Shown here: piece by piece, positions 1-64,000 of the stretch
Layout: the number at the start of each line of letters is the position of its first letter
Numbering within the stretch: the first letter of the stretch is position 1
Source of the DNA: Halobaculum rubrum
GTDB lineage: Archaea > Halobacteriota > Halobacteria > Halobacteriales > Haloferacaceae
Reading direction: 5' to 3'
NCBI RefSeq assembly: GCF_019880225.1
Contig: NZ_CP082284.1
Coordinates: forward strand, 558,001-622,000
DNA: 64,000 nt
Made by a program: the position numbers and the translations under genes
The notes under the pieces: generated by a model
Seen by the model: only the letters and a program-made list of their open reading frames with translations
Database searches by the model: none
What the model was told of the DNA's origin: nothing

Positions 1-19
1 CGGCGTCCAACGGCCCCCG

Positions 20-1333
20 ATGGCAGCCCCGAGCGACGAGCAGTCGGCGACGACGACCCCGGCCAGCGACCGCCGCGAACGGGTGGCGCTCGCGCTCGTC
101 GTGTACGCCGTGTTGCTCGCGCAGACGCTCGTGTATCCCGGCGTCGACCTGCTCACGGCCGAGTTCGGCGGACGCGGCGTCGCCGGGCCGACGCTGTTTC
201 TCGCCGTCGAGTTCGCCGCCTTCGCGCTGTTTGCCGGCCCCTGGGGGACGCTCTCCGACCGGCTCGGCGAGCGGCGCCGGCTGGTCGCGGTCGCGGCCGG
301 CGGCGGCGCGGCCGGCTACCTCGCGCTCGCGGCCGTCGCCGGCGGCGGACCGTCCTTCCTGGCGGCGCTGCTGCTGCGGGGGATCCAAGGTGCGATGACC
401 GTCGGCGCGCTCTCGCTCGCGATCTCGGCGCTCGCGGACCGCTCGGGCGGCAACGGGCGGAACATGGGCGTCGCCGGCATCGCGATCGGTCTCGGGACCG
501 CGACCGGCGCGCCGCTGGGCGGCCAGCTGTTCGAGATCGGCGCGACCGTCCCGCTGTACGCCGCCGCCGGACTGCTCGGCATCGCCGCGGCGGGGTCGCT
601 CGCGATCCCCGATAGGCCGCCGGCTCCGACGCGAGCGACGGGGGACGGTCCGACCGCCGACGCCGCCACCGATGCCGCCGCCGGCGACGATGGCAGCCAC
701 CCCGACCACGGCGGACTGACGGCGCTGCTCTCGGGTCTGCGGGATAGACGCGAGCTCGCCGTCCCGTACGCGTTCGCGTTCGCCGACCGCCTCGTCGCCG
801 GCTTCTTCGCGCTCGTGGGAACGCTGTACTTCCGCGAGGCGTTCGGGCTCGGACCCGGGGCGACGGGGCTGCTGCTGGCGGCGTTTTTCGCGCCGTTCGC
901 GCTGCTGCAGTACCCGTTCGGCCTGCTCTCGGACCGGATCGGCCGGGTTGTTCCCATCGGTGCCGGGTCGGCCGTCTTCGGCCTCGCCGTGATCGCGGTC
1001 GGCTTCGCGCCGTCGGTGCCGGCGGTCGCCGCGACGATGGTCGTCGTGGGCGTGCTCGGCGCGCTGATGGCGCCGGCGACGCTCGCGCTCGTCGTCGACC
1101 TGGGGGGCGAGGACGGCCGCGGCGCCGCAGTCGCGGGGTTCAACGCCGCCGGCAGCCTTGGCTTCCTCGCGGGGTCGCTGGTCGGGGGCGCCGTCGCCGC
1201 CGAGTTCGGCTTCGCCGCCGCGTTCGTCGTCGCCGGCGGGAGCGAGTTCCTCCTCGCGGTGGCGACGCTGCCGGCGCTGGTCCGGCTGGGTCGCCGGAGC
1301 GGACGGACGGCGGTGTTCAGCGGCGGCGACTGA
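20..1333 (+). CDS. MFS transporter, probable drug/metabolite exporter
   Basis: A 437-residue integral membrane protein of the major facilitator superfamily. It has about twelve hydrophobic segments in two six-helix halves, separated by a charged, low-complexity Asp/Ala/Thr loop at about residues 197-232. The first half carries an MFS motif A-like loop (GTLSDRLGERRRL) and the second half repeats it (LLSDRIGRVVPIG), the usual duplicated signature between TM2-3 and TM8-9. The ATG at position 20 gives a normal N-terminus with a short cytoplasmic tail. The substrate cannot be read from the sequence; efflux is an inference from similarity to haloarchaeal multidrug-type MFS proteins. It is a single gene with no obvious partner. 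Confidence 0.85.
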   Translation: MAAPSDEQSATTTPASDRRERVALALVVYAVLLAQTLVYPGVDLLTAEFGGRGVAGPTLFLAVEFAAFALFAGPWGTLSDRLGERRRLVAVAAGGGAAGYLALAAVAGGGPSFLAALLLRGIQGAMTVGALSLAISALADRSGGNGRNMGVAGIAIGLGTATGAPLGGQLFEIGATVPLYAAAGLLGIAAAGSLAIPDRPPAPTRATGDGPTADAATDAAAGDDGSHPDHGGLTALLSGLRDRRELAVPYAFAFADRLVAGFFALVGTLYFREAFGLGPGATGLLLAAFFAPFALLQYPFGLLSDRIGRVVPIGAGSAVFGLAVIAVGFAPSVPAVAATMVVVGVLGALMAPATLALVVDLGGEDGRGAAVAGFNAAGSLGFLAGSLVGGAVAAEFGFAAAFVVAGGSEFLLAVATLPALVRLGRRSGRTAVFSGGD

Positions 1334-1461
1334 GCCGGACAGTAACTGAGCGGCGGCGGCGACTGAGCCGGGCGACGACCACGTCGGACGACGACAGTGG
1401 CCGGCGGCGGCGTTCGGCAGGCAAGGCTGATGCCCGAGGCCGTCGACCGTCCACGTAACCG

Positions 1462-2727
1462 ATGCCAGACCGCGAGTACGACGTCGTCCTCTGGGGCGCC
1501 ACCGGGTTCACCGGCCGGCTCGTCGCCGAGTACCTCGCCGACAGCTACGGCGCGAGCGACCTCGACTGGGCGCTGGCCGGGCGCAGCGAGGAGCGACTCG
1601 CCGGCGTCCGCGACGAGTTGGCCGCCCGCGACGACGCCCTCGCCTCGCTCGACCTCCTCACGGGCGACGCGTTGGACCGCGAGAGCCTCGATCGGATCGC
1701 GGCACGCACCGCAGTGGTCTGCACGACCGTCGGTCCCTACGCGAAATACGGCTCCGACCTCGTCGCCGCCTGCGTCGAACACGGGACGAACTACTGCGAC
1801 CTCTCGGGCGAAGTCCACTGGATGCGCCGGACGATCGACGAACACCACGAGCGTGCTCGCGAGACCGGCGCGCGGATCGTCCACGGCTGTGGCTTCGACT
1901 CGGTGCCGAGCGACCTCGGCACGCTGTTGCTCCAGACGCACGCAGACGAGGAGTTCGGGACCTCCTGCGACGAGGTGCGCGGGTTGGTCTCGATCCGCGG
2001 CGGCGCCTTCAGCGGCGGCACGATCGCGAGCATGGTCGAACTGTACGAGGCCGCGGCCGAGGACCGCGAGGTCCGTCGCCTCCTCGCCGACCCGCGTGCG
2101 CTCGACCCGCCGGAGAGCCGCGACGCACCGGCCGAGCGGCCACAGCGCGGGGTACACTACGACCGCGACGCCGACGCGTGGACCGCGCCGTTCGTCATGG
2201 CCCGGATCAACGAGCCGGTCGTCAGTCGCTCGAACGCGCTCCTCGGGTACGCCTGGGGGCACACCTTCCGCTACGGCGAGGCGCTCGGGACGGGAGACGG
2301 CGTCGGCGGCCTCGCCCGTGCCGTCGCGCTCGCCGCCGGACAGGGACTGCTCGCGGGCGCCCTCTCGGTCGGCCCGATTCGCGAGGCGCTCGACCGCCAC
2401 GTCCTGCCCGACCCCGGCGACGGCCCCGATGCGGAGACGATCGAGGGAAGTTCCTTCGAGGTCCGCCTCCGAGGGACGGGCGCCTCCGACGGTCATCCCG
2501 GCGGCTTCGCCGTCGAGGCAACCGTCCGCGGCGACCGCGATCCCGGATACGGCTCGACGTGCCGGATGCTCGGCGAGTCGGCGGTGTGTCTCGCCAGAGG
2601 CGAGGTCGACTCCCCCCATGACGGCGGCGTGCTCACCCCGGCCTCGGGGATCGGCCTGCCGTTGATCGACCGGCTGGAGGGAACCGGCGTGTCGTTCGAG
2701 GTTGAGACGGTCGAGGACGGCGACTGA
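1462..2727 (+). CDS. Saccharopine dehydrogenase-like / trans-acting enoyl reductase family protein
   Basis: A 421-residue NAD(P)-dependent oxidoreductase-like protein. The N-terminus is a Rossmann fold with the dinucleotide loop GATGFTGRLVAEYL at about residues 10-23, followed by the conserved segment CTTVGPYAKYGSDLVAACVE and the YCDLSGE motif typical of saccharopine dehydrogenase-like proteins. In this family some members act as trans-acting enoyl reductases in lipid synthesis; true lysine-pathway function is unlikely because the C-terminal domain is of the lipid-type group. It sits alone, 128 bp after the MFS gene and convergent with the suf operon. The substrate is unknown. Confidence 0.85.
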   Translation: MPDREYDVVLWGATGFTGRLVAEYLADSYGASDLDWALAGRSEERLAGVRDELAARDDALASLDLLTGDALDRESLDRIAARTAVVCTTVGPYAKYGSDLVAACVEHGTNYCDLSGEVHWMRRTIDEHHERARETGARIVHGCGFDSVPSDLGTLLLQTHADEEFGTSCDEVRGLVSIRGGAFSGGTIASMVELYEAAAEDREVRRLLADPRALDPPESRDAPAERPQRGVHYDRDADAWTAPFVMARINEPVVSRSNALLGYAWGHTFRYGEALGTGDGVGGLARAVALAAGQGLLAGALSVGPIREALDRHVLPDPGDGPDAETIEGSSFEVRLRGTGASDGHPGGFAVEATVRGDRDPGYGSTCRMLGESAVCLARGEVDSPHDGGVLTPASGIGLPLIDRLEGTGVSFEVETVEDGD

Positions 2728-2816
2728 CTCGACGGCCCCGTGGCTCGGAGGGAGTCGTCGTCGGTCGCGAAAACGCCGGGCGGGTTCGAATCTGGGCCGC
2801 GAGTGTCGCGAACGCC

Positions 2817-4025
2817 TCAGTCGAGGCGCGCGACGATCAGGTCGTCGATGTCCTCGCGGAGCTCGTCGACCTCGACCTCCTCGAGGACGGGCACGAAGAA
2901 GCCCTCCACGAGCATGTTGCGCGCGGTGTTCTCCGAGATGGCGCGGGAGGTCATGTAGAACAGGTCCTCCGCGTCCACCTGCCCGACCGTCGCCGAGTGT
3001 GACGCCTCGGTGTCGTGGTTGTGGATGATGAGCTTCGGCGAGGCGTCGGCCTCCGAGTCGTCGCTCAACATCAGCGTGTTCTCGCGCTGGTAGGAGCTGG
3101 TGTCCCACGCGTCGCGGCCGACGTCCTGCACGCCCTCGTACACCGAGCGCGCCTCGTCGTCGAGCACGCCGCGGGTCACCAAGTCCGCGGTGGTGTGCTC
3201 GCCGTTGTGCCACACGCGGGCGTTGATGTCGAAGTGCTGGTCGTCGTGGCCGAAGAAGGCGCCGACGATCTTCGTCTCCGAGGAGTCGCCGTTCAGCTCC
3301 GTCTCGATGTCCGAGCGGGTGAGCCGGGAGCCGATGTTCCCCTCGATCCAGTCGATCGTGGCGTACCTGTCCGCGTCGCCGCGCTTCAGCGTGAAGTCGT
3401 ACACGTCCTCGTCGAGGTCCTGAAGCGAGCCGTACTGGACGTACGCGTTCTCGCCCGTGACGACCTCCACGAGATTGCTGAAGTAGCGGTCTCCGTCGAC
3501 GGCCGAGCCGTTGGAGATCCGCTCGAGGATCGTCGCGGAGGCGTTGTCCTCGGCGACGACGAGCGTGTGGCTGAACAGCGAGGTGCTGTTCATCTCGGCG
3601 CGCACCTTCACGTCCTCGGCGTCGACGCCCTCGGGGACGTAGATGACCGTGCCCGTGGTGAACAGCGCCGTCGACAGCGCGGTGAGGTAGTTCGTCTGCG
3701 GGTCGGTGACCGAGCCGAAGTGCTCCTCCAGCAGCTCGGGGTGCTCCTCGAGCGCGGTCTCGAAGTCGAGGACCTTCGCGCCCTCCGCCGAGACGCGCTC
3801 GGTCTCGTCGCGCTGGTCGAGGGGGTCGACGATCGACTCGTAGTCGAGGCCCTCGAGGTTCGTCCAGCGGCGACCGGGCGTCTCGATGACGCTCGGCATG
3901 TCCAGTTCGTCCAGCGCCGACAGCGCCTCGAGGCGCGTCCGAAGGAGCCAGTCCGGTTCGTCGCGCTCCTCGGAGATGGTTCTCACCGTCTCCTCGGAGA
4001 TGCTTGCGGGTAGCTGTGTGCTCAT
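2817..4025 (-). CDS. sufD: Fe-S cluster assembly protein SufD
   Basis: A 402-residue SufD-type scaffold subunit, the last gene of a sufC-sufB-sufD operon. SufD pairs with SufB and two SufC ATPases in the SufBC2D complex that builds and delivers Fe-S clusters in the cytoplasm. The protein has the N-terminal helical region followed by the right-handed beta-helix core; the C-terminal half shows the SufB/SufD signature (HNHDTEASHSATVGQVD, then DLFYMTSRAISENTARNMLV). It starts 37 nt after the sufB stop, so co-transcription is likely. It lacks the extended SufB N-terminus, which separates the two paralogues. Confidence 0.96.
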   Translation of the reverse strand: MSTQLPASISEETVRTISEERDEPDWLLRTRLEALSALDELDMPSVIETPGRRWTNLEGLDYESIVDPLDQRDETERVSAEGAKVLDFETALEEHPELLEEHFGSVTDPQTNYLTALSTALFTTGTVIYVPEGVDAEDVKVRAEMNSTSLFSHTLVVAEDNASATILERISNGSAVDGDRYFSNLVEVVTGENAYVQYGSLQDLDEDVYDFTLKRGDADRYATIDWIEGNIGSRLTRSDIETELNGDSSETKIVGAFFGHDDQHFDINARVWHNGEHTTADLVTRGVLDDEARSVYEGVQDVGRDAWDTSSYQRENTLMLSDDSEADASPKLIIHNHDTEASHSATVGQVDAEDLFYMTSRAISENTARNMLVEGFFVPVLEEVEVDELREDIDDLIVARLD

Positions 4026-4062
4026 TATGTGTGGTGAATGGGTGGTGACGGAGCGCCGGGGG

Positions 4063-5493
4063 TTACCCGAGCGAGCCCTCCATCTCCAGTTCGACGAGCC
4101 GGTTGAGCTCGACGGCGTACTCGATGGGCAGTTCCTCCGTGATCGGCTCGATGAAGCCCGAGACGATCATCTGCTTGGCGTCGTCGTCGTCGAGGCCGCG
4201 CGACTGCAGGTAGAACACGTCCTCGTCGCCGATCTTCCCGACGGTCGCCTCGTGAGCCACGTCGACCTTCGACTCGTTGATCTCCATGTACGGCATGGTG
4301 TCGGAGGTCGACTCGTTGTCGAACATCAGCGCGTCACACTCGACGGCCGTCGAGGAGTTCTCGGCGCCGTCGGCGATGTGGACGAGGCCGCGGTAGTTGG
4401 TGCGGCCGCCGTCCTTCGAGATCGACTTCGACTCGATGGTCGACTTCGTGTCCGGCGCGTTGTGGTACACCTTCGCGCCGGTGTCGATGTTCTGGCCCTC
4501 GCCGGCGAATGCGATGGTGATGTGGTTGTCGGAGGCGCCGCGCCCCTTCAGGATCGTCGAGGGGTACAGCATCGTCGCCTTCGACCCCATCGACCCCGAG
4601 ATCCACTCCATGCGCCCGCCTTTCTCGGCGATAGCGCGCTTCGTGTTCAGGTTGTACGTGTTCTTCGACCAGTTCTGCACCGTCGAGTACTGAACGTGCG
4701 CGTCCTCGTCCACGAAGACCTCGACGCCGCCGCAATGCAGATTGAACTTCGAGTACTTCGGGGCGGAACAGCCCTCGATGTAGTGGACTTCGGAGTTCTC
4801 CTCGGCGATGATGAGCGTGTGCTCGAACTGACCCATCCCCTCGGAGTTCATCCGGAAGTACGCCTGCACCGGCATGTCCACAGTGGTGTTCTCGGGGATG
4901 TACACGAACGAGCCGCCCGACCAGATCGCGCCGTGAAGCGCCGCGAACTTGTTGTCGCTCGGCGGGACGCACTTCGTCATGAAGTGCTCGCGGACGAGCT
5001 CCTCGTGCTCTTGGACGGCCTCGTCCATGTTACAGAAGATGACGCCCTTCTCCTCCCAACGCTCCTGCATGTTCTGGTAGACGACCTCCGACTCGTACTG
5101 CGCGCCGACGCCCGAAAGCGCGTTCTTCTCGGCTTCGGGGATGCCCAGCTTGTCGAAGGTGTCTTTGATCTCGTCGGGGAGCTCCGTCCAGTCGTCGACG
5201 CCCGCGCGGACGTCCACGTCGGGGCGGATGTACGGGACGATCTCGTCGACGTCGACCTCGCTCAGGTCCGGCTGACCCGGCCAGTCGGTCGGCATCGGCA
5301 TCTCCTGGAACTGCTCGAGAGCGCGAAGGCGCCGCTCCAGCATCCACTCGGGCTCGTCCTTGTCCTCGGAGATCGCGTGGATCGTCTCCTCGGTGAGTCC
5401 CTTCTCCGCCGCGAACGCCGACTTCTCCTCCTTCTTGAAGTCGAAGCGGTCCTCAGTGTCGGTCTCCTTCAGGTGGTTCTGTTCTGAACTCAT
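4063..5493 (-). CDS. sufB: Fe-S cluster assembly protein SufB
   Basis: A 476-residue SufB scaffold, the usual length. SufB carries the nascent Fe-S cluster in the SufBC2D complex. Visible family marks are the EPEWMLERRLRALE N-terminal motif (found in both SufB and SufD), the SAPKYSKFNLHCGGVE segment in the beta-helix core, and the C-terminal MEINESKVDVAHEATVGKI signature. It lies between sufC (56-bp gap) and sufD (37-bp gap) on the same strand. The AT-rich gap ahead of it contains a TATA-like GTATAC about 25 nt before the ATG, so sufB may also be transcribed from its own promoter. Confidence 0.97.
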   Translation of the reverse strand: MSSEQNHLKETDTEDRFDFKKEEKSAFAAEKGLTEETIHAISEDKDEPEWMLERRLRALEQFQEMPMPTDWPGQPDLSEVDVDEIVPYIRPDVDVRAGVDDWTELPDEIKDTFDKLGIPEAEKNALSGVGAQYESEVVYQNMQERWEEKGVIFCNMDEAVQEHEELVREHFMTKCVPPSDNKFAALHGAIWSGGSFVYIPENTTVDMPVQAYFRMNSEGMGQFEHTLIIAEENSEVHYIEGCSAPKYSKFNLHCGGVEVFVDEDAHVQYSTVQNWSKNTYNLNTKRAIAEKGGRMEWISGSMGSKATMLYPSTILKGRGASDNHITIAFAGEGQNIDTGAKVYHNAPDTKSTIESKSISKDGGRTNYRGLVHIADGAENSSTAVECDALMFDNESTSDTMPYMEINESKVDVAHEATVGKIGDEDVFYLQSRGLDDDDAKQMIVSGFIEPITEELPIEYAVELNRLVELEMEGSLG

Positions 5494-5553
5494 GTGTGGA
5501 TAGTGTTTACGAGTGTATACTCATTAGCCTGTTCAGTAACCACCATTGGTTAC
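5494..5553 (-). promoter_or_regulatory. Probable internal sufB promoter and inverted repeat
   Basis: The 56-bp sufC-sufB gap is clearly AT-richer than its surroundings. On the minus strand it contains GAGTATACACTC centred about 25 nt before the sufB ATG, the spacing expected for a haloarchaeal TATA box. A perfect 6-bp inverted repeat, GTAACC at 5536-5541 and GGTTAC at 5548-5553, overlaps the sufC stop codon. It may act as a hairpin or an operator; the sequence alone does not decide. Confidence 0.45.
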
Positions 5554-6470
5554 GCCGCCTCGTAGACTTCCTCGCGGACCCAGTCGTACCCCTTGTCCTC
5601 GAGTTCCTCGGCGAGCTCGGCGCCGCCGGATTTGGCGATCTTCCCGTCGATCATCACGTGGACGTGATCCGGCTCGACGTAGTCGAGGATGCGCTGGTAG
5701 TGGGTGATCTGGAGGATGCCGGTGTCCTGCTCGTCGCGGAGGGCGTTGATACCCTTCGAGACGTCCTGCAGGCGGTCGATGTCCAGCCCGGAGTCGATCT
5801 CGTCGAGCACGGCGATCGATGGCTCGAGGATCGCGGCCTGCAGCACCTCGTTTTGCTTCTTCTCGCCGCCGGAGAAGCCGGCGTTGAGGTAGCGCTCGGC
5901 GAACTTCTCGTCCATGTCGAGCAGCTCCATCTTCTCTTTCAGGAGCTGCTGGAACTCGGCGACGCCGACGTCGCCGTCGTCGGTGGGCCCCTCCATCGGG
6001 GAGGTGTCGTAGCCCGAGTCGTCCTCGGCGTCGGCGTCGGCCTCCTCGTCGGCCTCCTCCTCGAAGAGCTCCTCGCGCTCGTCGAGCTTGGCGTTGAGCG
6101 CCTGTCGGAGGAAGTTCACCATCGTCACGCCCTCGATCTCGGCCGGATACTGGAACCCGAGGAAGATGCCGAGCGCCGCGCGCTCGTTGGGTTCGAGATC
6201 GAGCAGCTCCCAGGTGAGGTCATCCTCGTCGAGCTCGGCGTCGATGTCCTCGACGTCGGCCTCGGAGAGCGTCAGCGTCACTGACCCGCCGGAGACCTCG
6301 TAGGCCGGGTGACCCGCGATTACCTTCGCTGTCGTCGACTTTCCGGACCCGTTCGGACCCATCAGGGCGTGGATCTCGCCGTTGTTCACTACGAGGTCGA
6401 CGCCCCGGAGGATCTCTTCGCCCGTCTCTGCGACCTCCGCCTGGAGATTTTCGAGTTCGAGTGTGGCCAT
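5550..6470 (-). CDS. sufC: Fe-S cluster assembly ATPase SufC
   Basis: A 306-residue ABC-type ATPase that powers the SufBC2D scaffold. Walker A is GPNGSGKSTTAKVIAG, the ABC signature is SGGEKKQNEVLQ and Walker B is IAVLDEIDSGLDID, followed by the H-loop QITHYQ. I chose the second Met (MATLELENLQ) as the start because the 15 residues before it are not conserved-looking and the family begins at this strand. The protein is about 50 residues longer than most bacterial SufC because of an acidic Glu/Asp/Ala insert at about residues 135-170, between the helical subdomain and the signature motif. It is first in the sufCBD operon. Confidence 0.96.
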   Translation of the reverse strand: MATLELENLQAEVAETGEEILRGVDLVVNNGEIHALMGPNGSGKSTTAKVIAGHPAYEVSGGSVTLTLSEADVEDIDAELDEDDLTWELLDLEPNERAALGIFLGFQYPAEIEGVTMVNFLRQALNAKLDEREELFEEEADEEADADAEDDSGYDTSPMEGPTDDGDVGVAEFQQLLKEKMELLDMDEKFAERYLNAGFSGGEKKQNEVLQAAILEPSIAVLDEIDSGLDIDRLQDVSKGINALRDEQDTGILQITHYQRILDYVEPDHVHVMIDGKIAKSGGAELAEELEDKGYDWVREEVYEAA

Positions 6471-6499
6471 GTTCGTGGATACGCCTCTACGGGTGAATG

Positions 6500-6541
6500 G
6501 GGTCGTTCGACCCATGAAGGTTTCGCATCCACACGCGTGTG
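6500..6541. promoter_or_regulatory. Two palindromes upstream of sufC
   Basis: Upstream of the suf operon there are two perfect dyads: GGGTCG-TT-CGACCC at 6500-6513 (about 30-43 nt before the sufC start) and the 12-bp self-complementary CACACGCGTGTG at 6530-6541. Their place in the promoter region suits operators for an iron or redox regulator, but no recognised regulator motif was matched, so this is inference. Confidence 0.4.
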
Positions 6542-6552
6542 GTTCTCACGAA

Positions 6553-6568
6553 GAAAAAATCATTTTTC
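6553..6568 (-). terminator. Probable polB transcription terminator
   Basis: Just past the polB stop (6608), the minus strand reads GAAAAATGATTTTTTC: complementary A/T arms (6553-6558 and 6563-6568) giving a U-rich transcript end. A T-tract of this kind is the typical archaeal termination signal and is striking in this GC-rich DNA. Confidence 0.5.
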
Positions 6569-6607
6569 GTATCCGAAAGCAACCCGGGAGTGGGTGCCGC
6601 GATCGCG

Positions 6608-9600
6608 TCACATGAAGCTGCCGAGTCCGGTCTGTTCTTGCCCGCTTTTGACCTCCTCCCAGGACATTCCGAGCGCCTCGATGATGCGAGCGATCGGGCC
6701 CTTGAGCGTCTTGTCCAGCATCTTGTCCCAGTCGACCGCGAACTCCTCGGGCACCTCGTCGGCGTACTCGAAGCAGATCACGTCCGGGTCGCGCTTGAAC
6801 TCGCCGTACAGAGGGTCGGTCTGCGGGTCGAGTCCGCGTTCGTTCTCCATGCGGGCCCAGAAGTCCGGGTGAACCTTCTCCAAGTAGAGGCGCTTGGGCT
6901 TGGACCCGCGCTGGAAGTTCGTGCCCAGCATGAGGTTCGCGTACTTCGCCCCTCGAACCTGGGCGGTGTCGGTGTCGTAGCTCTCCAGACGCTTGCCGAT
7001 GCCGCCGGGGATCCCCACTTCGTCGAGGTCGGCGTCGCCGTCGAGGAAGTTCTGGATCTCTTCGTGCAGGTAGTCGGTGATCTCCTCGGTGTCCTCCCCG
7101 TGGACGATCATCTCGATGACGCGCTTTTGCACGCGCTTGGTGACGGGTGCGATGTCCGAGCGCTTGTACTCGAAGCCGGTGATGTCGATGTCGTCGACGT
7201 CCTTGCCCTCCTTCCAGACGATGTGGCCGGCGTAGCGCTTCTTCTTGCCCGCCTGGAAGAATCTGCGATACAGCTTCTCGAACTCGATCTCGAACCGGTG
7301 CTCCTCGGCGTCGAGCTCCTCGCTCGCGAAGTCGTCGTAGCGGCCGTTGATATGCTCCTCGACGTCCTCGGAGAGCCGGATCACGGCCGCGATCCGAAGC
7401 AGTTCGCGGTCGGACATGTCGGGGTGCGCCGCCGCCATCCCCTCGGAGACACTCGCGTCCTCGACGTCCTCCGTCGAAACGTCATCTAGACTTAACATAA
7501 CCGAATCGGTGTCCCCGTATGTCACATCTCTATTTAGTTCGTTCACCGCCTGTTCGGTGAACTCGATGACGCGTCGCCCCATCGCCGTGATGGCGGCGGC
7601 GTTCTCCTTGTCGTACAGACGGAAGCGGTCCCATCCCGAGACGCCGTACAGCGACTGCCCGACGAACTGGAACGTCCCGTTTCGACCCGCGAGGAGCGTG
7701 TGATTGTCCGCGACGGTGACACAGTACACACCGTTCTCTGCGGAGCTACGGTCGCTGCTGCGGTGCATCCTGAGCGTGTTCTTGGAGCTCTCGGTGCAGT
7801 AGATCCGCCAGGATCCGCTGTCACGATTGTAGTTCGTGGTCAGTCCGAGGTGGGCACAGAGGCGGAGCACGTCGTCGCGGAGTCGCTCGCTCGACGTGGT
7901 GTAGCGCCACGAACTCCCCGACTGGCGGTCGCCGTCTCCGGCGATGAGCGTGTCGAGGAACCGCCGTTTCTGCTCCCCGTTGGTCTCGAAAACGAGGTCG
8001 GGGATCCGCTTCTCGAAGCTGTTCTCGCCGCACAGTTCCTCGAGCGCCTCGCCGAGGAGCTTCGACGTGAACTGGTAGCCACGCTCGTCGACGTACGTAT
8101 CGAACCCCATCCGTTCGAGGAGGTCGCCGATCGCGGCGTGGTCGGACTGGCCGCCGTCGGGGGCCGCGGTCTGCGCTATCTTGACCGTCGTCGCGGAGCC
8201 ACGCAGGTTATCTCCGAACGCCTTCTCCTCGGAGGTGTAGACGTTCCCTTCCGTGATGTACCACGCCAACAGATCGAGGAAGTCGTCCCCGTCGTACGTC
8301 CGCGGGATCCACTTCCGATTCGGCTCGCTGTGGACGGAGAACTCCGAACAGACGGAGTCCAGGTACTCCCGGTGTTGCTCGAACTCCTCGGCCGAGAACA
8401 CGTAGCCGGTCGTACCGAGGTCGTTCCTGACGACCTTCCTCGGGTAGTATCCGAGCTCGGCCGCGAGCGTGTGGCCGTGAACCTCGTTGTTCGCCCACAC
8501 CTCGTACTCGCCGTCGAGCAGGCGCGTGAGGTCGACCTCGTCGACGTCTTCCCCATCCGGGCCCGACCAGTCGTGGGGGAGCTGATAGTTCGTCGCGCGA
8601 TCGAGGTCGCCGGCCTCGACGAATCGATAGTCGTCCTCGTCCCACGAGATGCCGTTCGACTCGTCTTTCCTGACGAGCATCCGGTGGTTGGGCGTGACGC
8701 GGAAGTCGATCTTGTCCGTCTCGATGTCGACCAGCTCGTCGTCGTAGTCGGGATACGCGTGCGTCTCGACGACCGGCTTGGATTCCATCTCCATCGTCTC
8801 CGGGTCGAGCGAGTACACCTCGTCGCCGACGTCGAGGTCGGTGATATCGCGGACGCCGTCCGGCGTGACGACTTCGGTGTCCGGGGTGAAGCAGTTCATG
8901 ATAACCTTCGTCGCGGCCTGCTGCCGGTCGTACTGCTCGTACGCGTCCGACCCGGGGTCGTGGTCGTCGCGCTCGCCCTTCAGGCGCTCGCGCTCGGTGA
9001 GCAGTTCGTCGACCATCTCGCGCATCATCCCGTCGGGCTCCTTGCGGAACCGCGTGCCGTTTGGCGCCCGGTACGTCTCGCCGTCGAAGGACTCGGGGTC
9101 GTCGACGATCGTCTCGGGGCTGGCGTTGATCGTCACCATGCACATCGGGTAGAGGCTCTTCAGGTCGAGCACCGACACCATCTCCTCGACGCCGGAGATC
9201 GGCTCGAAGACGGCGCCGCCCTCGAACTCCTCGCTCGCCTGTTGTCCCTTCGTCGGGAGGACGAACTGGCCGAAGGCGTTGTGCAGGACGTACATGTCGA
9301 CCGCGTCGCCGGGGGTCGGCGCGTCCTCGAGCTGACAGCCGACGAACTTGCGCGCGTCGTCCCAGAACGCCACGATGTTTTGCTTGCGGTCGATCTCGAC
9401 GCACAGCTCCACGTCGCGGACGTTGTACTTCAGCAGGCGCTCGGGCTCCTGCTCCCACAGGTCGCCGATATCGCCCGTGTACCGTTCCTTCCCGACGTCG
9501 AGTTCGAGTTCGCCGACCGCGTCGAGGCGGTACGACTCCAGCTCGGAGAACTGCGTGCGCTGGTAGGCGTACAGGAGGTCGAAGACGACACGGCCCTTCA

Positions 9601-10690
9601 CGTCTGGACCGCCCCAGCCGGAGCGCCACGTCTCGTTCACACGGGAGAGACGGTCGGGAGAGAGGTCGTACTCGCTGGCGCCGTCGAGCACCTCACAACG
9701 GTCCATGAAGTACGGCGCGTCGAAGTCCTCGAAGTTCCAGCCCGTGAGCACGTCCGGGTCCGTCTCATCGATGTACGAGACGAACGCGTCGAGCATGGCG
9801 TCCTCGTCGGCGAACGTCCGTACCTCGATGTCACTGTCGGCCCCGCCGATCTGCTCGTAACCGTCGAGCGCGGCGGGAGCGTCGACACCGCCGACGGGCG
9901 CGTCGTACAGCCACGCGACGTACTCGTCGCGATAGGAGTCGTGGGAGGTGAGACAGACGATCGGCTCTTCGCCGTCCTCGGGGAAGCCGTTGCGGTCGTC
10001 GACCTCGATGTCGAAGGTGTTCACCCGGATATCCGCCTCGACATCCGCCGGTTCGAGGTGGTCGGGCGTCACCTGCAGTCGGCCTCGGCCCTCGCCCTCG
10101 CGCGCGTCCAGTCGGCGTTCCTCGACGCGTACCCCCGAGGTGACGCCGTGATCGATGAGAAAGCGGTTCGGGAACAGGATGTCCGCCTCGTACGTGCGCT
10201 CGAAGTCGTCGCGGATCTGGCCGACGTCCCGCGGCGTGCGCGCGACGACCTTCGACACGGGTTCGCCGCGGATGGACTCGAAGCGCTCGCCGTCCGGTCC
10301 CGTTTCACGAGTATCGAGGATCACGTCGTACTCCTCCGAGAGGGTCCGCCCCTCGATGTCGGCCGTCGGGACGTAGAAGTACGGCTCCGTTCCGAGCAAG
10401 CGGACGTGTTCGGGCTCGTTGTCGGCGGTCCGGCCGAACACGTGAACGACCGGGTACTCCTCGGCACCGGTGCCCTCGACGGTGTAGTCGACCGCGGTGA
10501 CCATGAGCTCGACCGTCCCCTCGGAGTCGGGAACGACGATGTCCTCTCGGTCGACGACCGCGCTCACGTGTCCCTGCCCAGTGCCCGCGACGTGCGCCGC
10601 CTCCTCGTCGGGGCGGTCCCCGTGGCCGTTCCCGTCGTCGGCGTCCCCGCCGCCGGCGAACCGGTCGAGGCCCGACTGCGAATCGCTCAT
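6608..10690 (-). CDS. polB: Family B DNA polymerase with intein (PolB)
   Basis: A 1360-residue precursor of the replicative/repair B-family polymerase; removing the 413-residue intein (residues 600-1012) leaves 947 residues, normal for haloarchaea. The exonuclease domain has FDIEVD (Exo I, about residue 225), TGWNFEDFDAPYF (Exo II) and YNVRDVEL (Exo III), so proofreading looks intact. The polymerase domain has DLKSLYPMCM (motif A, about residue 508), KVIMN/SLYG (motif B, split by the intein) and YGDTDS (motif C, residues 1058-1063). The C-terminus GLGSFM resembles a PCNA-interacting tail (QTGLGSFM). A TATA-like TTTTTA lies about 27 nt upstream. Codons 1052-1071, around motif C, are AT-rich and unlike the rest of the gene. 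Confidence 0.97.
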   Translation of the reverse strand: MSDSQSGLDRFAGGGDADDGNGHGDRPDEEAAHVAGTGQGHVSAVVDREDIVVPDSEGTVELMVTAVDYTVEGTGAEEYPVVHVFGRTADNEPEHVRLLGTEPYFYVPTADIEGRTLSEEYDVILDTRETGPDGERFESIRGEPVSKVVARTPRDVGQIRDDFERTYEADILFPNRFLIDHGVTSGVRVEERRLDAREGEGRGRLQVTPDHLEPADVEADIRVNTFDIEVDDRNGFPEDGEEPIVCLTSHDSYRDEYVAWLYDAPVGGVDAPAALDGYEQIGGADSDIEVRTFADEDAMLDAFVSYIDETDPDVLTGWNFEDFDAPYFMDRCEVLDGASEYDLSPDRLSRVNETWRSGWGGPDVKGRVVFDLLYAYQRTQFSELESYRLDAVGELELDVGKERYTGDIGDLWEQEPERLLKYNVRDVELCVEIDRKQNIVAFWDDARKFVGCQLEDAPTPGDAVDMYVLHNAFGQFVLPTKGQQASEEFEGGAVFEPISGVEEMVSVLDLKSLYPMCMVTINASPETIVDDPESFDGETYRAPNGTRFRKEPDGMMREMVDELLTERERLKGERDDHDPGSDAYEQYDRQQAATKVIMNCFTPDTEVVTPDGVRDITDLDVGDEVYSLDPETMEMESKPVVETHAYPDYDDELVDIETDKIDFRVTPNHRMLVRKDESNGISWDEDDYRFVEAGDLDRATNYQLPHDWSGPDGEDVDEVDLTRLLDGEYEVWANNEVHGHTLAAELGYYPRKVVRNDLGTTGYVFSAEEFEQHREYLDSVCSEFSVHSEPNRKWIPRTYDGDDFLDLLAWYITEGNVYTSEEKAFGDNLRGSATTVKIAQTAAPDGGQSDHAAIGDLLERMGFDTYVDERGYQFTSKLLGEALEELCGENSFEKRIPDLVFETNGEQKRRFLDTLIAGDGDRQSGSSWRYTTSSERLRDDVLRLCAHLGLTTNYNRDSGSWRIYCTESSKNTLRMHRSSDRSSAENGVYCVTVADNHTLLAGRNGTFQFVGQSLYGVSGWDRFRLYDKENAAAITAMGRRVIEFTEQAVNELNRDVTYGDTDSVMLSLDDVSTEDVEDASVSEGMAAAHPDMSDRELLRIAAVIRLSEDVEEHINGRYDDFASEELDAEEHRFEIEFEKLYRRFFQAGKKKRYAGHIVWKEGKDVDDIDITGFEYKRSDIAPVTKRVQKRVIEMIVHGEDTEEITDYLHEEIQNFLDGDADLDEVGIPGGIGKRLESYDTDTAQVRGAKYANLMLGTNFQRGSKPKRLYLEKVHPDFWARMENERGLDPQTDPLYGEFKRDPDVICFEYADEVPEEFAVDWDKMLDKTLKGPIARIIEALGMSWEEVKSGQEQTGLGSFM
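7478..7537 (-). other. AT-rich recoded patch over polB motif C
   Basis: The 20 codons covering LNRDVTYGDTDSVMLSLDDV are about 42% GC (25 of 60 bases) inside a gene that is otherwise very GC-rich. They use CTA, AAT, AGA, ACA, TTA, AGT and CTA, which are rare in all neighbouring genes, while the protein sequence is normal. The centre is the D1062-S1063 junction (7505/7504), a classical polymerase intein insertion site that is empty here. Confidence 0.85.
7655..8893 (-). mobile_element. Intein with DOD homing endonuclease in PolB motif B
   Basis: A 413-residue in-frame intein interrupts KVIMN|SLYG, the insertion site in polymerase motif B. It begins with Cys (CFTPDTEVVTPDG, block A), has a block B TPNH and ends VADNHTLLAG...FVGQ before Ser+1. 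Dodecapeptide motifs LLAWYITEGN and FLDTLIAGDGD mark a LAGLIDADG homing endonuclease, apparently full length with acidic residues at both positions (Glu in the first, Asp in the second). The last two residues are Gly-Gln instead of the canonical His-Asn. Gln-terminated inteins that splice are known (for example a Pyrococcus abyssi PolII intein), so splicing is plausible but atypical. Confidence 0.93.
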
Positions 10691-10712
10691 TGCCTGGCCT
10701 TTGCCGTTCGCC

Positions 10713-10722
10713 GGTAAAAACC
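10713..10722 (-). promoter_or_regulatory. polB TATA box
   Basis: GGTTTTTACC on the minus strand lies about 25-30 nt before the polB ATG at 10690, the spacing expected for a leaderless haloarchaeal transcript. Confidence 0.5.
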
Positions 10723-10926
10723 TCCCTTTCGGGCACAGATCGGCCCAGTCGGCCGACCGACGCCACCGCGCCCGACGGAAGGACGCTCACCATTCGACCC
10801 GGTACTCTCGCGGTACTCGGTGTCGACGCGCCCCGATATGGCGCGATCTCTCCGTCGCGGCGACGCTGGCGAGGACCACCGCCACGGAAAGGCATATACC
10901 GTGTCATTGCATACCACGCTTCGGAG

Positions 10927-11097
10927 ATGACCCACGCATCCGATATCCCGTTGGAGCGCTCGGGCACGAGCCCGGACGAGGCCGTCGAGACGGTCGAGGC
11001 GTACGAGGACGACGGGCGAACGGTGTTCTACGACGCGGAGAACCCGCTCGCGTGGGTGGAGGCGAGCGAGGCAGTCACGCTCGCGGACGCGACGTGA
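10927..11097 (+). CDS. Small acidic haloarchaeal protein (DUF7331-like)
   Basis: A 56-residue acidic protein starting at MTHASDIPLERSG and ending in a compact ENPLAWVEASEAVTLAD segment. The pattern (short, acidic, single conserved core) matches a small uncharacterised haloarchaeal family that I associate with DUF7331; the family name is from memory and should be checked. The ATG is preceded by GGAG and by a TATA-like GCATATACC about 30 nt upstream, which supports it as a real gene. It is divergent from polB. Function unknown. Confidence 0.7.
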   Translation: MTHASDIPLERSGTSPDEAVETVEAYEDDGRTVFYDAENPLAWVEASEAVTLADAT

Positions 11098-11180
11098 CCC
11101 CCGATACCCGCTGACTACGTCGATCGCGCCGACTACGTAGTCTGACAACCCTTTTCCCGGTTGTTCGCCAACCGAGTTCC

Positions 11181-11639
11181 GTGTTCGACGAGGACGACGA
11201 CGGGGAGCTGTTCGACCTCGAACGGCAGGCCGGCGAGGCCGAGGAGCGCGGCCCCCACGTCGACATCCCGTCGGTCGACGACCCGTCGGAATCGCTGCCC
11301 GACCCGTCGACGGTCGACCCCGCCATCCAGCAACCGTTCCTCGCGGCGGTCCTGTACGCCAACGTCGCGCTCCTTGGCATCTCACTGGGACTGATGCTCG
11401 TCGGCTTCCGCGGCGACTTGCGAGTAGGCGGTGCGGCGATCGTGATCGGCGCCCTCGCGGCCGTCCGCGTGTATCAGACGGTTCGCGCGTTCGAACAGCG
11501 TGACCGAGATGGGGACCGCGATGGACCCGAGGATCGGGACGACGAAGAGGACGCTCCCGCCGCAGTGAACGACACTCCCGCCGCTGCCGACGGCGTCACC
11601 GCCGGCGGCGACGGGAGTTCCGATCCCGGGGACACCTGA
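11181..11639 (+). CDS. Haloarchaeal membrane protein with acidic tails
   Basis: A 152-residue protein with a GTG start. It has an acidic soluble N-terminus (residues 1-55), then two hydrophobic helices at about 60-80 and 85-102, a basic-acidic stretch (RDRDGDRDGPEDRDDEED) and a low-complexity Ala/Gly/Asp tail. This is the layout of a small uncharacterised haloarchaeal family (possibly DUF7322). The tail is probably disordered. It lies between two other small haloarchaeal genes on the same strand; no function can be assigned. Confidence 0.7.
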   Translation: MFDEDDDGELFDLERQAGEAEERGPHVDIPSVDDPSESLPDPSTVDPAIQQPFLAAVLYANVALLGISLGLMLVGFRGDLRVGGAAIVIGALAAVRVYQTVRAFEQRDRDGDRDGPEDRDDEEDAPAAVNDTPAAADGVTAGGDGSSDPGDT

Positions 11640-11721
11640 CTACCGGCAGCGACATCGACACCGCCGACCGCCGACCGCCGGCACCGACACCTCTTTTCGC
11701 GCACGTCCGCTTTCGTCGGCC

Positions 11722-12141
11722 ATGCAGTCGGTTCGGGACGCGGACGGAACGCGGTATCTGCTCGTCAAGCGATCGTCGGAGTCGAGTCTCGTTCGCGATC
11801 CGGCGACCGGCGAGGAGCGCTACGTCCCGACGGACGACCTCCGATCGGACGGGGAGTCACCGCTGTCGGCCGCCGCGGGCGGGCTCCCCGCCGAACTGCG
11901 CGGGGCGGTGCTGGCGTGTCGCGACGAGCGCGCGCTCGGACTGCTCGTGGAGTTCGCCGATCGCGGCGCGCTGTCGGTGCGGTCGCTGTTGGACGCCTAC
12001 GACCTGTGTGAATCGGACCTCCACGGCCTGCTCGGGGAGTTTCGCGCGGCGGGACTGATCGCGGAGACGACCGTCGCCGGCGAGCGCGGCTACGAGCCGA
12101 CCGACGAGGCGCTGGAAGTCGTTGCGCGGTTTCGGGACTGA
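11722..12141 (+). CDS. Haloarchaeal winged-helix-like protein
   Basis: A 139-residue soluble protein. The N-terminal 40 residues (RYLLVKRSSESSLVRDPATG) look like a small beta-domain; the C-terminal 80 residues form a predicted winged helix (ALGLLVEFADRGALSVRSLLDAYDLCESDLHGLLGEFRAAGLI, then a wing with GERGYEPTDEALEVV). It is probably a transcriptional regulator or a DNA-associated protein. It converges on rad50 with a 36-bp gap, and the neighbourhood (Rad50/Mre11) is suggestive but not proof of a role in repair. Confidence 0.7.
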   Translation: MQSVRDADGTRYLLVKRSSESSLVRDPATGEERYVPTDDLRSDGESPLSAAAGGLPAELRGAVLACRDERALGLLVEFADRGALSVRSLLDAYDLCESDLHGLLGEFRAAGLIAETTVAGERGYEPTDEALEVVARFRD

Positions 12142-12177
12142 CTCCCGCCGGTTTCGAGCCTGCGCGGGAACACGTGA

Positions 12178-14886
12178 TCAGTCGTCCGCGTGCTCGGCGT
12201 CGCGCGACGGGATCTCGACCGACGACAGCGACGGGTCGGCCAGCCGCTCGACCGTCGACCGGTTCGACGTGGGGTTCTTCTCGACGCGCACGAGCTCGTC
12301 CGCGGCGCCGACGAGTTCGTCGTCGTGGCTGACGATCAGGATCTGGCGGACGCCGAAGCCGCGCATCTCGTCGATCAGGTCCGTCAGCCGCGAGACATGC
12401 CCCGAGTCGAGGAACACCGTCGGCTCGTCGAGAATCAGCGGCGGCGTCGGCGCCGCGCCCTCGATCCCCTCCGCGAGCAGGCGGTAGATCGCACAGCGCA
12501 ACGAGAGGTTGAACAGCGCGCGTTCGCCGCCCGAGAGCTGTTCGGGGTCCAGCGGCTCGCCGTCCTTCTGGTAGACGGTGAGCTCGTACTCGTTGTCCAG
12601 CTCGATGTGCGAGTAGGCGTCGTTGCCGTACACCAGCTCGAACGTCTCGTTGAGCATCCGTTCGAGGCTCTCCACGTTCGCCCGCCGAAGCTCCGCCCGG
12701 AGGTCGCCGTACATCGCCTCCAGGTCCCGCGTCTCCTCGTGGATCGCGTCCAACTCCGCGGCCCGATCCGCCAGCGCGTCGCGGCGCTCGCGCAGCGCCT
12801 CCAGCTCCTCGAGTTCGTTCTCGACGGCGCCGATCCGGCTCGTGAGATCGTCGCGTCGGTCCCGGAGGTCGGTCAGCGCGTCGTCCACCTTCTCGATGTA
12901 CTCTTCGGCGTTCTCGAGCCGTTCGCGGGCCGACTCGACGCGCTCGTCGTCGAACGCCTCCCGGAGCTCGTCGCGGCGCTCGCGCTTCGTCGCGAGGAAC
13001 TCCCGGCGCTCGTCGTTGCGGTCGGCGATGTCCGCACGCTTCTCCGTCAGGCGCTCGATCTCGTCGTCCGCGTCGACTATCTCCTCGCGCGTGGCCTCGA
13101 CGGCGTCCAGTCGGTCGCGAGCGGTCTCGATCTCGTCGAGGTCCTCCTCGAGCGCCGCCGCGTCCGCCCGGGCGTCCTCGGCCTCCTCGGCCTTCCGATC
13201 GCTGACCTCGCGTTTCTCGGTCGCCTGTGACTCCAGGTCGTCGGCCGCCTCGCGCAGTTCGGCGGCACGCTCGCTCGCCTGCTCTATTTCGGCCTCCTTC
13301 TCCTCGATGCCGTCCTCGATCAGTTCCCGCGTATCCCCGATCTGCCCGAGCCGGCTCTCCGCCTCGAGGAGTTCCTCGGCGCGGTCGAGCTTCTCCTCGA
13401 GATCCGTCTCGCGCTCGGTCAGGTCCGCGAGGTCCGCCTCCAGCTCCTCGAGGTGTTCGCGCTCGTCGTCGAGGGCGTCCACGTGTGGGGAGCCGTCGAC
13501 CGGCTGGCCGCACTCGGGACACTTCCCCGCCGCCAGCAGCTCCTCCGCCTCCTCGACGCTCGACCGGGCGGCGCTCGCCTCGTTGCTCGTCTCGCGGACC
13601 TCCGCGCGCACCGCCTCCAGTTCCTCTCGGACGGACTCGCGATGGGCGGACGCCTCGCCGACCGCGACGGGGGCGTCCTCGAACGTCGCACGGAGCTCCT
13701 CGCGCTCCGTCTCCAGCTCCGCGAGCGACTCCTCGCGCTCGGCGAGCGTCTCCGCGGCCGCCTCGGCGTCCTCGTCGAGCTCCGCCGCGCGAGTGCGCTT
13801 CTCGTCGGCGCGCTCGGCGGCGTCCTCGGCCGTCTCCGCGAGGGTCTCCGACTGGTTCGTGAGGGCGTTCGCCTCCGAGCGCGCCTCGCGAAGCTCCTCG
13901 CGGAGGTCGGCCTCGCGGTCGTCGAGCTGCTCGCGGCGCGCCTCGAGCGTCTCCGGGTCGGCGTCGTCGACGGCGACCGCCGAGAGCCGTTCCTCGAGGG
14001 TCGCCTCGGCGTCGTCGACGCGGTCGCGGAGGTCGGCGATCCGATCGCCGATCCGCTCCCGTTCGGCCTCGTCCTCGCGGATCGTCGCCTCCAGGTCCTC
14101 GATGTCCGACTCCAGCTCCGTCAGCTCCTCGCGGCGTTCCTCGTACTCGTCGAGCACGTCACGAGCGTTCTCGCGCGTGGACGCCGCCTTCTCGCGTTGC
14201 GCCTCGTAGTTCTCGATCTTCTCGTTCACCTCCGCGAGCGTCGACTCCAGCGAGTTGAGGCGGCCGTGCAGGTCGCGGTCCTCCTTCTCGGCCACCTGTT
14301 CCTCGACGCTCTCCAGCGCGCCCCGCGTCGTCGAGCGCACGTCCTCGACGCCGAGTCGGGCGTCGCCGGCGCGCTCGCGGTACTCCTCCAGCGTGCCGAG
14401 CTGGAGGAGGTCGTCGATCATGTCCTGGCGCTCGGTCGGCGTGGCGTTGATCAACTTGTTCACCTCGCCCTGGCGGACGTACGCGCAGTTGACGAACGCC
14501 TCCGCGTCCATGCGCAGCAGGTCCGAGACGAACGCCCGCACGTCCGTCGCGCCGTCGCGGTGGACCGACTCGTCGTCCGATTCCAGGGTACACGTCGTCG
14601 TCTGGATCTGTTCGCCGTAGCGTTTCAGCTCCCGGCGCACGTGGTACGACAGGCCGTCGTGGCTGAACCACAGTTCGACCTCGCTCTCCTCGGCGCCGTT
14701 GGTCACGACGTCCGCCAGCGTGCCGTCGAGCGCCTTCGAGCCGTACAGCGCGAAGAAGCACGCCTCCAACAACGAGGACTTTCCGCTGCCGTTGAGCCCG
14801 TGAATGACCGTCACGCCGTCCGAGAGGCGGAGGTCGGTGTCGGCGTACGGCTTGAAGTTCCGCAGGCGGAGGCGGTCGAAGATCAC
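12178..14886 (-). CDS. rad50: DNA double-strand break repair ATPase Rad50
   Basis: A 902-residue SMC-like ATPase, partner of Mre11 in resecting and tethering DNA breaks. Walker A is GLNGSGKSSLLEACFFALYG near the N-terminus, the C-terminal lobe has LSGGERALFNLSLRCAIYRL (signature) and PLILDEPTVFLDSGH (Walker B/D-loop). Two long heptad-rich, Glu-rich coiled coils flank the zinc hook CPECGQPVDG at residues 456-459 (Cys456 and Cys459). The ATG overlaps the mre11 stop by 4 bp, so translation is coupled. A mild C-terminal tail after the ATPase lobe is haloarchaeal-specific. Confidence 0.97.
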   Translation of the reverse strand: MIFDRLRLRNFKPYADTDLRLSDGVTVIHGLNGSGKSSLLEACFFALYGSKALDGTLADVVTNGAEESEVELWFSHDGLSYHVRRELKRYGEQIQTTTCTLESDDESVHRDGATDVRAFVSDLLRMDAEAFVNCAYVRQGEVNKLINATPTERQDMIDDLLQLGTLEEYRERAGDARLGVEDVRSTTRGALESVEEQVAEKEDRDLHGRLNSLESTLAEVNEKIENYEAQREKAASTRENARDVLDEYEERREELTELESDIEDLEATIREDEAERERIGDRIADLRDRVDDAEATLEERLSAVAVDDADPETLEARREQLDDREADLREELREARSEANALTNQSETLAETAEDAAERADEKRTRAAELDEDAEAAAETLAEREESLAELETEREELRATFEDAPVAVGEASAHRESVREELEAVRAEVRETSNEASAARSSVEEAEELLAAGKCPECGQPVDGSPHVDALDDEREHLEELEADLADLTERETDLEEKLDRAEELLEAESRLGQIGDTRELIEDGIEEKEAEIEQASERAAELREAADDLESQATEKREVSDRKAEEAEDARADAAALEEDLDEIETARDRLDAVEATREEIVDADDEIERLTEKRADIADRNDERREFLATKRERRDELREAFDDERVESARERLENAEEYIEKVDDALTDLRDRRDDLTSRIGAVENELEELEALRERRDALADRAAELDAIHEETRDLEAMYGDLRAELRRANVESLERMLNETFELVYGNDAYSHIELDNEYELTVYQKDGEPLDPEQLSGGERALFNLSLRCAIYRLLAEGIEGAAPTPPLILDEPTVFLDSGHVSRLTDLIDEMRGFGVRQILIVSHDDELVGAADELVRVEKNPTSNRSTVERLADPSLSSVEIPSRDAEHADD

Positions 14887-16211
14887 CGCGAATCACCCAG
14901 CGTGAGCTGTCCGTCGTCGTCCGAACCTTGCGGGCTCCCCGCTCCCTCCGCGTCGCCCGCGCCGTCGTCCTCATCCGCATCGTCGCCCGCGCCGTCGTCC
15001 TCATCCGCATCGTCGCCCGCGCCGTCGTCCTCATCCGCATCGTCGCCCGCGCCGTCGTCCCCGTCGAACCGCGCCTCGATCCGTCGGTTCACCTCCTCGC
15101 GGACGTTCGAGTCCGGGAGGTCGCCGCGGACCACGTCGTCGACCTCGCGGGCCGCGTCGGACAGGTCGAGGTCGCCGATCCGCTCGCGAACCGCCTCGTC
15201 GGGGTCGGTGAAGCTCACCGACAGCTCCGCCTCCGTCTCGACCTCGCGGCGGTCGGTGACGCGAGCGATGAGCGCGCCCCGCTCGGCGGCGAACTCCTCG
15301 ACGGCCGCCGGCGCGATCGGCTCGCCGTCGCCGGTGATCCGGACGATGACGACCGCGTCCGCCACGTCGCGCTCGCGGACGCGGTCGCGGACGCGGTCGA
15401 GCCCCTCGCCCTCGCCGAGTTCCACGTCGACGAAGACGAACGGACGCGTCTCCAGCGTGCGCCGGCGGATGTCGACAGGGTCGTCGCCGTCGGCGGCGTC
15501 CGCCCCGAGGCGAACGAGGTTGTAGCCGCGGGGGTCGCGCTCGGTCGCGGAGGCGCGCTCGGTCGACCCGCAGTAGGTCACCCACGCGCCCTCGACCTGC
15601 GCGGTGTCGGCCGCGTGGTTGTCCCCGAGCAGGACCGCGTCGAAGTCCACGGTCGACTCGCGCAGCACCGCCTCGGTGTCCCAGTCGGCGTACGCGAACG
15701 GCTCGAACAGCCCGTGGCTCACCAACACCGCGACGTCGGCGTCGTGGGGTGCGAACTCGTACTCGAGGGCGTCGCGCCGGCTCTCGGGGACGTGATCGAG
15801 GCCGTAGAACGCCGTGTCGCCGATCACGGTGGGCTCGTCGCCCAGTCGGGTCGCCAGCCCCATCGACTCGAACAGGTCGAGCCACTGGCCCCCGCGCGTG
15901 GACTCGTGGTTGCCGACGACCGCGAGGAACGGGATGTCGGCGTCGTCCAGCGTCCGGAGCGCGGAGAGCACGCCGAGCAGGTCCGGGAGGTCCGGACGAC
16001 GGTCGTGGAACAGGTCGCCGGCGTGGACGACCGCGTCAGGGTCGTCGCCGGACTGCGTCCGGCCGCTCGCGGAGCTTTGCTCCGCGCTGTCGGCGTCGAC
16101 CGCGTCGGCGACGACACGCTCGAAGGCGTCGAGGAAGTCCGCTCGCCGCTCGGGCGAGTGGTACTGGCGGTACCCGATATGGGTGTCGCCGGTGTGGATA
16201 ACCCGCGTCAT
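14883..16211 (-). CDS. mre11: DNA repair nuclease Mre11
   Basis: A 442-residue calcineurin-like nuclease. Metal-binding motifs are GDTHIGYRQYHSPERR, HAGDLFHDRRPDL, VVGNHESTRGG, LVSHG and LLGDNHAADT, all present in order in the first 220 residues. The region after about residue 280 is the capping/Rad50-binding part and the C-terminus is an acidic tail containing a DNA-level tandem repeat. A short hydrophilic insertion (SAEQSSASGRTQSG, about residue 44) is encoded by a perfect DNA palindrome. It overlaps rad50 by 4 bp and the upstream gene by 1 bp, forming one operon. Confidence 0.96.
   Translation of the reverse strand: MTRVIHTGDTHIGYRQYHSPERRADFLDAFERVVADAVDADSAEQSSASGRTQSGDDPDAVVHAGDLFHDRRPDLPDLLGVLSALRTLDDADIPFLAVVGNHESTRGGQWLDLFESMGLATRLGDEPTVIGDTAFYGLDHVPESRRDALEYEFAPHDADVAVLVSHGLFEPFAYADWDTEAVLRESTVDFDAVLLGDNHAADTAQVEGAWVTYCGSTERASATERDPRGYNLVRLGADAADGDDPVDIRRRTLETRPFVFVDVELGEGEGLDRVRDRVRERDVADAVVIVRITGDGEPIAPAAVEEFAAERGALIARVTDRREVETEAELSVSFTDPDEAVRERIGDLDLSDAAREVDDVVRGDLPDSNVREEVNRRIEARFDGDDGAGDDADEDDGAGDDADEDDGAGDDADEDDGAGDAEGAGSPQGSDDDGQLTLGDSR
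14951..15060 (-). repeat. 30-bp tandem repeat in the mre11 tail
   Basis: Three perfect 30-bp units (14951-14980, 14981-15010, 15011-15040) and a 20-bp partial unit encode repeated DDADEDDGAG decapeptides in the acidic C-terminal tail of Mre11. The unit length is a multiple of three, so copy-number change keeps the frame. Identity between units is complete, which points to recent expansion. Confidence 0.95.
16068..16086. repeat. Perfect palindrome inside mre11
   Basis: CGCGGAGC-TTT-GCTCCGCG: 8-bp perfect arms (16068-16075 and 16079-16086) with a 3-nt loop, lying in frame in a hydrophilic loop between the first two metal-binding motifs of Mre11. Its shape matches the hairpins found in mutS. 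Confidence 0.9.
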
Positions 16212-16642
16212 CAGTTGTCTCCCGGTTGTTCCGCCGCCGGCATATGCCTATCGCGAGCGGGGTGAAAGTGGTCCGCGGGATCTGCGGGACCCTCAACGTC
16301 GACGGAGCCCGCAGGGTCCACGGATCCTGCGGGAACCGCGTCCCGGTACGCCGCCCGATAGCGTTCGATCGCCTCGACGACCGCACGAGCACGGCGAGCC
16401 AACGCCGGATCGGTGACCGCCTCCGCGACCGTCTCCGTCCGACGGAAGCCGTCGTCGTCCGCGAACGCCGCCGCAGTCCCGACGGTCGCCAGCGCCCGTT
16501 CCGCCTCGGCGACGAGGTCGCGCTGTGCGTCAGTCGCCTCCGGGGTCGAGCCGCCGCCGTCGCCGGCGCCACGGGGCGAGTCGGTTGCCAACGCTCGAAG
16601 CGCCTCGCGGACCCGCTCGGCGGAGGGAGCCTGTCCGGCCAT
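16211..16642 (-). CDS. Uncharacterised haloarchaeal protein in the mre11-rad50 operon
   Basis: A 143-residue predicted soluble, helical protein, Ala/Arg/Glu rich (ERVREALRALATDSP, RDLVAEAERALATVG, ARAVVEAIERYRAAYRD) with an acidic Pro/Gly C-terminus. I recognise no domain. I chose the Met beginning MAGQAPSAER because a TATA-like GAAATAC sits about 27 nt before it; a Met seven codons upstream (16663) is the alternative. Its TGA overlaps the mre11 ATG by one base, so it is the first cistron of the operon and probably co-expressed with Mre11-Rad50. No function should be assumed. Confidence 0.75.
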   Translation of the reverse strand: MAGQAPSAERVREALRALATDSPRGAGDGGGSTPEATDAQRDLVAEAERALATVGTAAAFADDDGFRRTETVAEAVTDPALARRARAVVEAIERYRAAYRDAVPAGSVDPAGSVDVEGPADPADHFHPARDRHMPAAEQPGDN

Positions 16643-16736
16643 CGACGCTACTGGTGCCGGCATCGTATTTCAACCCTCGTGGACGTTCCCCGTCGCGGAA
16701 GGCAAGACACACCTACGGCCGTGCGAACCCGTGTGT

Positions 16737-17270
16737 ATGCGGATCGGCGTCGGCTCCGGCAATCCAGTGAAGCGCGCGGCGACCGAACGGGCGGTGGCGG
16801 GCACGGACGGCTTCGGCGACGGCGCGGTCGTCGAGGCGTGCCCCGTCCCGTCGGGCGTGTCCGAGCAGCCGTTCGGACACGACGAGACCCGGACGGGCGC
16901 GGCCAACCGGGCGACCGCGGTGCTCGATACGACCGCCGAGGCGTACGATCTCGGCGTCGGGATCGAGGGCGGCGTCGCGGAGTACGAGGGCGGTGACGGA
17001 CTCTTTCTCGTGATGTGGGCGGCCGTCGCCGACGGCGATCGCGTCGGGGTCGGTACCGGTCCGAGCCTCGCGTTGCCCGGAGGCATCGCGGCGCGCGTCC
17101 GCGACGGCGAGGAACTCGGGCCGGTGATGGACGACGTGCTCGGGGAGTCGGACGTGGCAGAAAAGCAGGGCGCCGCGGGCGCGCTCACCGGCGGCCGTGT
17201 CGACCGGACCGACGCGCTCCGGACCGCCGTGGCGGGCGCGCTCGGCCCGTTCGTGACGGACCTGTACTGA
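16737..17270 (+). CDS. yjjX: Inosine/xanthosine triphosphatase (DUF84, YjjX-like)
   Basis: A 177-residue protein of the YjjX/DUF84 fold, which hydrolyses non-canonical ITP/XTP and so cleans the nucleotide pool. The N-terminus MRIGVGSGNPVKRAATERA is the phosphate-binding loop, VSEQPFGHDETRTGAANRA is the central family motif and DLGVGIEGGV carries the metal-binding acidic residue. The ATG at 16737 is the natural start because the family begins directly with the first beta-strand. It is divergent from the mre11 operon. Confidence 0.88.
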   Translation: MRIGVGSGNPVKRAATERAVAGTDGFGDGAVVEACPVPSGVSEQPFGHDETRTGAANRATAVLDTTAEAYDLGVGIEGGVAEYEGGDGLFLVMWAAVADGDRVGVGTGPSLALPGGIAARVRDGEELGPVMDDVLGESDVAEKQGAAGALTGGRVDRTDALRTAVAGALGPFVTDLY

Positions 17271-17313
17271 ACGGACTGCACGCACCGGCAGCGCGAACCC
17301 TCGGTGGGGGCGC

Positions 17314-19218
17314 TCAGTCGCCGTCGGTCGCCAACTCGGTCCCGTCGCGCTCGGCCTCCTCGTCCAGTTCCGCCGTCTCGTCGACGGCGTCGGTGAGCGA
17401 GACGTTGAAGCCGATCATCGACGCGACGCCGCCGACGACGGTGACGGCGTTCTTGACGGCGTGGTCCAGGACGGCGGCGGCGAACGCAACCGCCGCGGGC
17501 ACGCCGCCGAGACCGACGACGAGCGCGGTGAAGGCGGCCTCGTACAGCCCGATACCGCCGGGCGACAGCGGGAGCACCTTCGCGAGGTTGCCGACGGAGA
17601 CGGCGAAGAAGCCGACGACGACGAGCTGTGCGAGCGTCATGGCGTCCGTCGCCGCGGGGAACGCCGACAGCACGAGCAGCGCCGTCACCACGTCGAGCGT
17701 CCACACGAGCACGGAGACGCCGCCGACGCGGGCGAACGACGCGCGCGTGCCCGCCACCGTCTGCACGCCCGCGGCGAACTCCTCGATCACGCCGGCGACG
17801 TAGTCGACGTACGAGTCCGAGGAGAACCGCGAGACCACGTCCCGGACGTAGTTGCGATCGCTGCGGGCGGTCGCGACGATGAACAGGAGGCTCGCGACAG
17901 CGGCGACGCCGACGAGGGCGGCGACGCGAACGGCCGTCGAGACGGCCCCGGCGGAGACGCCCGGGACGTTCCCGGACACCGCCGTCGCGACCGCGCCGGC
18001 GCCGTCGGTGACGAGCAGCCCCGTCAGCACCGCGCCCGCCATCGCGGTGATCGTGAGCAGGTCGAACACCCGCTCGGCCGCCAGCGAGGCGAACCCGGTC
18101 GGGTACGGGATCCCGCGTCGGGCCTTCACCACGTACGCGCGCACCGCGTCGCCGGCGCGGGCCGGGAACACGAGGTTGCCGGTCTGACTGATGAACACCG
18201 CGCCCGTGAGGAAGCCAAGGCGCTCGCGGTAGCCGAGTTCCTCGAGGATGTCCCGGTAGCGCAGCCCGCGCAGCGGCCACGAGACGAGGTACACGAGCGT
18301 GGCGGCGGCGACCGGGACCGGATCTGCGCCCTCGAACGCCGACAGCACCGCCGACGGGTCGAGGTACACCGTCATCAGCGCGAGCGCGGCGACCGTGAGA
18401 ACCGCCCCGGCCGCGACGGTCCGCGTGCGGGTGATCCGCGGCGACACCGACAGCTGCCACCACAGCCTGACGACCTGACTCCCCATCCCGAACACGTCGC
18501 GCACGAGGTCGACCTTCGAGTCGCCCTTCGGCTCCCAGTCGACGGGGAACTCCGCCACCCGCAGGCCGCGTCGCTGGGCGCGGACCAGCAGTTCCGTGTC
18601 CCAGAACCAGTGATCGTCCTCGACGGCGTCGTGCAGTTCCTCGAACGCCTCCCGCGAGAGCGCCTTGAACCCGCACTGGTGGTCCCGGAGGTCCGAGCGG
18701 AGCACGGTCCGCACGAGCAGGTTGAACCCGCGCGAGGGGACGCCGCGCTTCGCGGGTCGGTCGGCCTCGTCGCCGGGGATCCAGCGCGACCCCGTCGCCA
18801 CGTCGTACCCCTCGCGGTCGATCTTCGCCACCAGTTCCTCCAGGTGGCGCATGTCCGTCGCGAGGTCCGTGTCGAAGTAGACGAGCGTGTCGCCGGCCGC
18901 GCGCTCGAACGCGAACACCAGGGCGCCGCCGCGACCCAATCGGCGATCGCTGTGGAAGTGCTTCACCCGGTCGTCCTCACGAGCGAGGCGGTCGGCTATC
19001 TCGGGGGTTCGGTCGTCACAGCCATCCTCGGCGACGATCACCTCGAACGCATCGGCCGAGAGGAACCCCTCCAGCGTCTCGACGGTCGTCCGGACGGTCC
19101 CCTCGATGGTCGCCGCCTCGTTGTACGCGGGGAGGACGACGCTGACGCGGGTCCGGTCGGCGCCGGTACCGTCGGCGCCGTCGGGATCGGAACCGGGGCC
19201 ATCGACCGGACTACTCAT
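17314..19218 (-). CDS. AglD-like glycosyltransferase with flippase-like membrane domain
   Basis: A 634-residue two-domain protein. Residues about 22-250 are a family 2 glycosyltransferase of the dolichyl-phosphate-sugar synthase type: VVLPAYNEAATIEGTV, the VIVAEDGCDD loop, YFDTDLATDMRHL (catalytic DxD) and DHQCGFKALSRE. Residues about 270-600 hold eight or so membrane helices matching the UPF0104/flippase-like family. This fusion and length match Haloferax AglD (about 625 residues), which charges dolichol phosphate with the last mannose of the S-layer N-glycan. Orthology to AglD itself is inferred, since haloarchaea hold several such paralogues. It acts at the cytoplasmic membrane and stands alone. 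Confidence 0.82.
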   Translation of the reverse strand: MSSPVDGPGSDPDGADGTGADRTRVSVVLPAYNEAATIEGTVRTTVETLEGFLSADAFEVIVAEDGCDDRTPEIADRLAREDDRVKHFHSDRRLGRGGALVFAFERAAGDTLVYFDTDLATDMRHLEELVAKIDREGYDVATGSRWIPGDEADRPAKRGVPSRGFNLLVRTVLRSDLRDHQCGFKALSREAFEELHDAVEDDHWFWDTELLVRAQRRGLRVAEFPVDWEPKGDSKVDLVRDVFGMGSQVVRLWWQLSVSPRITRTRTVAAGAVLTVAALALMTVYLDPSAVLSAFEGADPVPVAAATLVYLVSWPLRGLRYRDILEELGYRERLGFLTGAVFISQTGNLVFPARAGDAVRAYVVKARRGIPYPTGFASLAAERVFDLLTITAMAGAVLTGLLVTDGAGAVATAVSGNVPGVSAGAVSTAVRVAALVGVAAVASLLFIVATARSDRNYVRDVVSRFSSDSYVDYVAGVIEEFAAGVQTVAGTRASFARVGGVSVLVWTLDVVTALLVLSAFPAATDAMTLAQLVVVGFFAVSVGNLAKVLPLSPGGIGLYEAAFTALVVGLGGVPAAVAFAAAVLDHAVKNAVTVVGGVASMIGFNVSLTDAVDETAELDEEAERDGTELATDGD

Positions 19219-19412
19219 TACCTCCTCGGTGGCCGGCCGCCGGGTAAGAACCTTCTGTCATTCCAGCGGCTCGCCGGCGTGTTAGGCGACCGTACCGACG
19301 CGGCCGACCCGGACCGCCGATCGCGGTCGTGTTCGCTCGCTGATCGACGGACGCCACCGTGTTAACCCCACGTACCAAACCCCCTTTGAGTCGATAGCCC
19401 GTAGGCAGTGAT

Positions 19413-19691
19413 ATGAGCGCGACGAGCACCGTCGAGTCGACCGACACCGGGGACACCGCGACCGGCGAGTCGACTATCGACCTCACGGATAAGCAACACC
19501 GGATCCTCGCATACCTCCGCGAACACGCCGCAGAGCAGACGTACTTCAAGTCCCGGCTCATCGCCGAGGAGTTGGGCCTGTCCGCAAAGGAGGTCGGCGC
19601 CAACATGTCGGCGATCGTCGACGCCGCCGTCGAGGTCGACGTGGAGAAGTGGGGCTACTCCTCGGGAACGACCTGGATGGTCACCCGGTAG
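19413..19691 (+). CDS. Small winged-helix protein (DUF7123-like)
   Basis: A 92-residue protein with a Thr/Ser/Asp-rich leader and a C-terminal winged-helix core: LTDKQHRILAYLREHAAEQTYFKSRLIAEELGLSAKEVGANMSAIV, ending with a wing WGYSSGTTWMVTR. The compact shape and the recognition helix suggest a DNA-binding regulator. The family name DUF7123 is from memory. It lies 100 bp ahead of pyk on the same strand, but pyk has its own TATA box, so shared transcription is not required. Confidence 0.75.
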   Translation: MSATSTVESTDTGDTATGESTIDLTDKQHRILAYLREHAAEQTYFKSRLIAEELGLSAKEVGANMSAIVDAAVEVDVEKWGYSSGTTWMVTR

Positions 19692-19756
19692 CAGGCGCGC
19701 GAGGCCGGCGCGTGAGGCCCGAACTGTTCACTCGAAGCCGAGTTTACTCCGTAGCC

Positions 19757-19765
19757 CTTTATATC
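19757..19765 (+). promoter_or_regulatory. pyk TATA box
   Basis: CTTTATATC lies about 30 nt before the pyruvate kinase ATG at 19792, the distance expected for a leaderless or very short-leader transcript. Confidence 0.6.
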
Positions 19766-19791
19766 CGTGCGCGTGACCTCCGGGTAAGACT

Positions 19792-21549
19792 ATGCGACGA
19801 GCCAAGATCGTCTGTACGCTCGGTCCCGCCTCCGACGACCGAGCCACGATACGGGCGCTCGCCGACGCCGGGATGTCCGTCGCCAGGCTCAACGCGAGCC
19901 ACGGCGACACCGACCACCGCGGCGAGGTCGTCGACCGCATCCGCGCGGTCGACGACGCCACCGACGCGCCGCTCGCGGCGATGCTCGACCTCCAGGGCCC
20001 CGAGATCCGGACCGCCGAGATCGACGAGCCGATCGAGGTCACGACGGCCTCCGAGGTGCTGTTCGTCGAGGACGACACGGCGACGCCCGAGCGGATCGGC
20101 GTGACCCACGCGATCACCGAAACCGAGCCGGGCGACCGCGTGCTCCTCGACGACGGTCGGATCGAGGCGACCGTGACCGCGATGACCGACGAGGGCGTCC
20201 GTGCTCGGATCGACTCCGGCGGCGAACTCGGCTCGCGCAAGGGGGTCAACATCCCCGGCGTCGACCTCGGACTGCCGACGATCACCGAGGCCGACGAGCG
20301 CGAACTCGACCTCGTCACGGACCACGACGTGGACTTCGTCGCCGCCTCGTTCATCGGCGACGCCGGCGACGTGTACGCGGTCTCGGACGCGCTGGAGGAG
20401 CGCGGCGCGGGCGACGTCCCCGTCATCGCGAAGATCGAGCGCGCGGATGCCGTCGAGAATCTCGACGGGATCGTCGACGCCGCCTACGGCGTCATGGTCG
20501 CCCGCGGCGACCTCGGCGTCGAGTGTCCGCTGGAGGACGTCCCGATGGTGCAGAAACGCATCATCCGCAAGTGCATGGACACCGGCACCCCCGTTATCAC
20601 CGCGACGGAGATGCTCGACTCGATGGTCCACTCGCGACGCCCGACGCGCGCGGAGGCGTCGGACGTGGCGAACGCGGTGCTCGACGGCACCGACGCGGTC
20701 ATGCTGTCGGGCGAGACGGCGATCGGCGACCATCCGGTTCGCGTCGTCGAGACGATGGACCGGATCGTCAGCCGGATCGAGGCCAGCGACGAGTACGCCG
20801 AGACGCGCGAGGACCGGGTCCCGCTGGCGCAGACCGGATCGAGAACGGAGCCGCTGGCGCGCTCGGCGCGCTTCCTGGCCCGTGATACAGATGCGGCCGC
20901 CGTCGTCGCCGCCTCCGAGTCCGGCTACACCGCCCGCAAGACGGCGAAGTTCCGACCGGCGGTGCCCGTCGTCGCGACGACGCCCAGCGACCGCGTTCGC
21001 CGTCAGCTCGCGCTCTCGTGGGGGGTCCAACCGATCTCCGCCGACTACCACAGCAGCATCGAGGAGGTGATGGACTCGGCCGTGTCGGCCGCCCTCGAGA
21101 CCGGCGCCGCGGAGTCGGGCGACACGATCGTCGTCCTCTCGGGCATGATGACCGAGTTGGAGGGAACGAACACGACGAACACGCTGAAGCTCCACGTCGC
21201 GGCCGAGACGATCGCCACCGGTCGCCACGTGGTCGGCGGCCGCGTCTCCGGTCCCCTCCGCCGGCTCCCCGACGGCGACCTCGCCGGCGTGCCGGACGGA
21301 ACGATCGCGTACCTCCCGGCCCGGTTCGACGCCGAGTTCACCGGCGACACCGGGAAGCTGGCGGGTATCATCGACGCCCGTCCGGGCATGACCGGCTACC
21401 CCGCGCTCGTCGCCCGCGAGATCGGCATCCCGATGGTCTCCGGCGCGCCGCTGGCCGACGACGTGACCGACGACACCACGGTGACGGTCGACGCCGAGCG
21501 CGGCGTCGTCTACGAGGGCGACGTGATCGGTCACACACGGCGGCGCTGA
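19792..21549 (+). CDS. pyk: Pyruvate kinase
   Basis: A 585-residue pyruvate kinase converting PEP and ADP to pyruvate and ATP in lower glycolysis. It shows KIVCTLGPAS at the N-terminus, the active-site IAKIERADAVENLDGIVDAA and MVARGDLGVECPLEDVP motifs, and TATEMLDSMVHSRRPTRAE. It carries the extra C-terminal PEP-utiliser-like (phosphohistidine) domain seen in many haloarchaea and Bacillus, residues about 470-585, ending ALVAREIGIPMVSGA. The usual TSHAAI phosphohistidine motif reads GYPALVARE here, so the catalytic His is absent and this domain is probably structural or regulatory. Confidence 0.96.
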   Translation: MRRAKIVCTLGPASDDRATIRALADAGMSVARLNASHGDTDHRGEVVDRIRAVDDATDAPLAAMLDLQGPEIRTAEIDEPIEVTTASEVLFVEDDTATPERIGVTHAITETEPGDRVLLDDGRIEATVTAMTDEGVRARIDSGGELGSRKGVNIPGVDLGLPTITEADERELDLVTDHDVDFVAASFIGDAGDVYAVSDALEERGAGDVPVIAKIERADAVENLDGIVDAAYGVMVARGDLGVECPLEDVPMVQKRIIRKCMDTGTPVITATEMLDSMVHSRRPTRAEASDVANAVLDGTDAVMLSGETAIGDHPVRVVETMDRIVSRIEASDEYAETREDRVPLAQTGSRTEPLARSARFLARDTDAAAVVAASESGYTARKTAKFRPAVPVVATTPSDRVRRQLALSWGVQPISADYHSSIEEVMDSAVSAALETGAAESGDTIVVLSGMMTELEGTNTTNTLKLHVAAETIATGRHVVGGRVSGPLRRLPDGDLAGVPDGTIAYLPARFDAEFTGDTGKLAGIIDARPGMTGYPALVAREIGIPMVSGAPLADDVTDDTTVTVDAERGVVYEGDVIGHTRRR

Positions 21550-21605
21550 CTGCTTCCGCCCGCGCCCCCGACACCTCTTTACCACCGCGCCGGCTAGGCC
21601 GGTTC

Positions 21606-21827
21606 ATGTCGGACGACCCCCGCACCGACGCCGCCGCCGGATCGGACGCCGACTCGGACGACGAGTGGCGCTTCGGCATCGACGAGGTCGGCCCCGAGGC
21701 GGAGGCCGCGCGCGAAGCCGCACGCAACCCGCCGATCGAACCGGAGTCGATCGACGCCGAAAACGCGCTGTTCGTCGCAGCGGGCGTCCTCGGGACGCTC
21801 CTGTTGGTGTTCTCGGTGACGCTTTAA
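21606..21827 (+). CDS. Small haloarchaeal protein with one C-terminal membrane helix (DUF7312-like)
   Basis: A 73-residue protein: an acidic soluble N-terminus (DDEWRFGIDEVGPEAEAAREAARN) and a single C-terminal transmembrane helix (ALFVAAGVLGTLLLVFSVTL) ending at the stop. This tail-anchored layout recurs in a small haloarchaeal family. It lies 24 bp before nfeD on the same strand, so co-transcription with the NfeD-stomatin pair is likely. Function unknown. Confidence 0.72.
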   Translation: MSDDPRTDAAAGSDADSDDEWRFGIDEVGPEAEAAREAARNPPIEPESIDAENALFVAAGVLGTLLLVFSVTL

Positions 21828-21851
21828 CCCCGCCGGCCCCAAGACCAGTCC

Positions 21852-22481
21852 ATGCTGCTTCAGTCGGGCCTCCTCACCCCCGAAACCCTCCCGTTGTTGC
21901 TTGTGGCCGCCGGGCTCGTGCTCTCGATCGCCGAGGCCGTCGCCCCCGGCGCACAGTTCATCGTCATCGGGGTGGCGCTCCTTGCGGCCGGGCTCGTGGG
22001 ACTCGCGCTCGGCCCCCTCGCGGGCCCGTTCGTGCTCGGCCTGCTGGTGCTCGTGTTCGGCGCGCTGGCGTTCTACGGCTATCGCGAGTTCGATCTGTAC
22101 GGCGGCAAAGGACAGGCGCAGACCTCCGATTCTCGGTCGCTTCGGCGGTCGAACGCCCGCGTCACCGAGACCGTCACGCCCACCGGAGGCGAGGTGAAAC
22201 TGGACGAGGGAGGGTTCAGCCCGTACTACTCCGCGCGGTCGGTGGACGGGGAGATCCCCGTCGGCACCGAGGTCATGGTCGTCGACCCCGGCGGCGGCAA
22301 CGTCCTCACCGTCGAGTCGTTGGAGGGAGGCGTCGACGACATCGATCGGGAGCTGGCGAAGGGACGGCGCGATGGAGCGCCGTCGGACGGAAGCGTCGAC
22401 GCGGACGACAGGGACCTCGGCGACGTGGACGACAGGGCGCGCGACGACGCCGACACGGAACCAGAACCGGAGCGGGAGTGA
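21852..22481 (+). CDS. nfeD: NfeD-like membrane protein
   Basis: A 209-residue membrane protein with three or four hydrophobic helices in the first 75 residues, then the NfeD OB-fold beta-domain (VTPTGGEVKLDEGGFSPYYSARSVDGEIPVGTEVMVVDPGGGNVLTV), and an acidic low-complexity tail. NfeD proteins work with SPFH/stomatin proteins, and the stomatin gene follows 69 bp downstream. This protein is the short NfeD1b type without the N-terminal protease domain. Confidence 0.88.
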   Translation: MLLQSGLLTPETLPLLLVAAGLVLSIAEAVAPGAQFIVIGVALLAAGLVGLALGPLAGPFVLGLLVLVFGALAFYGYREFDLYGGKGQAQTSDSRSLRRSNARVTETVTPTGGEVKLDEGGFSPYYSARSVDGEIPVGTEVMVVDPGGGNVLTVESLEGGVDDIDRELAKGRRDGAPSDGSVDADDRDLGDVDDRARDDADTEPEPERE

Positions 22482-22520
22482 ACCCCCGTCGGCGGGTTCG
22501 AGAGTGACAGCGGGGGAACG

Positions 22521-22528
22521 CTTTAAGC
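22521..22528 (+). promoter_or_regulatory. TATA box of the stomatin-like gene
   Basis: CTTTAAGC lies 23-30 nt before the ATG at 22551, suggesting that the SPFH gene has its own leaderless promoter as well as possible read-through from nfeD. Confidence 0.5.
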
Positions 22529-22550
22529 CTCGACGGCCGAACCGATAGCT

Positions 22551-23711
22551 ATGGTCCTCCCACTGCAGTTCCTCGGACTCGGGCCGGCGGTGATCGGGCT
22601 GCTGTTCCTGATCGTCGCGATCGTCGCCGTCTACCAAGCGATCGTCATCGTCGACGCGTACGAGAAGAAGGCCCTCACCGTGTTCGGCGAGTACCGGAAG
22701 CTGCTCGAACCGGGTATCAACATCGTCCCGCCGTTCGTCTCCCGGACGTACACCTTCGATATGCGTACGCAGACGCTCGACGTGCCGCGTCAGGAGGCGA
22801 TCACGCGCGACAACTCGCCGGTGACCGCCGACGCCGTCGTCTACATCAAGGTGATGGACGCGAAGAAGGCGTTCCTCGAGGTCGAGGACTACAAGGTCGC
22901 CGTCTCCAACCTCGCGCAGACGACGCTGCGCGCGGTGCTGGGCGACATGGAGCTCGACGACACGCTGAACAAGCGCCAAGAGATCAACGCCCGCATCCGC
23001 AAGGAACTGGACGAGCCCACCGACGAGTGGGGGATCCGCGTCGAGTCCGTCGAGGTCCGGGAGGTCAACCCCTCGAAGGACGTCCAGCAGGCGATGGAGC
23101 AGCAGACCTCCGCCGAGCGCCGTCGCCGCGCCATGATCCTCGAGGCGCAGGGTGAGCGGCGCTCCGCCGTCGAGTCCGCCGAGGGTGAAAAGCAGTCGAA
23201 CATCATCCGCGCGCAGGGTGAAAAGCAGAGCCAGATCCTGGAGGCGCAGGGTGACGCCATCTCGACGGTCCTCCGCGCGAAGTCCGCCGAGTCGATGGGC
23301 GAGCGCGCCATCATCGACAAGGGGATGGAGACGCTGGAGCGCATCGGCCAAGGCGACTCCACGACGTTCGTTCTCCCCCAGGAGCTCACGAGCCTCGTCG
23401 GCCGCTACGGCAAGCAGCTGACCGGCTCCGACGTGCAGGACACCGAGGGGCTCGACTCGCTCGACTTCGACGCGGAGACCCGCGAGATGCTCGGGCTCGA
23501 CGACATCGAGGACATCCTCGGCGAGATCGACGAGGCCGCCCAGATGGACACTGAGGCGCTCGAACAGGAGGCGGCCGCGGTGAAGGAGGGCGACATCGGC
23601 GGCACCATCAAATCCGCCGACGAGGTCGTCGCCGAGGCCGACGACGAGGACGAGGACTCGGACGGCGAGTCGGCCGCGCCCGAACCCGAGGCGGAACCCG
23701 AAACGGAGTAG
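22551..23711 (+). CDS. SPFH/band 7 (stomatin-like) membrane protein
   Basis: A 386-residue SPFH protein. A single N-terminal membrane helix (GPAVIGLLFLIVAIVAVYQAIVIV) is followed by the band 7 domain (FGEYRKLLEPGINIVPPFVSRTYTFDMRTQTLDVP...ARIRKELDEPTDEWGIRVESVEVREV) and a long helical segment with repeated Q/A-rich ILEAQGERRSA, IIRAQGEKQS, ILEAQGDAIS units that drives oligomer assembly. The tail is acidic and disordered. These proteins form membrane microdomain-like rings and act with NfeD in membrane homeostasis. Confidence 0.93.
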   Translation: MVLPLQFLGLGPAVIGLLFLIVAIVAVYQAIVIVDAYEKKALTVFGEYRKLLEPGINIVPPFVSRTYTFDMRTQTLDVPRQEAITRDNSPVTADAVVYIKVMDAKKAFLEVEDYKVAVSNLAQTTLRAVLGDMELDDTLNKRQEINARIRKELDEPTDEWGIRVESVEVREVNPSKDVQQAMEQQTSAERRRRAMILEAQGERRSAVESAEGEKQSNIIRAQGEKQSQILEAQGDAISTVLRAKSAESMGERAIIDKGMETLERIGQGDSTTFVLPQELTSLVGRYGKQLTGSDVQDTEGLDSLDFDAETREMLGLDDIEDILGEIDEAAQMDTEALEQEAAAVKEGDIGGTIKSADEVVAEADDEDEDSDGESAAPEPEAEPETE

Positions 23712-23841
23712 TCGACGCCGCCGAGACTGGCTCGGATTCGCCGGCTGTCCGCTTGTTGCAGGCTCGCTATCGGTCGTTCGCCGGGTTGTCACCGTCTGCC
23801 ACAACGACACCCTTTTGCCCACAACCTCGCTACGATGCGGT

Positions 23842-24459
23842 GTGACACGCGAGGTCGATACGGACAAGCGCGCCACCCTTCGGCGCTTCGCCGCGCTGGG
23901 GGCCGCGACGCCGCTTGCGGCCAGTGCTCGCGCGAGCGCGGCCGACGGCGACGCCGACGAGTCGGCCCCCCGCGACGCGATCCGCGGCTACCTCGCGACG
24001 ACGCCCGGCGCCCACTTCTCGAAGCTCCGGGACGACCTCTCGCTGGCGACCGGCGAGACCCAACACCACCTCAAGCGGCTGGAGTCGGCCGACGCGGTCG
24101 TCTCACAGAAGGACGGCGACTACCGCCGGTACTTCCCCGCGGGGCGGTTTTCGGCGTTCGAGCGCCGTGCCCTCGGCTATCTCCGACGCGAGACTCCGCG
24201 GGGGATGATCCTCGGGTTGCTTCGGGACCCCGACGCCTCCGGTGCGGACTTAGCGCGCGCGCTCGACGTGTCGCGGCCGACGATCTCGACGTACGCGGGC
24301 GAACTCGCGGACGCCGGGGTGCTTCGGACCGACGACGGCTACCGCGTCGCCCGTCCGGAAGCCGTCATCGCGCTCGTCGTCCGCTATGCGGACTCCTTCG
24401 GACCCGGCGCGGTCGCCTTCGCCGACGACGCCGCGAGCTACATCAGCTACGACGGTTGA
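23842..24459 (+). CDS. Double winged-helix regulator with Tat-like N-terminus
   Basis: A 205-residue protein read from GTG at 23842 (an ATG at 23833 lies in another frame; a farther upstream Met-codon start at 23815 is possible). Two winged helices are visible: AIRGYLATTPGAHFSKLRDDLSLATGETQHHLKRLESADAV and ILGLLRDPDASGADLARALDVSRPTISTYAGELADAGVLRTDDGY. Both have clear recognition helices, so DNA binding is likely. Oddly the N-terminus, TLRRFAALGAATPLAASARA, looks like a twin-arginine signal (RR, then a weakly hydrophobic stretch). Either it is a membrane-tethered regulator or the segment is an ordinary helix. Confidence 0.78.
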   Translation: MTREVDTDKRATLRRFAALGAATPLAASARASAADGDADESAPRDAIRGYLATTPGAHFSKLRDDLSLATGETQHHLKRLESADAVVSQKDGDYRRYFPAGRFSAFERRALGYLRRETPRGMILGLLRDPDASGADLARALDVSRPTISTYAGELADAGVLRTDDGYRVARPEAVIALVVRYADSFGPGAVAFADDAASYISYDG

Positions 24460-24481
24460 GCGGCCCGGTCGGGGACGACGC

Positions 24482-24643
24482 TCACTCAGCCCCTCCCAGC
24501 GACGCGAGCAGCTCGTCGGTCGTCGAAAGCGTCGCGAACTCCCCTCGCAGGTGCGCCAGCACCGTCCGGTGAACCGTTTCGGGGTCGAGCCGCGCTCCGT
24601 CCGGGCCGGTCCGTTCGTCTACGCGGTCGTGACCGGCCGATAC
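24482..24643 (-). CDS. Possible small protein upstream of dnaG
   Basis: The 381-bp gap before dnaG holds a minus-strand reading frame whose last 50 codons look protein-like: LDPETVHRTVLAHLRGEFATLSTTDELLASLGGAE, with low GC at codon position 2 and about 80% at position 3. No good ATG precedes it; GTG at 24643 would give 53 residues, while a longer version from an ATG near 24805 would run over the dnaG promoter. The rest of the gap is the dnaG promoter region. I cannot name a family. Confidence 0.35.
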   Translation of the reverse strand, partial: VSAGHDRVDERTGPDGARLDPETVHRTVLAHLRGEFATLSTTDELLASLGGAE

Positions 24644-24773
24644 TGGCTCTTTCGCGGTCGGATCGGGACGAAGACCGGTGACCGCTCGTCCGACTCGCGT
24701 CGTGTCCGACGGGCGAACGTGGGCGTTCTGTCGGATACAGCCGCCGTACGACAGGTATTTCCATCCGCCGGTG

Positions 24774-24833
24774 CTTATATACTCGTCGACGGTTCCAGCC
24801 GTCATCACATCACCATCACACCCCACGGAGGGG
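24774..24833 (+). promoter_or_regulatory. dnaG promoter and ribosome binding site
   Basis: A TATA-like CTTATATA (24774-24781) is followed by an inverted repeat GACGG-TTCCAG-CCGTC and by GGAGGGG (24827-24833), a strong Shine-Dalgarno sequence 7 nt before the ATG at 24841. A leadered transcript with an SD is uncommon in this otherwise leaderless-looking window. Confidence 0.55.
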
Positions 24834-24840
24834 ACATCAC

Positions 24841-26346
24841 ATGGACGATTCAGCCAAATATCTCATCCACGCCAGAATCACGGCCGACGGCGTCGTCGAA
24901 CGGAGCGACGTCGTCGGCGCCGTGTTCGGACAGACGGAGGGCCTGCTCGGCGACGAGCTCGACCTCCGCGATCTTCAACAGTCGTCGAAGATCGGCCGAA
25001 TAGACGTACAGATCGACAGCCAGAACGGCCAGAGCTTCGGCGAGATCACCATCGCCTCCGGCCTCGACAAGGTGGAGACCTCCATTCTCGCGGCCAGCCT
25101 CGAGGCGATCACGCGCGTCGGCCCCTGCGAGGCACGCGTCGAGGTGGCCGACATCGAGGACATGCGCTCGGCCAAGCGCCGGGAGGTCGTCGAGCGCGCG
25201 AAGGAACTGCTCACGTCCTCGTTCGACGAGTCGGTCATGGACTCCACCGAGATCCTCTCGGAGGTCCGCGAGGCCAATCGCGTCGAGCGCATCGACGAGT
25301 ACCGGGGCCTCCCGGCGGGCCCCCGCGTCCACGACTCCGACGCTATCGTCGTCGTCGAGGGGCGCGCGGACGTGCTCACGCTGTTGAAGTACGGCATCAA
25401 GAACGGCGTCGCCGTCGAAGGGACGAACGTCCCGGACGCCGTCGCCGACCTCACGGCCGAGCGCACGGTCACCGCGTTCCTCGACGGCGACCGCGGCGGC
25501 GAGCTCATCCTGAAGGAGCTCGCGCAGGTGGGCGACGTCGACTACGCCGCGTTCGCGCCCGAGGGGCGGTCGGTCGAGGACCTCTCGCGCCACGAGCTGA
25601 TGGCCGCGCTGCGCGAGAAGGCGCCGTTCGAGTCGCTCGACCTCGACGCCTCCGCGGGCGACCGCGACGACGCCGCCGACCTCGGCGTCGCCGCCACCGA
25701 CGGGAGCGCCACGCCCGCGCCTGACGCCGATCCGTCTGCCGGGGATGAGTCGCCGGCGACCGCGACGACTCCCGACACCCCGAGCACGCCCGAGGGGCCC
25801 GCCGACAGCGACAATCTCGGCGACGAGTCCGACACCGACGACGCCGGCGAAGCTGACACACCCGACGACACTGACGCTGCCGCCGTCGACGTCGACACCG
25901 ACGACGCCGGCGCTGCGACGGACGCGTCCGAGAACGGGGCCGACGCCGTGAATACGGATGTCACGGAGACGGACGCCGCGGACACGGCCGCTGCGGACAC
26001 GGAGGCCGCGGGGGAGACCGAAAACGCCGCCGACGACAGGGACCGTCCGCGGTCGCTACAAGCCCACGTCGCGGCGGTCGTCGCCGAGGACTCGAACCGT
26101 GCGCGCCTGCTGGACGCCGACTGCGGCGTCGTCGAGGAGGTGCCGGCGGCGGACGTGTTCGACGCCGTCTCCGGTACCGACGGGTCGCCGGTCGCGCTCG
26201 TGCTCGACGGGGAGTTGAGCCAGCGCGTGCTCGACGTGGCCGCCCAGCGCGGGATCGACCAGATCGTCGCCGAATCGGAGGGCGAATACGTGAAGCGACC
26301 CGCGAGCGTCCGCGTCGTGACCGCCGACCGACTGCTGTCGGCGTAG
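24841..26346 (+). CDS. dnaG: Archaeal DnaG (Toprim primase-like, exosome-associated)
   Basis: A 501-residue archaeal DnaG. The N-terminus KYLIHARITADGVVERSDVVGAVFGQTEGLLG is family specific; the Toprim domain has AIVVVEGRADVLTLLKYGIKN (catalytic Glu) and VTAFLDGDRGGELILKEL (DxD). Residues about 266-400 are an acidic Asp/Ala/Thr linker of low complexity, followed by a conserved C-terminal domain (RSLQAHVAAVVAED...VLDVAAQRGIDQIVAE). Archaeal DnaG is mainly an RNA exosome subunit with some primer-making activity. The long linker is typical for haloarchaea but long here. Convergent with gpmI. Confidence 0.95.
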   Translation: MDDSAKYLIHARITADGVVERSDVVGAVFGQTEGLLGDELDLRDLQQSSKIGRIDVQIDSQNGQSFGEITIASGLDKVETSILAASLEAITRVGPCEARVEVADIEDMRSAKRREVVERAKELLTSSFDESVMDSTEILSEVREANRVERIDEYRGLPAGPRVHDSDAIVVVEGRADVLTLLKYGIKNGVAVEGTNVPDAVADLTAERTVTAFLDGDRGGELILKELAQVGDVDYAAFAPEGRSVEDLSRHELMAALREKAPFESLDLDASAGDRDDAADLGVAATDGSATPAPDADPSAGDESPATATTPDTPSTPEGPADSDNLGDESDTDDAGEADTPDDTDAAAVDVDTDDAGAATDASENGADAVNTDVTETDAADTAAADTEAAGETENAADDRDRPRSLQAHVAAVVAEDSNRARLLDADCGVVEEVPAADVFDAVSGTDGSPVALVLDGELSQRVLDVAAQRGIDQIVAESEGEYVKRPASVRVVTADRLLSA

Positions 26347-26384
26347 AGAACGACGCCCCGACGCGCCCGCTGTCCGTTCGCCGC

Positions 26385-27932
26385 CTACTCGTCGGCGCCG
26401 TCCGCCTCGACCAGCAGCGACTCGCCCGTCATCGCCTCCGGCTGTGTGACGCCCACGAGCGCCAGCAGCGTCGGGGCGATATCGATCAGTGACCCGCCCT
26501 CGCGGACGACCATGCCGCCGTCGGCCCCCGCCGGCGTGACTGAAACGAACGGTACCGGCGCGAACGTGTGCGCCGTGTGGGGGTCTTCGGGGGTCCCCAT
26601 GTCGTCGGCGTTGCCGTGGTCCGCCGTGACGAGCAGGTGCCCGCCGGCCGCACGGACGGCCTCGGCGAGTCGTCCGAGTTCTCGGTCGACCGCCTCCACG
26701 GCGGCGACGGCGGCGTCGAAGTCGCCGGTGTGGCCGACCATGTCCGGGTTCGCGTAGTTGAGCACGAGCACGTCCGGGTCCTCTCTCCCGATCAGGTCGA
26801 TCGCGGCGTCGGTGAGCTCTCCGGCGCTCATCGCCGGCGTCTCGTCGTACGTGGGCACGTCGGGGCTCTCGAGTATCCGGCGCGACTCGCCGTCGAACTC
26901 CACCTCGCGGCCGCCGTTGAGGAAGTAGGTGACGTGGGCGTACTTCTCGGACTCGGCCATCCGTAGCTGTGTCAGGCCGGCCGCCGACAGCACCTCGCCG
27001 AGAGTGTCCTCGGGCTGGACCGGCGGGAACGCGACCGGGAGGCCGAACTCCTCGTCGTACTCGGTCATCGTCACGAGTTCGATGTCGGGCGGACTCGTCT
27101 CGATCCCCTCAGCCTCCCAGTCGGCGGGGGCGACATCCGCGAGCATCCGCGTGAGCTGGCGGGCTCGGTCGGCCCGGAAGTTGAAGAACACGACGCCGTC
27201 GCCGTCCTCGATCCCCGGCTCGCCGTCGACGACGGTCGCCTCCACGAACTCGTCGGTGTCGCCGCGTTCGTAACTCGCCCCGACGGCGTCGACGGCGGAG
27301 GCGGCGGCGTGGTCGGCCTCCCGGTTCACGATCGCGTCGTACGCGTCCGCCGTGCGCTCCCAGTTCCGGTCGCGGTCCATCGCGTGGTAGCGCCCGCAGA
27401 CGGTGGCGGCGTCGCCGGTACCCCGGTCGACGACGTGCGCCTCCAGCTTTGCGAGGAAGTCGCGGCCGGACTTCGGCGCGGTGTCGCGGCCGTCGGTAAC
27501 GGCGTGGGTGACGGCCTCGATACCGCGGTCGGCGGCGGCGTCGATCAGCGCGTGTAGGTGCGCCTGATCGCTGTGGACCCCGCCGTCGCTGACGAGCCCG
27601 AGGAGATGAACGCGGCCGCCGGTCGCCTCGGCGTGGTCGAACGCCCGCTCGATGGCGGTGCCCTCGACGAACTCGCCGGCCTCGATCGCGTCGTTGATCC
27701 GGGTGTACTCCTGATAGACGGTGCGGCCGGCGCCGATGTTCATGTGGCCGACCTCGGAGTTACCCATCTGGTCGTCCGGCAGTCCCACGTCGCGGCCCCA
27801 GGCGGTGAGCGTCCCGAACGCGCCCGCCTCGCGGAGCCGATCGAAGTTCGGTGTGTCGGCGGCTTTCACCGCGTCGCGTCTGTCGTGATCGCCGAGACCC
27901 CAGCCGTCGAGGATGACGAGCGCCGCTCTCAT
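26385..27932 (-). CDS. gpmI: 2,3-bisphosphoglycerate-independent phosphoglycerate mutase
   Basis: A 515-residue cofactor-independent phosphoglycerate mutase (3-PG to 2-PG in glycolysis and gluconeogenesis). It shows ALVILDGWGLG at the N-terminus (metal-binding Asp), GNSEVGHMNIGAGR with the phosphorylated Ser, VCGRYHAMDRD, SEKYAHVTYFLNGG and TADHGNADDM. I took the second Met (MRAALVILDGWG) as the start because the family begins there. It is the full-length alkaline-phosphatase-fold type, not the shorter archaeal ApgM. Confidence 0.96.
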   Translation of the reverse strand: MRAALVILDGWGLGDHDRRDAVKAADTPNFDRLREAGAFGTLTAWGRDVGLPDDQMGNSEVGHMNIGAGRTVYQEYTRINDAIEAGEFVEGTAIERAFDHAEATGGRVHLLGLVSDGGVHSDQAHLHALIDAAADRGIEAVTHAVTDGRDTAPKSGRDFLAKLEAHVVDRGTGDAATVCGRYHAMDRDRNWERTADAYDAIVNREADHAAASAVDAVGASYERGDTDEFVEATVVDGEPGIEDGDGVVFFNFRADRARQLTRMLADVAPADWEAEGIETSPPDIELVTMTEYDEEFGLPVAFPPVQPEDTLGEVLSAAGLTQLRMAESEKYAHVTYFLNGGREVEFDGESRRILESPDVPTYDETPAMSAGELTDAAIDLIGREDPDVLVLNYANPDMVGHTGDFDAAVAAVEAVDRELGRLAEAVRAAGGHLLVTADHGNADDMGTPEDPHTAHTFAPVPFVSVTPAGADGGMVVREGGSLIDIAPTLLALVGVTQPEAMTGESLLVEADGADE

Positions 27933-28034
27933 TGGTTCGTGATTCGTGGGCGGCGTGTTGACTGCGTCGGTTCCCGAGATCATCGGAACGCGGTATCGTC
28001 GGAAACTCGGTCAGGATCGGTCCGTCACAGTTCC

Positions 28035-28058
28035 CGAAAGCCCACGCGGGGGCTTTCG
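28035..28058. repeat. Hairpin palindrome between gpmI and a DUF373 gene
   Basis: CGAAAGCCC (28035-28043) and GGGCTTTCG (28050-28058), perfect 9-bp arms with a 6-nt loop, in the 233-bp divergent gap. The place is upstream of both genes, so it is not a terminator for either. It resembles the dispersed hairpins in mutS and mre11. The rest of the gap holds the gpmI upstream region and a TATA-like GATATACC at about 28133-28140 for the next gene. Confidence 0.75.
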
Positions 28059-28165
28059 AGATCGTCCACGCCGTATCGGCCGTCGCCGTGCCGGCATCAC
28101 GCCGAACCGATCAAGATGATCGCCCGAAGGCAGATATACCCGGAGAGACAATCCGCCGCACGGTA

Positions 28166-29332
28166 ATGATCCTCGTCCTCCCGGTCGACCTCGACGACGA
28201 CCTCGGCCGCAAGACCGGCGTCCGCACGCCGGTCATCGGTCGGGACGCCGTCGAGGAGGCGGCGGTGCAGCTCGCCACCGCGGACCCGGAGGACTCCGAC
28301 GTGAACGTCCTGTTTCAGGCGATCAACGCCTACGAGGACCTCCGCGCCGACCCGACCGTCGACGAGGAGGTCGCCGTCGCGGCCGTCACCGGCGTCAACG
28401 AGGGCGAGGTGAAGGCGAACCGCGCCGTCGGCGAGGAGATCGACACCGTCCTCGCGGCGCTGTCGACCGGCGAGGAGGTCCGCGCCATCGTGATCACCGA
28501 CGGCGCGCAGGACGAATCGGTGCTCCCGGTGATCCGCTCGCGCGTCCCGCTGGACGGCGTCCGCCGCGTGGTCGTCCGGCAGGCGCAGGACCTCGAGTCG
28601 ATCTACTACACGATGAAGCAGGTGCTGTCGGACCCGGAGACCAGAGGGACGATCCTCATTCCGCTGGGCGTGCTCCTGCTCGTGTACCCACTCTCGGTGA
28701 TCGCGGGGATACTGAAGCTTCCCGGGGCCGTCGTGTTCGGCTCGATCTCCACGCTGTTGGGGCTGTACTCGCTGTGGCGGGGGCTCGGGCTGGAGGAGAC
28801 CGTCGACGGAGTCGCCGAGCGCGTCCGCACCAGCCTGTACGCCGGGCGCGTCACGATCGTCACCTACCTCGTCGCCGCGGCGCTGCTCGTCATCGGCGGG
28901 GTTCAGGGCTTCGACGCCCTAGGGGCCGTCGAGACCGCCGGGGGAACCGGGGGGGAAGGCGTCTCGATCACCCAGCGGTTGGCGGTGTTCGTCCACGCGT
29001 CCGTCCAGTGGGCCGCCGCCGCCGGTATCACGTCCTCGCTGGGGCAGGTGACCGACGAATACCTCTCCGAGCGGTTCCGCTGGCGGTATCTGAACGCGCC
29101 GTTCTACGTGGTCGCGATCGCGATCGTGTTGTACGGACTGTCCGGATACTTCCTCCCGAGTCTCCCCTCGGCCGGGACGGCGCCGCTGTCGCTCGCGAGG
29201 CTCGCGCTCGCGCTCACCGCCGGAACGCTGATCGGCGTCCTCTCGACGCTGACGTTCGCGGTCGCGGAGTCACGGTTCCCGCAAGCGCCCGACACCGACG
29301 GGGACCGCGAGGGCGAGACAGGCGCGATCTGA
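28166..29332 (+). CDS. DUF373 family membrane protein
   Basis: A 388-residue protein of archaeal DUF373. The N-terminal half is soluble (ILVLPVDLDDDLGRKTGVRTPVIGRDAVEEAAVQLATADPEDSDVN, later VVRQAQDLESIYYTMKQVL) and looks nucleotide- or ligand-binding; the C-terminal half has six or seven membrane helices. The start ATG is 26-33 nt after a TATA-like GATATACC, consistent with a leaderless mRNA. No biochemical role is known for the family. A paralogue lies at 35595-36755 on the other strand. Confidence 0.85.
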   Translation: MILVLPVDLDDDLGRKTGVRTPVIGRDAVEEAAVQLATADPEDSDVNVLFQAINAYEDLRADPTVDEEVAVAAVTGVNEGEVKANRAVGEEIDTVLAALSTGEEVRAIVITDGAQDESVLPVIRSRVPLDGVRRVVVRQAQDLESIYYTMKQVLSDPETRGTILIPLGVLLLVYPLSVIAGILKLPGAVVFGSISTLLGLYSLWRGLGLEETVDGVAERVRTSLYAGRVTIVTYLVAAALLVIGGVQGFDALGAVETAGGTGGEGVSITQRLAVFVHASVQWAAAAGITSSLGQVTDEYLSERFRWRYLNAPFYVVAIAIVLYGLSGYFLPSLPSAGTAPLSLARLALALTAGTLIGVLSTLTFAVAESRFPQAPDTDGDREGETGAI

Positions 29333-29427
29333 CGGCGGCGGCCCGAGACCGGCGCTCTCCGGGCCGATCCGGACGGACCGCGGCCGGATACGCGCCTTTT
29401 TTGAGGGACGATTCGGTAGAAGGGGCT

Positions 29428-30804
29428 ATGTCTGCGGCATCGGACTCGTACGATATCGTCGTCGTCGGCGCGGGCACGGCGGGAGCCTTCGCCGCCTCGA
29501 CGGCCGCCAGCGAGGGCCTCGACGTCGTCGTCCTCGAGCGAAAGCCCGAGGAGGAAGCCGGCCACATCGCCTGCGGCGACGCGATCAAGGGGAAATCGAC
29601 GTTCCCGGAGGTCATCGACCTCGACTACCTCCGCGAAGAGTCGTTCACAAACCAGCGCATCCAACGTGCGGTGTTCGAGAACCCCAAGACCGGGGAGGAG
29701 CTCGACGTCCCATTCGGACAGGCGGGCGCGGTGGTCGACCGCAAGCGGTACGGCGAAGTGATCCTCGAGGAGACCGAGCGCGCCGGCGCCGACATCCACT
29801 ACGACACCGTCGTCCAAGACGTGCTCCAGGACGACGACGGACGGGTTATCGGCGTGCGCGCCAAGCGGAACGGCGACACCCTCACCTACGAGGCGGAGCT
29901 CACCGTCGACGCCGCGGGCGCGCTGTCGATCCTCCAGGACAAGGGCGACTTCGGCGACGCGAGCTTCGACACGAACGTCTCGTACTCGCAGTTCTGCTCG
30001 GCGTACCGCGAGGTCGTCGAGGTGCCGGAACCCGTCGACTACGAGGACGCCATCGTGTTCAAGCCGACCGAGGAGCTGGGCTATCTCTGGTACTTCCCGC
30101 GGACGGGCACCGAGATCAACGCCGGGCTCGGGTTCCAGATGACGGAGCCGCCGATGAAGCTCGTGGAGGTGCTCAAACGCGACATGAGCCGCCGCCCGGA
30201 GTTCGAGGGCGCGACCGTGAAGGACAAGCTCGGGGCCTCGCTTCCGACCCGGCGACCGTACGACTCGGCGGTCGCGGACGGCTTCGTCGCCGTCGGCGAC
30301 GCCGCGGGTCACGTCAACCCCACCACCGGCGGCGGGATCCCCGGCGCCGCGAAGTCCGCCCACTGGGCGGTCAAGCGCGCGATCGACGCCGTCGTCGAGG
30401 GCGACGCGACCGAGGAGCGGCTGTGGCGCTACAACCACGACGTGATGACCGACTTCGGGAAGCGCTTCGCCGCGATGGACGTGTACAACATCTGGGGGAC
30501 GGCCCACGACGTCGACGAACTCACCGACATCGTCACCGCGCTCCCGGCCCAGCAGTTGTTGAACGCGATGACGAAGGGGGAGACCTCGATGAGCCTGCGG
30601 CTGAAGCTGAAGACGGTGTTCGAGACGTACGGCCACTGGGACACGCTACGGGAGCTGTACAGGGTCCGCGGCATCGCCGGCGAGCTGAAGGACCACTACG
30701 GCCGCTACCCGGAGCGACCGGGCGCGTTCGCCGGCTGGCAGGAGCGCCGCGACTCGCTCATGGACGACCTGTACGCGGTCTCCGGCGCGGACCCGAAGTA
30801 CTGA
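29428..30804 (+). CDS. Geranylgeranyl reductase family protein (archaeal lipid saturation)
   Basis: A 458-residue FAD-dependent reductase. The N-terminus IVVVGAGTAGAFAASTAASEGLDVVVLERKP binds FAD, VDAAGA and FVAVGDAAGHVNPTTGGGIPGAAKSAH is the second FAD motif of the geranylgeranyl reductase family, and LGYLWYFPRTGTEINAGLG is the substrate-cavity motif. Enzymes of this type saturate the geranylgeranyl chains of archaeal diether lipids (or chlorophyll-type chains elsewhere). GAAGGGG just before the ATG could serve as a Shine-Dalgarno sequence. Which of several haloarchaeal paralogues this is cannot be told. Confidence 0.9.
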   Translation: MSAASDSYDIVVVGAGTAGAFAASTAASEGLDVVVLERKPEEEAGHIACGDAIKGKSTFPEVIDLDYLREESFTNQRIQRAVFENPKTGEELDVPFGQAGAVVDRKRYGEVILEETERAGADIHYDTVVQDVLQDDDGRVIGVRAKRNGDTLTYEAELTVDAAGALSILQDKGDFGDASFDTNVSYSQFCSAYREVVEVPEPVDYEDAIVFKPTEELGYLWYFPRTGTEINAGLGFQMTEPPMKLVEVLKRDMSRRPEFEGATVKDKLGASLPTRRPYDSAVADGFVAVGDAAGHVNPTTGGGIPGAAKSAHWAVKRAIDAVVEGDATEERLWRYNHDVMTDFGKRFAAMDVYNIWGTAHDVDELTDIVTALPAQQLLNAMTKGETSMSLRLKLKTVFETYGHWDTLRELYRVRGIAGELKDHYGRYPERPGAFAGWQERRDSLMDDLYAVSGADPKY

Positions 30805-30907
30805 CGCCGCGCGGGGCCCGCCGTAGTCGTGCCGTGATCGCTTCCCCCGATATCTTCCGCCGGCGAGGACCGGATCCCTCGCACCCGACAACTCCGTACC
30901 GTATGGG

Positions 30908-30944
30908 TTTTAAGCGCCGACGCAGAAGCACCTGTCAAGAGGAG
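30908..30944 (+). promoter_or_regulatory. Promoter and RBS of the ribosomal protein L44e cluster
   Basis: GGGTTTTAAGC around 30905-30915 is a TATA-like element 40 nt before the L44e ATG; GGAG at 30941-30944 gives a Shine-Dalgarno 8 nt before the ATG at 30953. The leadered layout suits a highly expressed ribosomal operon. Confidence 0.55.
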
Positions 30945-30952
30945 ATTCCGCT

Positions 30953-31234
30953 ATGGAGATGCCACGCCGGATGAACACGTACTGTCCGCACTGCAACGCC
31001 CACCACGAACACGAGGTCGAGAAGGTTCGAACCGGTCGCCAGACCGGCATGAAGTGGACCGACCGCCAGCAGGCCCGCGGCACGTCCACGATCGGGAACT
31101 CCGGCAAGTTCTCGAAGGTGCCCGGCGGCGACAAGCCGACCAAGAAGACCCACCTCAAGTACCGCTGCGGCGACTGCGGCAAGGCCCACATGCGCGAGGG
31201 ATGGCGCGCCGGTCGCCTCCGGTTCCAGGAGTAA
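30953..31234 (+). CDS. rpl44e: Large ribosomal subunit protein eL42 (L44e)
   Basis: A 93-residue zinc-binding ribosomal protein, full family length. [23 protein letters not shown] and the C-terminal [14 protein letters not shown] supply the two Cys pairs of the zinc ribbon, and [23 protein letters not shown] is the conserved E-site loop. It starts the conserved archaeal cluster L44e-S27e-aIF2alpha-Nop10-PAC2; only 2 bp separate it from rps27e. Confidence 0.98.
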
Positions 31235-31236
31235 CG

Positions 31237-31410
31237 ATGGCGGGAAGCTTCTTCCGCGTCACGTGCCCGGACTGCGAGAACGAACAGGTCGTCTTCGGCA
31301 AGGCCGCAAGCGAGGTCAACTGCGCCGTCTGCGGGACGACGCTCGCGCGCCCCACCGGCGGGGACGCAGAGTTCGCCGGCGAGGTCGTCGAGACCGTCGA
31401 AGCGCGATAA
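31237..31410 (+). CDS. rps27e: Small ribosomal subunit protein eS27 (S27e)
   Basis: A 57-residue zinc-ribbon ribosomal protein: FFRVTCPDCENEQVVFGKAASEVNCAVCGTTLARPTGG has the CxxC...CxxC pattern. It begins 2 bp after the L44e stop, so the two are co-transcribed and likely co-translated. Length and motifs are normal for haloarchaea. Confidence 0.97.
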   Translation: MAGSFFRVTCPDCENEQVVFGKAASEVNCAVCGTTLARPTGGDAEFAGEVVETVEAR

Positions 31411-31560
31411 CGGCGCTCTCACCGCTCACCGTTCTCACCGTCAACGCTTTCGCCCGCTCCGGAGCGCCTGCTCCGTCGGTCAGGCGTTCGTCCGTCCGCG
31501 GCCGTGTCTCGGCCCCATCGATTGACAAACGGTATTAGGCTCGGTCGGGTATGCTCGCGT

Positions 31561-32361
31561 ATGAAATTCACCGGCTGGCCCGAGCAGGGCGAACTCGTCG
31601 TGGGCGAGATCGACGAGATCGCGGACTTCGGCGTGTTCGTCGACCTCGACGAGTACGAGGACAAGCGCGGACTGTGCCACGTCTCGGAGGTCGCCTCCGG
31701 GTGGATCAAGAACATCCGCGACCACGTGAACGTCGGCGACCGCGTCGTCGCGAAGGTGCTCGACGTCGATAGATCGAGCCAGCAGATCGACCTGTCGATC
31801 AAGGACGTCAACGATCACCAGCGCTCGGACAAGATCCAGGAGTGGAAAAACGAGCGCAAGGCCGACAACTGGATGGGTATCGCCTTCGGCGAGGACGTCG
31901 ACGACGACACCTACACCGCCGTCGCCGAGGCGCTGTACGCCGAGTTCGAGTCGATGTACGAGGGCTTCGAGGCCGCGGCGATCCACGGCAAGGAGGCGCT
32001 TGCGGACACCGACCTCAGCGACGAGCAGGTGACGGCCATCGTCGATGCGGCCCGCGAGAACGTCTCGGTGCCGTACGTCACCGTCACGGGCTACGTCGAC
32101 CTGGAGTCGCCGGGCCACGACGGCGTCGACGACGTGCGCGAGGCGCTGGAGGCCGCCGAGGGCAACGGCGAGGTCCCCGATGAGATCGAACTCGACGTGT
32201 CGTACGTCGGCTCCCCGGAGTACCGCATCCGCGTTCGCGCGCCCGACTACAAGGTCGCCGAGACCGAACTGGAGACGTCCGCCGAGCGCGCCCGCAAGAC
32301 GATCGAGGCGGCGGGCGGCACCGGTCGCTTCCACCGCGAGCGCGAAACCGAGGACGAGTAA
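31561..32361 (+). CDS. eif2a: Translation initiation factor aIF2 subunit alpha
   Basis: A 266-residue alpha subunit of the heterotrimeric aIF2 that brings Met-tRNAi to the ribosome. The N-terminal S1/OB domain ([47 protein letters not shown]) is followed by the helical domain ([15 protein letters not shown]) and the gamma-binding C-terminal alpha-beta domain ([20 protein letters not shown]). A TATA-like GGTATTAGG about 26-30 nt before the ATG suggests an additional leaderless promoter after the 150-bp gap behind S27e. Confidence 0.97.
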
Positions 32362-32378
32362 CCCGCGGCCGACGACAC

Positions 32379-32657
32379 GTGAAGTCCGACATCCGGGTGT
32401 GCTCGGCGTGGGAGACGGATCACGAACGCCCCGTCTACACCCTCGGCGACGCCTGCCCCGAGTGCGGCGCGGACGCGGTCAACTCCGCGCCCGCGCCGTT
32501 CAACCCCGAGGACCCGTACGGGGAGTACCGGCGGCGCGCGCGTGTTCGGGACCGCGACGGCGACGCTGACGGCGACGACAGCCGTGACGGAAACCCCGAC
32601 GACCACGTCGACCCCAATGGCGACGGCGACGACCACGGCGACCGCGACGACCGATAA
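32379..32657 (+). CDS. nop10: Nop10 (H/ACA ribonucleoprotein subunit) with extended tail
   Basis: A Nop10 protein with a GTG start. Residues 1-55 match the family: IRVCSAWETDHERPVYTLGDACPECGADAVNSAPAPFNPEDPYGEYRRRAR, with a zinc-ribbon CPEC and the PAPFNPEDPYGEYRR motif that contacts Cbf5. Nop10 serves in box H/ACA-guided pseudouridylation. The family normally ends soon after this motif (about 60 residues); here about 35 further residues are a low-complexity Asp/Gly/Arg tail (DGDADGDDSRDGNPDDH...), probably disordered. It follows aIF2alpha by 17 bp, the usual order. Confidence 0.9.
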   Translation: MKSDIRVCSAWETDHERPVYTLGDACPECGADAVNSAPAPFNPEDPYGEYRRRARVRDRDGDADGDDSRDGNPDDHVDPNGDGDDHGDRDDR

Positions 32658-32890
32658 CGGCGACGCGAGTTTCCGACACGACAACGAACCCGACCAGCCG
32701 CGCGCGCGTGCACACCGTGCAGACAGCCACGGTGACACTCGTCCGACCCACGGGTGGAGCTGGAAGGGGGCTTCCGCGGTCGTCATCCCGGTAGCGGATG
32801 AGTCGACGAACGTGTTGCCCGGCGAGCGAACCGCCACGCCAGCGGATCGAGCCGACGCGTCTTTACCTCCCCCGCCCGCCACCAACGAGC

Positions 32891-33655
32891 ATGGACGATA
32901 TCGACATCGAGATCGTGAGCGATCCCGATCTCACCGACCCCGTCTTCATCGAGGGGCTTCCGGGCGTCGGCCACGTGGGCAAGCTCGTCGCCGAGCACCT
33001 CGTCGAGGAGTTCGACGGCGAGCTCGTCAGGCGCGTGTACACGACCGACTTCCCGCCGCAGGTGACAGTCGACGACGACGGCGTCGCCGAGCTGACGCAC
33101 GCGGAGTTCCACCACGTCGACGCCGACGGGCAGGACCTCGTCGTGCTGACCGGCGACCACCAGGCCGCCAGCAACGAGGGGCACTACACCTTGACAACGG
33201 CGTTTCTCGACATCGCCGAGGAGTTCGGCTGCGAGCGCGCGTTCGCGCTCGGTGGCGTTCCCACGGGCGAGCTCATCGAGGACGACGAGTACGACGTGCT
33301 CGCGGCGCGGACCGACGACACCGACCGCGAGGAGCTGGAGGCCGCAGGCGTCGAGTTCCGCGAGAACGAACCCGCCGGCGGCATCGTCGGCGTTTCCGGA
33401 CTGGTACTCGGGCTCGGCGCGCGGCGCGGCCTCCCGGCGGCGTGCCTGATGGGCGAGACCTCCGGCTACCTCGTCGACCCCAAGAGCGCGCAGGCCGTGC
33501 TCGAAGTGCTCCAGAACCTGCTCGACATCGAGGTCGACTTCTCGGACCTGGAAGAGCGGGCCGAGGAGATGGAGGAGGTCGTCGGCAAGATCCAGGAGAT
33601 GCAGGGCGGCGGCGGCGGAATGCCCAGCGAGGACGAACTGCGCTACATCGGCTGA
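32891..33655 (+). CDS. Proteasome assembly chaperone (PAC2) family protein
   Basis: A 254-residue PAC2-family protein. VFIEGLPGVGHVGKLVAEHLVEEF at the N-terminus, FPPQVTVDDDGVAEL and VSGLVLGLGARRGLPAACLMGETSGY are family motifs; a short coiled coil and a Gly-rich end follow. It is the last gene of the L44e-S27e-aIF2alpha-Nop10 cluster, an arrangement kept across archaea. A TATA-like CTTTACC about 25-30 nt before the ATG indicates its own promoter. The 233-bp stretch ahead of it (32658-32890) holds only this promoter and a GGAAG-GGGG-CTTCC hairpin at 32762-32775. Confidence 0.9.
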   Translation: MDDIDIEIVSDPDLTDPVFIEGLPGVGHVGKLVAEHLVEEFDGELVRRVYTTDFPPQVTVDDDGVAELTHAEFHHVDADGQDLVVLTGDHQAASNEGHYTLTTAFLDIAEEFGCERAFALGGVPTGELIEDDEYDVLAARTDDTDREELEAAGVEFRENEPAGGIVGVSGLVLGLGARRGLPAACLMGETSGYLVDPKSAQAVLEVLQNLLDIEVDFSDLEERAEEMEEVVGKIQEMQGGGGGMPSEDELRYIG

Positions 33656-33808
33656 CTGCGGACGGATTGACCGCGGACGAGTTGACCGCACACGGGCCGA
33701 CGACGTACGGGTCGAGCGCCGTCGCGGCGACGACGAGACACACCCGCATACCGGCAGTCCGCGCGCCTGCCACAACGCCTTTTCGCGCGAGCCGCGTCCG
33801 ATCGGTCG

Positions 33809-34645
33809 ATGACAGACCAGCAGTCCGTCGACCCCGACGACGTCCCGTCCGCAAACGGCATGCCCATGCTCGGGCTCGGCACCTGGGAGAACACCGACCC
33901 CGAAGCGTGCCGCACCGCGGTCGCGACGGCCCTGGAGATGGGGTATCGCCACGTCGACACCGCCCAGATCTACGGCAACGAGGCGGAGGTGGGCGACGGC
34001 ATCGAACGCGCCGATGTCGACCGCGAGGACGTCTTCCTCGCGAGTAAGGTGTGGATCGACAACCTCGCGCCCGCGGACGTGCGACGAACGACCGAGGAGA
34101 GCCTCGACCGGCTCGGCGTCGACGCCGTCGATCTCATGTACGTCCACTGGCCGGCCCGCGAGTACGACGCCGAGGAGACGCTGAACGCGTTCAACGAGCT
34201 GTACGACGACGGCCTGATCGAGCGGATCGGGATCTCCAACTTCGAGCCCGAACAGGTCGCCGAGGCCGTCGAGATCAGCGACGCGCCGATCGTCGCGAAC
34301 CAGTTCGAGTGCCACCCGCTGCTCCAGCAGGAGGCGCTTCGAGAGGCGTGCGCCGACCACGACGTGGAGGTCGTCGCGTACTCGCCGCTGGCGCGGGGGC
34401 AGGTGTTCGACGTGCCGGAGCTGAGCGAGATCGCGGAGAAGCACGGCGCCAGCGAGGCGCAGGTGAGCCTCGCGTGGCTGCGCGAGAAGGGCGTCACCGC
34501 CATCCCGAAGGCGACGAGCGAGGCGCACATCCGCGACAACTGGGAGTCGGTCGCGCTGGATCTCGACGACGAGGACGTGGCGACGATCGACGACATCGAC
34601 CGCGAGGACCGACGCGTCGACCCCGGGTTCGCGCCCTGGAACTGA
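33809..34645 (+). CDS. Aldo/keto reductase
   Basis: A 278-residue NAD(P)H-dependent TIM-barrel reductase. The catalytic tetrad is visible: Asp and Tyr in GYRHVDTAQIYGNEAEVG, Lys in FLASKVWIDNL and His in MYVHWPAREYD. The cofactor-binding end IPKATSEAHIRDNW is typical of AKR5-like prokaryotic enzymes acting on 2,5-diketo-D-gluconate or small aldehydes. The true substrate is unknown. Transcribed alone, with no partner gene. Confidence 0.93.
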   Translation: MTDQQSVDPDDVPSANGMPMLGLGTWENTDPEACRTAVATALEMGYRHVDTAQIYGNEAEVGDGIERADVDREDVFLASKVWIDNLAPADVRRTTEESLDRLGVDAVDLMYVHWPAREYDAEETLNAFNELYDDGLIERIGISNFEPEQVAEAVEISDAPIVANQFECHPLLQQEALREACADHDVEVVAYSPLARGQVFDVPELSEIAEKHGASEAQVSLAWLREKGVTAIPKATSEAHIRDNWESVALDLDDEDVATIDDIDREDRRVDPGFAPWN

Positions 34646-34762
34646 GGGCAGCGACGGCGACCCCGCGGGCGGTCCCACGCTCGGTCGCGGACGAATCGCC
34701 CGACTGATACGAGAGGGGCGCGAACGAAACCTTCAATCGGCGGCCGCCGGATCGCACGCTCG

Positions 34763-35521
34763 ATGGAGCAACGTTCCACGGGGCTGTTGGGTGCCGTCCG
34801 GATCGACATCGCCAGGCTCCACGCCACGTGGATGGAGCTGGCGTTCCCCCGCCAGCTCGACCCCGGCAGGGTCGTCGGGAAGTGGACGCCGGAGACGACA
34901 CTCCAGACGGCCACGTACTACCTCTGGGCGGGGCTCGGCGTCCCGCTGGTCGCCGTCGGCTATCCGCTGTTGCTGTTCGGCTTCGCCGCACGCGCCTACG
35001 TCACGAGGGTCGACTCGGCGGCCACGCGGCTGGGCCTCGTCGGCGTCGTGCTCCTCTCGCTTGTCGCGTGGGGTGCACTCACCGTCGCCGCCTGGGTCAG
35101 GGAGTTCTCGACCGGCGGCCTGCTCGCCGTCGGCGCCGCCGGCGCCGTCGCGACCGTCGCCGCGGCCGTCGCCGTCGGCGCCTCCCGCCTCGGCGGTCGC
35201 GGAACGAGCGTCCTGATCGCGTACCCCGCCGCCGTGACCGCGTTTCTCCTCCCGCCAGTCGTCGCGGCGCTGTACTCGCCCGCGCTGGCGGACGTTGTCT
35301 TCCCGAACACCACGTCGCTCGCGGTGTGGCTTCTCGATGGCCCCCTCGCAGTCGGCGGCCTCGGCGATCTCATCCGCGAGCGCTTCGACCTCCGCGGAAC
35401 CGCCTACGTCCTCATGTGGGTCGGAATCTCCGTGCCGGTCGGCTGGCTGTTCGGGCTGCTCGTCGCGCTCGCGGACGTGGTCCGACCCAAGCGCGACGCC
35501 GGAACCAGCACGCGAATCTGA
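34763..35521 (+). CDS. Haloarchaeal multi-pass membrane protein
   Basis: A 252-residue membrane protein with about six hydrophobic helices (YYLWAGLGVPLVAVGYPLLLFG, LGLVGVVLLSLVAWGALTVA, GLLAVGAAGAVATVAAAVAV, VLIAYPAAVTAFLLPPVVAAL, VLMWVGISVPVGWLFGLLVAL). A basic amphipathic N-terminus (GAVRIDIARLHATWMELAFPRQ) precedes the first helix. I recognise no domain; it may belong to an uncharacterised haloarchaeal family. It lies between the aldo/keto reductase and the convergent DUF373 gene. Confidence 0.75.
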   Translation: MEQRSTGLLGAVRIDIARLHATWMELAFPRQLDPGRVVGKWTPETTLQTATYYLWAGLGVPLVAVGYPLLLFGFAARAYVTRVDSAATRLGLVGVVLLSLVAWGALTVAAWVREFSTGGLLAVGAAGAVATVAAAVAVGASRLGGRGTSVLIAYPAAVTAFLLPPVVAALYSPALADVVFPNTTSLAVWLLDGPLAVGGLGDLIRERFDLRGTAYVLMWVGISVPVGWLFGLLVALADVVRPKRDAGTSTRI

Positions 35522-35594
35522 CACGGCGAGTACCGCGCGACCGGGCGATAGGTCGAACCGGACGGTCGCCACGACCGTCGGTCGACGATCCCGC

Positions 35595-36755
35595 TCAGCC
35601 GCCGTCGCCGCGGTTTCCGCCGATGCTCGCGTCGCCGGTCGATCCGGAGCCGGTCTCGTCGATGACCTCGTCGAGGGTTTCGTCGGAGACGCTGGCGGCG
35701 ACCCGGACCCCGACGAGCGCGAGCGCGATGCCGCCGACGATGAACACCGCGAGGCGCTCGGTCGGCGACAGCGCGTAGCCGAGGAGGACGAGCGGCTCCT
35801 TGCCCGCCTCCTGTTCGAGGAAGTAGCCCGCGAAACCGCGAAACAGCAGTCCGACCGCGAGCACGCCGAAGGGGAGGTTCAGATACGGCGTCCGGACGCC
35901 CTCGTCGCGGATGAGCTCGTCGAGCAGTCGGCCGAACGACGCCGTCAGGGCCGCCAGCGCCAGCCACGGCACCGCGGCGTACGTGAACTGCAGGCCGGCC
36001 ACGAACTCCGCGCCCGCGACGGGCGACGCCGAGAGGACGCCCAGGAAGACGCCGACGATCGAGAGCCCGAGCGCGGCGACGTACGTCACGACCGACACCT
36101 GGCCGGAGTACAGCGCCTCGCGGGCGTGGTCGGGGGCCGACTCGACGACCTCGTCCATTCCCATCCCGTAGTACAGCAGCGTCGCACCGAGGAGGGTCGT
36201 CACCGCCGCAACCGCGATGGCGGGCGAGAAATACACGAGCAACGCCGGGAGGATGAGTAGCCCGACCCCGATCGGGACGAGGACGGTCTCGCGGAGCTCC
36301 TCGTCGGCCATGAACTGCTTGAGGAGGTAGTACGTCGACTCCAGGTCGCGCGCCTGCCGGACGACGACGCGGTCGACCGCGTCGACGGGCAGCCGCGACT
36401 CGACCATCGGGACCGCGCGCTCGTCGGCGGCGGAGTCGATGACCACGACCGCGGAGTCGAACTCGTCGGTCGCGAGCACGTCGTCGAGCTGGCGCGCGAG
36501 CGCGCGGTCGGCGCGGACGGCGGAGTCGCCCGCGCCGGAGACGACCGCGACGGCGACCTCCTCGCCCTCGTCGGAGAGGTCGCGAGCGACCCGAAGCGAC
36601 TCCAGCAGCGAGTTTACGCCGGCGTCCTCGGGGTCAGCGAGGCCCAGATCCGTCACGAGCGACCGGACCGCCTCCCAGCCCACGACCGGGGTGTCGACGC
36701 CGGCCTTCCGGCCGACGTCGTTCGAACGGTCCACACACAGGACCAGCGTCGTCAC
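35595..36755 (-). CDS. DUF373 family membrane protein (second copy)
   Basis: A 386-residue paralogue of the protein at 28166-29332. GTG start at 36755 gives VTTLVLCVDRSNDVGRKAGVDTPVVGWEAVRSLVTDLGLADPEDAGVNSL, closely parallel to the DDDLGRKTGVRTPVIG start of the other copy; both share VVVRQ(A)xDLESxYY before the membrane region, then about seven helices. An ATG 12 codons upstream lies in a region without family similarity, so GTG is preferred. Function unknown; the pair probably arose by old duplication. Confidence 0.85.
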   Translation of the reverse strand: MTTLVLCVDRSNDVGRKAGVDTPVVGWEAVRSLVTDLGLADPEDAGVNSLLESLRVARDLSDEGEEVAVAVVSGAGDSAVRADRALARQLDDVLATDEFDSAVVVIDSAADERAVPMVESRLPVDAVDRVVVRQARDLESTYYLLKQFMADEELRETVLVPIGVGLLILPALLVYFSPAIAVAAVTTLLGATLLYYGMGMDEVVESAPDHAREALYSGQVSVVTYVAALGLSIVGVFLGVLSASPVAGAEFVAGLQFTYAAVPWLALAALTASFGRLLDELIRDEGVRTPYLNLPFGVLAVGLLFRGFAGYFLEQEAGKEPLVLLGYALSPTERLAVFIVGGIALALVGVRVAASVSDETLDEVIDETGSGSTGDASIGGNRGDGG

Positions 36756-36868
36756 GTACGCATCGAGGTACCCCCGGGTCAAAAAGGCCACCCCGTACGG
36801 TGGCGGGCCGGACGCCCCGCTGTCGCACTGGGGTGGGATCTCGGTGGTGGCAACGCGGCCTCGCCCTC

Positions 36869-37885
36869 CTACCGCCGGAACCGGACGTCGATCCCCCCGG
36901 GCGCGCCCTCGCCGGGGAACGCGCTCGCGACGCCCGCCCCGAAGGCGTACGCCGTCGCGGCGGCGCCGCCGCGGAGGCGACCCATGAGCCCTCTACTGGG
37001 CGTGAACTCCTCGACGACGGCCTCGCTCCCGCTCAACTCCTCGATCCGGTCGAGCACGGCCTCGCGGTCGCCGAGCCCGTCGACGAGCCCGCGCTCGTGA
37101 GCCTCCGTCCCGAGGAACACCCGTGCTTCCGTCTCGCGGACCGCCTCCTCGTCCATATCGCGGCCCTCGGCGACCTGTTCGACGAACTGGTCGTAGTAGT
37201 CGTCGACGATGCCCTGGAGATAGGCTCGTTCGTCCGGCGAGATCTCCTTCAGCGGGAGCCCGGCGTCCTTGTACTCGCCGGCGGTGAACTGCTCGTAGCT
37301 GACGCCGAGGCGGTCGGCGAGTTCGTGGACGTTCGGCCGCGACCCGATGACGCCGATGGAGCCGACGACGCTCCCCTCGCGCGCCCACAGCTCGTCACAG
37401 CCGATCGCGATCGCGTAGCCGCCGCTGGCGCAGGTGTCGGTCGCGTAGCCGACGGTCGGCCCGTCGAAGCGCTCGGCGGCCAGCCGGATGTCCTCGCTGG
37501 GGACGATCTGCCCGCCCGGCGTGTTGAGCTTCACCAACAGCGCCTCGGCGTTCGGGTCCTCGTCCGCGCGCTCGATCTGTTCGACGACCTCGTCGGCCCC
37601 GGGGGATCCGGGCGACGGCGGAAACCCGCTCGCGTCGCCGTCGCGGGTGATCGGCCCCTCGACGGCGACCTCCGCGACGGTGTAGTTCGCGAACCGCGAG
37701 GCCAGCGTCGCCCCGGCGACCTTGAGCGCCACCGCGACGACGAGGACCGTGAGCACGACGCCGATCAGCTCGGCGAGGTCCCCGGGGAGGATCACGAACA
37801 ACACGTACCCGACGACCGCCGCGAGCACGGCGGCGACGGCGAGGACGGCCACGCTGGCGACCGACCGCTTCGTGGACGATGTCAT
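36869..37885 (-). CDS. sppA: Signal peptide peptidase SppA (S49 family)
   Basis: A 338-residue membrane-anchored serine protease that degrades cleaved signal peptides. Two N-terminal hydrophobic helices (residues about 8-60) anchor it; the S49 core shows VKLNTPGGQIVPSEDI, the nucleophile Ser in DTCASGGYAIAIGCDEL, SVVGSIGVIGSRPN and a Lys in AGEYKDAGLPLKEIS consistent with the Ser/Lys dyad. The length matches the short archaeal single-domain SppA. It may also have a quality-control role at the membrane. Confidence 0.93.
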   Translation of the reverse strand: MTSSTKRSVASVAVLAVAAVLAAVVGYVLFVILPGDLAELIGVVLTVLVVAVALKVAGATLASRFANYTVAEVAVEGPITRDGDASGFPPSPGSPGADEVVEQIERADEDPNAEALLVKLNTPGGQIVPSEDIRLAAERFDGPTVGYATDTCASGGYAIAIGCDELWAREGSVVGSIGVIGSRPNVHELADRLGVSYEQFTAGEYKDAGLPLKEISPDERAYLQGIVDDYYDQFVEQVAEGRDMDEEAVRETEARVFLGTEAHERGLVDGLGDREAVLDRIEELSGSEAVVEEFTPSRGLMGRLRGGAAATAYAFGAGVASAFPGEGAPGGIDVRFRR

Positions 37886-38010
37886 ACCTCCCGCTTCGAC
37901 CGGAGCGGGAATAAGATCCGGTGACTCGCCGAGGGCGACGGCTACGAGCGTGGGGAAACTGCAGAATCGTCAAACCGCGATTCGGACCGTCAGAGCGTCG
38001 AGTTCCGTGC

Positions 38011-38934
38011 TCAGAGAAGCCCGGTCTTCTGGAGCTTCATCAGGTCCTCGGTGTCGAGGGTTTCGCCTTCCTTGAACTTCTGGTAGATCTCCTCGGCTTC
38101 CTCGCGCTCCTCCTCCATCTTGGCCTCGCGCTCCTCCTTCTTCTCTTCCTCCTCCTCTTTGTCCAGTTCGCGCAGGCGCTTCTGGACGCGGACGAAGTCC
38201 TCGTGGTGCTGGTCGGCCGACTCCTGTGCCTCCACGAACAGCTCGTGCATGGCGTCCGCCTCGTCGCGGATCTCGTCGGCCTCCCGGTAGGCCTCGATCA
38301 TCTGGTTGTGGTGCTCCTGGGCCTCGTCGGCCAGCTCCGTCACCTTCTGGTGGTGCGTGGACGCCTCCGAGCGGACCTCCTCGGCCTCCTCGATGAGCTC
38401 CTCCAGCTCGCCGCTCTGGTCGACCTTGCCCTTCTTCTCGGCGAGCTTCTCGCGCTTGTTCTCGATCTTCTCGATGAGTTCGCGCTCCTCGTCGGTGCCG
38501 AGGACTTCGGTCTGCTGTTTGAACTCGAGGTCCTCGATCTCCTCTTTGAGCTCCTCGATGGACTTGCCCGAGCCGAGCTCGAGGTCCTGTTTCATCTCCT
38601 CGACCTCGTCGAACAGCTCGTTCGCCTCGGCGTTGAGTTCGTTGCGCGACTCCTTGTGCTCCTGCACCTGCTCGTTGAGCTCGTCCCGCGACTCGCGGTG
38701 TTCCTGCGCCTCGTCGACCTTCTCGCGAGTCTTCGCGTTCAGGTCGTCGCGCTTGGACGCGCGCTCGGACGCCATCTGGTTGAGCTCGTTACGTCGATCA
38801 CGGAGCTGACCGGCCTTCTTGATCAGTTGCCCCTTCGAATCGTTCTCCAACTCCTCCTCGGAGAGGGAGACGTTTCGTTGTTCATCCAACTGATCGAGAC
38901 CGTATTCTTCGAGAACTTCCTCTTTCGTTACCAT
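38011..38934 (-). CDS. Long coiled-coil haloarchaeal protein
   Basis: A 307-residue, almost wholly helical protein rich in Glu, Lys, Arg and Gln. After a short N-terminus (MVTKEEVLEEYGLDQLDEQ) heptad-like stretches run to the end (RNELNQMASERASKRDDLNAKTREKV, SRDELNEQVQEHKESRNELN), finishing with a conserved-looking EEIYQKFKEGETLDTEDLMKLQKTGLL. The C-terminal part resembles the Hsp70-nucleotide-exchange-like or structural coiled-coil proteins found near the S-layer in archaea, but I cannot assign a family reliably (possibly DUF7121). Likely cytoplasmic and structural. Confidence 0.8.
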   Translation of the reverse strand: MVTKEEVLEEYGLDQLDEQRNVSLSEEELENDSKGQLIKKAGQLRDRRNELNQMASERASKRDDLNAKTREKVDEAQEHRESRDELNEQVQEHKESRNELNAEANELFDEVEEMKQDLELGSGKSIEELKEEIEDLEFKQQTEVLGTDEERELIEKIENKREKLAEKKGKVDQSGELEELIEEAEEVRSEASTHHQKVTELADEAQEHHNQMIEAYREADEIRDEADAMHELFVEAQESADQHHEDFVRVQKRLRELDKEEEEEKKEEREAKMEEEREEAEEIYQKFKEGETLDTEDLMKLQKTGLL

Positions 38935-39268
38935 GGTTCGTTACCTCGACACCATACTGCTTCGGACTGAGCGGACGCTCCGCGGCTTCCTGCGTCCGTC
39001 TGGGGGTGAAAACACCGTGTCATTCAGCGATCGATGCCACCACGCCCGAAGGCGTTCTGGTAGATGTACATATACGGTTTCCGTATATAACTCCTTCGCT
39101 GTTTCGCGCCGAAAACGCGTGATACGGACCCTCACACGCCCGAGAACGTGTGATCCGCTCACACAGCGATGCTCGTTCGACCGATCCGCCAGTGTCTGAC
39201 CGGGTAGTTTCCGACTCGGCCGGAATCGGACGGGCGATTGCGGATCCGGCACCGCGGCAGCCACCCAG
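38935..39268. promoter_or_regulatory. 334-bp gap with an operator-like palindrome
   Basis: No convincing gene here. The AT-rich core is a perfect dyad ATATACGG-TTT-CCGTATAT (39070-39077 and 39081-39088). Each arm contains a TATA-like half, so it could be both a promoter and the operator of the coiled-coil gene (start 38934), with a long leader of about 100 nt. Other bits (TTCACACG-rich stretches) show nothing I recognise. Confidence 0.5.
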
Positions 39269-40072
39269 TCAGACCTCGCGGTACGAACCCAGTCGAGTGC
39301 CGTCGAGGAGGTACGCCTCCCCGTCGGCGAGTCCGGCGGGGAGAAACGGCGCGAGAAAGCCCTGTCCCTCGACGTTCACCCACGTGCCGCCGGAGCGGTC
39401 GTTGAACGCCGGGAACACCACCAGCTCCGGATCGTGCCACTCGACGCCGGCGCCCGCGAGATCCGCCTCGACGTCGAACGTCTCCCGCGCGAGCGGCCCA
39501 CGCAGCCACGCCTTCTCCGCGCGCGCGCCGCCGACGGCGTCCTCGAGTCTGACGGCGACGTGCTCGTGGCCCATGCAGATCACGTCGGCCCCGAGCACCG
39601 CGGGCGCCGGCCACGTGTGGCCGTGGAGCACGCCAACGTCGCCGAGACGGGCGCCGCCGGCCGCGGTCACGTCGAGACGGTCGCCGAACGACTCGGCGAT
39701 CCCCGTGTCGTGGTTGCCGAGCGCGAGCGTTACGGGGACGCCGACCGCCGACAGCAGCGCCTCCAGCTCCTCGGTCTCGGCGTCGCCGGCCCCGCCGATC
39801 CGGTGGCTCAGGTCGCCGAGGACGACGAGCCGGTCGGCCCCGGTGCGCGCGAGCAGGTCGAGCAGACGCCCCCGTCGCTCGTCGCCGGCGCTGTCGAGCT
39901 CGATGCCGCGCTCGTAGCGGAGACCGGCCTCGATGCCGGCGTGGTAGTCCGCGACGAGCAGTCCGGTCTCGTCACCCAGGTCGGCGACGGCGGCGGGCGC
40001 GTCGGGCACCGGCTCGACGAGCGGGTGCGACCGCCGGTCGGGAGCCGCGCCGCGGTCCGCGCCGTCGGCCAT
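39269..40072 (-). CDS. rpe: RPA-operon metallophosphoesterase (Rpe)
   Basis: A 267-residue calcineurin-like phosphoesterase. Metal motifs are VADYHAGIEAG, VVLGDLSHRIGG, LGNHDTG, LHGHTWP and MGHEH. I begin at MADGADRGAA because its ATG overlaps the stop of the upstream gene by one base (TGATG), showing coupling; a Met 13 codons upstream is less likely. In Haloferax volcanii the rpa1 operon likewise ends with a calcineurin-like rpe gene. Its substrate is unknown; it may process nucleic acid ends. Confidence 0.92.
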   Translation of the reverse strand: MADGADRGAAPDRRSHPLVEPVPDAPAAVADLGDETGLLVADYHAGIEAGLRYERGIELDSAGDERRGRLLDLLARTGADRLVVLGDLSHRIGGAGDAETEELEALLSAVGVPVTLALGNHDTGIAESFGDRLDVTAAGGARLGDVGVLHGHTWPAPAVLGADVICMGHEHVAVRLEDAVGGARAEKAWLRGPLARETFDVEADLAGAGVEWHDPELVVFPAFNDRSGGTWVNVEGQGFLAPFLPAGLADGEAYLLDGTRLGSYREV

Positions 40073-41805
40073 CAGATGGGCTTGAGCGTTCCGTCGCCCG
40101 GCTCGTAGCACTTCCCGCTCATCAGCGCCTCCTGGATGGCGTCCTCGGCGTCGCCGGGGTCGGTCCCGTGGCGCTCGACCGCCGCCGCGACGACCGCATC
40201 GTGGTCCACACCGTCACCGTCGTCCAGATCGGTCATCACCGCGACCACGGCGTCCTCGAGGTCGATATCGGCGTCTTCGACGTCGTCAGTGCTGTCGGAC
40301 GCAGCGGTACCGGTGCTATCGGACGGAGTGGCGTCGGACACGGCGTCAGCGTCGGCGACGGTGTCGCCGTCGTCCGCTTCCGGCTCCGCCGGCTCGTTCA
40401 GCTCCGCGGAAGCGGCGTCGACGTCGTCGTCGGGGTCCGGCGTCTCGATGCCGGACTCGCCCGCGTCGGGGACCTCGCTCCCGGTGGAGAACTCGACGCC
40501 GTGTTCCTCCTCGACCTCGCGACGCTCCTCCTCGGAGAGCGCGTCCTCGAAGTCCTCGGGGTCGACATCGGTGTCCGCGGTGTCGTCCCCGCCCGCGTCG
40601 AACTCGCCGAGGGCGTCCGTCTCGTCGAGCGCGCCCCCGTCGTCGGTCGCGCCCTGCTCGCCGCCGGCGTCGAACTCCCCGAGGCCGCCGTCCGCGTCGT
40701 CGAAGTCGCCGAGGTCGTCGCCGGCGGCGTTCGCGGGCTCTCGCTCCGCCTCCTCGCTCCCGTCGACGTCCGCTTCGCCGGCCGGCTCCGTCGACGCCCC
40801 AGTCGACCCGGCGGCCGTGGTGTCGGTCGCGGCCGAGTCGTCCTCGCCGGCCTCGTCAGCGGTGTCCGCGGTGTCCGCGGACTCGACAGGCGCTGGCTCG
40901 GCGTCCGCGCCAGGGTCGGCCTCCGCGACGTCGACATCGTCGTCGGTCGGCTCGGCCGCCTCAGCCGGTTCGCCGGCCTCGTCGGCGTCGCCCGCGCCGG
41001 CCGCGTCGGATACCGGCTCGGGCGCGCTCGCGCCTTCGAAGTCGAACGGGAGTTCGGGGAGCCGACCAAGGTCGGCGCCGCCGCGGTCGCCGGGGTCGGC
41101 CGCGAGCGGACGGACTTCCTCGCGCTCGTCGGCGACGACTTCGAGCGCGTCGACCGCGAGCGTCCGAACGGCCTCCAGGTACTCGGTTCCCGTGTCGTAG
41201 TGGTCGATCGCCAGCGGGACCCCGGCGGCCTGCGCCGTCGGCACGCCCGCGTCCTCGAGGCGGGCGCGGAGCCGGTCGCCGCGCTCGTCCATCGCGAGCG
41301 CCGCCGCGAACACCGCGACCCGCCGGAGCGTCGCCTCGGCGGCGGAGACGACCCAGCGATCGCGGGTGTCGGCGTCGACGGTCGCGAAGCTCTCCGGGCG
41401 CACGGAGGTGTACACTGTCTCGGAGTCCTCCGGCTGGAACGTCCGGGCCTTCCCCGTGAGCGCGACGAACGCCGGCGGCGTCGTCCGGTCGAGGAACGCC
41501 GCCTCGTCGGGCTGGTACTGGCCGGCGTACGTGACGAACGCGCCGGTCGGATCGACGACACGACCGCGCAGCGTCTGCTCGTTTATCGACTCGACCTCGG
41601 TGAGCACGCCGACCGCGAACAGGCGGTTGACGCGCAGGCCCGTGGGGGTGACGACGTAGTTGGGCGCGCGCTCCTCGTCGCTCTCGGAGTGGTCGAGGTC
41701 GGCGTCGTCGAACTCGGCGGCGAACACCCGGTGGGCGACCTCGCGGTTCCCCGGTCCGGGGTCGCTCCCGTCGTCGCCCTCGTCGCTGGCGCTCACACGG
41801 ACCAC
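40072..41805 (-). CDS. rpap1: RPA-associated protein Rpap1 (COG3390)
   Basis: A 577-residue protein with a conserved N-terminal OB-like domain (REVAHRVFAAEFDDADLDHSESDEERAPNYVVTPTGLRVNRLFAVGVLTEVE) that partners RPA. After about residue 230 comes a long acidic, disordered linker rich in Asp, Glu, Ala and Thr, with a repeated LGEFDAGG unit, then a small C-terminal winged-helix-like domain (DLEDAVVAVMTDLDDGDGVDHDAVVAAAVERHGTDPGDAEDAIQEALMSGKCYEPGDGTLKPI region). Start is GTG at 41805; GTG at 41796 is an alternative. Middle gene of rpa1-rpap1-rpe. Confidence 0.92.
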   Translation of the reverse strand: MVRVSASDEGDDGSDPGPGNREVAHRVFAAEFDDADLDHSESDEERAPNYVVTPTGLRVNRLFAVGVLTEVESINEQTLRGRVVDPTGAFVTYAGQYQPDEAAFLDRTTPPAFVALTGKARTFQPEDSETVYTSVRPESFATVDADTRDRWVVSAAEATLRRVAVFAAALAMDERGDRLRARLEDAGVPTAQAAGVPLAIDHYDTGTEYLEAVRTLAVDALEVVADEREEVRPLAADPGDRGGADLGRLPELPFDFEGASAPEPVSDAAGAGDADEAGEPAEAAEPTDDDVDVAEADPGADAEPAPVESADTADTADEAGEDDSAATDTTAAGSTGASTEPAGEADVDGSEEAEREPANAAGDDLGDFDDADGGLGEFDAGGEQGATDDGGALDETDALGEFDAGGDDTADTDVDPEDFEDALSEEERREVEEEHGVEFSTGSEVPDAGESGIETPDPDDDVDAASAELNEPAEPEADDGDTVADADAVSDATPSDSTGTAASDSTDDVEDADIDLEDAVVAVMTDLDDGDGVDHDAVVAAAVERHGTDPGDAEDAIQEALMSGKCYEPGDGTLKPI

Positions 41806-41845
41806 CCCATGTGGTCCGTGTGGGTTCGACGTGAATCGTCGTAAC

Positions 41846-43111
41846 TCACGCGCCCACCTCCTCGAGGAGGCCGGCCGCGCGCGCGGCGGGGTCGTCGTCG
41901 TTCGCCGCGAACTCCGTCGCGTCGAGGTTCGCGCCGTACTCGTCGACCGAGAGGTGACCGCGCACGCGGAACTCCCGCCCTACGAGCGTCTCGGCGATGT
42001 CGTCGGCGACGACGTCCCTGCTCATCGCGTCGCGGGCGGCCTCCAGCGCGTCCTCGAGGGTGCCGCCGTAGATCTCCTCGGTGAGGTCGCGGTCGAGGAT
42101 CGCGGTGACGGTCGCGGTGCCGTCGTCGAGGATCGCCTTGATCCGGAGGTCGTCCTCGGGGTCGACCTGTCCGTGGCTTCGACACTGGCCGTTCTGGACG
42201 AGGCGGCCACACTCGGGACAGCGCTCGATAAGTCCCGACCCGTCGCGGACCTCCAGCACGTTGCCGAGCACCTCCACGTCGTACATCCCGCCGGAGGTGA
42301 CGGCCTCGCCGATGCTGACGCGGGGAGCCTCGTCGCTCACCTCGACGCTCGCGGGCGAGGTCTCGGTGAACTCGGTGAGGTTCACCGAGGGGACGCCGCG
42401 GAACTCCCGGACGTACACGTCCTCCATGCGGAGTTCGGCGCCCTCGACGACTTCCTCGCGGGCCTGCCAGTCGGTGAACGGAAGCCGGGCGGTCTCGTCG
42501 CCGAGCACCCCGGAGTGGATCGTCGTCTCGCCGTCGCGGCCGTCGATAGTGCGCTGTTCGAGTTCGAGCACCTTCGCCTCGACCGTGCGGCCGCGGTCGC
42601 CGGCCGAGAGGTCGACGAGGTCGCGGTCGCCGCCCACCTCGTACGGAACGTCGAGCGTTTCCCCTTCCATCGCGACCGACGAGGACTCTCCGAGGTTGAG
42701 TTCGGGCTCGCCCTCCCACTCGCGGACGCTCGCGTTGCCGATCGTGACGGTGTCGCCCGGCTCGAAGCCGAAGTCCTGCCAGGCGGTGTAGCTGATCGTC
42801 CCGGTCTCGTCCGCGAGTTCCCCCTCCCGGATGACCGTGTCGTCGCCCTGATACCGGATCGAGCGCCTCCCGACGGTCAGCACGCGCGCGGTGACGGTGA
42901 CGTTGCCCGATTCGGGGCGCACGTCCGCGATGTCGACCGCCGACGGCGAGGCGTCGCCGCCGCCCCCGCCGCCGTACTTGCGGCGGACCGACTGCTTCGC
43001 CTCGTCGATGGGGACGCTGTACTCCAAGAGGTTCTCCAAGTCGCGCTTGACCTCCGCTTTGTCCTCGCCGAGAGCGGAGGCGAGCTCCTCGGCGTGTGTG
43101 TCGATGTCCAT
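41846..43111 (-). CDS. rpa1: Single-stranded DNA-binding protein RPA1
   Basis: A 421-residue replication protein A. A short helical N-terminus (AEELASALGEDKAEVKRDLENLLEYSVPIDEAKQSVRRKYG) precedes three OB folds (VTARVLTVGRRSIRYQGDDTVIREG..., RTVEAKVLELEQRTIDGRDGETTIH..., YDVEVLGNVLEVRDGSGLIERC...) and a zinc finger CPECGRLVQNGQCRSHG. Multi-OB architecture and its operon with rpap1 and rpe identify the RPA1 type rather than the single-OB RPA3. It binds ssDNA in replication and repair. A TATA-like GAGTTTAACA lies about 35 nt upstream with GGGAGG between. Confidence 0.95.
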   Translation of the reverse strand: MDIDTHAEELASALGEDKAEVKRDLENLLEYSVPIDEAKQSVRRKYGGGGGGDASPSAVDIADVRPESGNVTVTARVLTVGRRSIRYQGDDTVIREGELADETGTISYTAWQDFGFEPGDTVTIGNASVREWEGEPELNLGESSSVAMEGETLDVPYEVGGDRDLVDLSAGDRGRTVEAKVLELEQRTIDGRDGETTIHSGVLGDETARLPFTDWQAREEVVEGAELRMEDVYVREFRGVPSVNLTEFTETSPASVEVSDEAPRVSIGEAVTSGGMYDVEVLGNVLEVRDGSGLIERCPECGRLVQNGQCRSHGQVDPEDDLRIKAILDDGTATVTAILDRDLTEEIYGGTLEDALEAARDAMSRDVVADDIAETLVGREFRVRGHLSVDEYGANLDATEFAANDDDPAARAAGLLEEVGA

Positions 43112-43291
43112 GTGTTCCGTCCCGGTCTACCTCCCGACTCCTGTTAAACTCTCCGCGCGCTCGCGTTGCGGACGGAGGGTTCCGGCGGGGCGCTCGTCGG
43201 CGACGTGCGGATCGACGACCGATCACGGGAGCCCCGTCGACCGGGAGCCGTCCGCGATCACCCTCCTTCGAGCCGTTCCGTGCGGCCTTCC

Positions 43292-46138
43292 TCACTCCTC
43301 GTCCGCGTCCAGTCGCGCTTGCCACTCCTGCACCTTCGCCATCAGCTCGACCGGCGGCGTCTCGTTCACGTTCGTCTCGCGCAGCGCCGCGAGCACGTCC
43401 TCGATCGCCGGGTCGATCCCGGCCTCGGTGGGTTCGGTCGCGGATCCGGCGTCGACGGTGGCCGGTTCGGTCGCGGATTCCGCGGCGTCGTCCGGAGCTT
43501 CCTCACCCGCCTCCGTCGTCGCGACGGCGGGTCCGTTGCCCGCGGGGGCGTCCGGTCGCTTCCCGTTCGACCCGTCGGCGTTCGCCGCGAACTCGCCCGC
43601 CGAGAGATCGAAGACCGCCTGCTTCGTCTCCGCGCCGTCGGCGCTGTCGCCGCCGCCATCGCCGCCCTTCGCCTCGATCGCCTTCTCCTCGCGCAGGCGG
43701 TCGAGCACCTCGTCGGCGCGGCCCACGACGGGACCCGGGACGCCCGCCAAGTCGGCCACGTGGACGCCGTAGCTGCGGTCGGTCGACCCCTCGCGCACGC
43801 GCCGCAGGAAGGTCACGTCGCCGTCGCGCTCCTCGGCAGTGCGGGACGAAGTCCCGCTTGAAGACGGCGAACTCGGTTCGCCGTCGACCGCGACGTGGAC
43901 GTTCGCGACCCGCGGGAGGTGTTCGGCGAGCGCGGTCAGCTCGTGGTAGTGGGTCGCGAACAGCGTCTTCGCGCGCACCTCGTTGTGGAGGTACTCGGTG
44001 GCCGCCCACGCGATGGAGATGCCGTCGTACGTCGCGGTCCCCCTGCCGACCTCGTCGAGGATGACCAGCGAGTCCTCCGTGGCCGAGTGGAGGATGTTCG
44101 ACAGCTCCTGCATCTCGACCATGAAGGTGGAGCGCCCCTGCGCGAGTTCGTCGAGCGCGCCGACGCGGGTGTAGACGCCGTCGACCAGCGGAAGGGTCGC
44201 GGAGTCGGCGGGGACGAAGCTCCCGGTCTGTGCCAGCAGCGCGATCAGCGCGCACTGGCGCATGTACGTCGACTTCCCGCTCATGTTCGGCCCGGTGACG
44301 ATGAGGAACCCGCGCTCGCGGTCCATGTGCAGGTCGTTCGGGACGAAGTCGGTCGTCTGCTCGACCACCGGATGCCGCCCGGCCTCGATCCGGAGCTCGT
44401 CGCCGTCGGTGAACGCCGGGCGCGTCCAGTCGTTCGTCGCGGCGTGGTGCCCCAGCGCGGCGAGCACGTCCAGCTCCGCGAGCGCGCGACCCACGTCCTG
44501 CAGCAGTTCGGCCGCCGCGGCGACCCGCTCGCGGACCTCCTCGAAGATCCGGCGTTCGAGTTCCTCGCGGCGCTCCTCCATGCGGAGGACGGCCCGTTCT
44601 CGCTCCTCCAGTTCCTCGGTGACGAACCGCTTGGAGTTCTTCAGCGTCTTGATCTCGCGGTAGTGCTCGGGCACCTGTCCGGCGACGGACTTGCCGACCT
44701 GGATGTAGTAGCCGTCCGTCTTGTTGCGGTCGACCGAGACGTGACTCAGGCCGTGCTGGCGCTTCTCGCGCTCGGCGAGGGTGTCCAGCCACTCGACGGC
44801 CTCCTCGTACTCCGCCACTAACTCGTCCAGCTGCTCGTCGTAGCCGCGGGCGATGACGCCGCCGTCGCCGCCGATACTCCCCGGCGGCTCCGCGGCGATA
44901 GCCTCGCTCAGTTCGTCGTGGAGGTCGCGGGCAGCTCCCTGGTCGGGCCGGGCGAGCACGTCCGGCACCGGCGAGTCCGCGAGGGCGGTGCCGTCGATGG
45001 CGGCGGCCAGTTCCGGGAGCCGTTCCAGCGCCGAACGGACGGCGACCAGTTCCCGCGGCCCCGCGGAGCCGCTCGTCGCACGGGCCGCGAGCCGTTCGAG
45101 GTCGGCGGTGCCGTCGAGCGTGTCGAGCAGCCGGTCCCTGGCGAGGGCGGCGCTCGCGAACGCCTCGACCGCTCTCCCGCGGCGCTCCAGCTCCGAACGG
45201 TCGCGCCGGGGTCGCGTGAGCCACTCGCGGAGCAGCCGGGTGCCGGCCGCCGTCTCGGTGTGATCGAGCGTGTCGAGCAGCGTCCCGGTCGACTCGCCCC
45301 GCATCGTCTCGACGAGTTCGAGGTTGCGCTGGGTCGTCGCGTCGAGCGCGACGCGGCCGCCGGCGTCCAGTCCGCCCAGCCTCGTCATCGACGCGAGGAC
45401 GCCCGCGCCCGTCTCGTCGACGTAGTGGAGGACGGCGCCGGCGGCCGCGACCGCGGGGTCGGCGTCGAGCCCGACCGCCGCCAGCGCCTGCGTCCCGAAC
45501 TGCTCGCCGAGGCGGTGGCGGGCGCGGCCGGGCGCGAACGCCTCCGCCTCGTGAAGGGTGAGCCGGGCGTCGGTCGACTCCCGGAGGTCGGCGAGCCGGG
45601 CGTCGTCCTCGCGAACGCCCGGCCCCGGAAGGAGCTCCACGGGCGCGAAGCGGTGGAGTTCCCCGCGCACGTCGTCCAGTTCCGCGAACGCCGCGGCGTG
45701 GAATCGGCCGGTCGTCACCTCCGCGAACGCGACGCCCCAGGCGTCGCCGTCGGCGCCGTCGTCGTGCTCGACGGCCGCGAGGTAGCGCGCCTCGGCGCCG
45801 TCGGGGTCGACGACGGTGCCCGGGGAGACGACGCGCTCGATCTCGCGGGCGTGGCCGTCGTCGGTCTCGTACTGTTCGGCGACGGCGACGCGGTAGCCGC
45901 GCTCGACGAGCGCCTTCAGGTACGGCGTCAGCTCCGACAGCGGGACGCCCGCCATCGGGTACGAGGAGCCGTGGCTCGACTTCTGGGAGACCTTGAGGTC
46001 CAACTCGTCGGCGACGAGCTCGGCGTCGTCGTCGAAGAACTCGTAGAAGTCGCCGCACTGCATCGCGAGCACGTCCGCGTCCGTGGACTCCTTCAGCGAG
46101 AGGAACTCGCCCACGATGCCGCCGGCGTCGGTCGTCAT
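43292..46138 (-). CDS. mutS: DNA mismatch repair protein MutS
   Basis: A 948-residue MutS1-type protein. The N-terminal mismatch-binding motif is MQCGDFYEFFDDDAEL (Phe-Tyr-Glu), followed by connector, lever and clamp domains. The ATPase has GPNMSGKSTYMRQ (about residue 615), LVILDEVGRGTATYDG and FATHYHELTAL. An insertion of about 17 residues (GEPSSPSSSGTSSRTAE) between NVHVAVD and RDGDVTFLRRV is encoded by two adjacent DNA palindromes. A linker of about 90 Asp/Ala/Gly-rich residues precedes the C-terminal helix pair (IDPAIEDVLAALRETNVNETPPVELMAKVQEWQARL). Confidence 0.96.
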   Translation of the reverse strand: MTTDAGGIVGEFLSLKESTDADVLAMQCGDFYEFFDDDAELVADELDLKVSQKSSHGSSYPMAGVPLSELTPYLKALVERGYRVAVAEQYETDDGHAREIERVVSPGTVVDPDGAEARYLAAVEHDDGADGDAWGVAFAEVTTGRFHAAAFAELDDVRGELHRFAPVELLPGPGVREDDARLADLRESTDARLTLHEAEAFAPGRARHRLGEQFGTQALAAVGLDADPAVAAAGAVLHYVDETGAGVLASMTRLGGLDAGGRVALDATTQRNLELVETMRGESTGTLLDTLDHTETAAGTRLLREWLTRPRRDRSELERRGRAVEAFASAALARDRLLDTLDGTADLERLAARATSGSAGPRELVAVRSALERLPELAAAIDGTALADSPVPDVLARPDQGAARDLHDELSEAIAAEPPGSIGGDGGVIARGYDEQLDELVAEYEEAVEWLDTLAEREKRQHGLSHVSVDRNKTDGYYIQVGKSVAGQVPEHYREIKTLKNSKRFVTEELEERERAVLRMEERREELERRIFEEVRERVAAAAELLQDVGRALAELDVLAALGHHAATNDWTRPAFTDGDELRIEAGRHPVVEQTTDFVPNDLHMDRERGFLIVTGPNMSGKSTYMRQCALIALLAQTGSFVPADSATLPLVDGVYTRVGALDELAQGRSTFMVEMQELSNILHSATEDSLVILDEVGRGTATYDGISIAWAATEYLHNEVRAKTLFATHYHELTALAEHLPRVANVHVAVDGEPSSPSSSGTSSRTAEERDGDVTFLRRVREGSTDRSYGVHVADLAGVPGPVVGRADEVLDRLREEKAIEAKGGDGGGDSADGAETKQAVFDLSAGEFAANADGSNGKRPDAPAGNGPAVATTEAGEEAPDDAAESATEPATVDAGSATEPTEAGIDPAIEDVLAALRETNVNETPPVELMAKVQEWQARLDADEE
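43841..43883. repeat. Two adjacent palindromes inserted in frame in mutS
   Basis: GCGGGAC-GAA-GTCCCGC (43841-43857, 7-bp arms) and CGGCGAAC-TCG-GTTCGCCG (43865-43883, 8-bp arms). Together they encode a Ser-rich insertion of about 17 residues absent from the normal MutS alignment between two well-known motifs of the ATPase domain, so they look like an insertion of a small palindromic element. Confidence 0.85.
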
Positions 46139-46363
46139 TGTCCGGTAGGAGGTGGTGCCGTGTCCGGGTAAAACGCTACGGGTCAGGTCCGACTAGTACG
46201 GGTCCGGTCCGACCGGCGTACGAGGCCGCCGCGGCCCGGGGCGACGCCCCTACCCGACGCCCGCGGAGAAGCGGCGACGGTCCGTACTGCGTTGCGGCGG
46301 GCGCTTCTACGTTTCGCCTCCGAGCCAGCGTCGTTCCTGCCGGCTTCGATCGCGCACGGTCCG

Positions 46364-46726
46364 TCAGACCCCGGGGATACCGAGCGCGGAGAAGCCGCCG
46401 AAGCCGACCGCCGCCAGGAGCGACAACACCAGCGAGGCCGCGAGCCACCCGACCAGCGCGATCCCGGCCGCGGTGATCCAGCCGCCGTTGTAGCGCCACT
46501 TGATCACCGCGAGGTACGCGAGATACGTGAGCACGGTCCCGAGCAGCGGCAGCCAGCCGAACAGCACCGAGACGACGAGCCACGCCAGCGCGCCGATAAC
46601 GGCGGTCCAGACGGCGTGCTCGTAGCTCCGGGCGTCCGACAGCAACAGCGCGCCGGCGTAGATGCCGATGCCGCCCACCAGCGCACTGACGACGAACACG
46701 ATGACTGAGTCGATGACTGCGACCAT
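46364..46726 (-). CDS. Small haloarchaeal membrane protein
   Basis: A 120-residue protein with about four hydrophobic helices (IDSVIVFVVSALVGGIGIYAGALLLS, HAVWTAVIGALAWLVVSVLFGWLPLLG, VLTYLAYLAVIKWRYNGGWITAAGIALVGWLAAS, LVLSLLAAVGFGGFSAL). The WRYNGGW turn between the last helices and the C-terminal GFGGFSALGIPGV are features of a small haloarchaeal membrane family of unknown role. The 225 bp between it and mutS (46139-46363) show no gene. The next gene upstream also encodes a membrane protein on the same strand. Confidence 0.75.
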   Translation of the reverse strand: MVAVIDSVIVFVVSALVGGIGIYAGALLLSDARSYEHAVWTAVIGALAWLVVSVLFGWLPLLGTVLTYLAYLAVIKWRYNGGWITAAGIALVGWLAASLVLSLLAAVGFGGFSALGIPGV

Positions 46727-46783
46727 ACTTCGCCTCCGTCGCCCACCGGGGAAAGTGCGGTGACGATTTCGGTCCGTCGAGAG

Positions 46784-47359
46784 CTACGGGTTCGACTCCT
46801 CGCGGTCGGTGGCGCCGTCGGCCGCGTCCGGGGCCTCGGGGTCGCCCCAGTGGAGCCGCGTCGTACACCACGGACAGAAGTCGAGGTCGGCGTCGAGGTC
46901 CTTCCCACAGTTGGGGCACGCCGGCGCCTCGGCGGTGTCGCTCGGTTCGCGACCCGGCGTTCCGGCGCCGCTCGTGCCGACGCCGGGTCGAGACGCGCTG
47001 TCCGCGCCGGGCGCCCCGTCGACGTCGTCCGCGACGGCCGCAGGTCTCGCGGGACGGACGCCCGCGTTCTCGCCGGTCTCCCGGGCGAGCAGGTACGCGT
47101 CGACCGCGCTGGCGGCGACGACGATCACCGGCGGCAGCGCCTCGACCGGGTTCGCTATCTGAGCGCCCGTGTTGAGCGCCTCGATGACGTCCGGCGGGAC
47201 CAACAGCAGGATCGCCGCGAACGTCGCCGCGAACCACCCGAACCCGCGGAGCCATCGCCGGAGATACGCGTGGCCCAGCCCGGTGACCGCGAGCGCGAGC
47301 AGAACTGCGAGCCACGGCCGCTTGCGACCCGTCGGGCCGCCGAGACGGGGGAGATTCAT
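46784..47359 (-). CDS. Zinc-ribbon membrane protein
   Basis: A 191-residue protein. After MNLPRLGGPTGRKRPW come two or three hydrophobic helices (LAVLLALAVTGLGHAYLRRWLRGFGWFAATFAAILLLV, ALPPVIVVAASAVDAYLLA), a disordered Gly/Ala/Pro linker, and a cytoplasmic zinc ribbon ACPNCGKDLDADLDFCPWCTTRL near the C-terminus with two CxxC pairs. The ATG at 47359 starts directly at the family-like N-terminus. The same layout recurs in haloarchaeal proteins of unknown function. It lies next to the small membrane gene and is probably co-transcribed with it. Confidence 0.78.
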   Translation of the reverse strand: MNLPRLGGPTGRKRPWLAVLLALAVTGLGHAYLRRWLRGFGWFAATFAAILLLVPPDVIEALNTGAQIANPVEALPPVIVVAASAVDAYLLARETGENAGVRPARPAAVADDVDGAPGADSASRPGVGTSGAGTPGREPSDTAEAPACPNCGKDLDADLDFCPWCTTRLHWGDPEAPDAADGATDREESNP

Positions 47360-47493
47360 ACCACAAATCGGGGGACGCACCCGTGAAAAACCCGCCGGTG
47401 GGCGCCCGAACTCACCGTCGGAAGCGACTCCGTCGAGAACCACGATCCACCGGGAGCGACGAACACAAACCCGTGGCTGGTCTTGATCACTCC

Positions 47494-48171
47494 ATGAGCA
47501 CAGGTGACGCTGCCCCGACCGACGACGCGACCGACCGACGACCGGTCACGGTCTACTCCGATTTCGTCTGTCCGTTCTGCTATCTCGGACGGGCGTCGCT
47601 GCGGCAGTACCGCGACGACCGCGCGGAGCGCGACCTTCCCGAGGTCGACGTGGAGTGGCAGTTCTTCGACCTCCGCGGACACAAGCGCGGCCCCGACGGC
47701 GAGATCCGCGACGACGTCGACGACGGCAAAGACGAGGACTACTACGATCAGGTCCGGGAGAACGTCGAACGCCTGCGCGAGGAGTACGACGCCGACGGGA
47801 TGCTCGAGTTCGACGAGGTCCACGACGCGGACTCGTGGGACGCACAGCAGGCCGCGCTGTACGTGAAAGGGTCGTACGACCGCGACACGTTCCGGGCGTT
47901 CTACGACGCCGTCCTCGAAGCCCACTGGGAGGACGGGCGCGAGATCGACGATCTGAACACCCTCGTCGAGCTGGCCGAGTCGGTCGGCGTCGACGGCGAG
48001 GAGATCCGCGACGCCGTCGACGACGGGACGCTGGCCGAGGAGCTGGAGGCGCAGTTCGAGGCGGCCCGCGAGCGCGGCGTCACGGGCGTGCCGACGTTCG
48101 TCGCCGACGGCCACGCCGCCCGCGGGGCGGTGCCGCCGGCGCAGCTCCGGCGGCTGCTCGAGGGGAACTGA
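47494..48171 (+). CDS. DsbA family thioredoxin-fold oxidoreductase (FrnE-like)
   Basis: A 225-residue thioredoxin-fold protein with the redox motif CPFC in VTVYSDFVCPFCYLGRASLRQY, the cis-Pro segment GVTGVPTFVADGHAARGAVPPAQLRRL and the long helical insertion of the DsbA/FrnE (2-hydroxychromene-2-carboxylate isomerase-like) family. There is no signal peptide: the ATG at 47494 leads straight into a soluble protein, so it works in the cytoplasm, probably as a disulfide oxidoreductase or glutathione-free isomerase homologue. Confidence 0.9.
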   Translation: MSTGDAAPTDDATDRRPVTVYSDFVCPFCYLGRASLRQYRDDRAERDLPEVDVEWQFFDLRGHKRGPDGEIRDDVDDGKDEDYYDQVRENVERLREEYDADGMLEFDEVHDADSWDAQQAALYVKGSYDRDTFRAFYDAVLEAHWEDGREIDDLNTLVELAESVGVDGEEIRDAVDDGTLAEELEAQFEAARERGVTGVPTFVADGHAARGAVPPAQLRRLLEGN

Positions 48172-48270
48172 CGGCGCGAGCGCAAACGCAGTTGCGGTCG
48201 ATCCGCCCACGGCCGCGATATCGGGAGGCGGACCACAACGCTATTTGTGTCCGTGGCCCCACCCTCGGAT

Positions 48271-49152
48271 GTGAGCGACGACGGTACGGACGGCGGGGCC
48301 GACCTCGGCGTCCTCCGACACAAGCGCGACGCGACGCGGTATCGGATCCTCGTCGAGATCGCCGAGCGTCAGCCCGCGGTGAGCCAGCGCGAGATCGCCG
48401 ACGCCATCGGGGTCACCGCGCAGGCCGTCTCCGAACACCTCGGCGACCTGGCGGAGGGCGGCTTCGTCGACCGCGAGGGGCGCGGCCGCTACCGCGTCAC
48501 CAAGGAGGGCGTCGACTGGCTCATCTCCCGTACCGACGAACTCAGCGAGTACCTCGATCACGTCACCAGCGACGTGCTCGGCGACGTGGAAGTCGAGACC
48601 GCCCTCGCCGACGGCCCCGTGGAGGAGGGCGACCGCGTGGGGCTGTCGATGCGCGACGGCGTCCTCCACGCACACAGCGTCGCGGAGGGAGACGGAGACG
48701 ACGACGCGGGGGCCGCCGTCTCCGGTTCCGACGGCACCGACCGCACCGACGGCGCCACCGCGGTCGCGGTCACGGCGGCCGACACCAGGCAGGACGTCGG
48801 CGTCGCGGAGTTCGACGGCGTCGTCGACTACGAGTTGGGCGCCGTCACGGCCGTCGTCGTCCCGGCGGTCCGCGACGGCGGAAGCCGCACGGTCGACCCG
48901 TCCCGCCTGCGCGGGTTCGCGGCCGACGCCGACCTCGTCGTCGCCGCCGGAACGGAGGCGATCGCCGCCGTCAGACGGCTCGACCGGGAGCCGGACGTGC
49001 GCTTCGGCACGGTCGACGCCGTCCGCGAGGCCGCCATGCGCGGGCTCGACGTGCTGCTCGTCGTCGCCGCCGGTCGACTCTCCGCGCACACCGACGGCCT
49101 CCGCGAGACCGCCGTCGGCTACGAGGTCGTCGACACGTCCCGCGAGTCGTGA
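48271..49152 (+). CDS. MarR/ArsR-like winged-helix regulator (DUF7839-like)
   Basis: A 293-residue regulator. The N-terminal winged helix is RYRILVEIAERQPAVSQREIADAIGVTAQAVSEHLGDLAEGGFVDREGRGRYRVTKEGVDWL; the C-terminal two-thirds is a mixed alpha/beta domain (VEEGDRVGLSMRDGVLHAHS, RGFAADADLVVAAGTEAIAAVRRL) probably sensing a ligand. I chose GTG at 48271 because a TATA-like CTATTTG lies about 25-30 nt before it; GTG at 48247 (eight codons upstream) is the alternative. The family name is from memory. Confidence 0.82.
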   Translation: MSDDGTDGGADLGVLRHKRDATRYRILVEIAERQPAVSQREIADAIGVTAQAVSEHLGDLAEGGFVDREGRGRYRVTKEGVDWLISRTDELSEYLDHVTSDVLGDVEVETALADGPVEEGDRVGLSMRDGVLHAHSVAEGDGDDDAGAAVSGSDGTDRTDGATAVAVTAADTRQDVGVAEFDGVVDYELGAVTAVVVPAVRDGGSRTVDPSRLRGFAADADLVVAAGTEAIAAVRRLDREPDVRFGTVDAVREAAMRGLDVLLVVAAGRLSAHTDGLRETAVGYEVVDTSRES

Positions 49153-49164
49153 GCCGCGAGGGCC

Positions 49165-49186
49165 TGATTCTCAATAATGATTCTCG
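49165..49186. promoter_or_regulatory. Direct-repeat promoter element, Fur-box-like
   Basis: TGATTCTC is repeated exactly at 49165-49172 and 49178-49185, 13 bp apart, in the only AT-rich spot of this gap. Read on the other strand, GAGAATCATTATTGAGAATC resembles a bacterial Fur box. The central AATAAT could be a TATA box for the small gene at 49226. Similarity is by eye only. Confidence 0.4.
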
Positions 49187-49225
49187 CGGCCGTACGTTGA
49201 AGTAGCGACTTTCGGAGATCGAGAT

Positions 49226-49330
49226 ATGCGCACCGAGACCGCCGTCCGGATTCGCCTGGGCCTGGTGACCGCAGCGGTGCTCGCGGCGACGACGCTGGCC
49301 GCGCTCGGACTGACCAGCATCGCGCTGTGA
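49226..49330 (+). CDS. 34-residue single-helix membrane peptide
   Basis: A 34-residue frame, MRTETAVRIRLGLVTAAVLAATTLAALGLTSIAL written in pieces here: a basic N-terminus (MRTETAVRIRLG) and one 20-residue hydrophobic helix ending at the TGA. It starts 40 nt after a striking direct-repeat/AT element and fills almost the whole gap between the regulator and the SDR gene. GC at third positions is high. Size and layout suit a membrane-active small protein or metal-stress peptide; nothing more can be said from sequence. Confidence 0.5.
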   Translation: MRTETAVRIRLGLVTAAVLAATTLAALGLTSIAL

Positions 49331-49358
49331 GTCACGTGCCCGCCACCGACGTGACCGA

Positions 49359-50186
49359 CTACTGCTGTGGCAGTTCTTCGCCCTGCGGGACGCCCTGTGC
49401 CGCCACCGTCTCGCCGGTCATGTAGCTCGCCGCGTCGCTCGCGAGGAACCGAGCGATATCCGCGATCTCCTCGCTCGTGCCGATCCGGCGGTCCACGTCG
49501 CCGCGGTCGACCTCGTCGGCGGAGACGCCCATCTGTTGCTCGACGCCCGGCGTCGCCACGAACCCCGGAGCGATGCAGTTGACCCGCACGTCTCGGCCGG
49601 CCCACTCGAGCGCGAGCGTCTCGGTGAGGTTGATCACGCCCGCCTTCGCGGCGCCGTAGTGGCTCATGTACTCGGCGGCCCGTTGCCCGGCGACGCTCGC
49701 GAGGTTGACGACCGCGCCGCCGCCGTCGGCGAGGTGCTCGCCCGCCGCCTGCGTGCAGTGGACGGTGCCGTGGAGGTTGATGTCGACGACGGTCTCCCAG
49801 CCGTTCGCGGAGATGTCCTCGAACGGCGCCATGAAGGAGGCGCCCGCGTTGTTCACGAGCACGTCGATCCCTCCGAACTCCTCGACCGTGGCCTCGACGA
49901 GCGCGTCGACGGCGTCGCGGTCGGTCACGTCGCACTCGACGGCGAGACAGCGGCCGTGCCCGTCCGCCGACTCCGCGGCCTCGTTGATCCCCTCGGCGAC
50001 GGGGTCGACGTTCCCCTGCTCGCGCGAGCAGACGACCACGTCGGCGCCGTCGGTCGCGAACTCCTCGGCGATCGCCCGGCCGATCCCGCTGGAGGCGCCG
50101 GTGATCACCGCGGTGGAGTCGGCGAGCGAGAAGCGCTCGGCGAGGCGGGACGCGGCGTCGTCGCCGGCGTCGGTCACGCCGTCCAC
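49359..50186 (-). CDS. Short-chain dehydrogenase/reductase (SDR)
   Basis: A 275-residue classical SDR. Cofactor loop AVITGASSGIGRAIAEEFA, NNAGA, and the catalytic Ser-Tyr-Lys in NLASVAGQRAAEYMSHYGAAKAG are all present; the C-terminal ARFLASDAASYMTGETVAAQG matches FabG/hydroxyacyl dehydrogenases. The first 20 residues are a haloarchaeal acidic extension. Its place beside acyl-CoA dehydrogenases suggests 3-hydroxyacyl-CoA or 3-oxoacyl reduction in the same acyl-CoA pathway. Confidence 0.93.
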   Translation of the reverse strand: MDGVTDAGDDAASRLAERFSLADSTAVITGASSGIGRAIAEEFATDGADVVVCSREQGNVDPVAEGINEAAESADGHGRCLAVECDVTDRDAVDALVEATVEEFGGIDVLVNNAGASFMAPFEDISANGWETVVDINLHGTVHCTQAAGEHLADGGGAVVNLASVAGQRAAEYMSHYGAAKAGVINLTETLALEWAGRDVRVNCIAPGFVATPGVEQQMGVSADEVDRGDVDRRIGTSEEIADIARFLASDAASYMTGETVAAQGVPQGEELPQQ

Positions 50187-50331
50187 CCCGTGATCTGCGT
50201 CGGGTTCGTGGGCGTCCGCGTGGTGTGCATCGTCGAACCGTCCCGAGGCGGGGATTCGAACATCGGCCGCGACTCGGGCGGCGCGTCACATCAATCCCGG
50301 GGGCGGCGGGGACCGCGACCCGGACGGGCCC

Positions 50332-51480
50332 TCAGAACACCTGATCGGAGATGATGTTCTTCTGGATCTCGGAGGTGCCCTCGTAGATCTTCGTGATGCG
50401 CGCGTCGCGGTAGAAGCGCTCGGCGGGATGGTCGGTGACGAAGCCGGCGCCGCCGTGGACCTGGATCCCCTCGTCGGCGACCTCGACGGCGCGCTCGGAG
50501 GCGAACAGCTTCGCCATCGACGCGAACTTCGCGGCCAGTTGGTCGTTTCCGTCGGCGTCGACGACCGAGGCCGCGCGGTAGGTGAGCGACCGGGCCGCCT
50601 CGACGTTCGTGGCCATCTCGGCCACCTTGTGGGAGATCGCCTGGTACTCTTTGATCTGCTGGCCGCCCTGTTCGCGCTCCTCGGCGTACTCGATCGCCGC
50701 ATCGAGCGCGCCCTGTGCGGCGCCGACCGCCTGTGCCGCCACGGAGGTGCGGCCGCCCGCGAAGAACGCCATCAGCTGGTAGAACCCCTGGTCGACCGCG
50801 CCGATCACGTTCTCCTCGGGGACGCGCACGTCGTCGAGACGGATCTCCGCCAGATCGGACGCGCGGATGCCGAGCTTGTTGTCGATCTTCGTCGGCTCGA
50901 ACCCCTCGCGGTCGGCCTCCACGAGGAACGCGGTGATCCCTCGGTGTCGCTCGCCGGGCGAGGTCTTCGCCATCACGACCGCCACGTCGGCGATCGTTCC
51001 GTTGGTGATCCACATCTTGTCGCCGTTGAGCACCCACTCGCCCGCCTCCTCGTCGTGTTCCGCGCGGGTCTCGATGCCCGCCACGTCGGAGCCGTGGGCC
51101 GGCTCGGAGATGCACGAGCAGGTCGCGGCGTCGCCGGCGGCGACCTTCGGGAGCCACTCCTCTTTCATCCACTCGTCGCCGAACTCCTGGATCATCGTGG
51201 TGCCGAATCCCCGCGAGCCGATGGCCGACCCGATTCCCGGGTCCGCACGCCACAGCTCCTCGGTCACGACGACGGAGGTCAACAGGTCCATCCCCGCGCC
51301 GCCGTACTCCTCGGGGATCGTCGGCGCCACGAGGTCGTACTGCGCGGCCTCCTCGACGAGGTCGTCCGGATACTCGCGCGACTCGTCGTGCTCGCGCGCG
51401 ACGGGGCGGATCTCGTTTTCGCCGAACTCTCGCACCACGTCGCGGACCGCCTCCTGTTCGCTCGAAAGCTGGAACGACAT
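50332..51480 (-). CDS. Acyl-CoA dehydrogenase
   Basis: A 382-residue FAD acyl-CoA dehydrogenase introducing a trans-2 double bond into acyl-CoA. It has EYGGAGMDLLTSVVVTEEL at the N-terminus, CSCISEPAHGSDVAGIETRAEHD (FAD/substrate loop), KMWITNGTIADVAVVMAKT and the C-terminal GGAGFVTDHPAERFYRDARITKIYEGTSEIQKNII, whose Glu in YEGTSE is the catalytic base of short/medium-chain enzymes. Length is normal. Lies 145 bp from the SDR gene on the same strand. Confidence 0.94.
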   Translation of the reverse strand: MSFQLSSEQEAVRDVVREFGENEIRPVAREHDESREYPDDLVEEAAQYDLVAPTIPEEYGGAGMDLLTSVVVTEELWRADPGIGSAIGSRGFGTTMIQEFGDEWMKEEWLPKVAAGDAATCSCISEPAHGSDVAGIETRAEHDEEAGEWVLNGDKMWITNGTIADVAVVMAKTSPGERHRGITAFLVEADREGFEPTKIDNKLGIRASDLAEIRLDDVRVPEENVIGAVDQGFYQLMAFFAGGRTSVAAQAVGAAQGALDAAIEYAEEREQGGQQIKEYQAISHKVAEMATNVEAARSLTYRAASVVDADGNDQLAAKFASMAKLFASERAVEVADEGIQVHGGAGFVTDHPAERFYRDARITKIYEGTSEIQKNIISDQVF

Positions 51481-51577
51481 GGCGGCCGTAAACTTTCCAC
51501 TCGTAAATAATTCCCGCCGACTCCGGTCGCGATGGACCCGCGGCGAACGACTTCGGGAACCGGGTACCGTGGACCGG

Positions 51578-52438
51578 TCAGTCGTCGAGGAACGCGCCCA
51601 ACTCCTCGCGATACCCCTCGGTCCGGTCGTGGGTGACCCAGTGGTAGGCGTCGTCGAGCCCGACGACCTCGGCGTCGCCGGCGACGGCGTCCGCGAGTCG
51701 GTCGGCGTTGTCGATCGGCTGGAGCACGTCGTCGGCGCCCCACAGACACAGCGTCTCGGCGGTTATCGCGCCGTAGTCGATGGACGTCGTGTGGTTGGTG
51801 TTCGTCGCGACGGCCGCCCGCGCCAGCGCCGTCCGGCCGCCCTCACGGGCCCACGGCGCCCGCATTCCGGCGACGAACCTCGGGTCCGCCTCGCCGTGGG
51901 CGCCCTCGTCGAACAGGAACGACAGCTTCTCCTCGAACTCGTCGTCGTCCCACCCCTCGACGACGCCGGGGACGCCCAGGGAGTTGATGAACTCGACCGG
52001 CCACGAGTCGAAGCAGGCGGCGTTCGACACCGCCAGCTTCCGCACGTGCCGGGGACGCGCGGCGGCGTAGCGGAGCGCGACCCCGCCGCCGATGTCGTGG
52101 GCGACGAGGTCGACCTCGTCGGACGCCGACTCCGCGACGAGATCGGCGAGGACGCTCGTCTGGGCTCGGACCGACCGGTCGAAGTCGTCGCTTCGCTGGG
52201 AGTTGCCGTAGCCGACGAGGTCGGGCGCGATCACGTGGCGGTCCTCCGCGATCGCGGGGGCGATCCCCCGCCAGAGGAACGACCACGTCGGGATACCGTG
52301 AAGGAAGATCACCGGCGGCCCCCGGTTGTCGCGCCCGGCCTCGTAGTACGCCACGTCGAGTTCGCGCCCGTCGACGACCGCCGTCGTCGTCGACTGGGCG
52401 GCCGTCCACGCCTCGTGATCCGCGTCGAGTGCGACCAT
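51578..52438 (-). CDS. Alpha/beta hydrolase (haloalkane dehalogenase/epoxide hydrolase type)
   Basis: A 286-residue alpha/beta-fold hydrolase. Oxyanion loop IFLHGIPTWSFLWRG, nucleophile motif LVAHDIGGGVALRY with Asp rather than Ser, and the catalytic His in AYHWVTHD. The Asp nucleophile marks the haloalkane dehalogenase/epoxide hydrolase group instead of esterases. The ATG at 52438 starts the conserved domain; nine residues upstream are not conserved. Lies between the two acyl-CoA dehydrogenase genes, same strand, suggesting a shared role in acyl chain breakdown. Confidence 0.9.
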   Translation of the reverse strand: MVALDADHEAWTAAQSTTTAVVDGRELDVAYYEAGRDNRGPPVIFLHGIPTWSFLWRGIAPAIAEDRHVIAPDLVGYGNSQRSDDFDRSVRAQTSVLADLVAESASDEVDLVAHDIGGGVALRYAAARPRHVRKLAVSNAACFDSWPVEFINSLGVPGVVEGWDDDEFEEKLSFLFDEGAHGEADPRFVAGMRAPWAREGGRTALARAAVATNTNHTTSIDYGAITAETLCLWGADDVLQPIDNADRLADAVAGDAEVVGLDDAYHWVTHDRTEGYREELGAFLDD

Positions 52439-52534
52439 GGCAGTTCCGTCGCTCGGGGGGAACAAAAATCGGGGCGTCGGTCCGCGGCCGTCGCCACGCC
52501 GGGCCTCGGCGGGCGCCGAGCCGCCCTCGCGGAC

Positions 52535-53758
52535 CTACTTGCCCGGCTCGCCGTATCTGGTGACGTTCTCGAGCTCCGACTCGTCCACGTCGGCGAAGGC
52601 GTCGCGGGCGATGACGCGCCGGTGGACCTCGTCGGCGCCGTCGATGATCCGGAACTGCCGGACCGACTCGTAGAAGTCGCCGATCGGGAGGTCCTTCCCG
52701 ATCCCGTTGCCCCCACACAGCTGGAGCGCGGTGTCGACGATCTCCTGTACCGTGTTGGCGGCGAACGTCTTGCTCATCGCCACCTGCACCCGCCCTTCCT
52801 CGCCGCGGTCGATCCGGTCGGCCGCGTCGCGAACCATCGTCCGCACGGCGTGGAGTTCGGTCTCGGCGTCGGCCACGTCGTGACGGACGGCCTGTTTGTC
52901 GGCGATCGGCCCGCCGAACGCCTCCCGCTCGCTCGTGTACGCCTTCGCCACGTCGAGCGCGCGCTCGGCCATGCCCGCAAAGCGCATGCAGTGGGTGAGC
53001 CGCGCGGGGCCGAGCCGCTGTTGGGCGTGGGCGAACCCCTGGTTCAGAGTCCCGAGCAGGTTCTCCTCGGGGACGCGCACGCCGTCGTACTCGATCTCCG
53101 CGTGGCCGACGCCGGTCACCTCGCCGCCCACGTGGGGAACGTCGCGGACGACGTTCACGCCGGGCGTGTCGGCGGGGACGAGGAACAGCGACGTGCCCTC
53201 GTACGGGTGCGCGTCGGGGTCGGTGCGGGCCATCACGATCAGCACGTCCGCCTCGGTGCCCCCGGTGGTCCACCACTTGTGGCCGTCGATGACCCACTCG
53301 TCGCCCTCCTTTTCGGCGCTGGTGCGGATCATCTTCGGGTCCGAGCCGCCGCCCTGCATCGGCTCGGTCATCGAGAACCCCGAGGAGATCTCGCCGGCGA
53401 CGAGCGGGCGGAGCCACCGCTCCTGCTGCTCGTCGGTGCCCAGCAGCTCCAGGGTGTGCATGTTGCCCTCGTCGGGCGCGTCGACGCGGCAGGCGGCCGC
53501 ACCCAGCAGCGACCGCCCGGCCTGCTCGAACATGGGGAGCACGTCCCGGAAGTCCATCCCCATGCCGCCGAACTCCTCGCCGATCTGCGGGCAGAACACG
53601 TCGTATGCGCGGGCCGCCTCCCGGAGGTCGGCGAGCTGCTCGTCGCTCACGGGGCCGTTCCCGAGCACCTCCCGCTCCACCGGGATGACTTCCTCCTCGA
53701 CGAACTCGCGCGTCCGCTCGGCGAGCGCGTCCGCCGCCTCGCTGTCGTCGTACTCCAT
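52535..53758 (-). CDS. ACAD10/11-type acyl-CoA dehydrogenase
   Basis: A 407-residue acyl-CoA dehydrogenase of the ACAD10/ACAD11 subgroup. Beyond the common FAD motifs (GFSMTEPMQGGGSDPKMI, DGHKWWTTGGTEADVLIVM) it has LTHCMRFAGMAERALDVAKAYTS, QLCGGNGIGKDLPIGDFY and FRIIDGADEVHRRVIA, the signature of that clade. In mammals these proteins are fused to an APH-like kinase domain; here the kinase is a separate gene, divergent and 122 bp away. Start taken as MEYDDSEAAD; the upstream frame extension covers the promoter of the neighbour. Likely acts on 4-hydroxyacyl- or related acyl-CoAs. Confidence 0.92.
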   Translation of the reverse strand: MEYDDSEAADALAERTREFVEEEVIPVEREVLGNGPVSDEQLADLREAARAYDVFCPQIGEEFGGMGMDFRDVLPMFEQAGRSLLGAAACRVDAPDEGNMHTLELLGTDEQQERWLRPLVAGEISSGFSMTEPMQGGGSDPKMIRTSAEKEGDEWVIDGHKWWTTGGTEADVLIVMARTDPDAHPYEGTSLFLVPADTPGVNVVRDVPHVGGEVTGVGHAEIEYDGVRVPEENLLGTLNQGFAHAQQRLGPARLTHCMRFAGMAERALDVAKAYTSEREAFGGPIADKQAVRHDVADAETELHAVRTMVRDAADRIDRGEEGRVQVAMSKTFAANTVQEIVDTALQLCGGNGIGKDLPIGDFYESVRQFRIIDGADEVHRRVIARDAFADVDESELENVTRYGEPGK

Positions 53759-53880
53759 ACCGAGAGGACCGACCGCCGGGGCAAAACAGTACCCCCGAAG
53801 GACCGCCGGAACCGCACGGCGTGGACGCGGTCGGTCCCCGACCCCCGGCGTTTTTCGTTCGGGGTGTGCAACCAATCTGC

Positions 53881-54951
53881 ATGTCCGACGACTCCGAGGC
53901 GTACGTCAGCCGCCTCGTCGACCCGCCCGCGCTGCGCGAGCGCCTCGCCGCCGAGTTAGGGCCGGTCGACGAGTTCGACGTGCGCCGCCACGCGGAGGGC
54001 CACTCCAACGAGACGCTGTTCGTCACCTACGGCGACCGCGGACTGGTCGTTCGGCGGCCGCCGCCCGGCGAGACCGCCGAGACGGCCCACGACGTGCTCC
54101 GGGAGTACCGCGTGCTTGACGCGCTGCAGGCCACCGCCGTACCGGTGCCCGAGACGGTGCTCGCGTGCGACGACCACGACGTGCTCGGCTCGGAGTTCTA
54201 CGTGATGGGGCGGACCGCGGGCGACGTGCTCCGCGACGACGAGCCCGAGCGCTTCGCCGCGCCCGAGCACCGCCGCCGCGTCGGCGAGGAACTCGTCGAC
54301 ACCCTCGCCGCGATCCACGCGGTCGACCCCGAGGCGGTCGGCCTCGGCGACTTCGGCCGCCCCGAAGGGTTCACCGAGCGCCAGGTGAATCGGTGGGCGA
54401 AACAGTTCCAGTGGGCGTTCGAGGTGACCGCCGAGGACCGCGAGGTCCCCGAGATCGCCGAGGTGACCGAGTGGCTGCGGGACAACTGCCCCGCCGACCA
54501 CGAGCACGCGCTCGTTCACGGGGATTACAAGCTCGACAACGTCATGTTCGCGCCGGGGACGCCCCCGGAGCTGGTCGCCGTCCTCGACTGGGAGCTGTCG
54601 GCGCTTGGCGACCCGCTCACGGATCTGGGCTGGATGCTCTCCTTCTGGCGCGACCCGGGCGACCCGGCGCCGGCGACGCCCGAGCTGACCTCGACGTTCA
54701 TGGAGCGCGACGGGTACCCAAGCCGTCGGGATCTCGTCGCGCGCTACGAGGACGCGTCCGGGATCGAGTACGAGCACGACCGCTTCTACCGCACGCTCGC
54801 GGTGTACAAGCTCGCCGCGCTGGGCGAGATGTTCTACCGCCGGTATCTGGAGGGCAACAGCGACGACCCGCTGTACCCGACGATGGAGACGCGGGTGCCG
54901 GCGCTCGCCGAGCGGTGCCTGCGGATCGTCGACGGCGAGGAGCCGCTGTAG
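53881..54951 (+). CDS. APH-like phosphotransferase (ACAD10/11 kinase-domain homologue)
   Basis: A 356-residue aminoglycoside-phosphotransferase-fold kinase. N-lobe SNETLFVTYGDRGLVVRRPP with the ATP-binding Arg/Lys strand, then VPVPETVLACDDHDVLGSEFYVMGRTAG, catalytic HALVHGDYKLDNVMF (HGDxxxxN) and metal-binding VLDWELSALGDPLTDLGW. These match the kinase domain of ACAD10/ACAD11 closely and not antibiotic kinases. It is divergent from the ACAD11-like gene and begins at the ATG after a TTTTTCG-rich promoter. Most likely it phosphorylates a hydroxyacyl substrate. Confidence 0.92.
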   Translation: MSDDSEAYVSRLVDPPALRERLAAELGPVDEFDVRRHAEGHSNETLFVTYGDRGLVVRRPPPGETAETAHDVLREYRVLDALQATAVPVPETVLACDDHDVLGSEFYVMGRTAGDVLRDDEPERFAAPEHRRRVGEELVDTLAAIHAVDPEAVGLGDFGRPEGFTERQVNRWAKQFQWAFEVTAEDREVPEIAEVTEWLRDNCPADHEHALVHGDYKLDNVMFAPGTPPELVAVLDWELSALGDPLTDLGWMLSFWRDPGDPAPATPELTSTFMERDGYPSRRDLVARYEDASGIEYEHDRFYRTLAVYKLAALGEMFYRRYLEGNSDDPLYPTMETRVPALAERCLRIVDGEEPL

Positions 54952-55056
54952 TCCGACGTCGGAATGCCATCCGCGCCGGTTCGTCCGCGGAGCCGTGTGC
55001 CGTCGTGACACGCGTCCGCCACGCGAACTAAGTCGACGGCGACCCTACGACGGAAC

Positions 55057-56028
55057 ATGACTCTCCGATCGAAGCTCACCTCGACCGCGAAGTACGTCGC
55101 GCTCGGCGCGGGCGCCAGCGTCGCCGCGACGCGCGCGCTGCGCGCGAAGGCGGGCGAACTCGAACCGCCCCTGGACGGCCGTCAGCGTCGCTACCGCTGG
55201 CGCGGGATGGACGTGGCCTACACCGAAGCCGGCGACGAGGACGACGGGACGCTCGTCCTCCTCCACGGGATCAACGCCGCCGGCTCCGCGGGCGAGTGGC
55301 GCGAGGTGTTCGACGCCCTCGCCGCGGAGTACCACGTCGTCGCCCCGGACCTCCCCGGGTTCGGTCGCTCGGATCGGCCGCCGCTGCGCTACTCGGCGGC
55401 GCTGTACGAGGACTTCGTCCGCGACTTCCTCGCGGAGTACGACGAGCCGCGCGTCGTCGCCTCGTCGCTGACGGCGGCGTACGTCGTCGGCGTCGCCGAA
55501 GACCTCGATCTCGCCGATCTCACCCTCGTGTGTCCGACCGCGATCGCCGGCCCCGAGCCACCCAAGACCGCCGTCCGCGAGCTGATCCGGGCGCCGATCG
55601 TCGGCGACGCGGTCTTCGGACTGCTGGCGTCGAAGCCCTCGATCGCCTACTTCAACGCCGATCACGGCTACTGGGACCCCGAGAAGGCCGGCGAGGAGTG
55701 GCAGGCGTACGAATGGCGCACGACGCATCAGAAGAACGCCCGCTTCGCTCCCGCGTCGTTCGTCTCCGGGTTCCTGAACAGCGAGGTGGACCTCGCGGGC
55801 GCGCTCGCGGCCCTCGACGCGCCGACGACGATCGTGTGGGGACGCGAGGCCGACCTCCCGCCGCTGTCGGAGGGCCGGGACCTCGCGGACGCGGCCGGCT
55901 GCGAGCTGGTCGTGTTCGACGACGCGATGTTGCTCCCGCACGTCGAGTTCGGCGACCAGTTCGTCGGCGTCGTCGCGGGCGAGCGACCCGACGAGACGGT
56001 GACGATCGAGCAGGACGAGCGGGCGTGA
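55057..56028 (+). CDS. Alpha/beta hydrolase
   Basis: A 323-residue alpha/beta hydrolase with a hydrophobic, Ala-rich N-terminus (KYVALGAGASVAATRALRAKAGEL) that may contact the membrane. LVLLHGINAAGSAGEWREVFDAL is the oxyanion loop, RVVASSLTAAYVVGVAEDL carries a probable Ser nucleophile (ASSLTA instead of GxSxG), and LLPHVEFGDQF supplies the His. Lies 106 bp after the kinase gene on the same strand; probably part of the acyl-CoA gene block but its substrate is unknown. Confidence 0.88.
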   Translation: MTLRSKLTSTAKYVALGAGASVAATRALRAKAGELEPPLDGRQRRYRWRGMDVAYTEAGDEDDGTLVLLHGINAAGSAGEWREVFDALAAEYHVVAPDLPGFGRSDRPPLRYSAALYEDFVRDFLAEYDEPRVVASSLTAAYVVGVAEDLDLADLTLVCPTAIAGPEPPKTAVRELIRAPIVGDAVFGLLASKPSIAYFNADHGYWDPEKAGEEWQAYEWRTTHQKNARFAPASFVSGFLNSEVDLAGALAALDAPTTIVWGREADLPPLSEGRDLADAAGCELVVFDDAMLLPHVEFGDQFVGVVAGERPDETVTIEQDERA

Positions 56029-56084
56029 GAAGTAAGAAGTAACCGACCGGCGAAAACGGAGCTCCGTCGTCGAGTCCGATCCCC

Positions 56085-56480
56085 TCAGGCCGGCCGGAAC
56101 ACGATCAGCCGGTTCCCGGTGGCGTCGTTTCGCTCCACGTCGGGACGGACGGCGGTTCCGATCTCGACTTCCTCGGCCGACAGATCGCGGACGATGCCGG
56201 TGAGACGGACCGAGCCGAACCCGACGACCGCCGTGACGTACGGCGGCTCCTCGCCGAAGCCGGAGGGCGCGACGTGAACCTCCGAGAACGTCGCGACCTC
56301 CCCCGTCTCCGGCAGCGGCTCCTCGGAGAGGTCGGTGCTCCCACAGTCGGGACACACGCGCCGCGGCGGGAGCGAGCCGTGACCGTTCGCACACTCGATG
56401 AAGTACCCGCCGTCCGCGAGCGCGTCCGCCCACTCGTCGTACCCGGTGTTCGCCGGTGGGTCGGGATCCGATTCGCTCAT
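56085..56480 (-). CDS. DUF35 OB-fold/zinc-ribbon protein, thiolase partner
   Basis: A 131-residue acyl-CoA-associated OB-fold protein. The zinc ribbon FIECANGHGSLPPRRVCPDCGSTDLSEEPL precedes the OB domain (GEVATFSEVHVAPSGFGEEPPYVTAVVGFGSVRLTGIVRDL). In archaea DUF35 proteins bind thiolase and HMG-CoA synthase in one complex. Its start overlaps the thiolase stop by 4 bp (56477-56480), so translation is coupled and a 1:1 complex is likely. Confidence 0.93.
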   Translation of the reverse strand: MSESDPDPPANTGYDEWADALADGGYFIECANGHGSLPPRRVCPDCGSTDLSEEPLPETGEVATFSEVHVAPSGFGEEPPYVTAVVGFGSVRLTGIVRDLSAEEVEIGTAVRPDVERNDATGNRLIVFRPA

Positions 56481-57643
56481 TCGGCCACCTCCAGCACGTG
56501 GACGACGGCGCTGGCGACCGTCCCGCCCGCGTTGTGGGTGAGCCCGACCGTCGCGTCGGGGACGGCGTCGCTGTTCGGATGATCGCCGCGGAGTAGGCGC
56601 GTCATCTCGGCGATCTGCGAGCCGCCGGTCGCGCCGACCGGGTGACCCTTCGCCTTCAGGCCGCCCGAGAGGTTCACCGGGAGGTCGCCGTCGCGGGTGG
56701 TGTCGCCGCGGCGCGCGGCGCCGATCCCCTCGCCGGGGTCGAAGAAGTCCAGCGCCTCAAGCGCCATCACCTCCGCGATGGTGAAGCAGTCGTGCACCTC
56801 CGCGAGATCGACCTCGTCGCTGGCGACGCCGGCGTCGCCGTACGCCTCGGCGGCCGCGTCGGCGGCCGCGGGCGTCCGGGCCATGTCGGTGCGGTCCTGC
56901 AGCGCCGCGCGGTCGCCGCCCTGTCCGGTTCCGGTGATCGCGACCGGCGCGTCCAGGTCGTGCTCCGCGGCGTACTCCTCGGAGACGAGCACGACCGCGC
57001 TCGCGCCGTCGGTGATCGGACAGGCGTCGAACAGGTGCAGCGGCGAGGCCACCGGCGGCGAGTCCATCGCCTGTTCGACGGTGATCTCCCGCTGATACTG
57101 CGCGTACTCGTTGTTCACGGCGTTGGCGTGGTTCTTCGCCGCGACGTGGGCCAGGTCCTCGCGGTCGCCGCCGTACTCGTCGAAGTAGGCGCGCGCCATC
57201 AGCGCGTACGCGCCGGGGAAGGTGACGCCGGCGCGAACCTCGAACAGCTCGTCGGCGGCGACCGCCAGCGACTCGGTCACCTCCGCCGTCGAGAGGTTCG
57301 TCATCCGCTCCATCCCGCCGGCGAGCATCACGTCGTTTTCCCCGGAACGGACCGCGCGAACGGCCTCCCGGACGGCGACGCCCGCCGACGCGCACGCTTC
57401 CTCGTAGCGCGTACCGGCACACCGCAGGCCCGCCGCTTCGGTCACGATCGGCGCCTGGTGCCCCTGGCGCTCGGCGAGCGCGCCCATGAAGTTGCCGTAG
57501 TTGAGATGCTCCACGTCGTCGCCGGCGACGCCGGCGTCGGAAAGCGCCGCGAGCGCCGCCTCCGCGAACAGGTCCCGACCGGTCCGCCCGGCGTGCTCGC
57601 CGAACGGCGTCAGCCCGACCCCCGCGACTCGTACTCCGGTCAT
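56477..57643 (-). CDS. Thiolase family protein (acetyl-CoA acetyltransferase-like)
   Basis: A 388-residue thiolase. The acyl-binding Cys sits in TRYEEACASAGVAVREAVRAV, and the C-terminal catalytic part has EVHDCFTIAEVMALEALDFF and LKAKGHPVGATGGSQIAEM, the archaeal/SCPx-like thiolase pattern with HDCF in place of NEAF. It uses the DUF35 partner encoded next to it. Start is MTGVRVAGVGLTPFGEH; the nine residues upstream are not family-like. It may make or cleave acetoacetyl-CoA for the mevalonate or beta-oxidation route. Confidence 0.94.
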   Translation of the reverse strand: MTGVRVAGVGLTPFGEHAGRTGRDLFAEAALAALSDAGVAGDDVEHLNYGNFMGALAERQGHQAPIVTEAAGLRCAGTRYEEACASAGVAVREAVRAVRSGENDVMLAGGMERMTNLSTAEVTESLAVAADELFEVRAGVTFPGAYALMARAYFDEYGGDREDLAHVAAKNHANAVNNEYAQYQREITVEQAMDSPPVASPLHLFDACPITDGASAVVLVSEEYAAEHDLDAPVAITGTGQGGDRAALQDRTDMARTPAAADAAAEAYGDAGVASDEVDLAEVHDCFTIAEVMALEALDFFDPGEGIGAARRGDTTRDGDLPVNLSGGLKAKGHPVGATGGSQIAEMTRLLRGDHPNSDAVPDATVGLTHNAGGTVASAVVHVLEVAE

Positions 57644-57841
57644 GTTCGTGGGTGCTCGCCCGCGGGGCAAAGACCTGCCGGAGTTTCGCGTCGTCGCCGT
57701 CGCTTGGCGGTGTTTTCACTCGGATACGGGTTGTCGTTTCGACGGAAGGCGGGCGTCGCGGTCGGCGGCGACACAGCTGTCGCTCGCGGGCGTGAGAACG
57801 GTGAGAACGGGGCGGAGCGTTCCGACCGCGGAGCGTCCGGG

Positions 57842-58372
57842 TTACCGAACGAGCAGGTCCTCGCCCGTCTCCACGACGACGCGGAACGGCGGGGACATCT
57901 TGTTGTACGCGCGACGGAACGCCTCCTTCACGGCGTCGGCCTGGTCGACGTCGACGTAGGCGGTGAAGACGGTCTCGCCGGCGTTCATGCGGGCGGCGGT
58001 CCCCACGGGCTTGCCGAACGCCTGGCGCATCCCGTCGGAGACGCGGTCCGCGCCCGCGCCGGTCGCCTGCTTGTTCTCGCGCAGGATCTGGTGCGGGAAC
58101 TTGCGGAGGACCATCTTGTAGTTCCCCTCGCCGAGTTCACGGATGAGGTGACGGTTGGCCGACAGACGCGCCGACTCCAGCGAGTCGTGTCGGATCTGGA
58201 CGTCCTCCTCGGTGACCAGCGAGATGTGGACCGGGTAGTCCCCGGGGTCCTTGGTCAGGTCGCCCATGTTGTGCTGTGCGATCTTCGAGCCCGGAATGCC
58301 GGTGACGTAGTCCCGCCGCGTGTACGACGGTTTGTCGATCTTCCGGTACATGGAGGCCGGTTTGTCGGACAT
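57842..58372 (-). CDS. rpl10e: Large ribosomal subunit protein uL16 (L10e)
   Basis: A 176-residue archaeal L10e/uL16. [28 protein letters not shown] at the N-terminus, [34 protein letters not shown] and [36 protein letters not shown] are fully typical; it sits near the peptidyl transferase centre. A TATA-like CTTTAACC lies about 30-38 nt upstream. It is transcribed alone, away from the main ribosomal clusters, which is usual. The 198 bp downstream of it (57644-57841) show no gene. Confidence 0.98.
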
Positions 58373-58455
58373 GGTTACTTGTCCGAGTCGACGGCGGTGG
58401 CGTGGTTAAAGCCTACGTTTCGCCGGTCCGACGTGCTCGGGCCTCACAGGCCGCG

Positions 58456-59205
58456 TCACTCGTCGGCCGCGGGGCGGTCCGCCGTCCCCTCCGGCGGGTC
58501 GGCGGCGACGTGCTCGAGTCCCTCCTCCGCGAGCAGGTCGCGGGCGCGGTCGGTGATCGACGGCGCGAGGAGGATTCCGCGGACCGCCGTTCCGTCGGGC
58601 TCCTCGCGTTCGACGGCGCTGACGTACCGGGCGAGCTGGCCCGCCGCGTCGGGGCCGACCCGCCGCCGCTTCAGCTCGACGACGACCGGGCGTCCCTCGG
58701 CGTCGCGGCCGAACACGTCGATCGGGCCGGCGTCGGACTCGCGCTCGGTCGCCAGCGGCTCGAAGCCCGGCTCCACGAGCCCCGGGTCGGCGACCACGCG
58801 CTCCTTGAGGTCGGCCTCGCTGCCGACGACCTCGACCGACCGGCCGCCGGTGACGCCGTAGGCGGCGAGCTGATCAACCGCGGAGAACCACACGTCGAGC
58901 GTCTCCGCGGGCGACGTGCGCACGCTGCGCACGCGCAGGCGCCCGTCCCGCACCGCCGCGCGGTGTTCGCTCCCCGGCGGCTGCCAGTTCACGGGAGTGC
59001 GTCCCTCGTCGGTGTGTACCAGCGCCGAGCCGTCCGGCTTGAGCACGAGCAGCCGCGCGCCCGGTCCCAACGAGGAGGCGGCGCGGCCGTCGTACTCGAC
59101 CGTACAGGTGCCGAACAGCGTGACCAAGTCGCCGCGGTCGAACGCCGACTCCAGCTCCCACAGCGCCTCGCGGTGTGCCGGCTCGTGGAGCGTCGTCGCC
59201 GTCAC
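58456..59205 (-). CDS. nucS: Endonuclease NucS
   Basis: A 249-residue NucS/EndoMS endonuclease that cuts mismatched or branched DNA with PCNA. The N-terminal beta-rich DNA-binding domain (LVTLFGTCTVEYDGRAASSLGPGARLLVLKPDGSALVHTDEGRTPVNWQPPG) is followed by the PD-(D/E)xK nuclease (PIDVFGRDAEGRPVVVELKRRRVGPDAAGQLARYV) with Asp, Glu and Lys in place. I chose GTG at 59205 because the family starts there; the 28 residues upstream are unlike NucS. MutS is also encoded in this window, as in other haloarchaea carrying both systems. Confidence 0.93.
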   Translation of the reverse strand: MTATTLHEPAHREALWELESAFDRGDLVTLFGTCTVEYDGRAASSLGPGARLLVLKPDGSALVHTDEGRTPVNWQPPGSEHRAAVRDGRLRVRSVRTSPAETLDVWFSAVDQLAAYGVTGGRSVEVVGSEADLKERVVADPGLVEPGFEPLATERESDAGPIDVFGRDAEGRPVVVELKRRRVGPDAAGQLARYVSAVEREEPDGTAVRGILLAPSITDRARDLLAEEGLEHVAADPPEGTADRPAADE

Positions 59206-59423
59206 CCCGACCACCGCCGTCTCGTGTTCACGTTGGAGGATCCGACACGGGCGAAAATAAGCGACGCGCTGACGACCGCTGCACCACACGTCGTGCGGGT
59301 CGACGCGCCGGGGTCGCCGCCGGGGTTGTCGCTGTCGCTATCGTCCGCGCCGTCGCTGACGAGCGACCGAAGTCCCGTCGCGTTCGGACGGACCGAACGG
59401 CACGGCGGTCGCTCGCTGTCGGG

Positions 59424-59461
59424 TGAAAAACGGTGAAAACTGCGGTACGGTCTCTCGACCG
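59424..59461 (-). terminator. cspA terminator
   Basis: Past the cold-shock gene stop the minus strand reads CGGTC-GAGA-GACCG (arms 59457-59461 and 59448-59452), then GTTTTCACCGTTTTTCACC (59424-59440), a stem-loop followed by T tracts. The rest of the gap to nucS (59206-59423) shows no gene. Confidence 0.55.
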
Positions 59462-59474
59462 ACTCGTCGGAACC

Positions 59475-59669
59475 TTACAGGCGCTGCAGGTTCTTCGCGC
59501 GGGGGCCCTTCTCGGCCTCCTCGATGTCGAACTCGACTTCCTGCCCTTCCTCAAGGTCAGGACCGCCAACGTCCTCCATGTGGAAGAACACGTCCTCGTC
59601 CGCGTCCTCAGTCTCGATGAATCCGTAGCCGCCGGTGTCGTTGAAGAAGTCGACCTTCCCAGTTGCCAT
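59475..59669 (-). CDS. cspA: Cold-shock domain protein
   Basis: A 64-residue single cold-shock domain, MATGKVDFFNDTGGYGFIETEDADEDVFFHMEDVGGPD..., with RNP1 (GGYGFIE) and RNP2 (DVFFH) motifs intact. It is acidic for its family, as expected in a haloarchaeon. Nucleic-acid chaperone in the cytoplasm. A TATA-like GGTTAACC is 23-30 nt upstream, so the mRNA is probably leaderless. Confidence 0.96.
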   Translation of the reverse strand: MATGKVDFFNDTGGYGFIETEDADEDVFFHMEDVGGPDLEEGQEVEFDIEEAEKGPRAKNLQRL

Positions 59670-59811
59670 ACACGGTACGAGCGGCGGGCAACGGTTAACC
59701 CTTCCGAGTCATCGGTGCGCGTGTGAACGACCCACTCGCGTCGGCGAATTCGCGTCCGTGCGGGACACGAACAGCCCGTTCGTTGCGATTCGGCCGGTGC
59801 CGACCCCGCGA

Positions 59812-60126
59812 TCAGTCGACGACGACGTCCTCCTCGAGGACGACGCGCTCGGCGGCGTCCATGTCGGCGAACGTCTCGGCGTCGGCGGCGACCTCGCGGC
59901 CGAGGTCGGAGTCGAACGCCGCCGCCATCGTCTCGTCGTCCGGGAAGTACAGCTCCGCGAGCGCGTCGTACGACGCCGACTCCGGATCCGCCGGGAACGA
60001 GACGGTGTACCGCTCCAGTCCGGGGAGATCCGCTGCAAGCGACGCGTGCTCATCGCGGTAGTACTGCCGGAACTCCTCGAACGACCGGTCCGCGCTCCGA
60101 CTGAGCGTGATCGCGAGCTTCGTCAT
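59812..60126 (-). CDS. EthD-domain protein
   Basis: A 104-residue ferredoxin-like (dimeric alpha/beta barrel) protein of the EthD group: KLAITLSRSADRSFEEFRQYYRDEHASLAADLPGLERYTVSFP, then an acidic second half (AELYFPDDETMAAAFDSDLGREVAADAETFADMDAAERV). EthD proteins assist monooxygenase or reductase reactions; no such partner is nearby. It starts at the ATG because the domain begins there. Function within this organism is unknown. Confidence 0.82.
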   Translation of the reverse strand: MTKLAITLSRSADRSFEEFRQYYRDEHASLAADLPGLERYTVSFPADPESASYDALAELYFPDDETMAAAFDSDLGREVAADAETFADMDAAERVVLEEDVVVD

Positions 60127-60267
60127 AGTCCGGTTCGGCTTCGCCGAGCGGGGGCATAAGATCCGCGGGAAAAACGACTTTTCCCGACAATTAGTCCGAG
60201 ACTACCGGAATCCACGAGCGGTGTCCCTTCCGAGGGGGTCGCTCGAACCGAGCTGTAGTCGGGTAAC

Positions 60268-61350
60268 GTGGTGACTACTAAAGTCGGAACCCCGAGTACC
60301 GCCGACAGCTTGAGCCGTCGTATCCGTCGGTCGTCCGCCGACCGAGCCGACCCGTCCGCAGGCGACCCGGCCCGATCGAACGGTCGGGAGTCGGACCAGC
60401 GATCCGCTTCCGATCCCGCAACCCTGACGCTGAGCATGGAGATCGAGCTCGGCTGGGGCGTTCACGACCTCCAGGGTCACGACCACCTGTCGCCCGACGG
60501 CTCCGAGGAGCGGCGCTACCTCCGAAAGCTCCTCGCGAAAGCCGACGAGTGTGGCGTCCCCATCTCGTTCAACATCGTCGGCCATCTCCTGCTGGAGGAG
60601 TGTGACGGATACCACGCCGGCCCGTACGACGACGGGTGGTTCGCCGCGGACCCCGGCACCGACGCGGAGACCGACCCGCTGTACTACGCGCCCGACATGG
60701 CCCGCGAGGTCCGTGCCGCCGAGGTCGACCACGAGCTGTGCACCCACACCTTCTCGCATGTCCTGTGTGGAACCGAACCGCGCGAACTGGTGGACCACGA
60801 GCTCGAAACCTCGATAGCGCTCCACGAACGGCTGGGCGAGCCGGTCCGGTCCCTCGTCCCGCCGCGGCACTCGCGACCGCCGAACGGGCTCCTGTGCGAA
60901 CACGGGGTTCGAGTCGCGCGGTACGCGATCCCGACCGACGACGGAAGTCGTGTGAGTCGCTTCCGAGAACTCACCGTCGGGCCCCACCCGCTCTGGGACA
61001 CCGCCGTCGTCGACGGGGTCGTCGAAACGTACTGTACGACGTACCCGTCGCTGACAGCGTCGTCGTTGCCGTCGGGCCGGACCCCTGCGCCGCGACTGTT
61101 TCGCGCGTTCCCGCTGGCGGTCAGAAAGCGCGTCCACCAGTACTACCTCCGACGAAGTACCGAGCGCGCGATCGCCACCGGCGGCTCGCTCCACCTCTGG
61201 TGTCACCTTTACGATCTGAGCAACGAACACCAGTGGGCGGTAGTGTCGACGTATCTCGAGTACCTCGGATCGCTGCCGAGCGACGCCCTGGAGATCCGGC
61301 CGATGAACGCGCTCGCGGACCGAGCCGAGGCCTCCGTGCGGGTGTCTTGA
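60268..61350 (+). CDS. Polysaccharide deacetylase-like (NodB fold) protein
   Basis: A 360-residue NodB-homology protein. ATLTLSMEIELGWG contains the first metal/catalytic motif region and HELCTHTFSHVLCG the HxxxH-like second motif, with SLVPPRHSRPPNGLL the third, though the classic TFDDG is altered to SMEIELGWG. I start at GTG 60268 because the Met at 60436 would cut off the first beta-strand. No signal peptide. The N-terminal 50 residues are Arg/Ser/Asp rich and probably disordered. Likely hydrolyses an acyl group from a sugar or polysaccharide precursor. Confidence 0.82.
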   Translation: MVTTKVGTPSTADSLSRRIRRSSADRADPSAGDPARSNGRESDQRSASDPATLTLSMEIELGWGVHDLQGHDHLSPDGSEERRYLRKLLAKADECGVPISFNIVGHLLLEECDGYHAGPYDDGWFAADPGTDAETDPLYYAPDMAREVRAAEVDHELCTHTFSHVLCGTEPRELVDHELETSIALHERLGEPVRSLVPPRHSRPPNGLLCEHGVRVARYAIPTDDGSRVSRFRELTVGPHPLWDTAVVDGVVETYCTTYPSLTASSLPSGRTPAPRLFRAFPLAVRKRVHQYYLRRSTERAIATGGSLHLWCHLYDLSNEHQWAVVSTYLEYLGSLPSDALEIRPMNALADRAEASVRVS

Positions 61351-61464
61351 CGCTCGGTCCGCTCGCGATCGACCGACCCCGTACCGGGCGGGAGACCACC
61401 CAGTCAGGTCCGAGTACGCGACACCGGACGGGCACCCGCCAGGGACGGTCTCTGAACCCCGGTG

Positions 61465-61893
61465 TCACTCGGCGTCTTCGGGGTCGGCCCGCGCGTACCA
61501 CCACGCCCACGCGATCAGCAGTCCCTGTAGCGGGAGTCGAAGCCACAGCGCCGCGTCGTAGAGTCCCTCGGCGCGCTCGGGGAGCGGGTTCCCGCCCGCG
61601 TCGCGGACGGCCATATTGACGTTCGCCGGGAACACTGCAAGCAGTAGCAGGACCAAGCCTTTCGCGGAGCGTCGGCGCGTCCGCGGAACCAGGACCCCGA
61701 CACCGAGCGCGATCTCCGCCAGACCGGAGAGGTAGACGAGCGCCCGCGGAGCGGGCAACTCTCGGGGAACGATCCGTTCGAACGGCTTCGGTGCGAGGAA
61801 GTGCAGTACGCCGGCGGCGACGTAGAGAAGACTCATCAGGGGCAGGAGCGGGCGTTTGAAGCGAGCGAATCGGGACTCGGGTACGTCGGTCAT
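61465..61893 (-). CDS. DoxX-like membrane protein
   Basis: A 142-residue protein with four hydrophobic helices: PLLPLMSLLYVAAGVLHFLAPKPFE, ALVYLSGLAEIALGVGVLV, GLVLLLLAVFPANVNMAV and LRLPLQGLLIAWAWWYA. The HFLAPKPFERIVP and LSGLAEIALGVGVL segments are the DoxX/DoxD-family pattern. It may take part in quinone or thiosulfate-linked redox chemistry in the membrane, as do DoxX relatives. The 264-bp gap on its 5' side (61894-62157) is AT-rich near 62100 and holds the next gene's promoter. Confidence 0.85.
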   Translation of the reverse strand: MTDVPESRFARFKRPLLPLMSLLYVAAGVLHFLAPKPFERIVPRELPAPRALVYLSGLAEIALGVGVLVPRTRRRSAKGLVLLLLAVFPANVNMAVRDAGGNPLPERAEGLYDAALWLRLPLQGLLIAWAWWYARADPEDAE

Positions 61894-62102
61894 TCGGATC
61901 GACGCTCGGGCACCAGTCAGATAGCGTTGGCCCTCGGCACCGGACGAGTTGCCGTGTGGAAGTCGCTACGACGTTCGGAGTGTCGTCGACGGGACGGATT
62001 CCGCCTCGCAGCATCTGAACATATCCCGCGTGAAACCAGATGGCGTTGGACAATCTATTTCCAGAGACCCGTCGTTTTCCCGCGACTGCATCCGCGTCAT
62101 TT

Positions 62103-62126
62103 GAATATATAATTTGCACCAAATTA
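62103..62126 (+). promoter_or_regulatory. TATA box with overlapping perfect palindromic operator
   Basis: GAATATATAAT (62103-62112) is a strong TATA element and overlaps TAATTTG-CAC-CAAATTA, a perfect 7-bp dyad with a 3-nt spacer (62110-62116 and 62120-62126), ending 31 bp before the HTH gene ATG at 62158. A protein bound here would block the promoter, which fits autorepression by the HTH protein. Confidence 0.7.
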
Positions 62127-62157
62127 TTTGAGCTGTCGGATCCAAGAGCCAGTACGG

Positions 62158-62697
62158 ATGGCTCAACCTAATTCGGGGTCGTGGACGGAGCGTCTGAGCG
62201 GGCGTGAGCGCGTTCGGCACGTCGTGGAGCTGCTGGACAAGCCAACGCCGGTGCAGGAGATCGCAGATCAGGCGGACGTCTCGCGCGCGACAGCCGACGA
62301 TGAACTCCAGCGACTGCAGAGTGACGACTGGGTCACGGAAACGACGGTCGACGGGACGAAAGCCTACGACCTGAACCCCGTCCGGATGCTCTTCGACGAA
62401 GTGACGGACCTGATCGAGGCTCACTCACGTGACGAACTGGAGAGCCAGCTCACGGAGCTGAAGGAGGAACAGGAAGAGCTGGCGACGGAGTACGACGTTA
62501 GTTCACTTGACGAGTTCCGGGAGCAACTCGCTGACGAGGAACTCTCGGCTGCGGAGCTTCGTGAGCGTCGCAACGTGATCGCCACGTGGGAAGCGATCAA
62601 TACGGAACTCGGGCTCGTGAAACACGCCCTCCAACTGTATGATGATGTTATCGAGCTCTCTTCACCGCGGACCGACTCTCCCTCGACACTCGCCTAA
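62158..62697 (+). CDS. HTH regulator of a two-gene module (DUF7342 family)
   Basis: A 179-residue protein that I recognise as the haloarchaeal DUF7342 pattern. The N-terminal winged helix is RERVRHVVELLDKPTPVQEIADQADVSRATADDELQRLQSDDWVTETTVDGTKAYDLNPVRM; it is followed by a Glu-rich coiled coil (DELESQLTELKEEQEELATEYDVSS) and a helical C-terminus. Codon use is clearly less GC-biased than neighbours. The stop overlaps the next gene's ATG by one base. With a palindromic operator at its promoter it behaves like a self-repressing antitoxin. Confidence 0.85.
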   Translation: MAQPNSGSWTERLSGRERVRHVVELLDKPTPVQEIADQADVSRATADDELQRLQSDDWVTETTVDGTKAYDLNPVRMLFDEVTDLIEAHSRDELESQLTELKEEQEELATEYDVSSLDEFREQLADEELSAAELRERRNVIATWEAINTELGLVKHALQLYDDVIELSSPRTDSPSTLA

Positions 62698-63209
62698 TGG
62701 TTGTCTTCCTCGCTAATCGAGCGAACGTGCAGAGCAAGCGGCTCCACGACCGCATCCGGAACCGACTCAGCTGTACGTTCGAGAACGTTCGACGGCGGCG
62801 TGTCGAACCCCGCGAAGCCGGCTCGTACCGGGTCGTCGCCGACGTGAACCCGCGGCAGTTCTTGGACGACGACGACGAGTACCCGGTGACGGCTGCGCGG
62901 ATCGAGATCGGGTTTCAACTACAGACTGGAGAGCAGCACGAGTACTACTGGTTCAACTGGATCGAGCCAGACCGAAGTCTGCTGGTTGGTTGGCATCAGG
63001 ACGACACGCACGATGACCTCGGCCCAGTGCATCTGCAAGTCAACGACGGCGCGACGCCCGTCGCCCACGAACCAGCGCAGTTCATCGACTCACATCCGCT
63101 GGACGTCGTCGAGCGCAGACCCACCTCGCTTCGAGACGCAGTCCTCGCTGTCGAGTGGGAGCAGGGACGACCCGTCGGACTTGATTCCGCTGCCACGGTA
63201 CGTGAGTAG
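62697..63209 (+). CDS. Uncharacterised partner of the DUF7342 gene, toxin candidate
   Basis: A 170-residue soluble protein. RLHDRIRNRLSCTFENVRRRRVEPREAGSYRVVADVNPRQFLDDDD is followed by a beta-rich core, FQLQTGEQHEYYWFNWIEPDRSLLVGWHQDDTHDDLGPVHLQVN, which holds a Trp-His and Asp-His cluster reminiscent of TumE-type toxins and of the HxNxHxxRxHFH proteins often next to DUF7342. It overlaps the upstream gene by one base. The toxin role is inference from arrangement; I am not aware of an experiment. Confidence 0.72.
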   Translation: MVVFLANRANVQSKRLHDRIRNRLSCTFENVRRRRVEPREAGSYRVVADVNPRQFLDDDDEYPVTAARIEIGFQLQTGEQHEYYWFNWIEPDRSLLVGWHQDDTHDDLGPVHLQVNDGATPVAHEPAQFIDSHPLDVVERRPTSLRDAVLAVEWEQGRPVGLDSAATVRE

Positions 63210-63565
63210 GCCCGTATTTTGGTGAGTTCTGAGTGACACCAGAAGCCAGGTAGTCACTCATGTACCTGAGTATGTACACGGGTACGTACCTGAGTACGCA
63301 TTCGAGATCCACTGCGCAGTACCACCTGTGTGGATCGAAGTGCACCCACAGTCGCAGCTCGCGGTCGGTGAATCGGCTCCAAGAAACCCTGGAAAATTGC
63401 CCGCGCAGCGCCGCAGGCATTTGAACTCTGTGTCTAATGCCGCCTCCCCGATTTGAACCTCCGGAAGACGGTCGCGCTCACTTCGTTCGCGCGCTGCGAC
63501 TTCCGTGCTCAAATCGGCTCGGCGTCGGTTTCTCGACGGTTCGCTCCGCTCGCCGTCTCAAAATA
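63210..63565. other. 356-bp repeat-rich gap between the HTH module and tRNA-Phe
   Basis: No credible gene. From left to right it holds a direct repeat GTACCTGAGTA (63262-63272 and 63286-63296, period 24 bp), an exact 22-bp copy of the tRNA-Phe 3' end (63437-63458), and a nested inverted repeat (63448-63517). Short minus-strand frames across it depend on the repeats and look unnatural. It reads like the scar of a lost mobile element. Confidence 0.7.
63437..63458 (-). repeat. Copy of the tRNA-Phe 3' end (attachment-site-like)
   Basis: Exact 22-bp duplicate of 63565-63586, that is, the discriminator base, acceptor strand, T-stem 3' half and T-loop of tRNA-Phe. The two copies are 128 bp apart and diverge just beyond the T-loop. 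This is the core typically used by archaeal tRNA-targeting integrases, but no integrase gene lies in the window. Confidence 0.85.
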
Positions 63566-63639
63566 TGCCGCCTCCCCGATTTGAACGGGGGACAGCTCGA
63601 TCTTCAGTCGAGTGCTCTCCCAATCTGAGCTAAGGCGGC
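63566..63639 (-). tRNA. tRNA-Phe (GAA)
   Basis: On the minus strand: acceptor GCCGCCT paired with AGGCGGC, D-stem GCTC/GAGC, anticodon arm CTCGA-CTGAAGA-TCGAG with anticodon GAA, T-stem CCCCG/CGGGG with loop TTCAAAT, discriminator A, no encoded CCA and no intron. A TATA-like CTTTTTCATA lies 25-30 nt upstream (about 63662-63672) and a TTTT run follows the 3' end. Confidence 0.97.
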
Positions 63640-63698
63640 GCGTCTCAACGAACCTCGGCGGTATGAAAAAGCGTTTCGAATCGTACGCGGGCCCGCGG

Positions 63699-64000
63699 TC
63701 ACAGCACCTGACGACGCTCCTTGAACGTGATCGTCACGTCGTCGGACTCAACGGTGGTGAGGATCGTGATCCACCCGTCGGCCTGCTGGATCTGATACCC
63801 CTCGGCGTACGAGAGCTCCACTCTGCTCGTCTCGGTGGTCGAAGCCCCCGGCGCGAGCGATCCCACATCGCGGGTCCCTTCCCACACCATGTCGCCGGAG
63901 TCGGTGGAGTTGCCGGCGAAGATCCGCGTGTAGACGCTGACGCCCGTCGCCGTCTCGTTGCGGTTGTTGTCGAGTTGGACGGTCACGTCCCGACAGGTCT
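63699..64000 (-). CDS. Extracellular beta-sandwich domain protein, 5' part outside window
   Basis: At least 100 residues from the window's right end to the stop at 63699; the frame stays open past 64000, so the start is missing. The visible part is one beta-sandwich: DVTVQLDNNRNETATGVSVYTRIFAGNSTDSGDMVWEGTRDVGSLAPGASTTETSRVELSYAEGY..., the pattern of CARDB/FxLYD-type domains found in secreted haloarchaeal lipoproteins. It ends with a charged KERRQVL. Function unknown. Confidence 0.75.
   Translation of the reverse strand, partial: TCRDVTVQLDNNRNETATGVSVYTRIFAGNSTDSGDMVWEGTRDVGSLAPGASTTETSRVELSYAEGYQIQQADGWITILTTVESDDVTITFKERRQVL

Follow-up and report, generated by a model that had tools for sequence, protein, structure and literature searches.

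In theory, resistance at the target site is one of the chief checks on homing elements and gene drives, and function-preserving resistance alleles in essential genes are able to block the nuclease of homing gene drives. Such gene-drive alleles belong to synthetic, mostly Cas9-based systems and arise within a few generations, whereas the haloarchaeal alleles described here are natural and are found across species. Target resistance to homing endonucleases is already known in kind, and to our knowledge natural examples of target-site resistance are few. The WHO elements of Torulaspora resemble the present case in that an essential gene, FBA1, is targeted by a LAGLIDADG homing endonuclease, allelic differences near the cut give resistance, and homing speeds the evolution of the targeted end of the gene (PMC7282813). 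However, in that system the resistant end travels with an element that sits beside the gene. The haloarchaeal sites are instead intein sites inside replication genes, and at motif C it is the empty alleles that are recoded most strongly.

Two haloarchaeal intein systems are also comparable. In the portions of the work on the Haloferax volcanii polB intein that we draw on, the endonuclease is active in vivo and changes to the target lower homing, although those portions deal with engineered non-synonymous changes and not with natural synonymous variation (PMC3024317). Judged by sequence, this intein presumably sits at YGD^TDS (the caret marks the insertion point), the site at which the Haloferax loci of our data set hold a 437-aa intein. 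The mcm inteins of Haloferacales, as covered by the sections of PMC10643990 used here, similarly occupy neighbouring sites in a replication gene for which natural empty alleles exist. Escaper point mutations arose in plasmid targets under an mcm endonuclease, and one class of resistant alleles carries Pro instead of Ser. Unlike the pattern reported below, the resistance discussed for that system acts at the level of splicing, the endonucleases examined cleave their target even when it has several synonymous changes, and these sections describe neither a GC3 valley nor serine family switching. No prior report of GC3 valleys or of serine family switching at intein sites was found in the literature covered, which mostly excluded subscription journals.

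The locus examined here lies in a window of 64,000 nucleotides from Halobaculum rubrum, which is the whole stretch of DNA analysed and to which all positions refer. The polB gene (6608..10690; this and all polB features given below are on the minus strand) encodes a family B DNA polymerase of 1360 aa including an intein, and its neighbours, named from their proteins, are presumably sufC and sufB. Within polB is an AT-rich recoded patch of 20 codons (7478..7537; LNRDVTYGDTDSVMLSLDDV), which read CTA AAT AGA GAT GTG ACA TAC GGG GAC ACC GAT TCG GTT ATG TTA AGT CTA GAT GAC GTT. The patch noticed in the preliminary description is real, with a GC content of 0.42 and a GC3 of 0.40 compared to 0.90 for the gene. 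It is the lowest GC3 window of polB, and none of 5000 codon permutations of the gene reached this value. Away from the patch, every 20-codon window has a GC3 of at least 0.70 (the lowest being 0.70), and GC3 is 0.87 in the exon between the intein and the patch and 0.91 in the exon after it. Amino-acid composition was rejected as the cause of the dip, which stays after residue-specific correction for codon use (own value −0.59).

The patch also stands out on a genomic scale. Windows of 60 nt with a GC content of 0.417 or less form only four clusters in the 64 kb, and the patch is the one located inside a conserved gene. We extended the scan, by total GC and with ORF ends excluded, to a genome sample made up of the window together with 20 pieces of 20 kb each (464 kb, 257 ORFs); apart from the patch, no high-GC3 ORF in it contains an internal window of this kind. 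Three further low-GC windows sit in ORFs with a GC3 of 0.61–0.76, and one more apparently reflects a false, non-coding N-terminal over-extension. Other genes of this genome therefore seldom contain similar patches, and chance is ruled out as the cause by the codon permutation together with the genome sample. A search of a plasmid collection gave only two distant matches. Outside the suf/polB area the window has a single low-GC cluster (62069-62166), which is apparently intergenic and includes a TATA-like stretch, TTTGAATATATAATTTG, that precedes the ORF at 62128-62697.

The position of the patch relative to intein sites is precise. Its midpoint lies within 4 nt of the YGD^TDS junction of polB motif C (7510..7511), where the insertion point falls between Asp and Thr (window 7511/7510). 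It had initially been described as centred on the Asp-Ser junction, but haloarchaeal motif C inteins insert at YGD^TDS. An uninterrupted YGDTDS is encoded at 7502-7519, and there is thus no intein at this position in the H. rubrum allele, although 27 of 143 haloarchaeal polB genes, one of them from a congener, do have an intein there. The expected protein is retained, such that the target is changed in the DNA while the YGDTDS motif is intact. The site is therefore empty as first proposed, but polB itself is not intein-free, given that a 413-aa intein with Hint and LAGLIDADG_3 domains had been overlooked at MN^SLYG (7655..8893). This intein begins 118 nt from the patch, and its site is occupied in 55 of the 143 genes.

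We consider it likely that the patch marks an intein target that is empty at present and has been recoded without change to the protein, reflecting recurrent synonymous escape from homing endonucleases. It appears to be one strong case of a wider haloarchaeal pattern in which silent changes are located exactly at the intein sites of essential genes, and these changes probably evade recognition by the DNA-cutting enzyme of the intein. Of the three readings offered in the preliminary description, namely a co-conversion scar, the trace of a lost intein, and recoding that hides the site from homing, the last is the best supported, on the grounds of valleys at intein sites, occupancy dependence and serine family switching. 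The patch may be the trace of a lost intein, but such a loss is not needed as an explanation.

The wider pattern was examined in a codon-by-codon alignment of 80 named haloarchaeal polB genes, which was enlarged with 63 family genes to a total of 143. In the GC3 deviation profile of the 80 genes, the deepest minimum falls exactly at YGD^TDS (−0.24) and the second-deepest exactly at VIMN^SLYG (−0.21), relative to a standard deviation of 0.049 for the whole profile, and codon entropy peaks at the same two sites. The valley is about ±10–12 codons wide, or 60–75 nt. Its depth at YGD^TDS depends on occupancy among the 143 genes, with a deviation of −0.23 in 116 empty alleles compared to −0.11 in 27 occupied ones, and the proportion with a deviation below −0.4 is 24% for YGD^TDS when empty and 4% when occupied, compared to 0.02% for random windows. 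Matched close pairs yielded the same result, in that GC3 is higher in the occupied allele in 18 of 23 pairs (+0.30, P 5e-5), where close pairs and clusters of relatives control only partly for the phylogenetic non-independence of species. For MN^SLYG, there is no GC3 difference between occupied and empty alleles in matched pairs (P 0.23), and at the rare polB sites LDLK^SLYP and LTGW^NFED the average profile has no valley. We also considered whether an intein at MN^SLYG favours resistance at the adjacent YGD^TDS site, and found no general effect (38 pairs, P 0.74). One genome has, besides a full polB, another polB-like gene that is partial, may be located on a mobile element and adjoins a motif C type intein end (L210, G155:C82).

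Synonymous divergence is likewise concentrated at intein sites. Within 12 codons of YGD^TDS, matched close pairs differ in the codon used for the same residue at a frequency of 0.52 when one allele is occupied and the other empty, 0.41 when both are empty and 0.31 when both are occupied, compared to a background of 0.22 in the rest of polB and 32% in the highest control window. Occupied-empty pairs also exceed every control window at the other three polB intein sites. Repeated cutting and resection could in principle raise local A/T-biased mutation during repair, without selection, and such mutagenesis would agree with valleys that are centred on cut sites, span some 60–75 nt and are strongest in empty YGD^TDS alleles. 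However, 61% of the differences at four-fold sites of the valley are transversions (A-T 15%, and A-G only 9%), which makes this process less likely and is a mutation spectrum that does not fit cytosine deamination. Repair mutagenesis also predicts neither repeated two-base serine switches in invariant motifs nor the existence of empty congeners that lack a valley, and we regard it as quite improbable.

Serine codons provide a further record of change at these sites. A switch between the AGY and TCN families needs two base changes, and a stepwise route passes through another residue. On the polB gene tree, such switches number at least 41 at Ser718 (YGDTD-S), at least 29 at Ser580 (DLK-S) and at least 13 at Ser668 (MN-S), and 12 were counted at the GTGK-S serine of mcm. 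Invariant serines located off the intein sites of polB and mcm have switched 0–10 times. Those in polB that have switched 7–10 times are Ser425 (TWR-S-GWG), Ser207 (RFE-S-IRG) and Ser317 (CLT-S-HDS; L053 numbering); these are possibly unsampled intein sites, and no intein was seen at them in our data.

The distribution of the AGY family also depends on occupancy. For the +1 serine of three sites, AGY is used in 0/14, 2/55 and 0/18 occupied alleles compared to 60/129, 19/88 and 13/52 empty alleles, respectively. Within clusters of relatives, the occupied alleles carry AGY in 9 cases combined where 26 are expected, and none of 5000 permutations gave a count as low. H. rubrum itself has an AGC serine codon at the empty LDLK^SLYP site (9155..9157), a codon family that is absent from the 14 occupied alleles of this site. 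Empty alleles with AGY have deeper valleys at Ser580 (DLK-S) in paired comparisons (P 2e-4), and there is a trend in the same direction at YGDTD-S (P 0.085), but AGY alleles are not deeper at MN-S (P 0.21). All 37 methanogen polB genes sampled, which are without inteins, use TCN at both Ser580 and Ser718, and AGY therefore looks derived. The rarity of AGY in occupied alleles would also be expected under co-conversion, since the bases beside the cut are then copied from the donor.

The pattern recurs in a second replication gene. Across 70 mcm genes, GC3 dips most strongly (−0.24) in a valley whose centre is three codons away from the Walker A intein site GTGK^SQ. Synonymous differences between occupied and empty alleles reach 0.45–0.49 at all four mcm intein sites, compared to about 0.2 otherwise. 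In matched pairs, GC3 is higher in occupied than in empty alleles at site 362 (P 0.05), site 401 (P 0.02) and site 335 (P 0.05), such that dependence on occupancy is observed at most of the polB and mcm sites tested.

In PolB the sites concerned fall within catalytic motifs B and C, and in MCM they fall within the Walker A region; a functional signal in codons or DNA, such as slow codons that aid folding or an internal regulatory element, might therefore be suspected. Several controls speak against this possibility. The same motifs of 37 intein-free methanogen polB genes, 23 of which have a GC3 above 0.7, exhibit no valley (+0.10, +0.02) and no raised synonymous divergence, and the Walker A region of haloarchaeal RadA is also without a valley. 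In addition, motif A has no valley on average, and the codons differ among close relatives. Four Halobaculum species in which both polB sites are empty have no valley, which answers the question, raised when the patch was first described, of whether relatives without the intein share it. H. rubrum, with MN^SLYG occupied (−0.01) and YGD^TDS empty (−0.57), has a mirror image in the congeneric MAG QS_6_71_20, with MN^SLYG empty (−0.36) and YGD^TDS occupied (+0.03). In this MAG (L102, match from 5001), a 437-aa intein at YGD^TDS has GC-rich flanks and the empty MN^SLYG is AT-shifted. The valley-free empty congeners and this reciprocal pair indicate that the valley is not needed for motif C function. 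Together with the methanogen control, the congeners effectively refute a functional signal, to which we assign only a very slight probability.

A further alternative is that the patch is a co-conversion scar, consisting either of codons copied with a foreign intein that was later lost or of a segment copied with the neighbouring MN^SLYG intein. Conversion of flanking residues is documented for haloarchaeal mcm in the sections of PMC10643990 considered here, and at LTGW^NFED (reference column 387) the flanks are AT-shifted in occupied but not in empty alleles (−0.32 at −10 to −5 codons, 9 genes), which is the pattern expected of co-conversion. At YGD^TDS, by contrast, it is the empty alleles that have the deeper valley. 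The low-GC, Haloquadratum-like donor that had been proposed for the motif C patch was also rejected. No donor for the patch was found among 167 family genomes, in which the best match outside the genus is 75% over 101 nt. In valley windows the nearest cross-lineage neighbours are no closer than they are in control windows, nor does flank similarity track intein similarity.

Exchange of sequence has nonetheless taken part in the history of this locus. The MN^SLYG intein is carried by four Halobaculum species, which form one clade in codons 640-760 (support 1.000, or 0.947 without the patch). In trees of codons 110-640 and of codons 760-985 they are dispersed, and every residue that is exclusive to these carriers falls within reference columns 662-722. 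The approximate exchanged segment (7346..8911), which is common to the four carriers and discordant with the rest of polB, comprises the intein, flanking exon, the patch and a form of the exon in which a long insertion follows motif C. Similar long exon variants are present in Haloarcula, Halomicrobium, Halorientalis and Haloferax larsenii/elongans. The restriction of the carrier clade to codons 640-760 suggests that the exon segment with the long insertion variant and the recoded site moved together with the MN^SLYG intein, and thus that co-conversion or recombination is part of the history of the patch. To this extent the initial proposal holds, in that the containing exon segment moved between Halobaculum species, but it is not supported for the AT-rich codons. 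In H. rubrum, the exchanged segment is AT-rich only within about ±10 codons of the empty site and is GC-rich in the remainder, and the carriers, despite sharing the patch clade, differ from one another at 49% of shared-residue codons in the patch. These two observations indicate that recoding is local and continuing. A co-conversion scar is accordingly an unlikely origin for the AT-rich codons.

Synonymous escape would proceed as follows. The homing endonucleases of polB inteins are expected to cut intein-free alleles at YGD^TDS, and alleles silently changed around the cut would be cut less well and so could persist without an intein. Codons ending in G or C already predominate in these genomes, and escape would therefore move to A/T-ending codons and to the other serine family. 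The predicted outcome is a GC3 valley and a doubled synonymous divergence with an unchanged protein. In Halobaculum, the exon segment bearing the recoded site also appears to have spread among species along with the neighbouring MN^SLYG intein. We infer reduced cleavage through the recoded codons from these sequence comparisons, and the escape reading has several weak points. Occupancy of MN^SLYG has no effect on GC3. The valley of 60–75 nt is wider than the footprint of the enzyme, as LAGLIDADG-type enzymes recognise 14-40 bp according to the parts of PMC3024317 used here. These enzymes also tolerate some synonymous changes, as reported for LAGLIDADG homing endonucleases in the sections of PMC3024317 and PMC10643990 on which we rely. 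Further points against escape are the lack of a mean valley at LDLK^SLYP, the 7–10 family switches at Ser425, Ser207 and Ser317, and the fact that co-conversion likewise predicts few AGY codons in occupied alleles.

More broadly, it seems reasonably probable that homing recurrently selects for synonymous resistance at the intein targets of haloarchaeal replication genes, which would leave codon-bias valleys and forced two-base serine switches in invariant catalytic motifs. This would be a natural, clade-wide counterpart of gene-drive resistance alleles, and past exposure to inteins would be readable in intein-free genomes. If so, codon bias and synonymous rates near intein sites would not be neutral, and the recoding could serve as a marker for past intein exposure. 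Many haloarchaeal genomes would then record replicated escapes at known sites with known enzymes, and escape, re-invasion and codon-level resistance would become directly testable.
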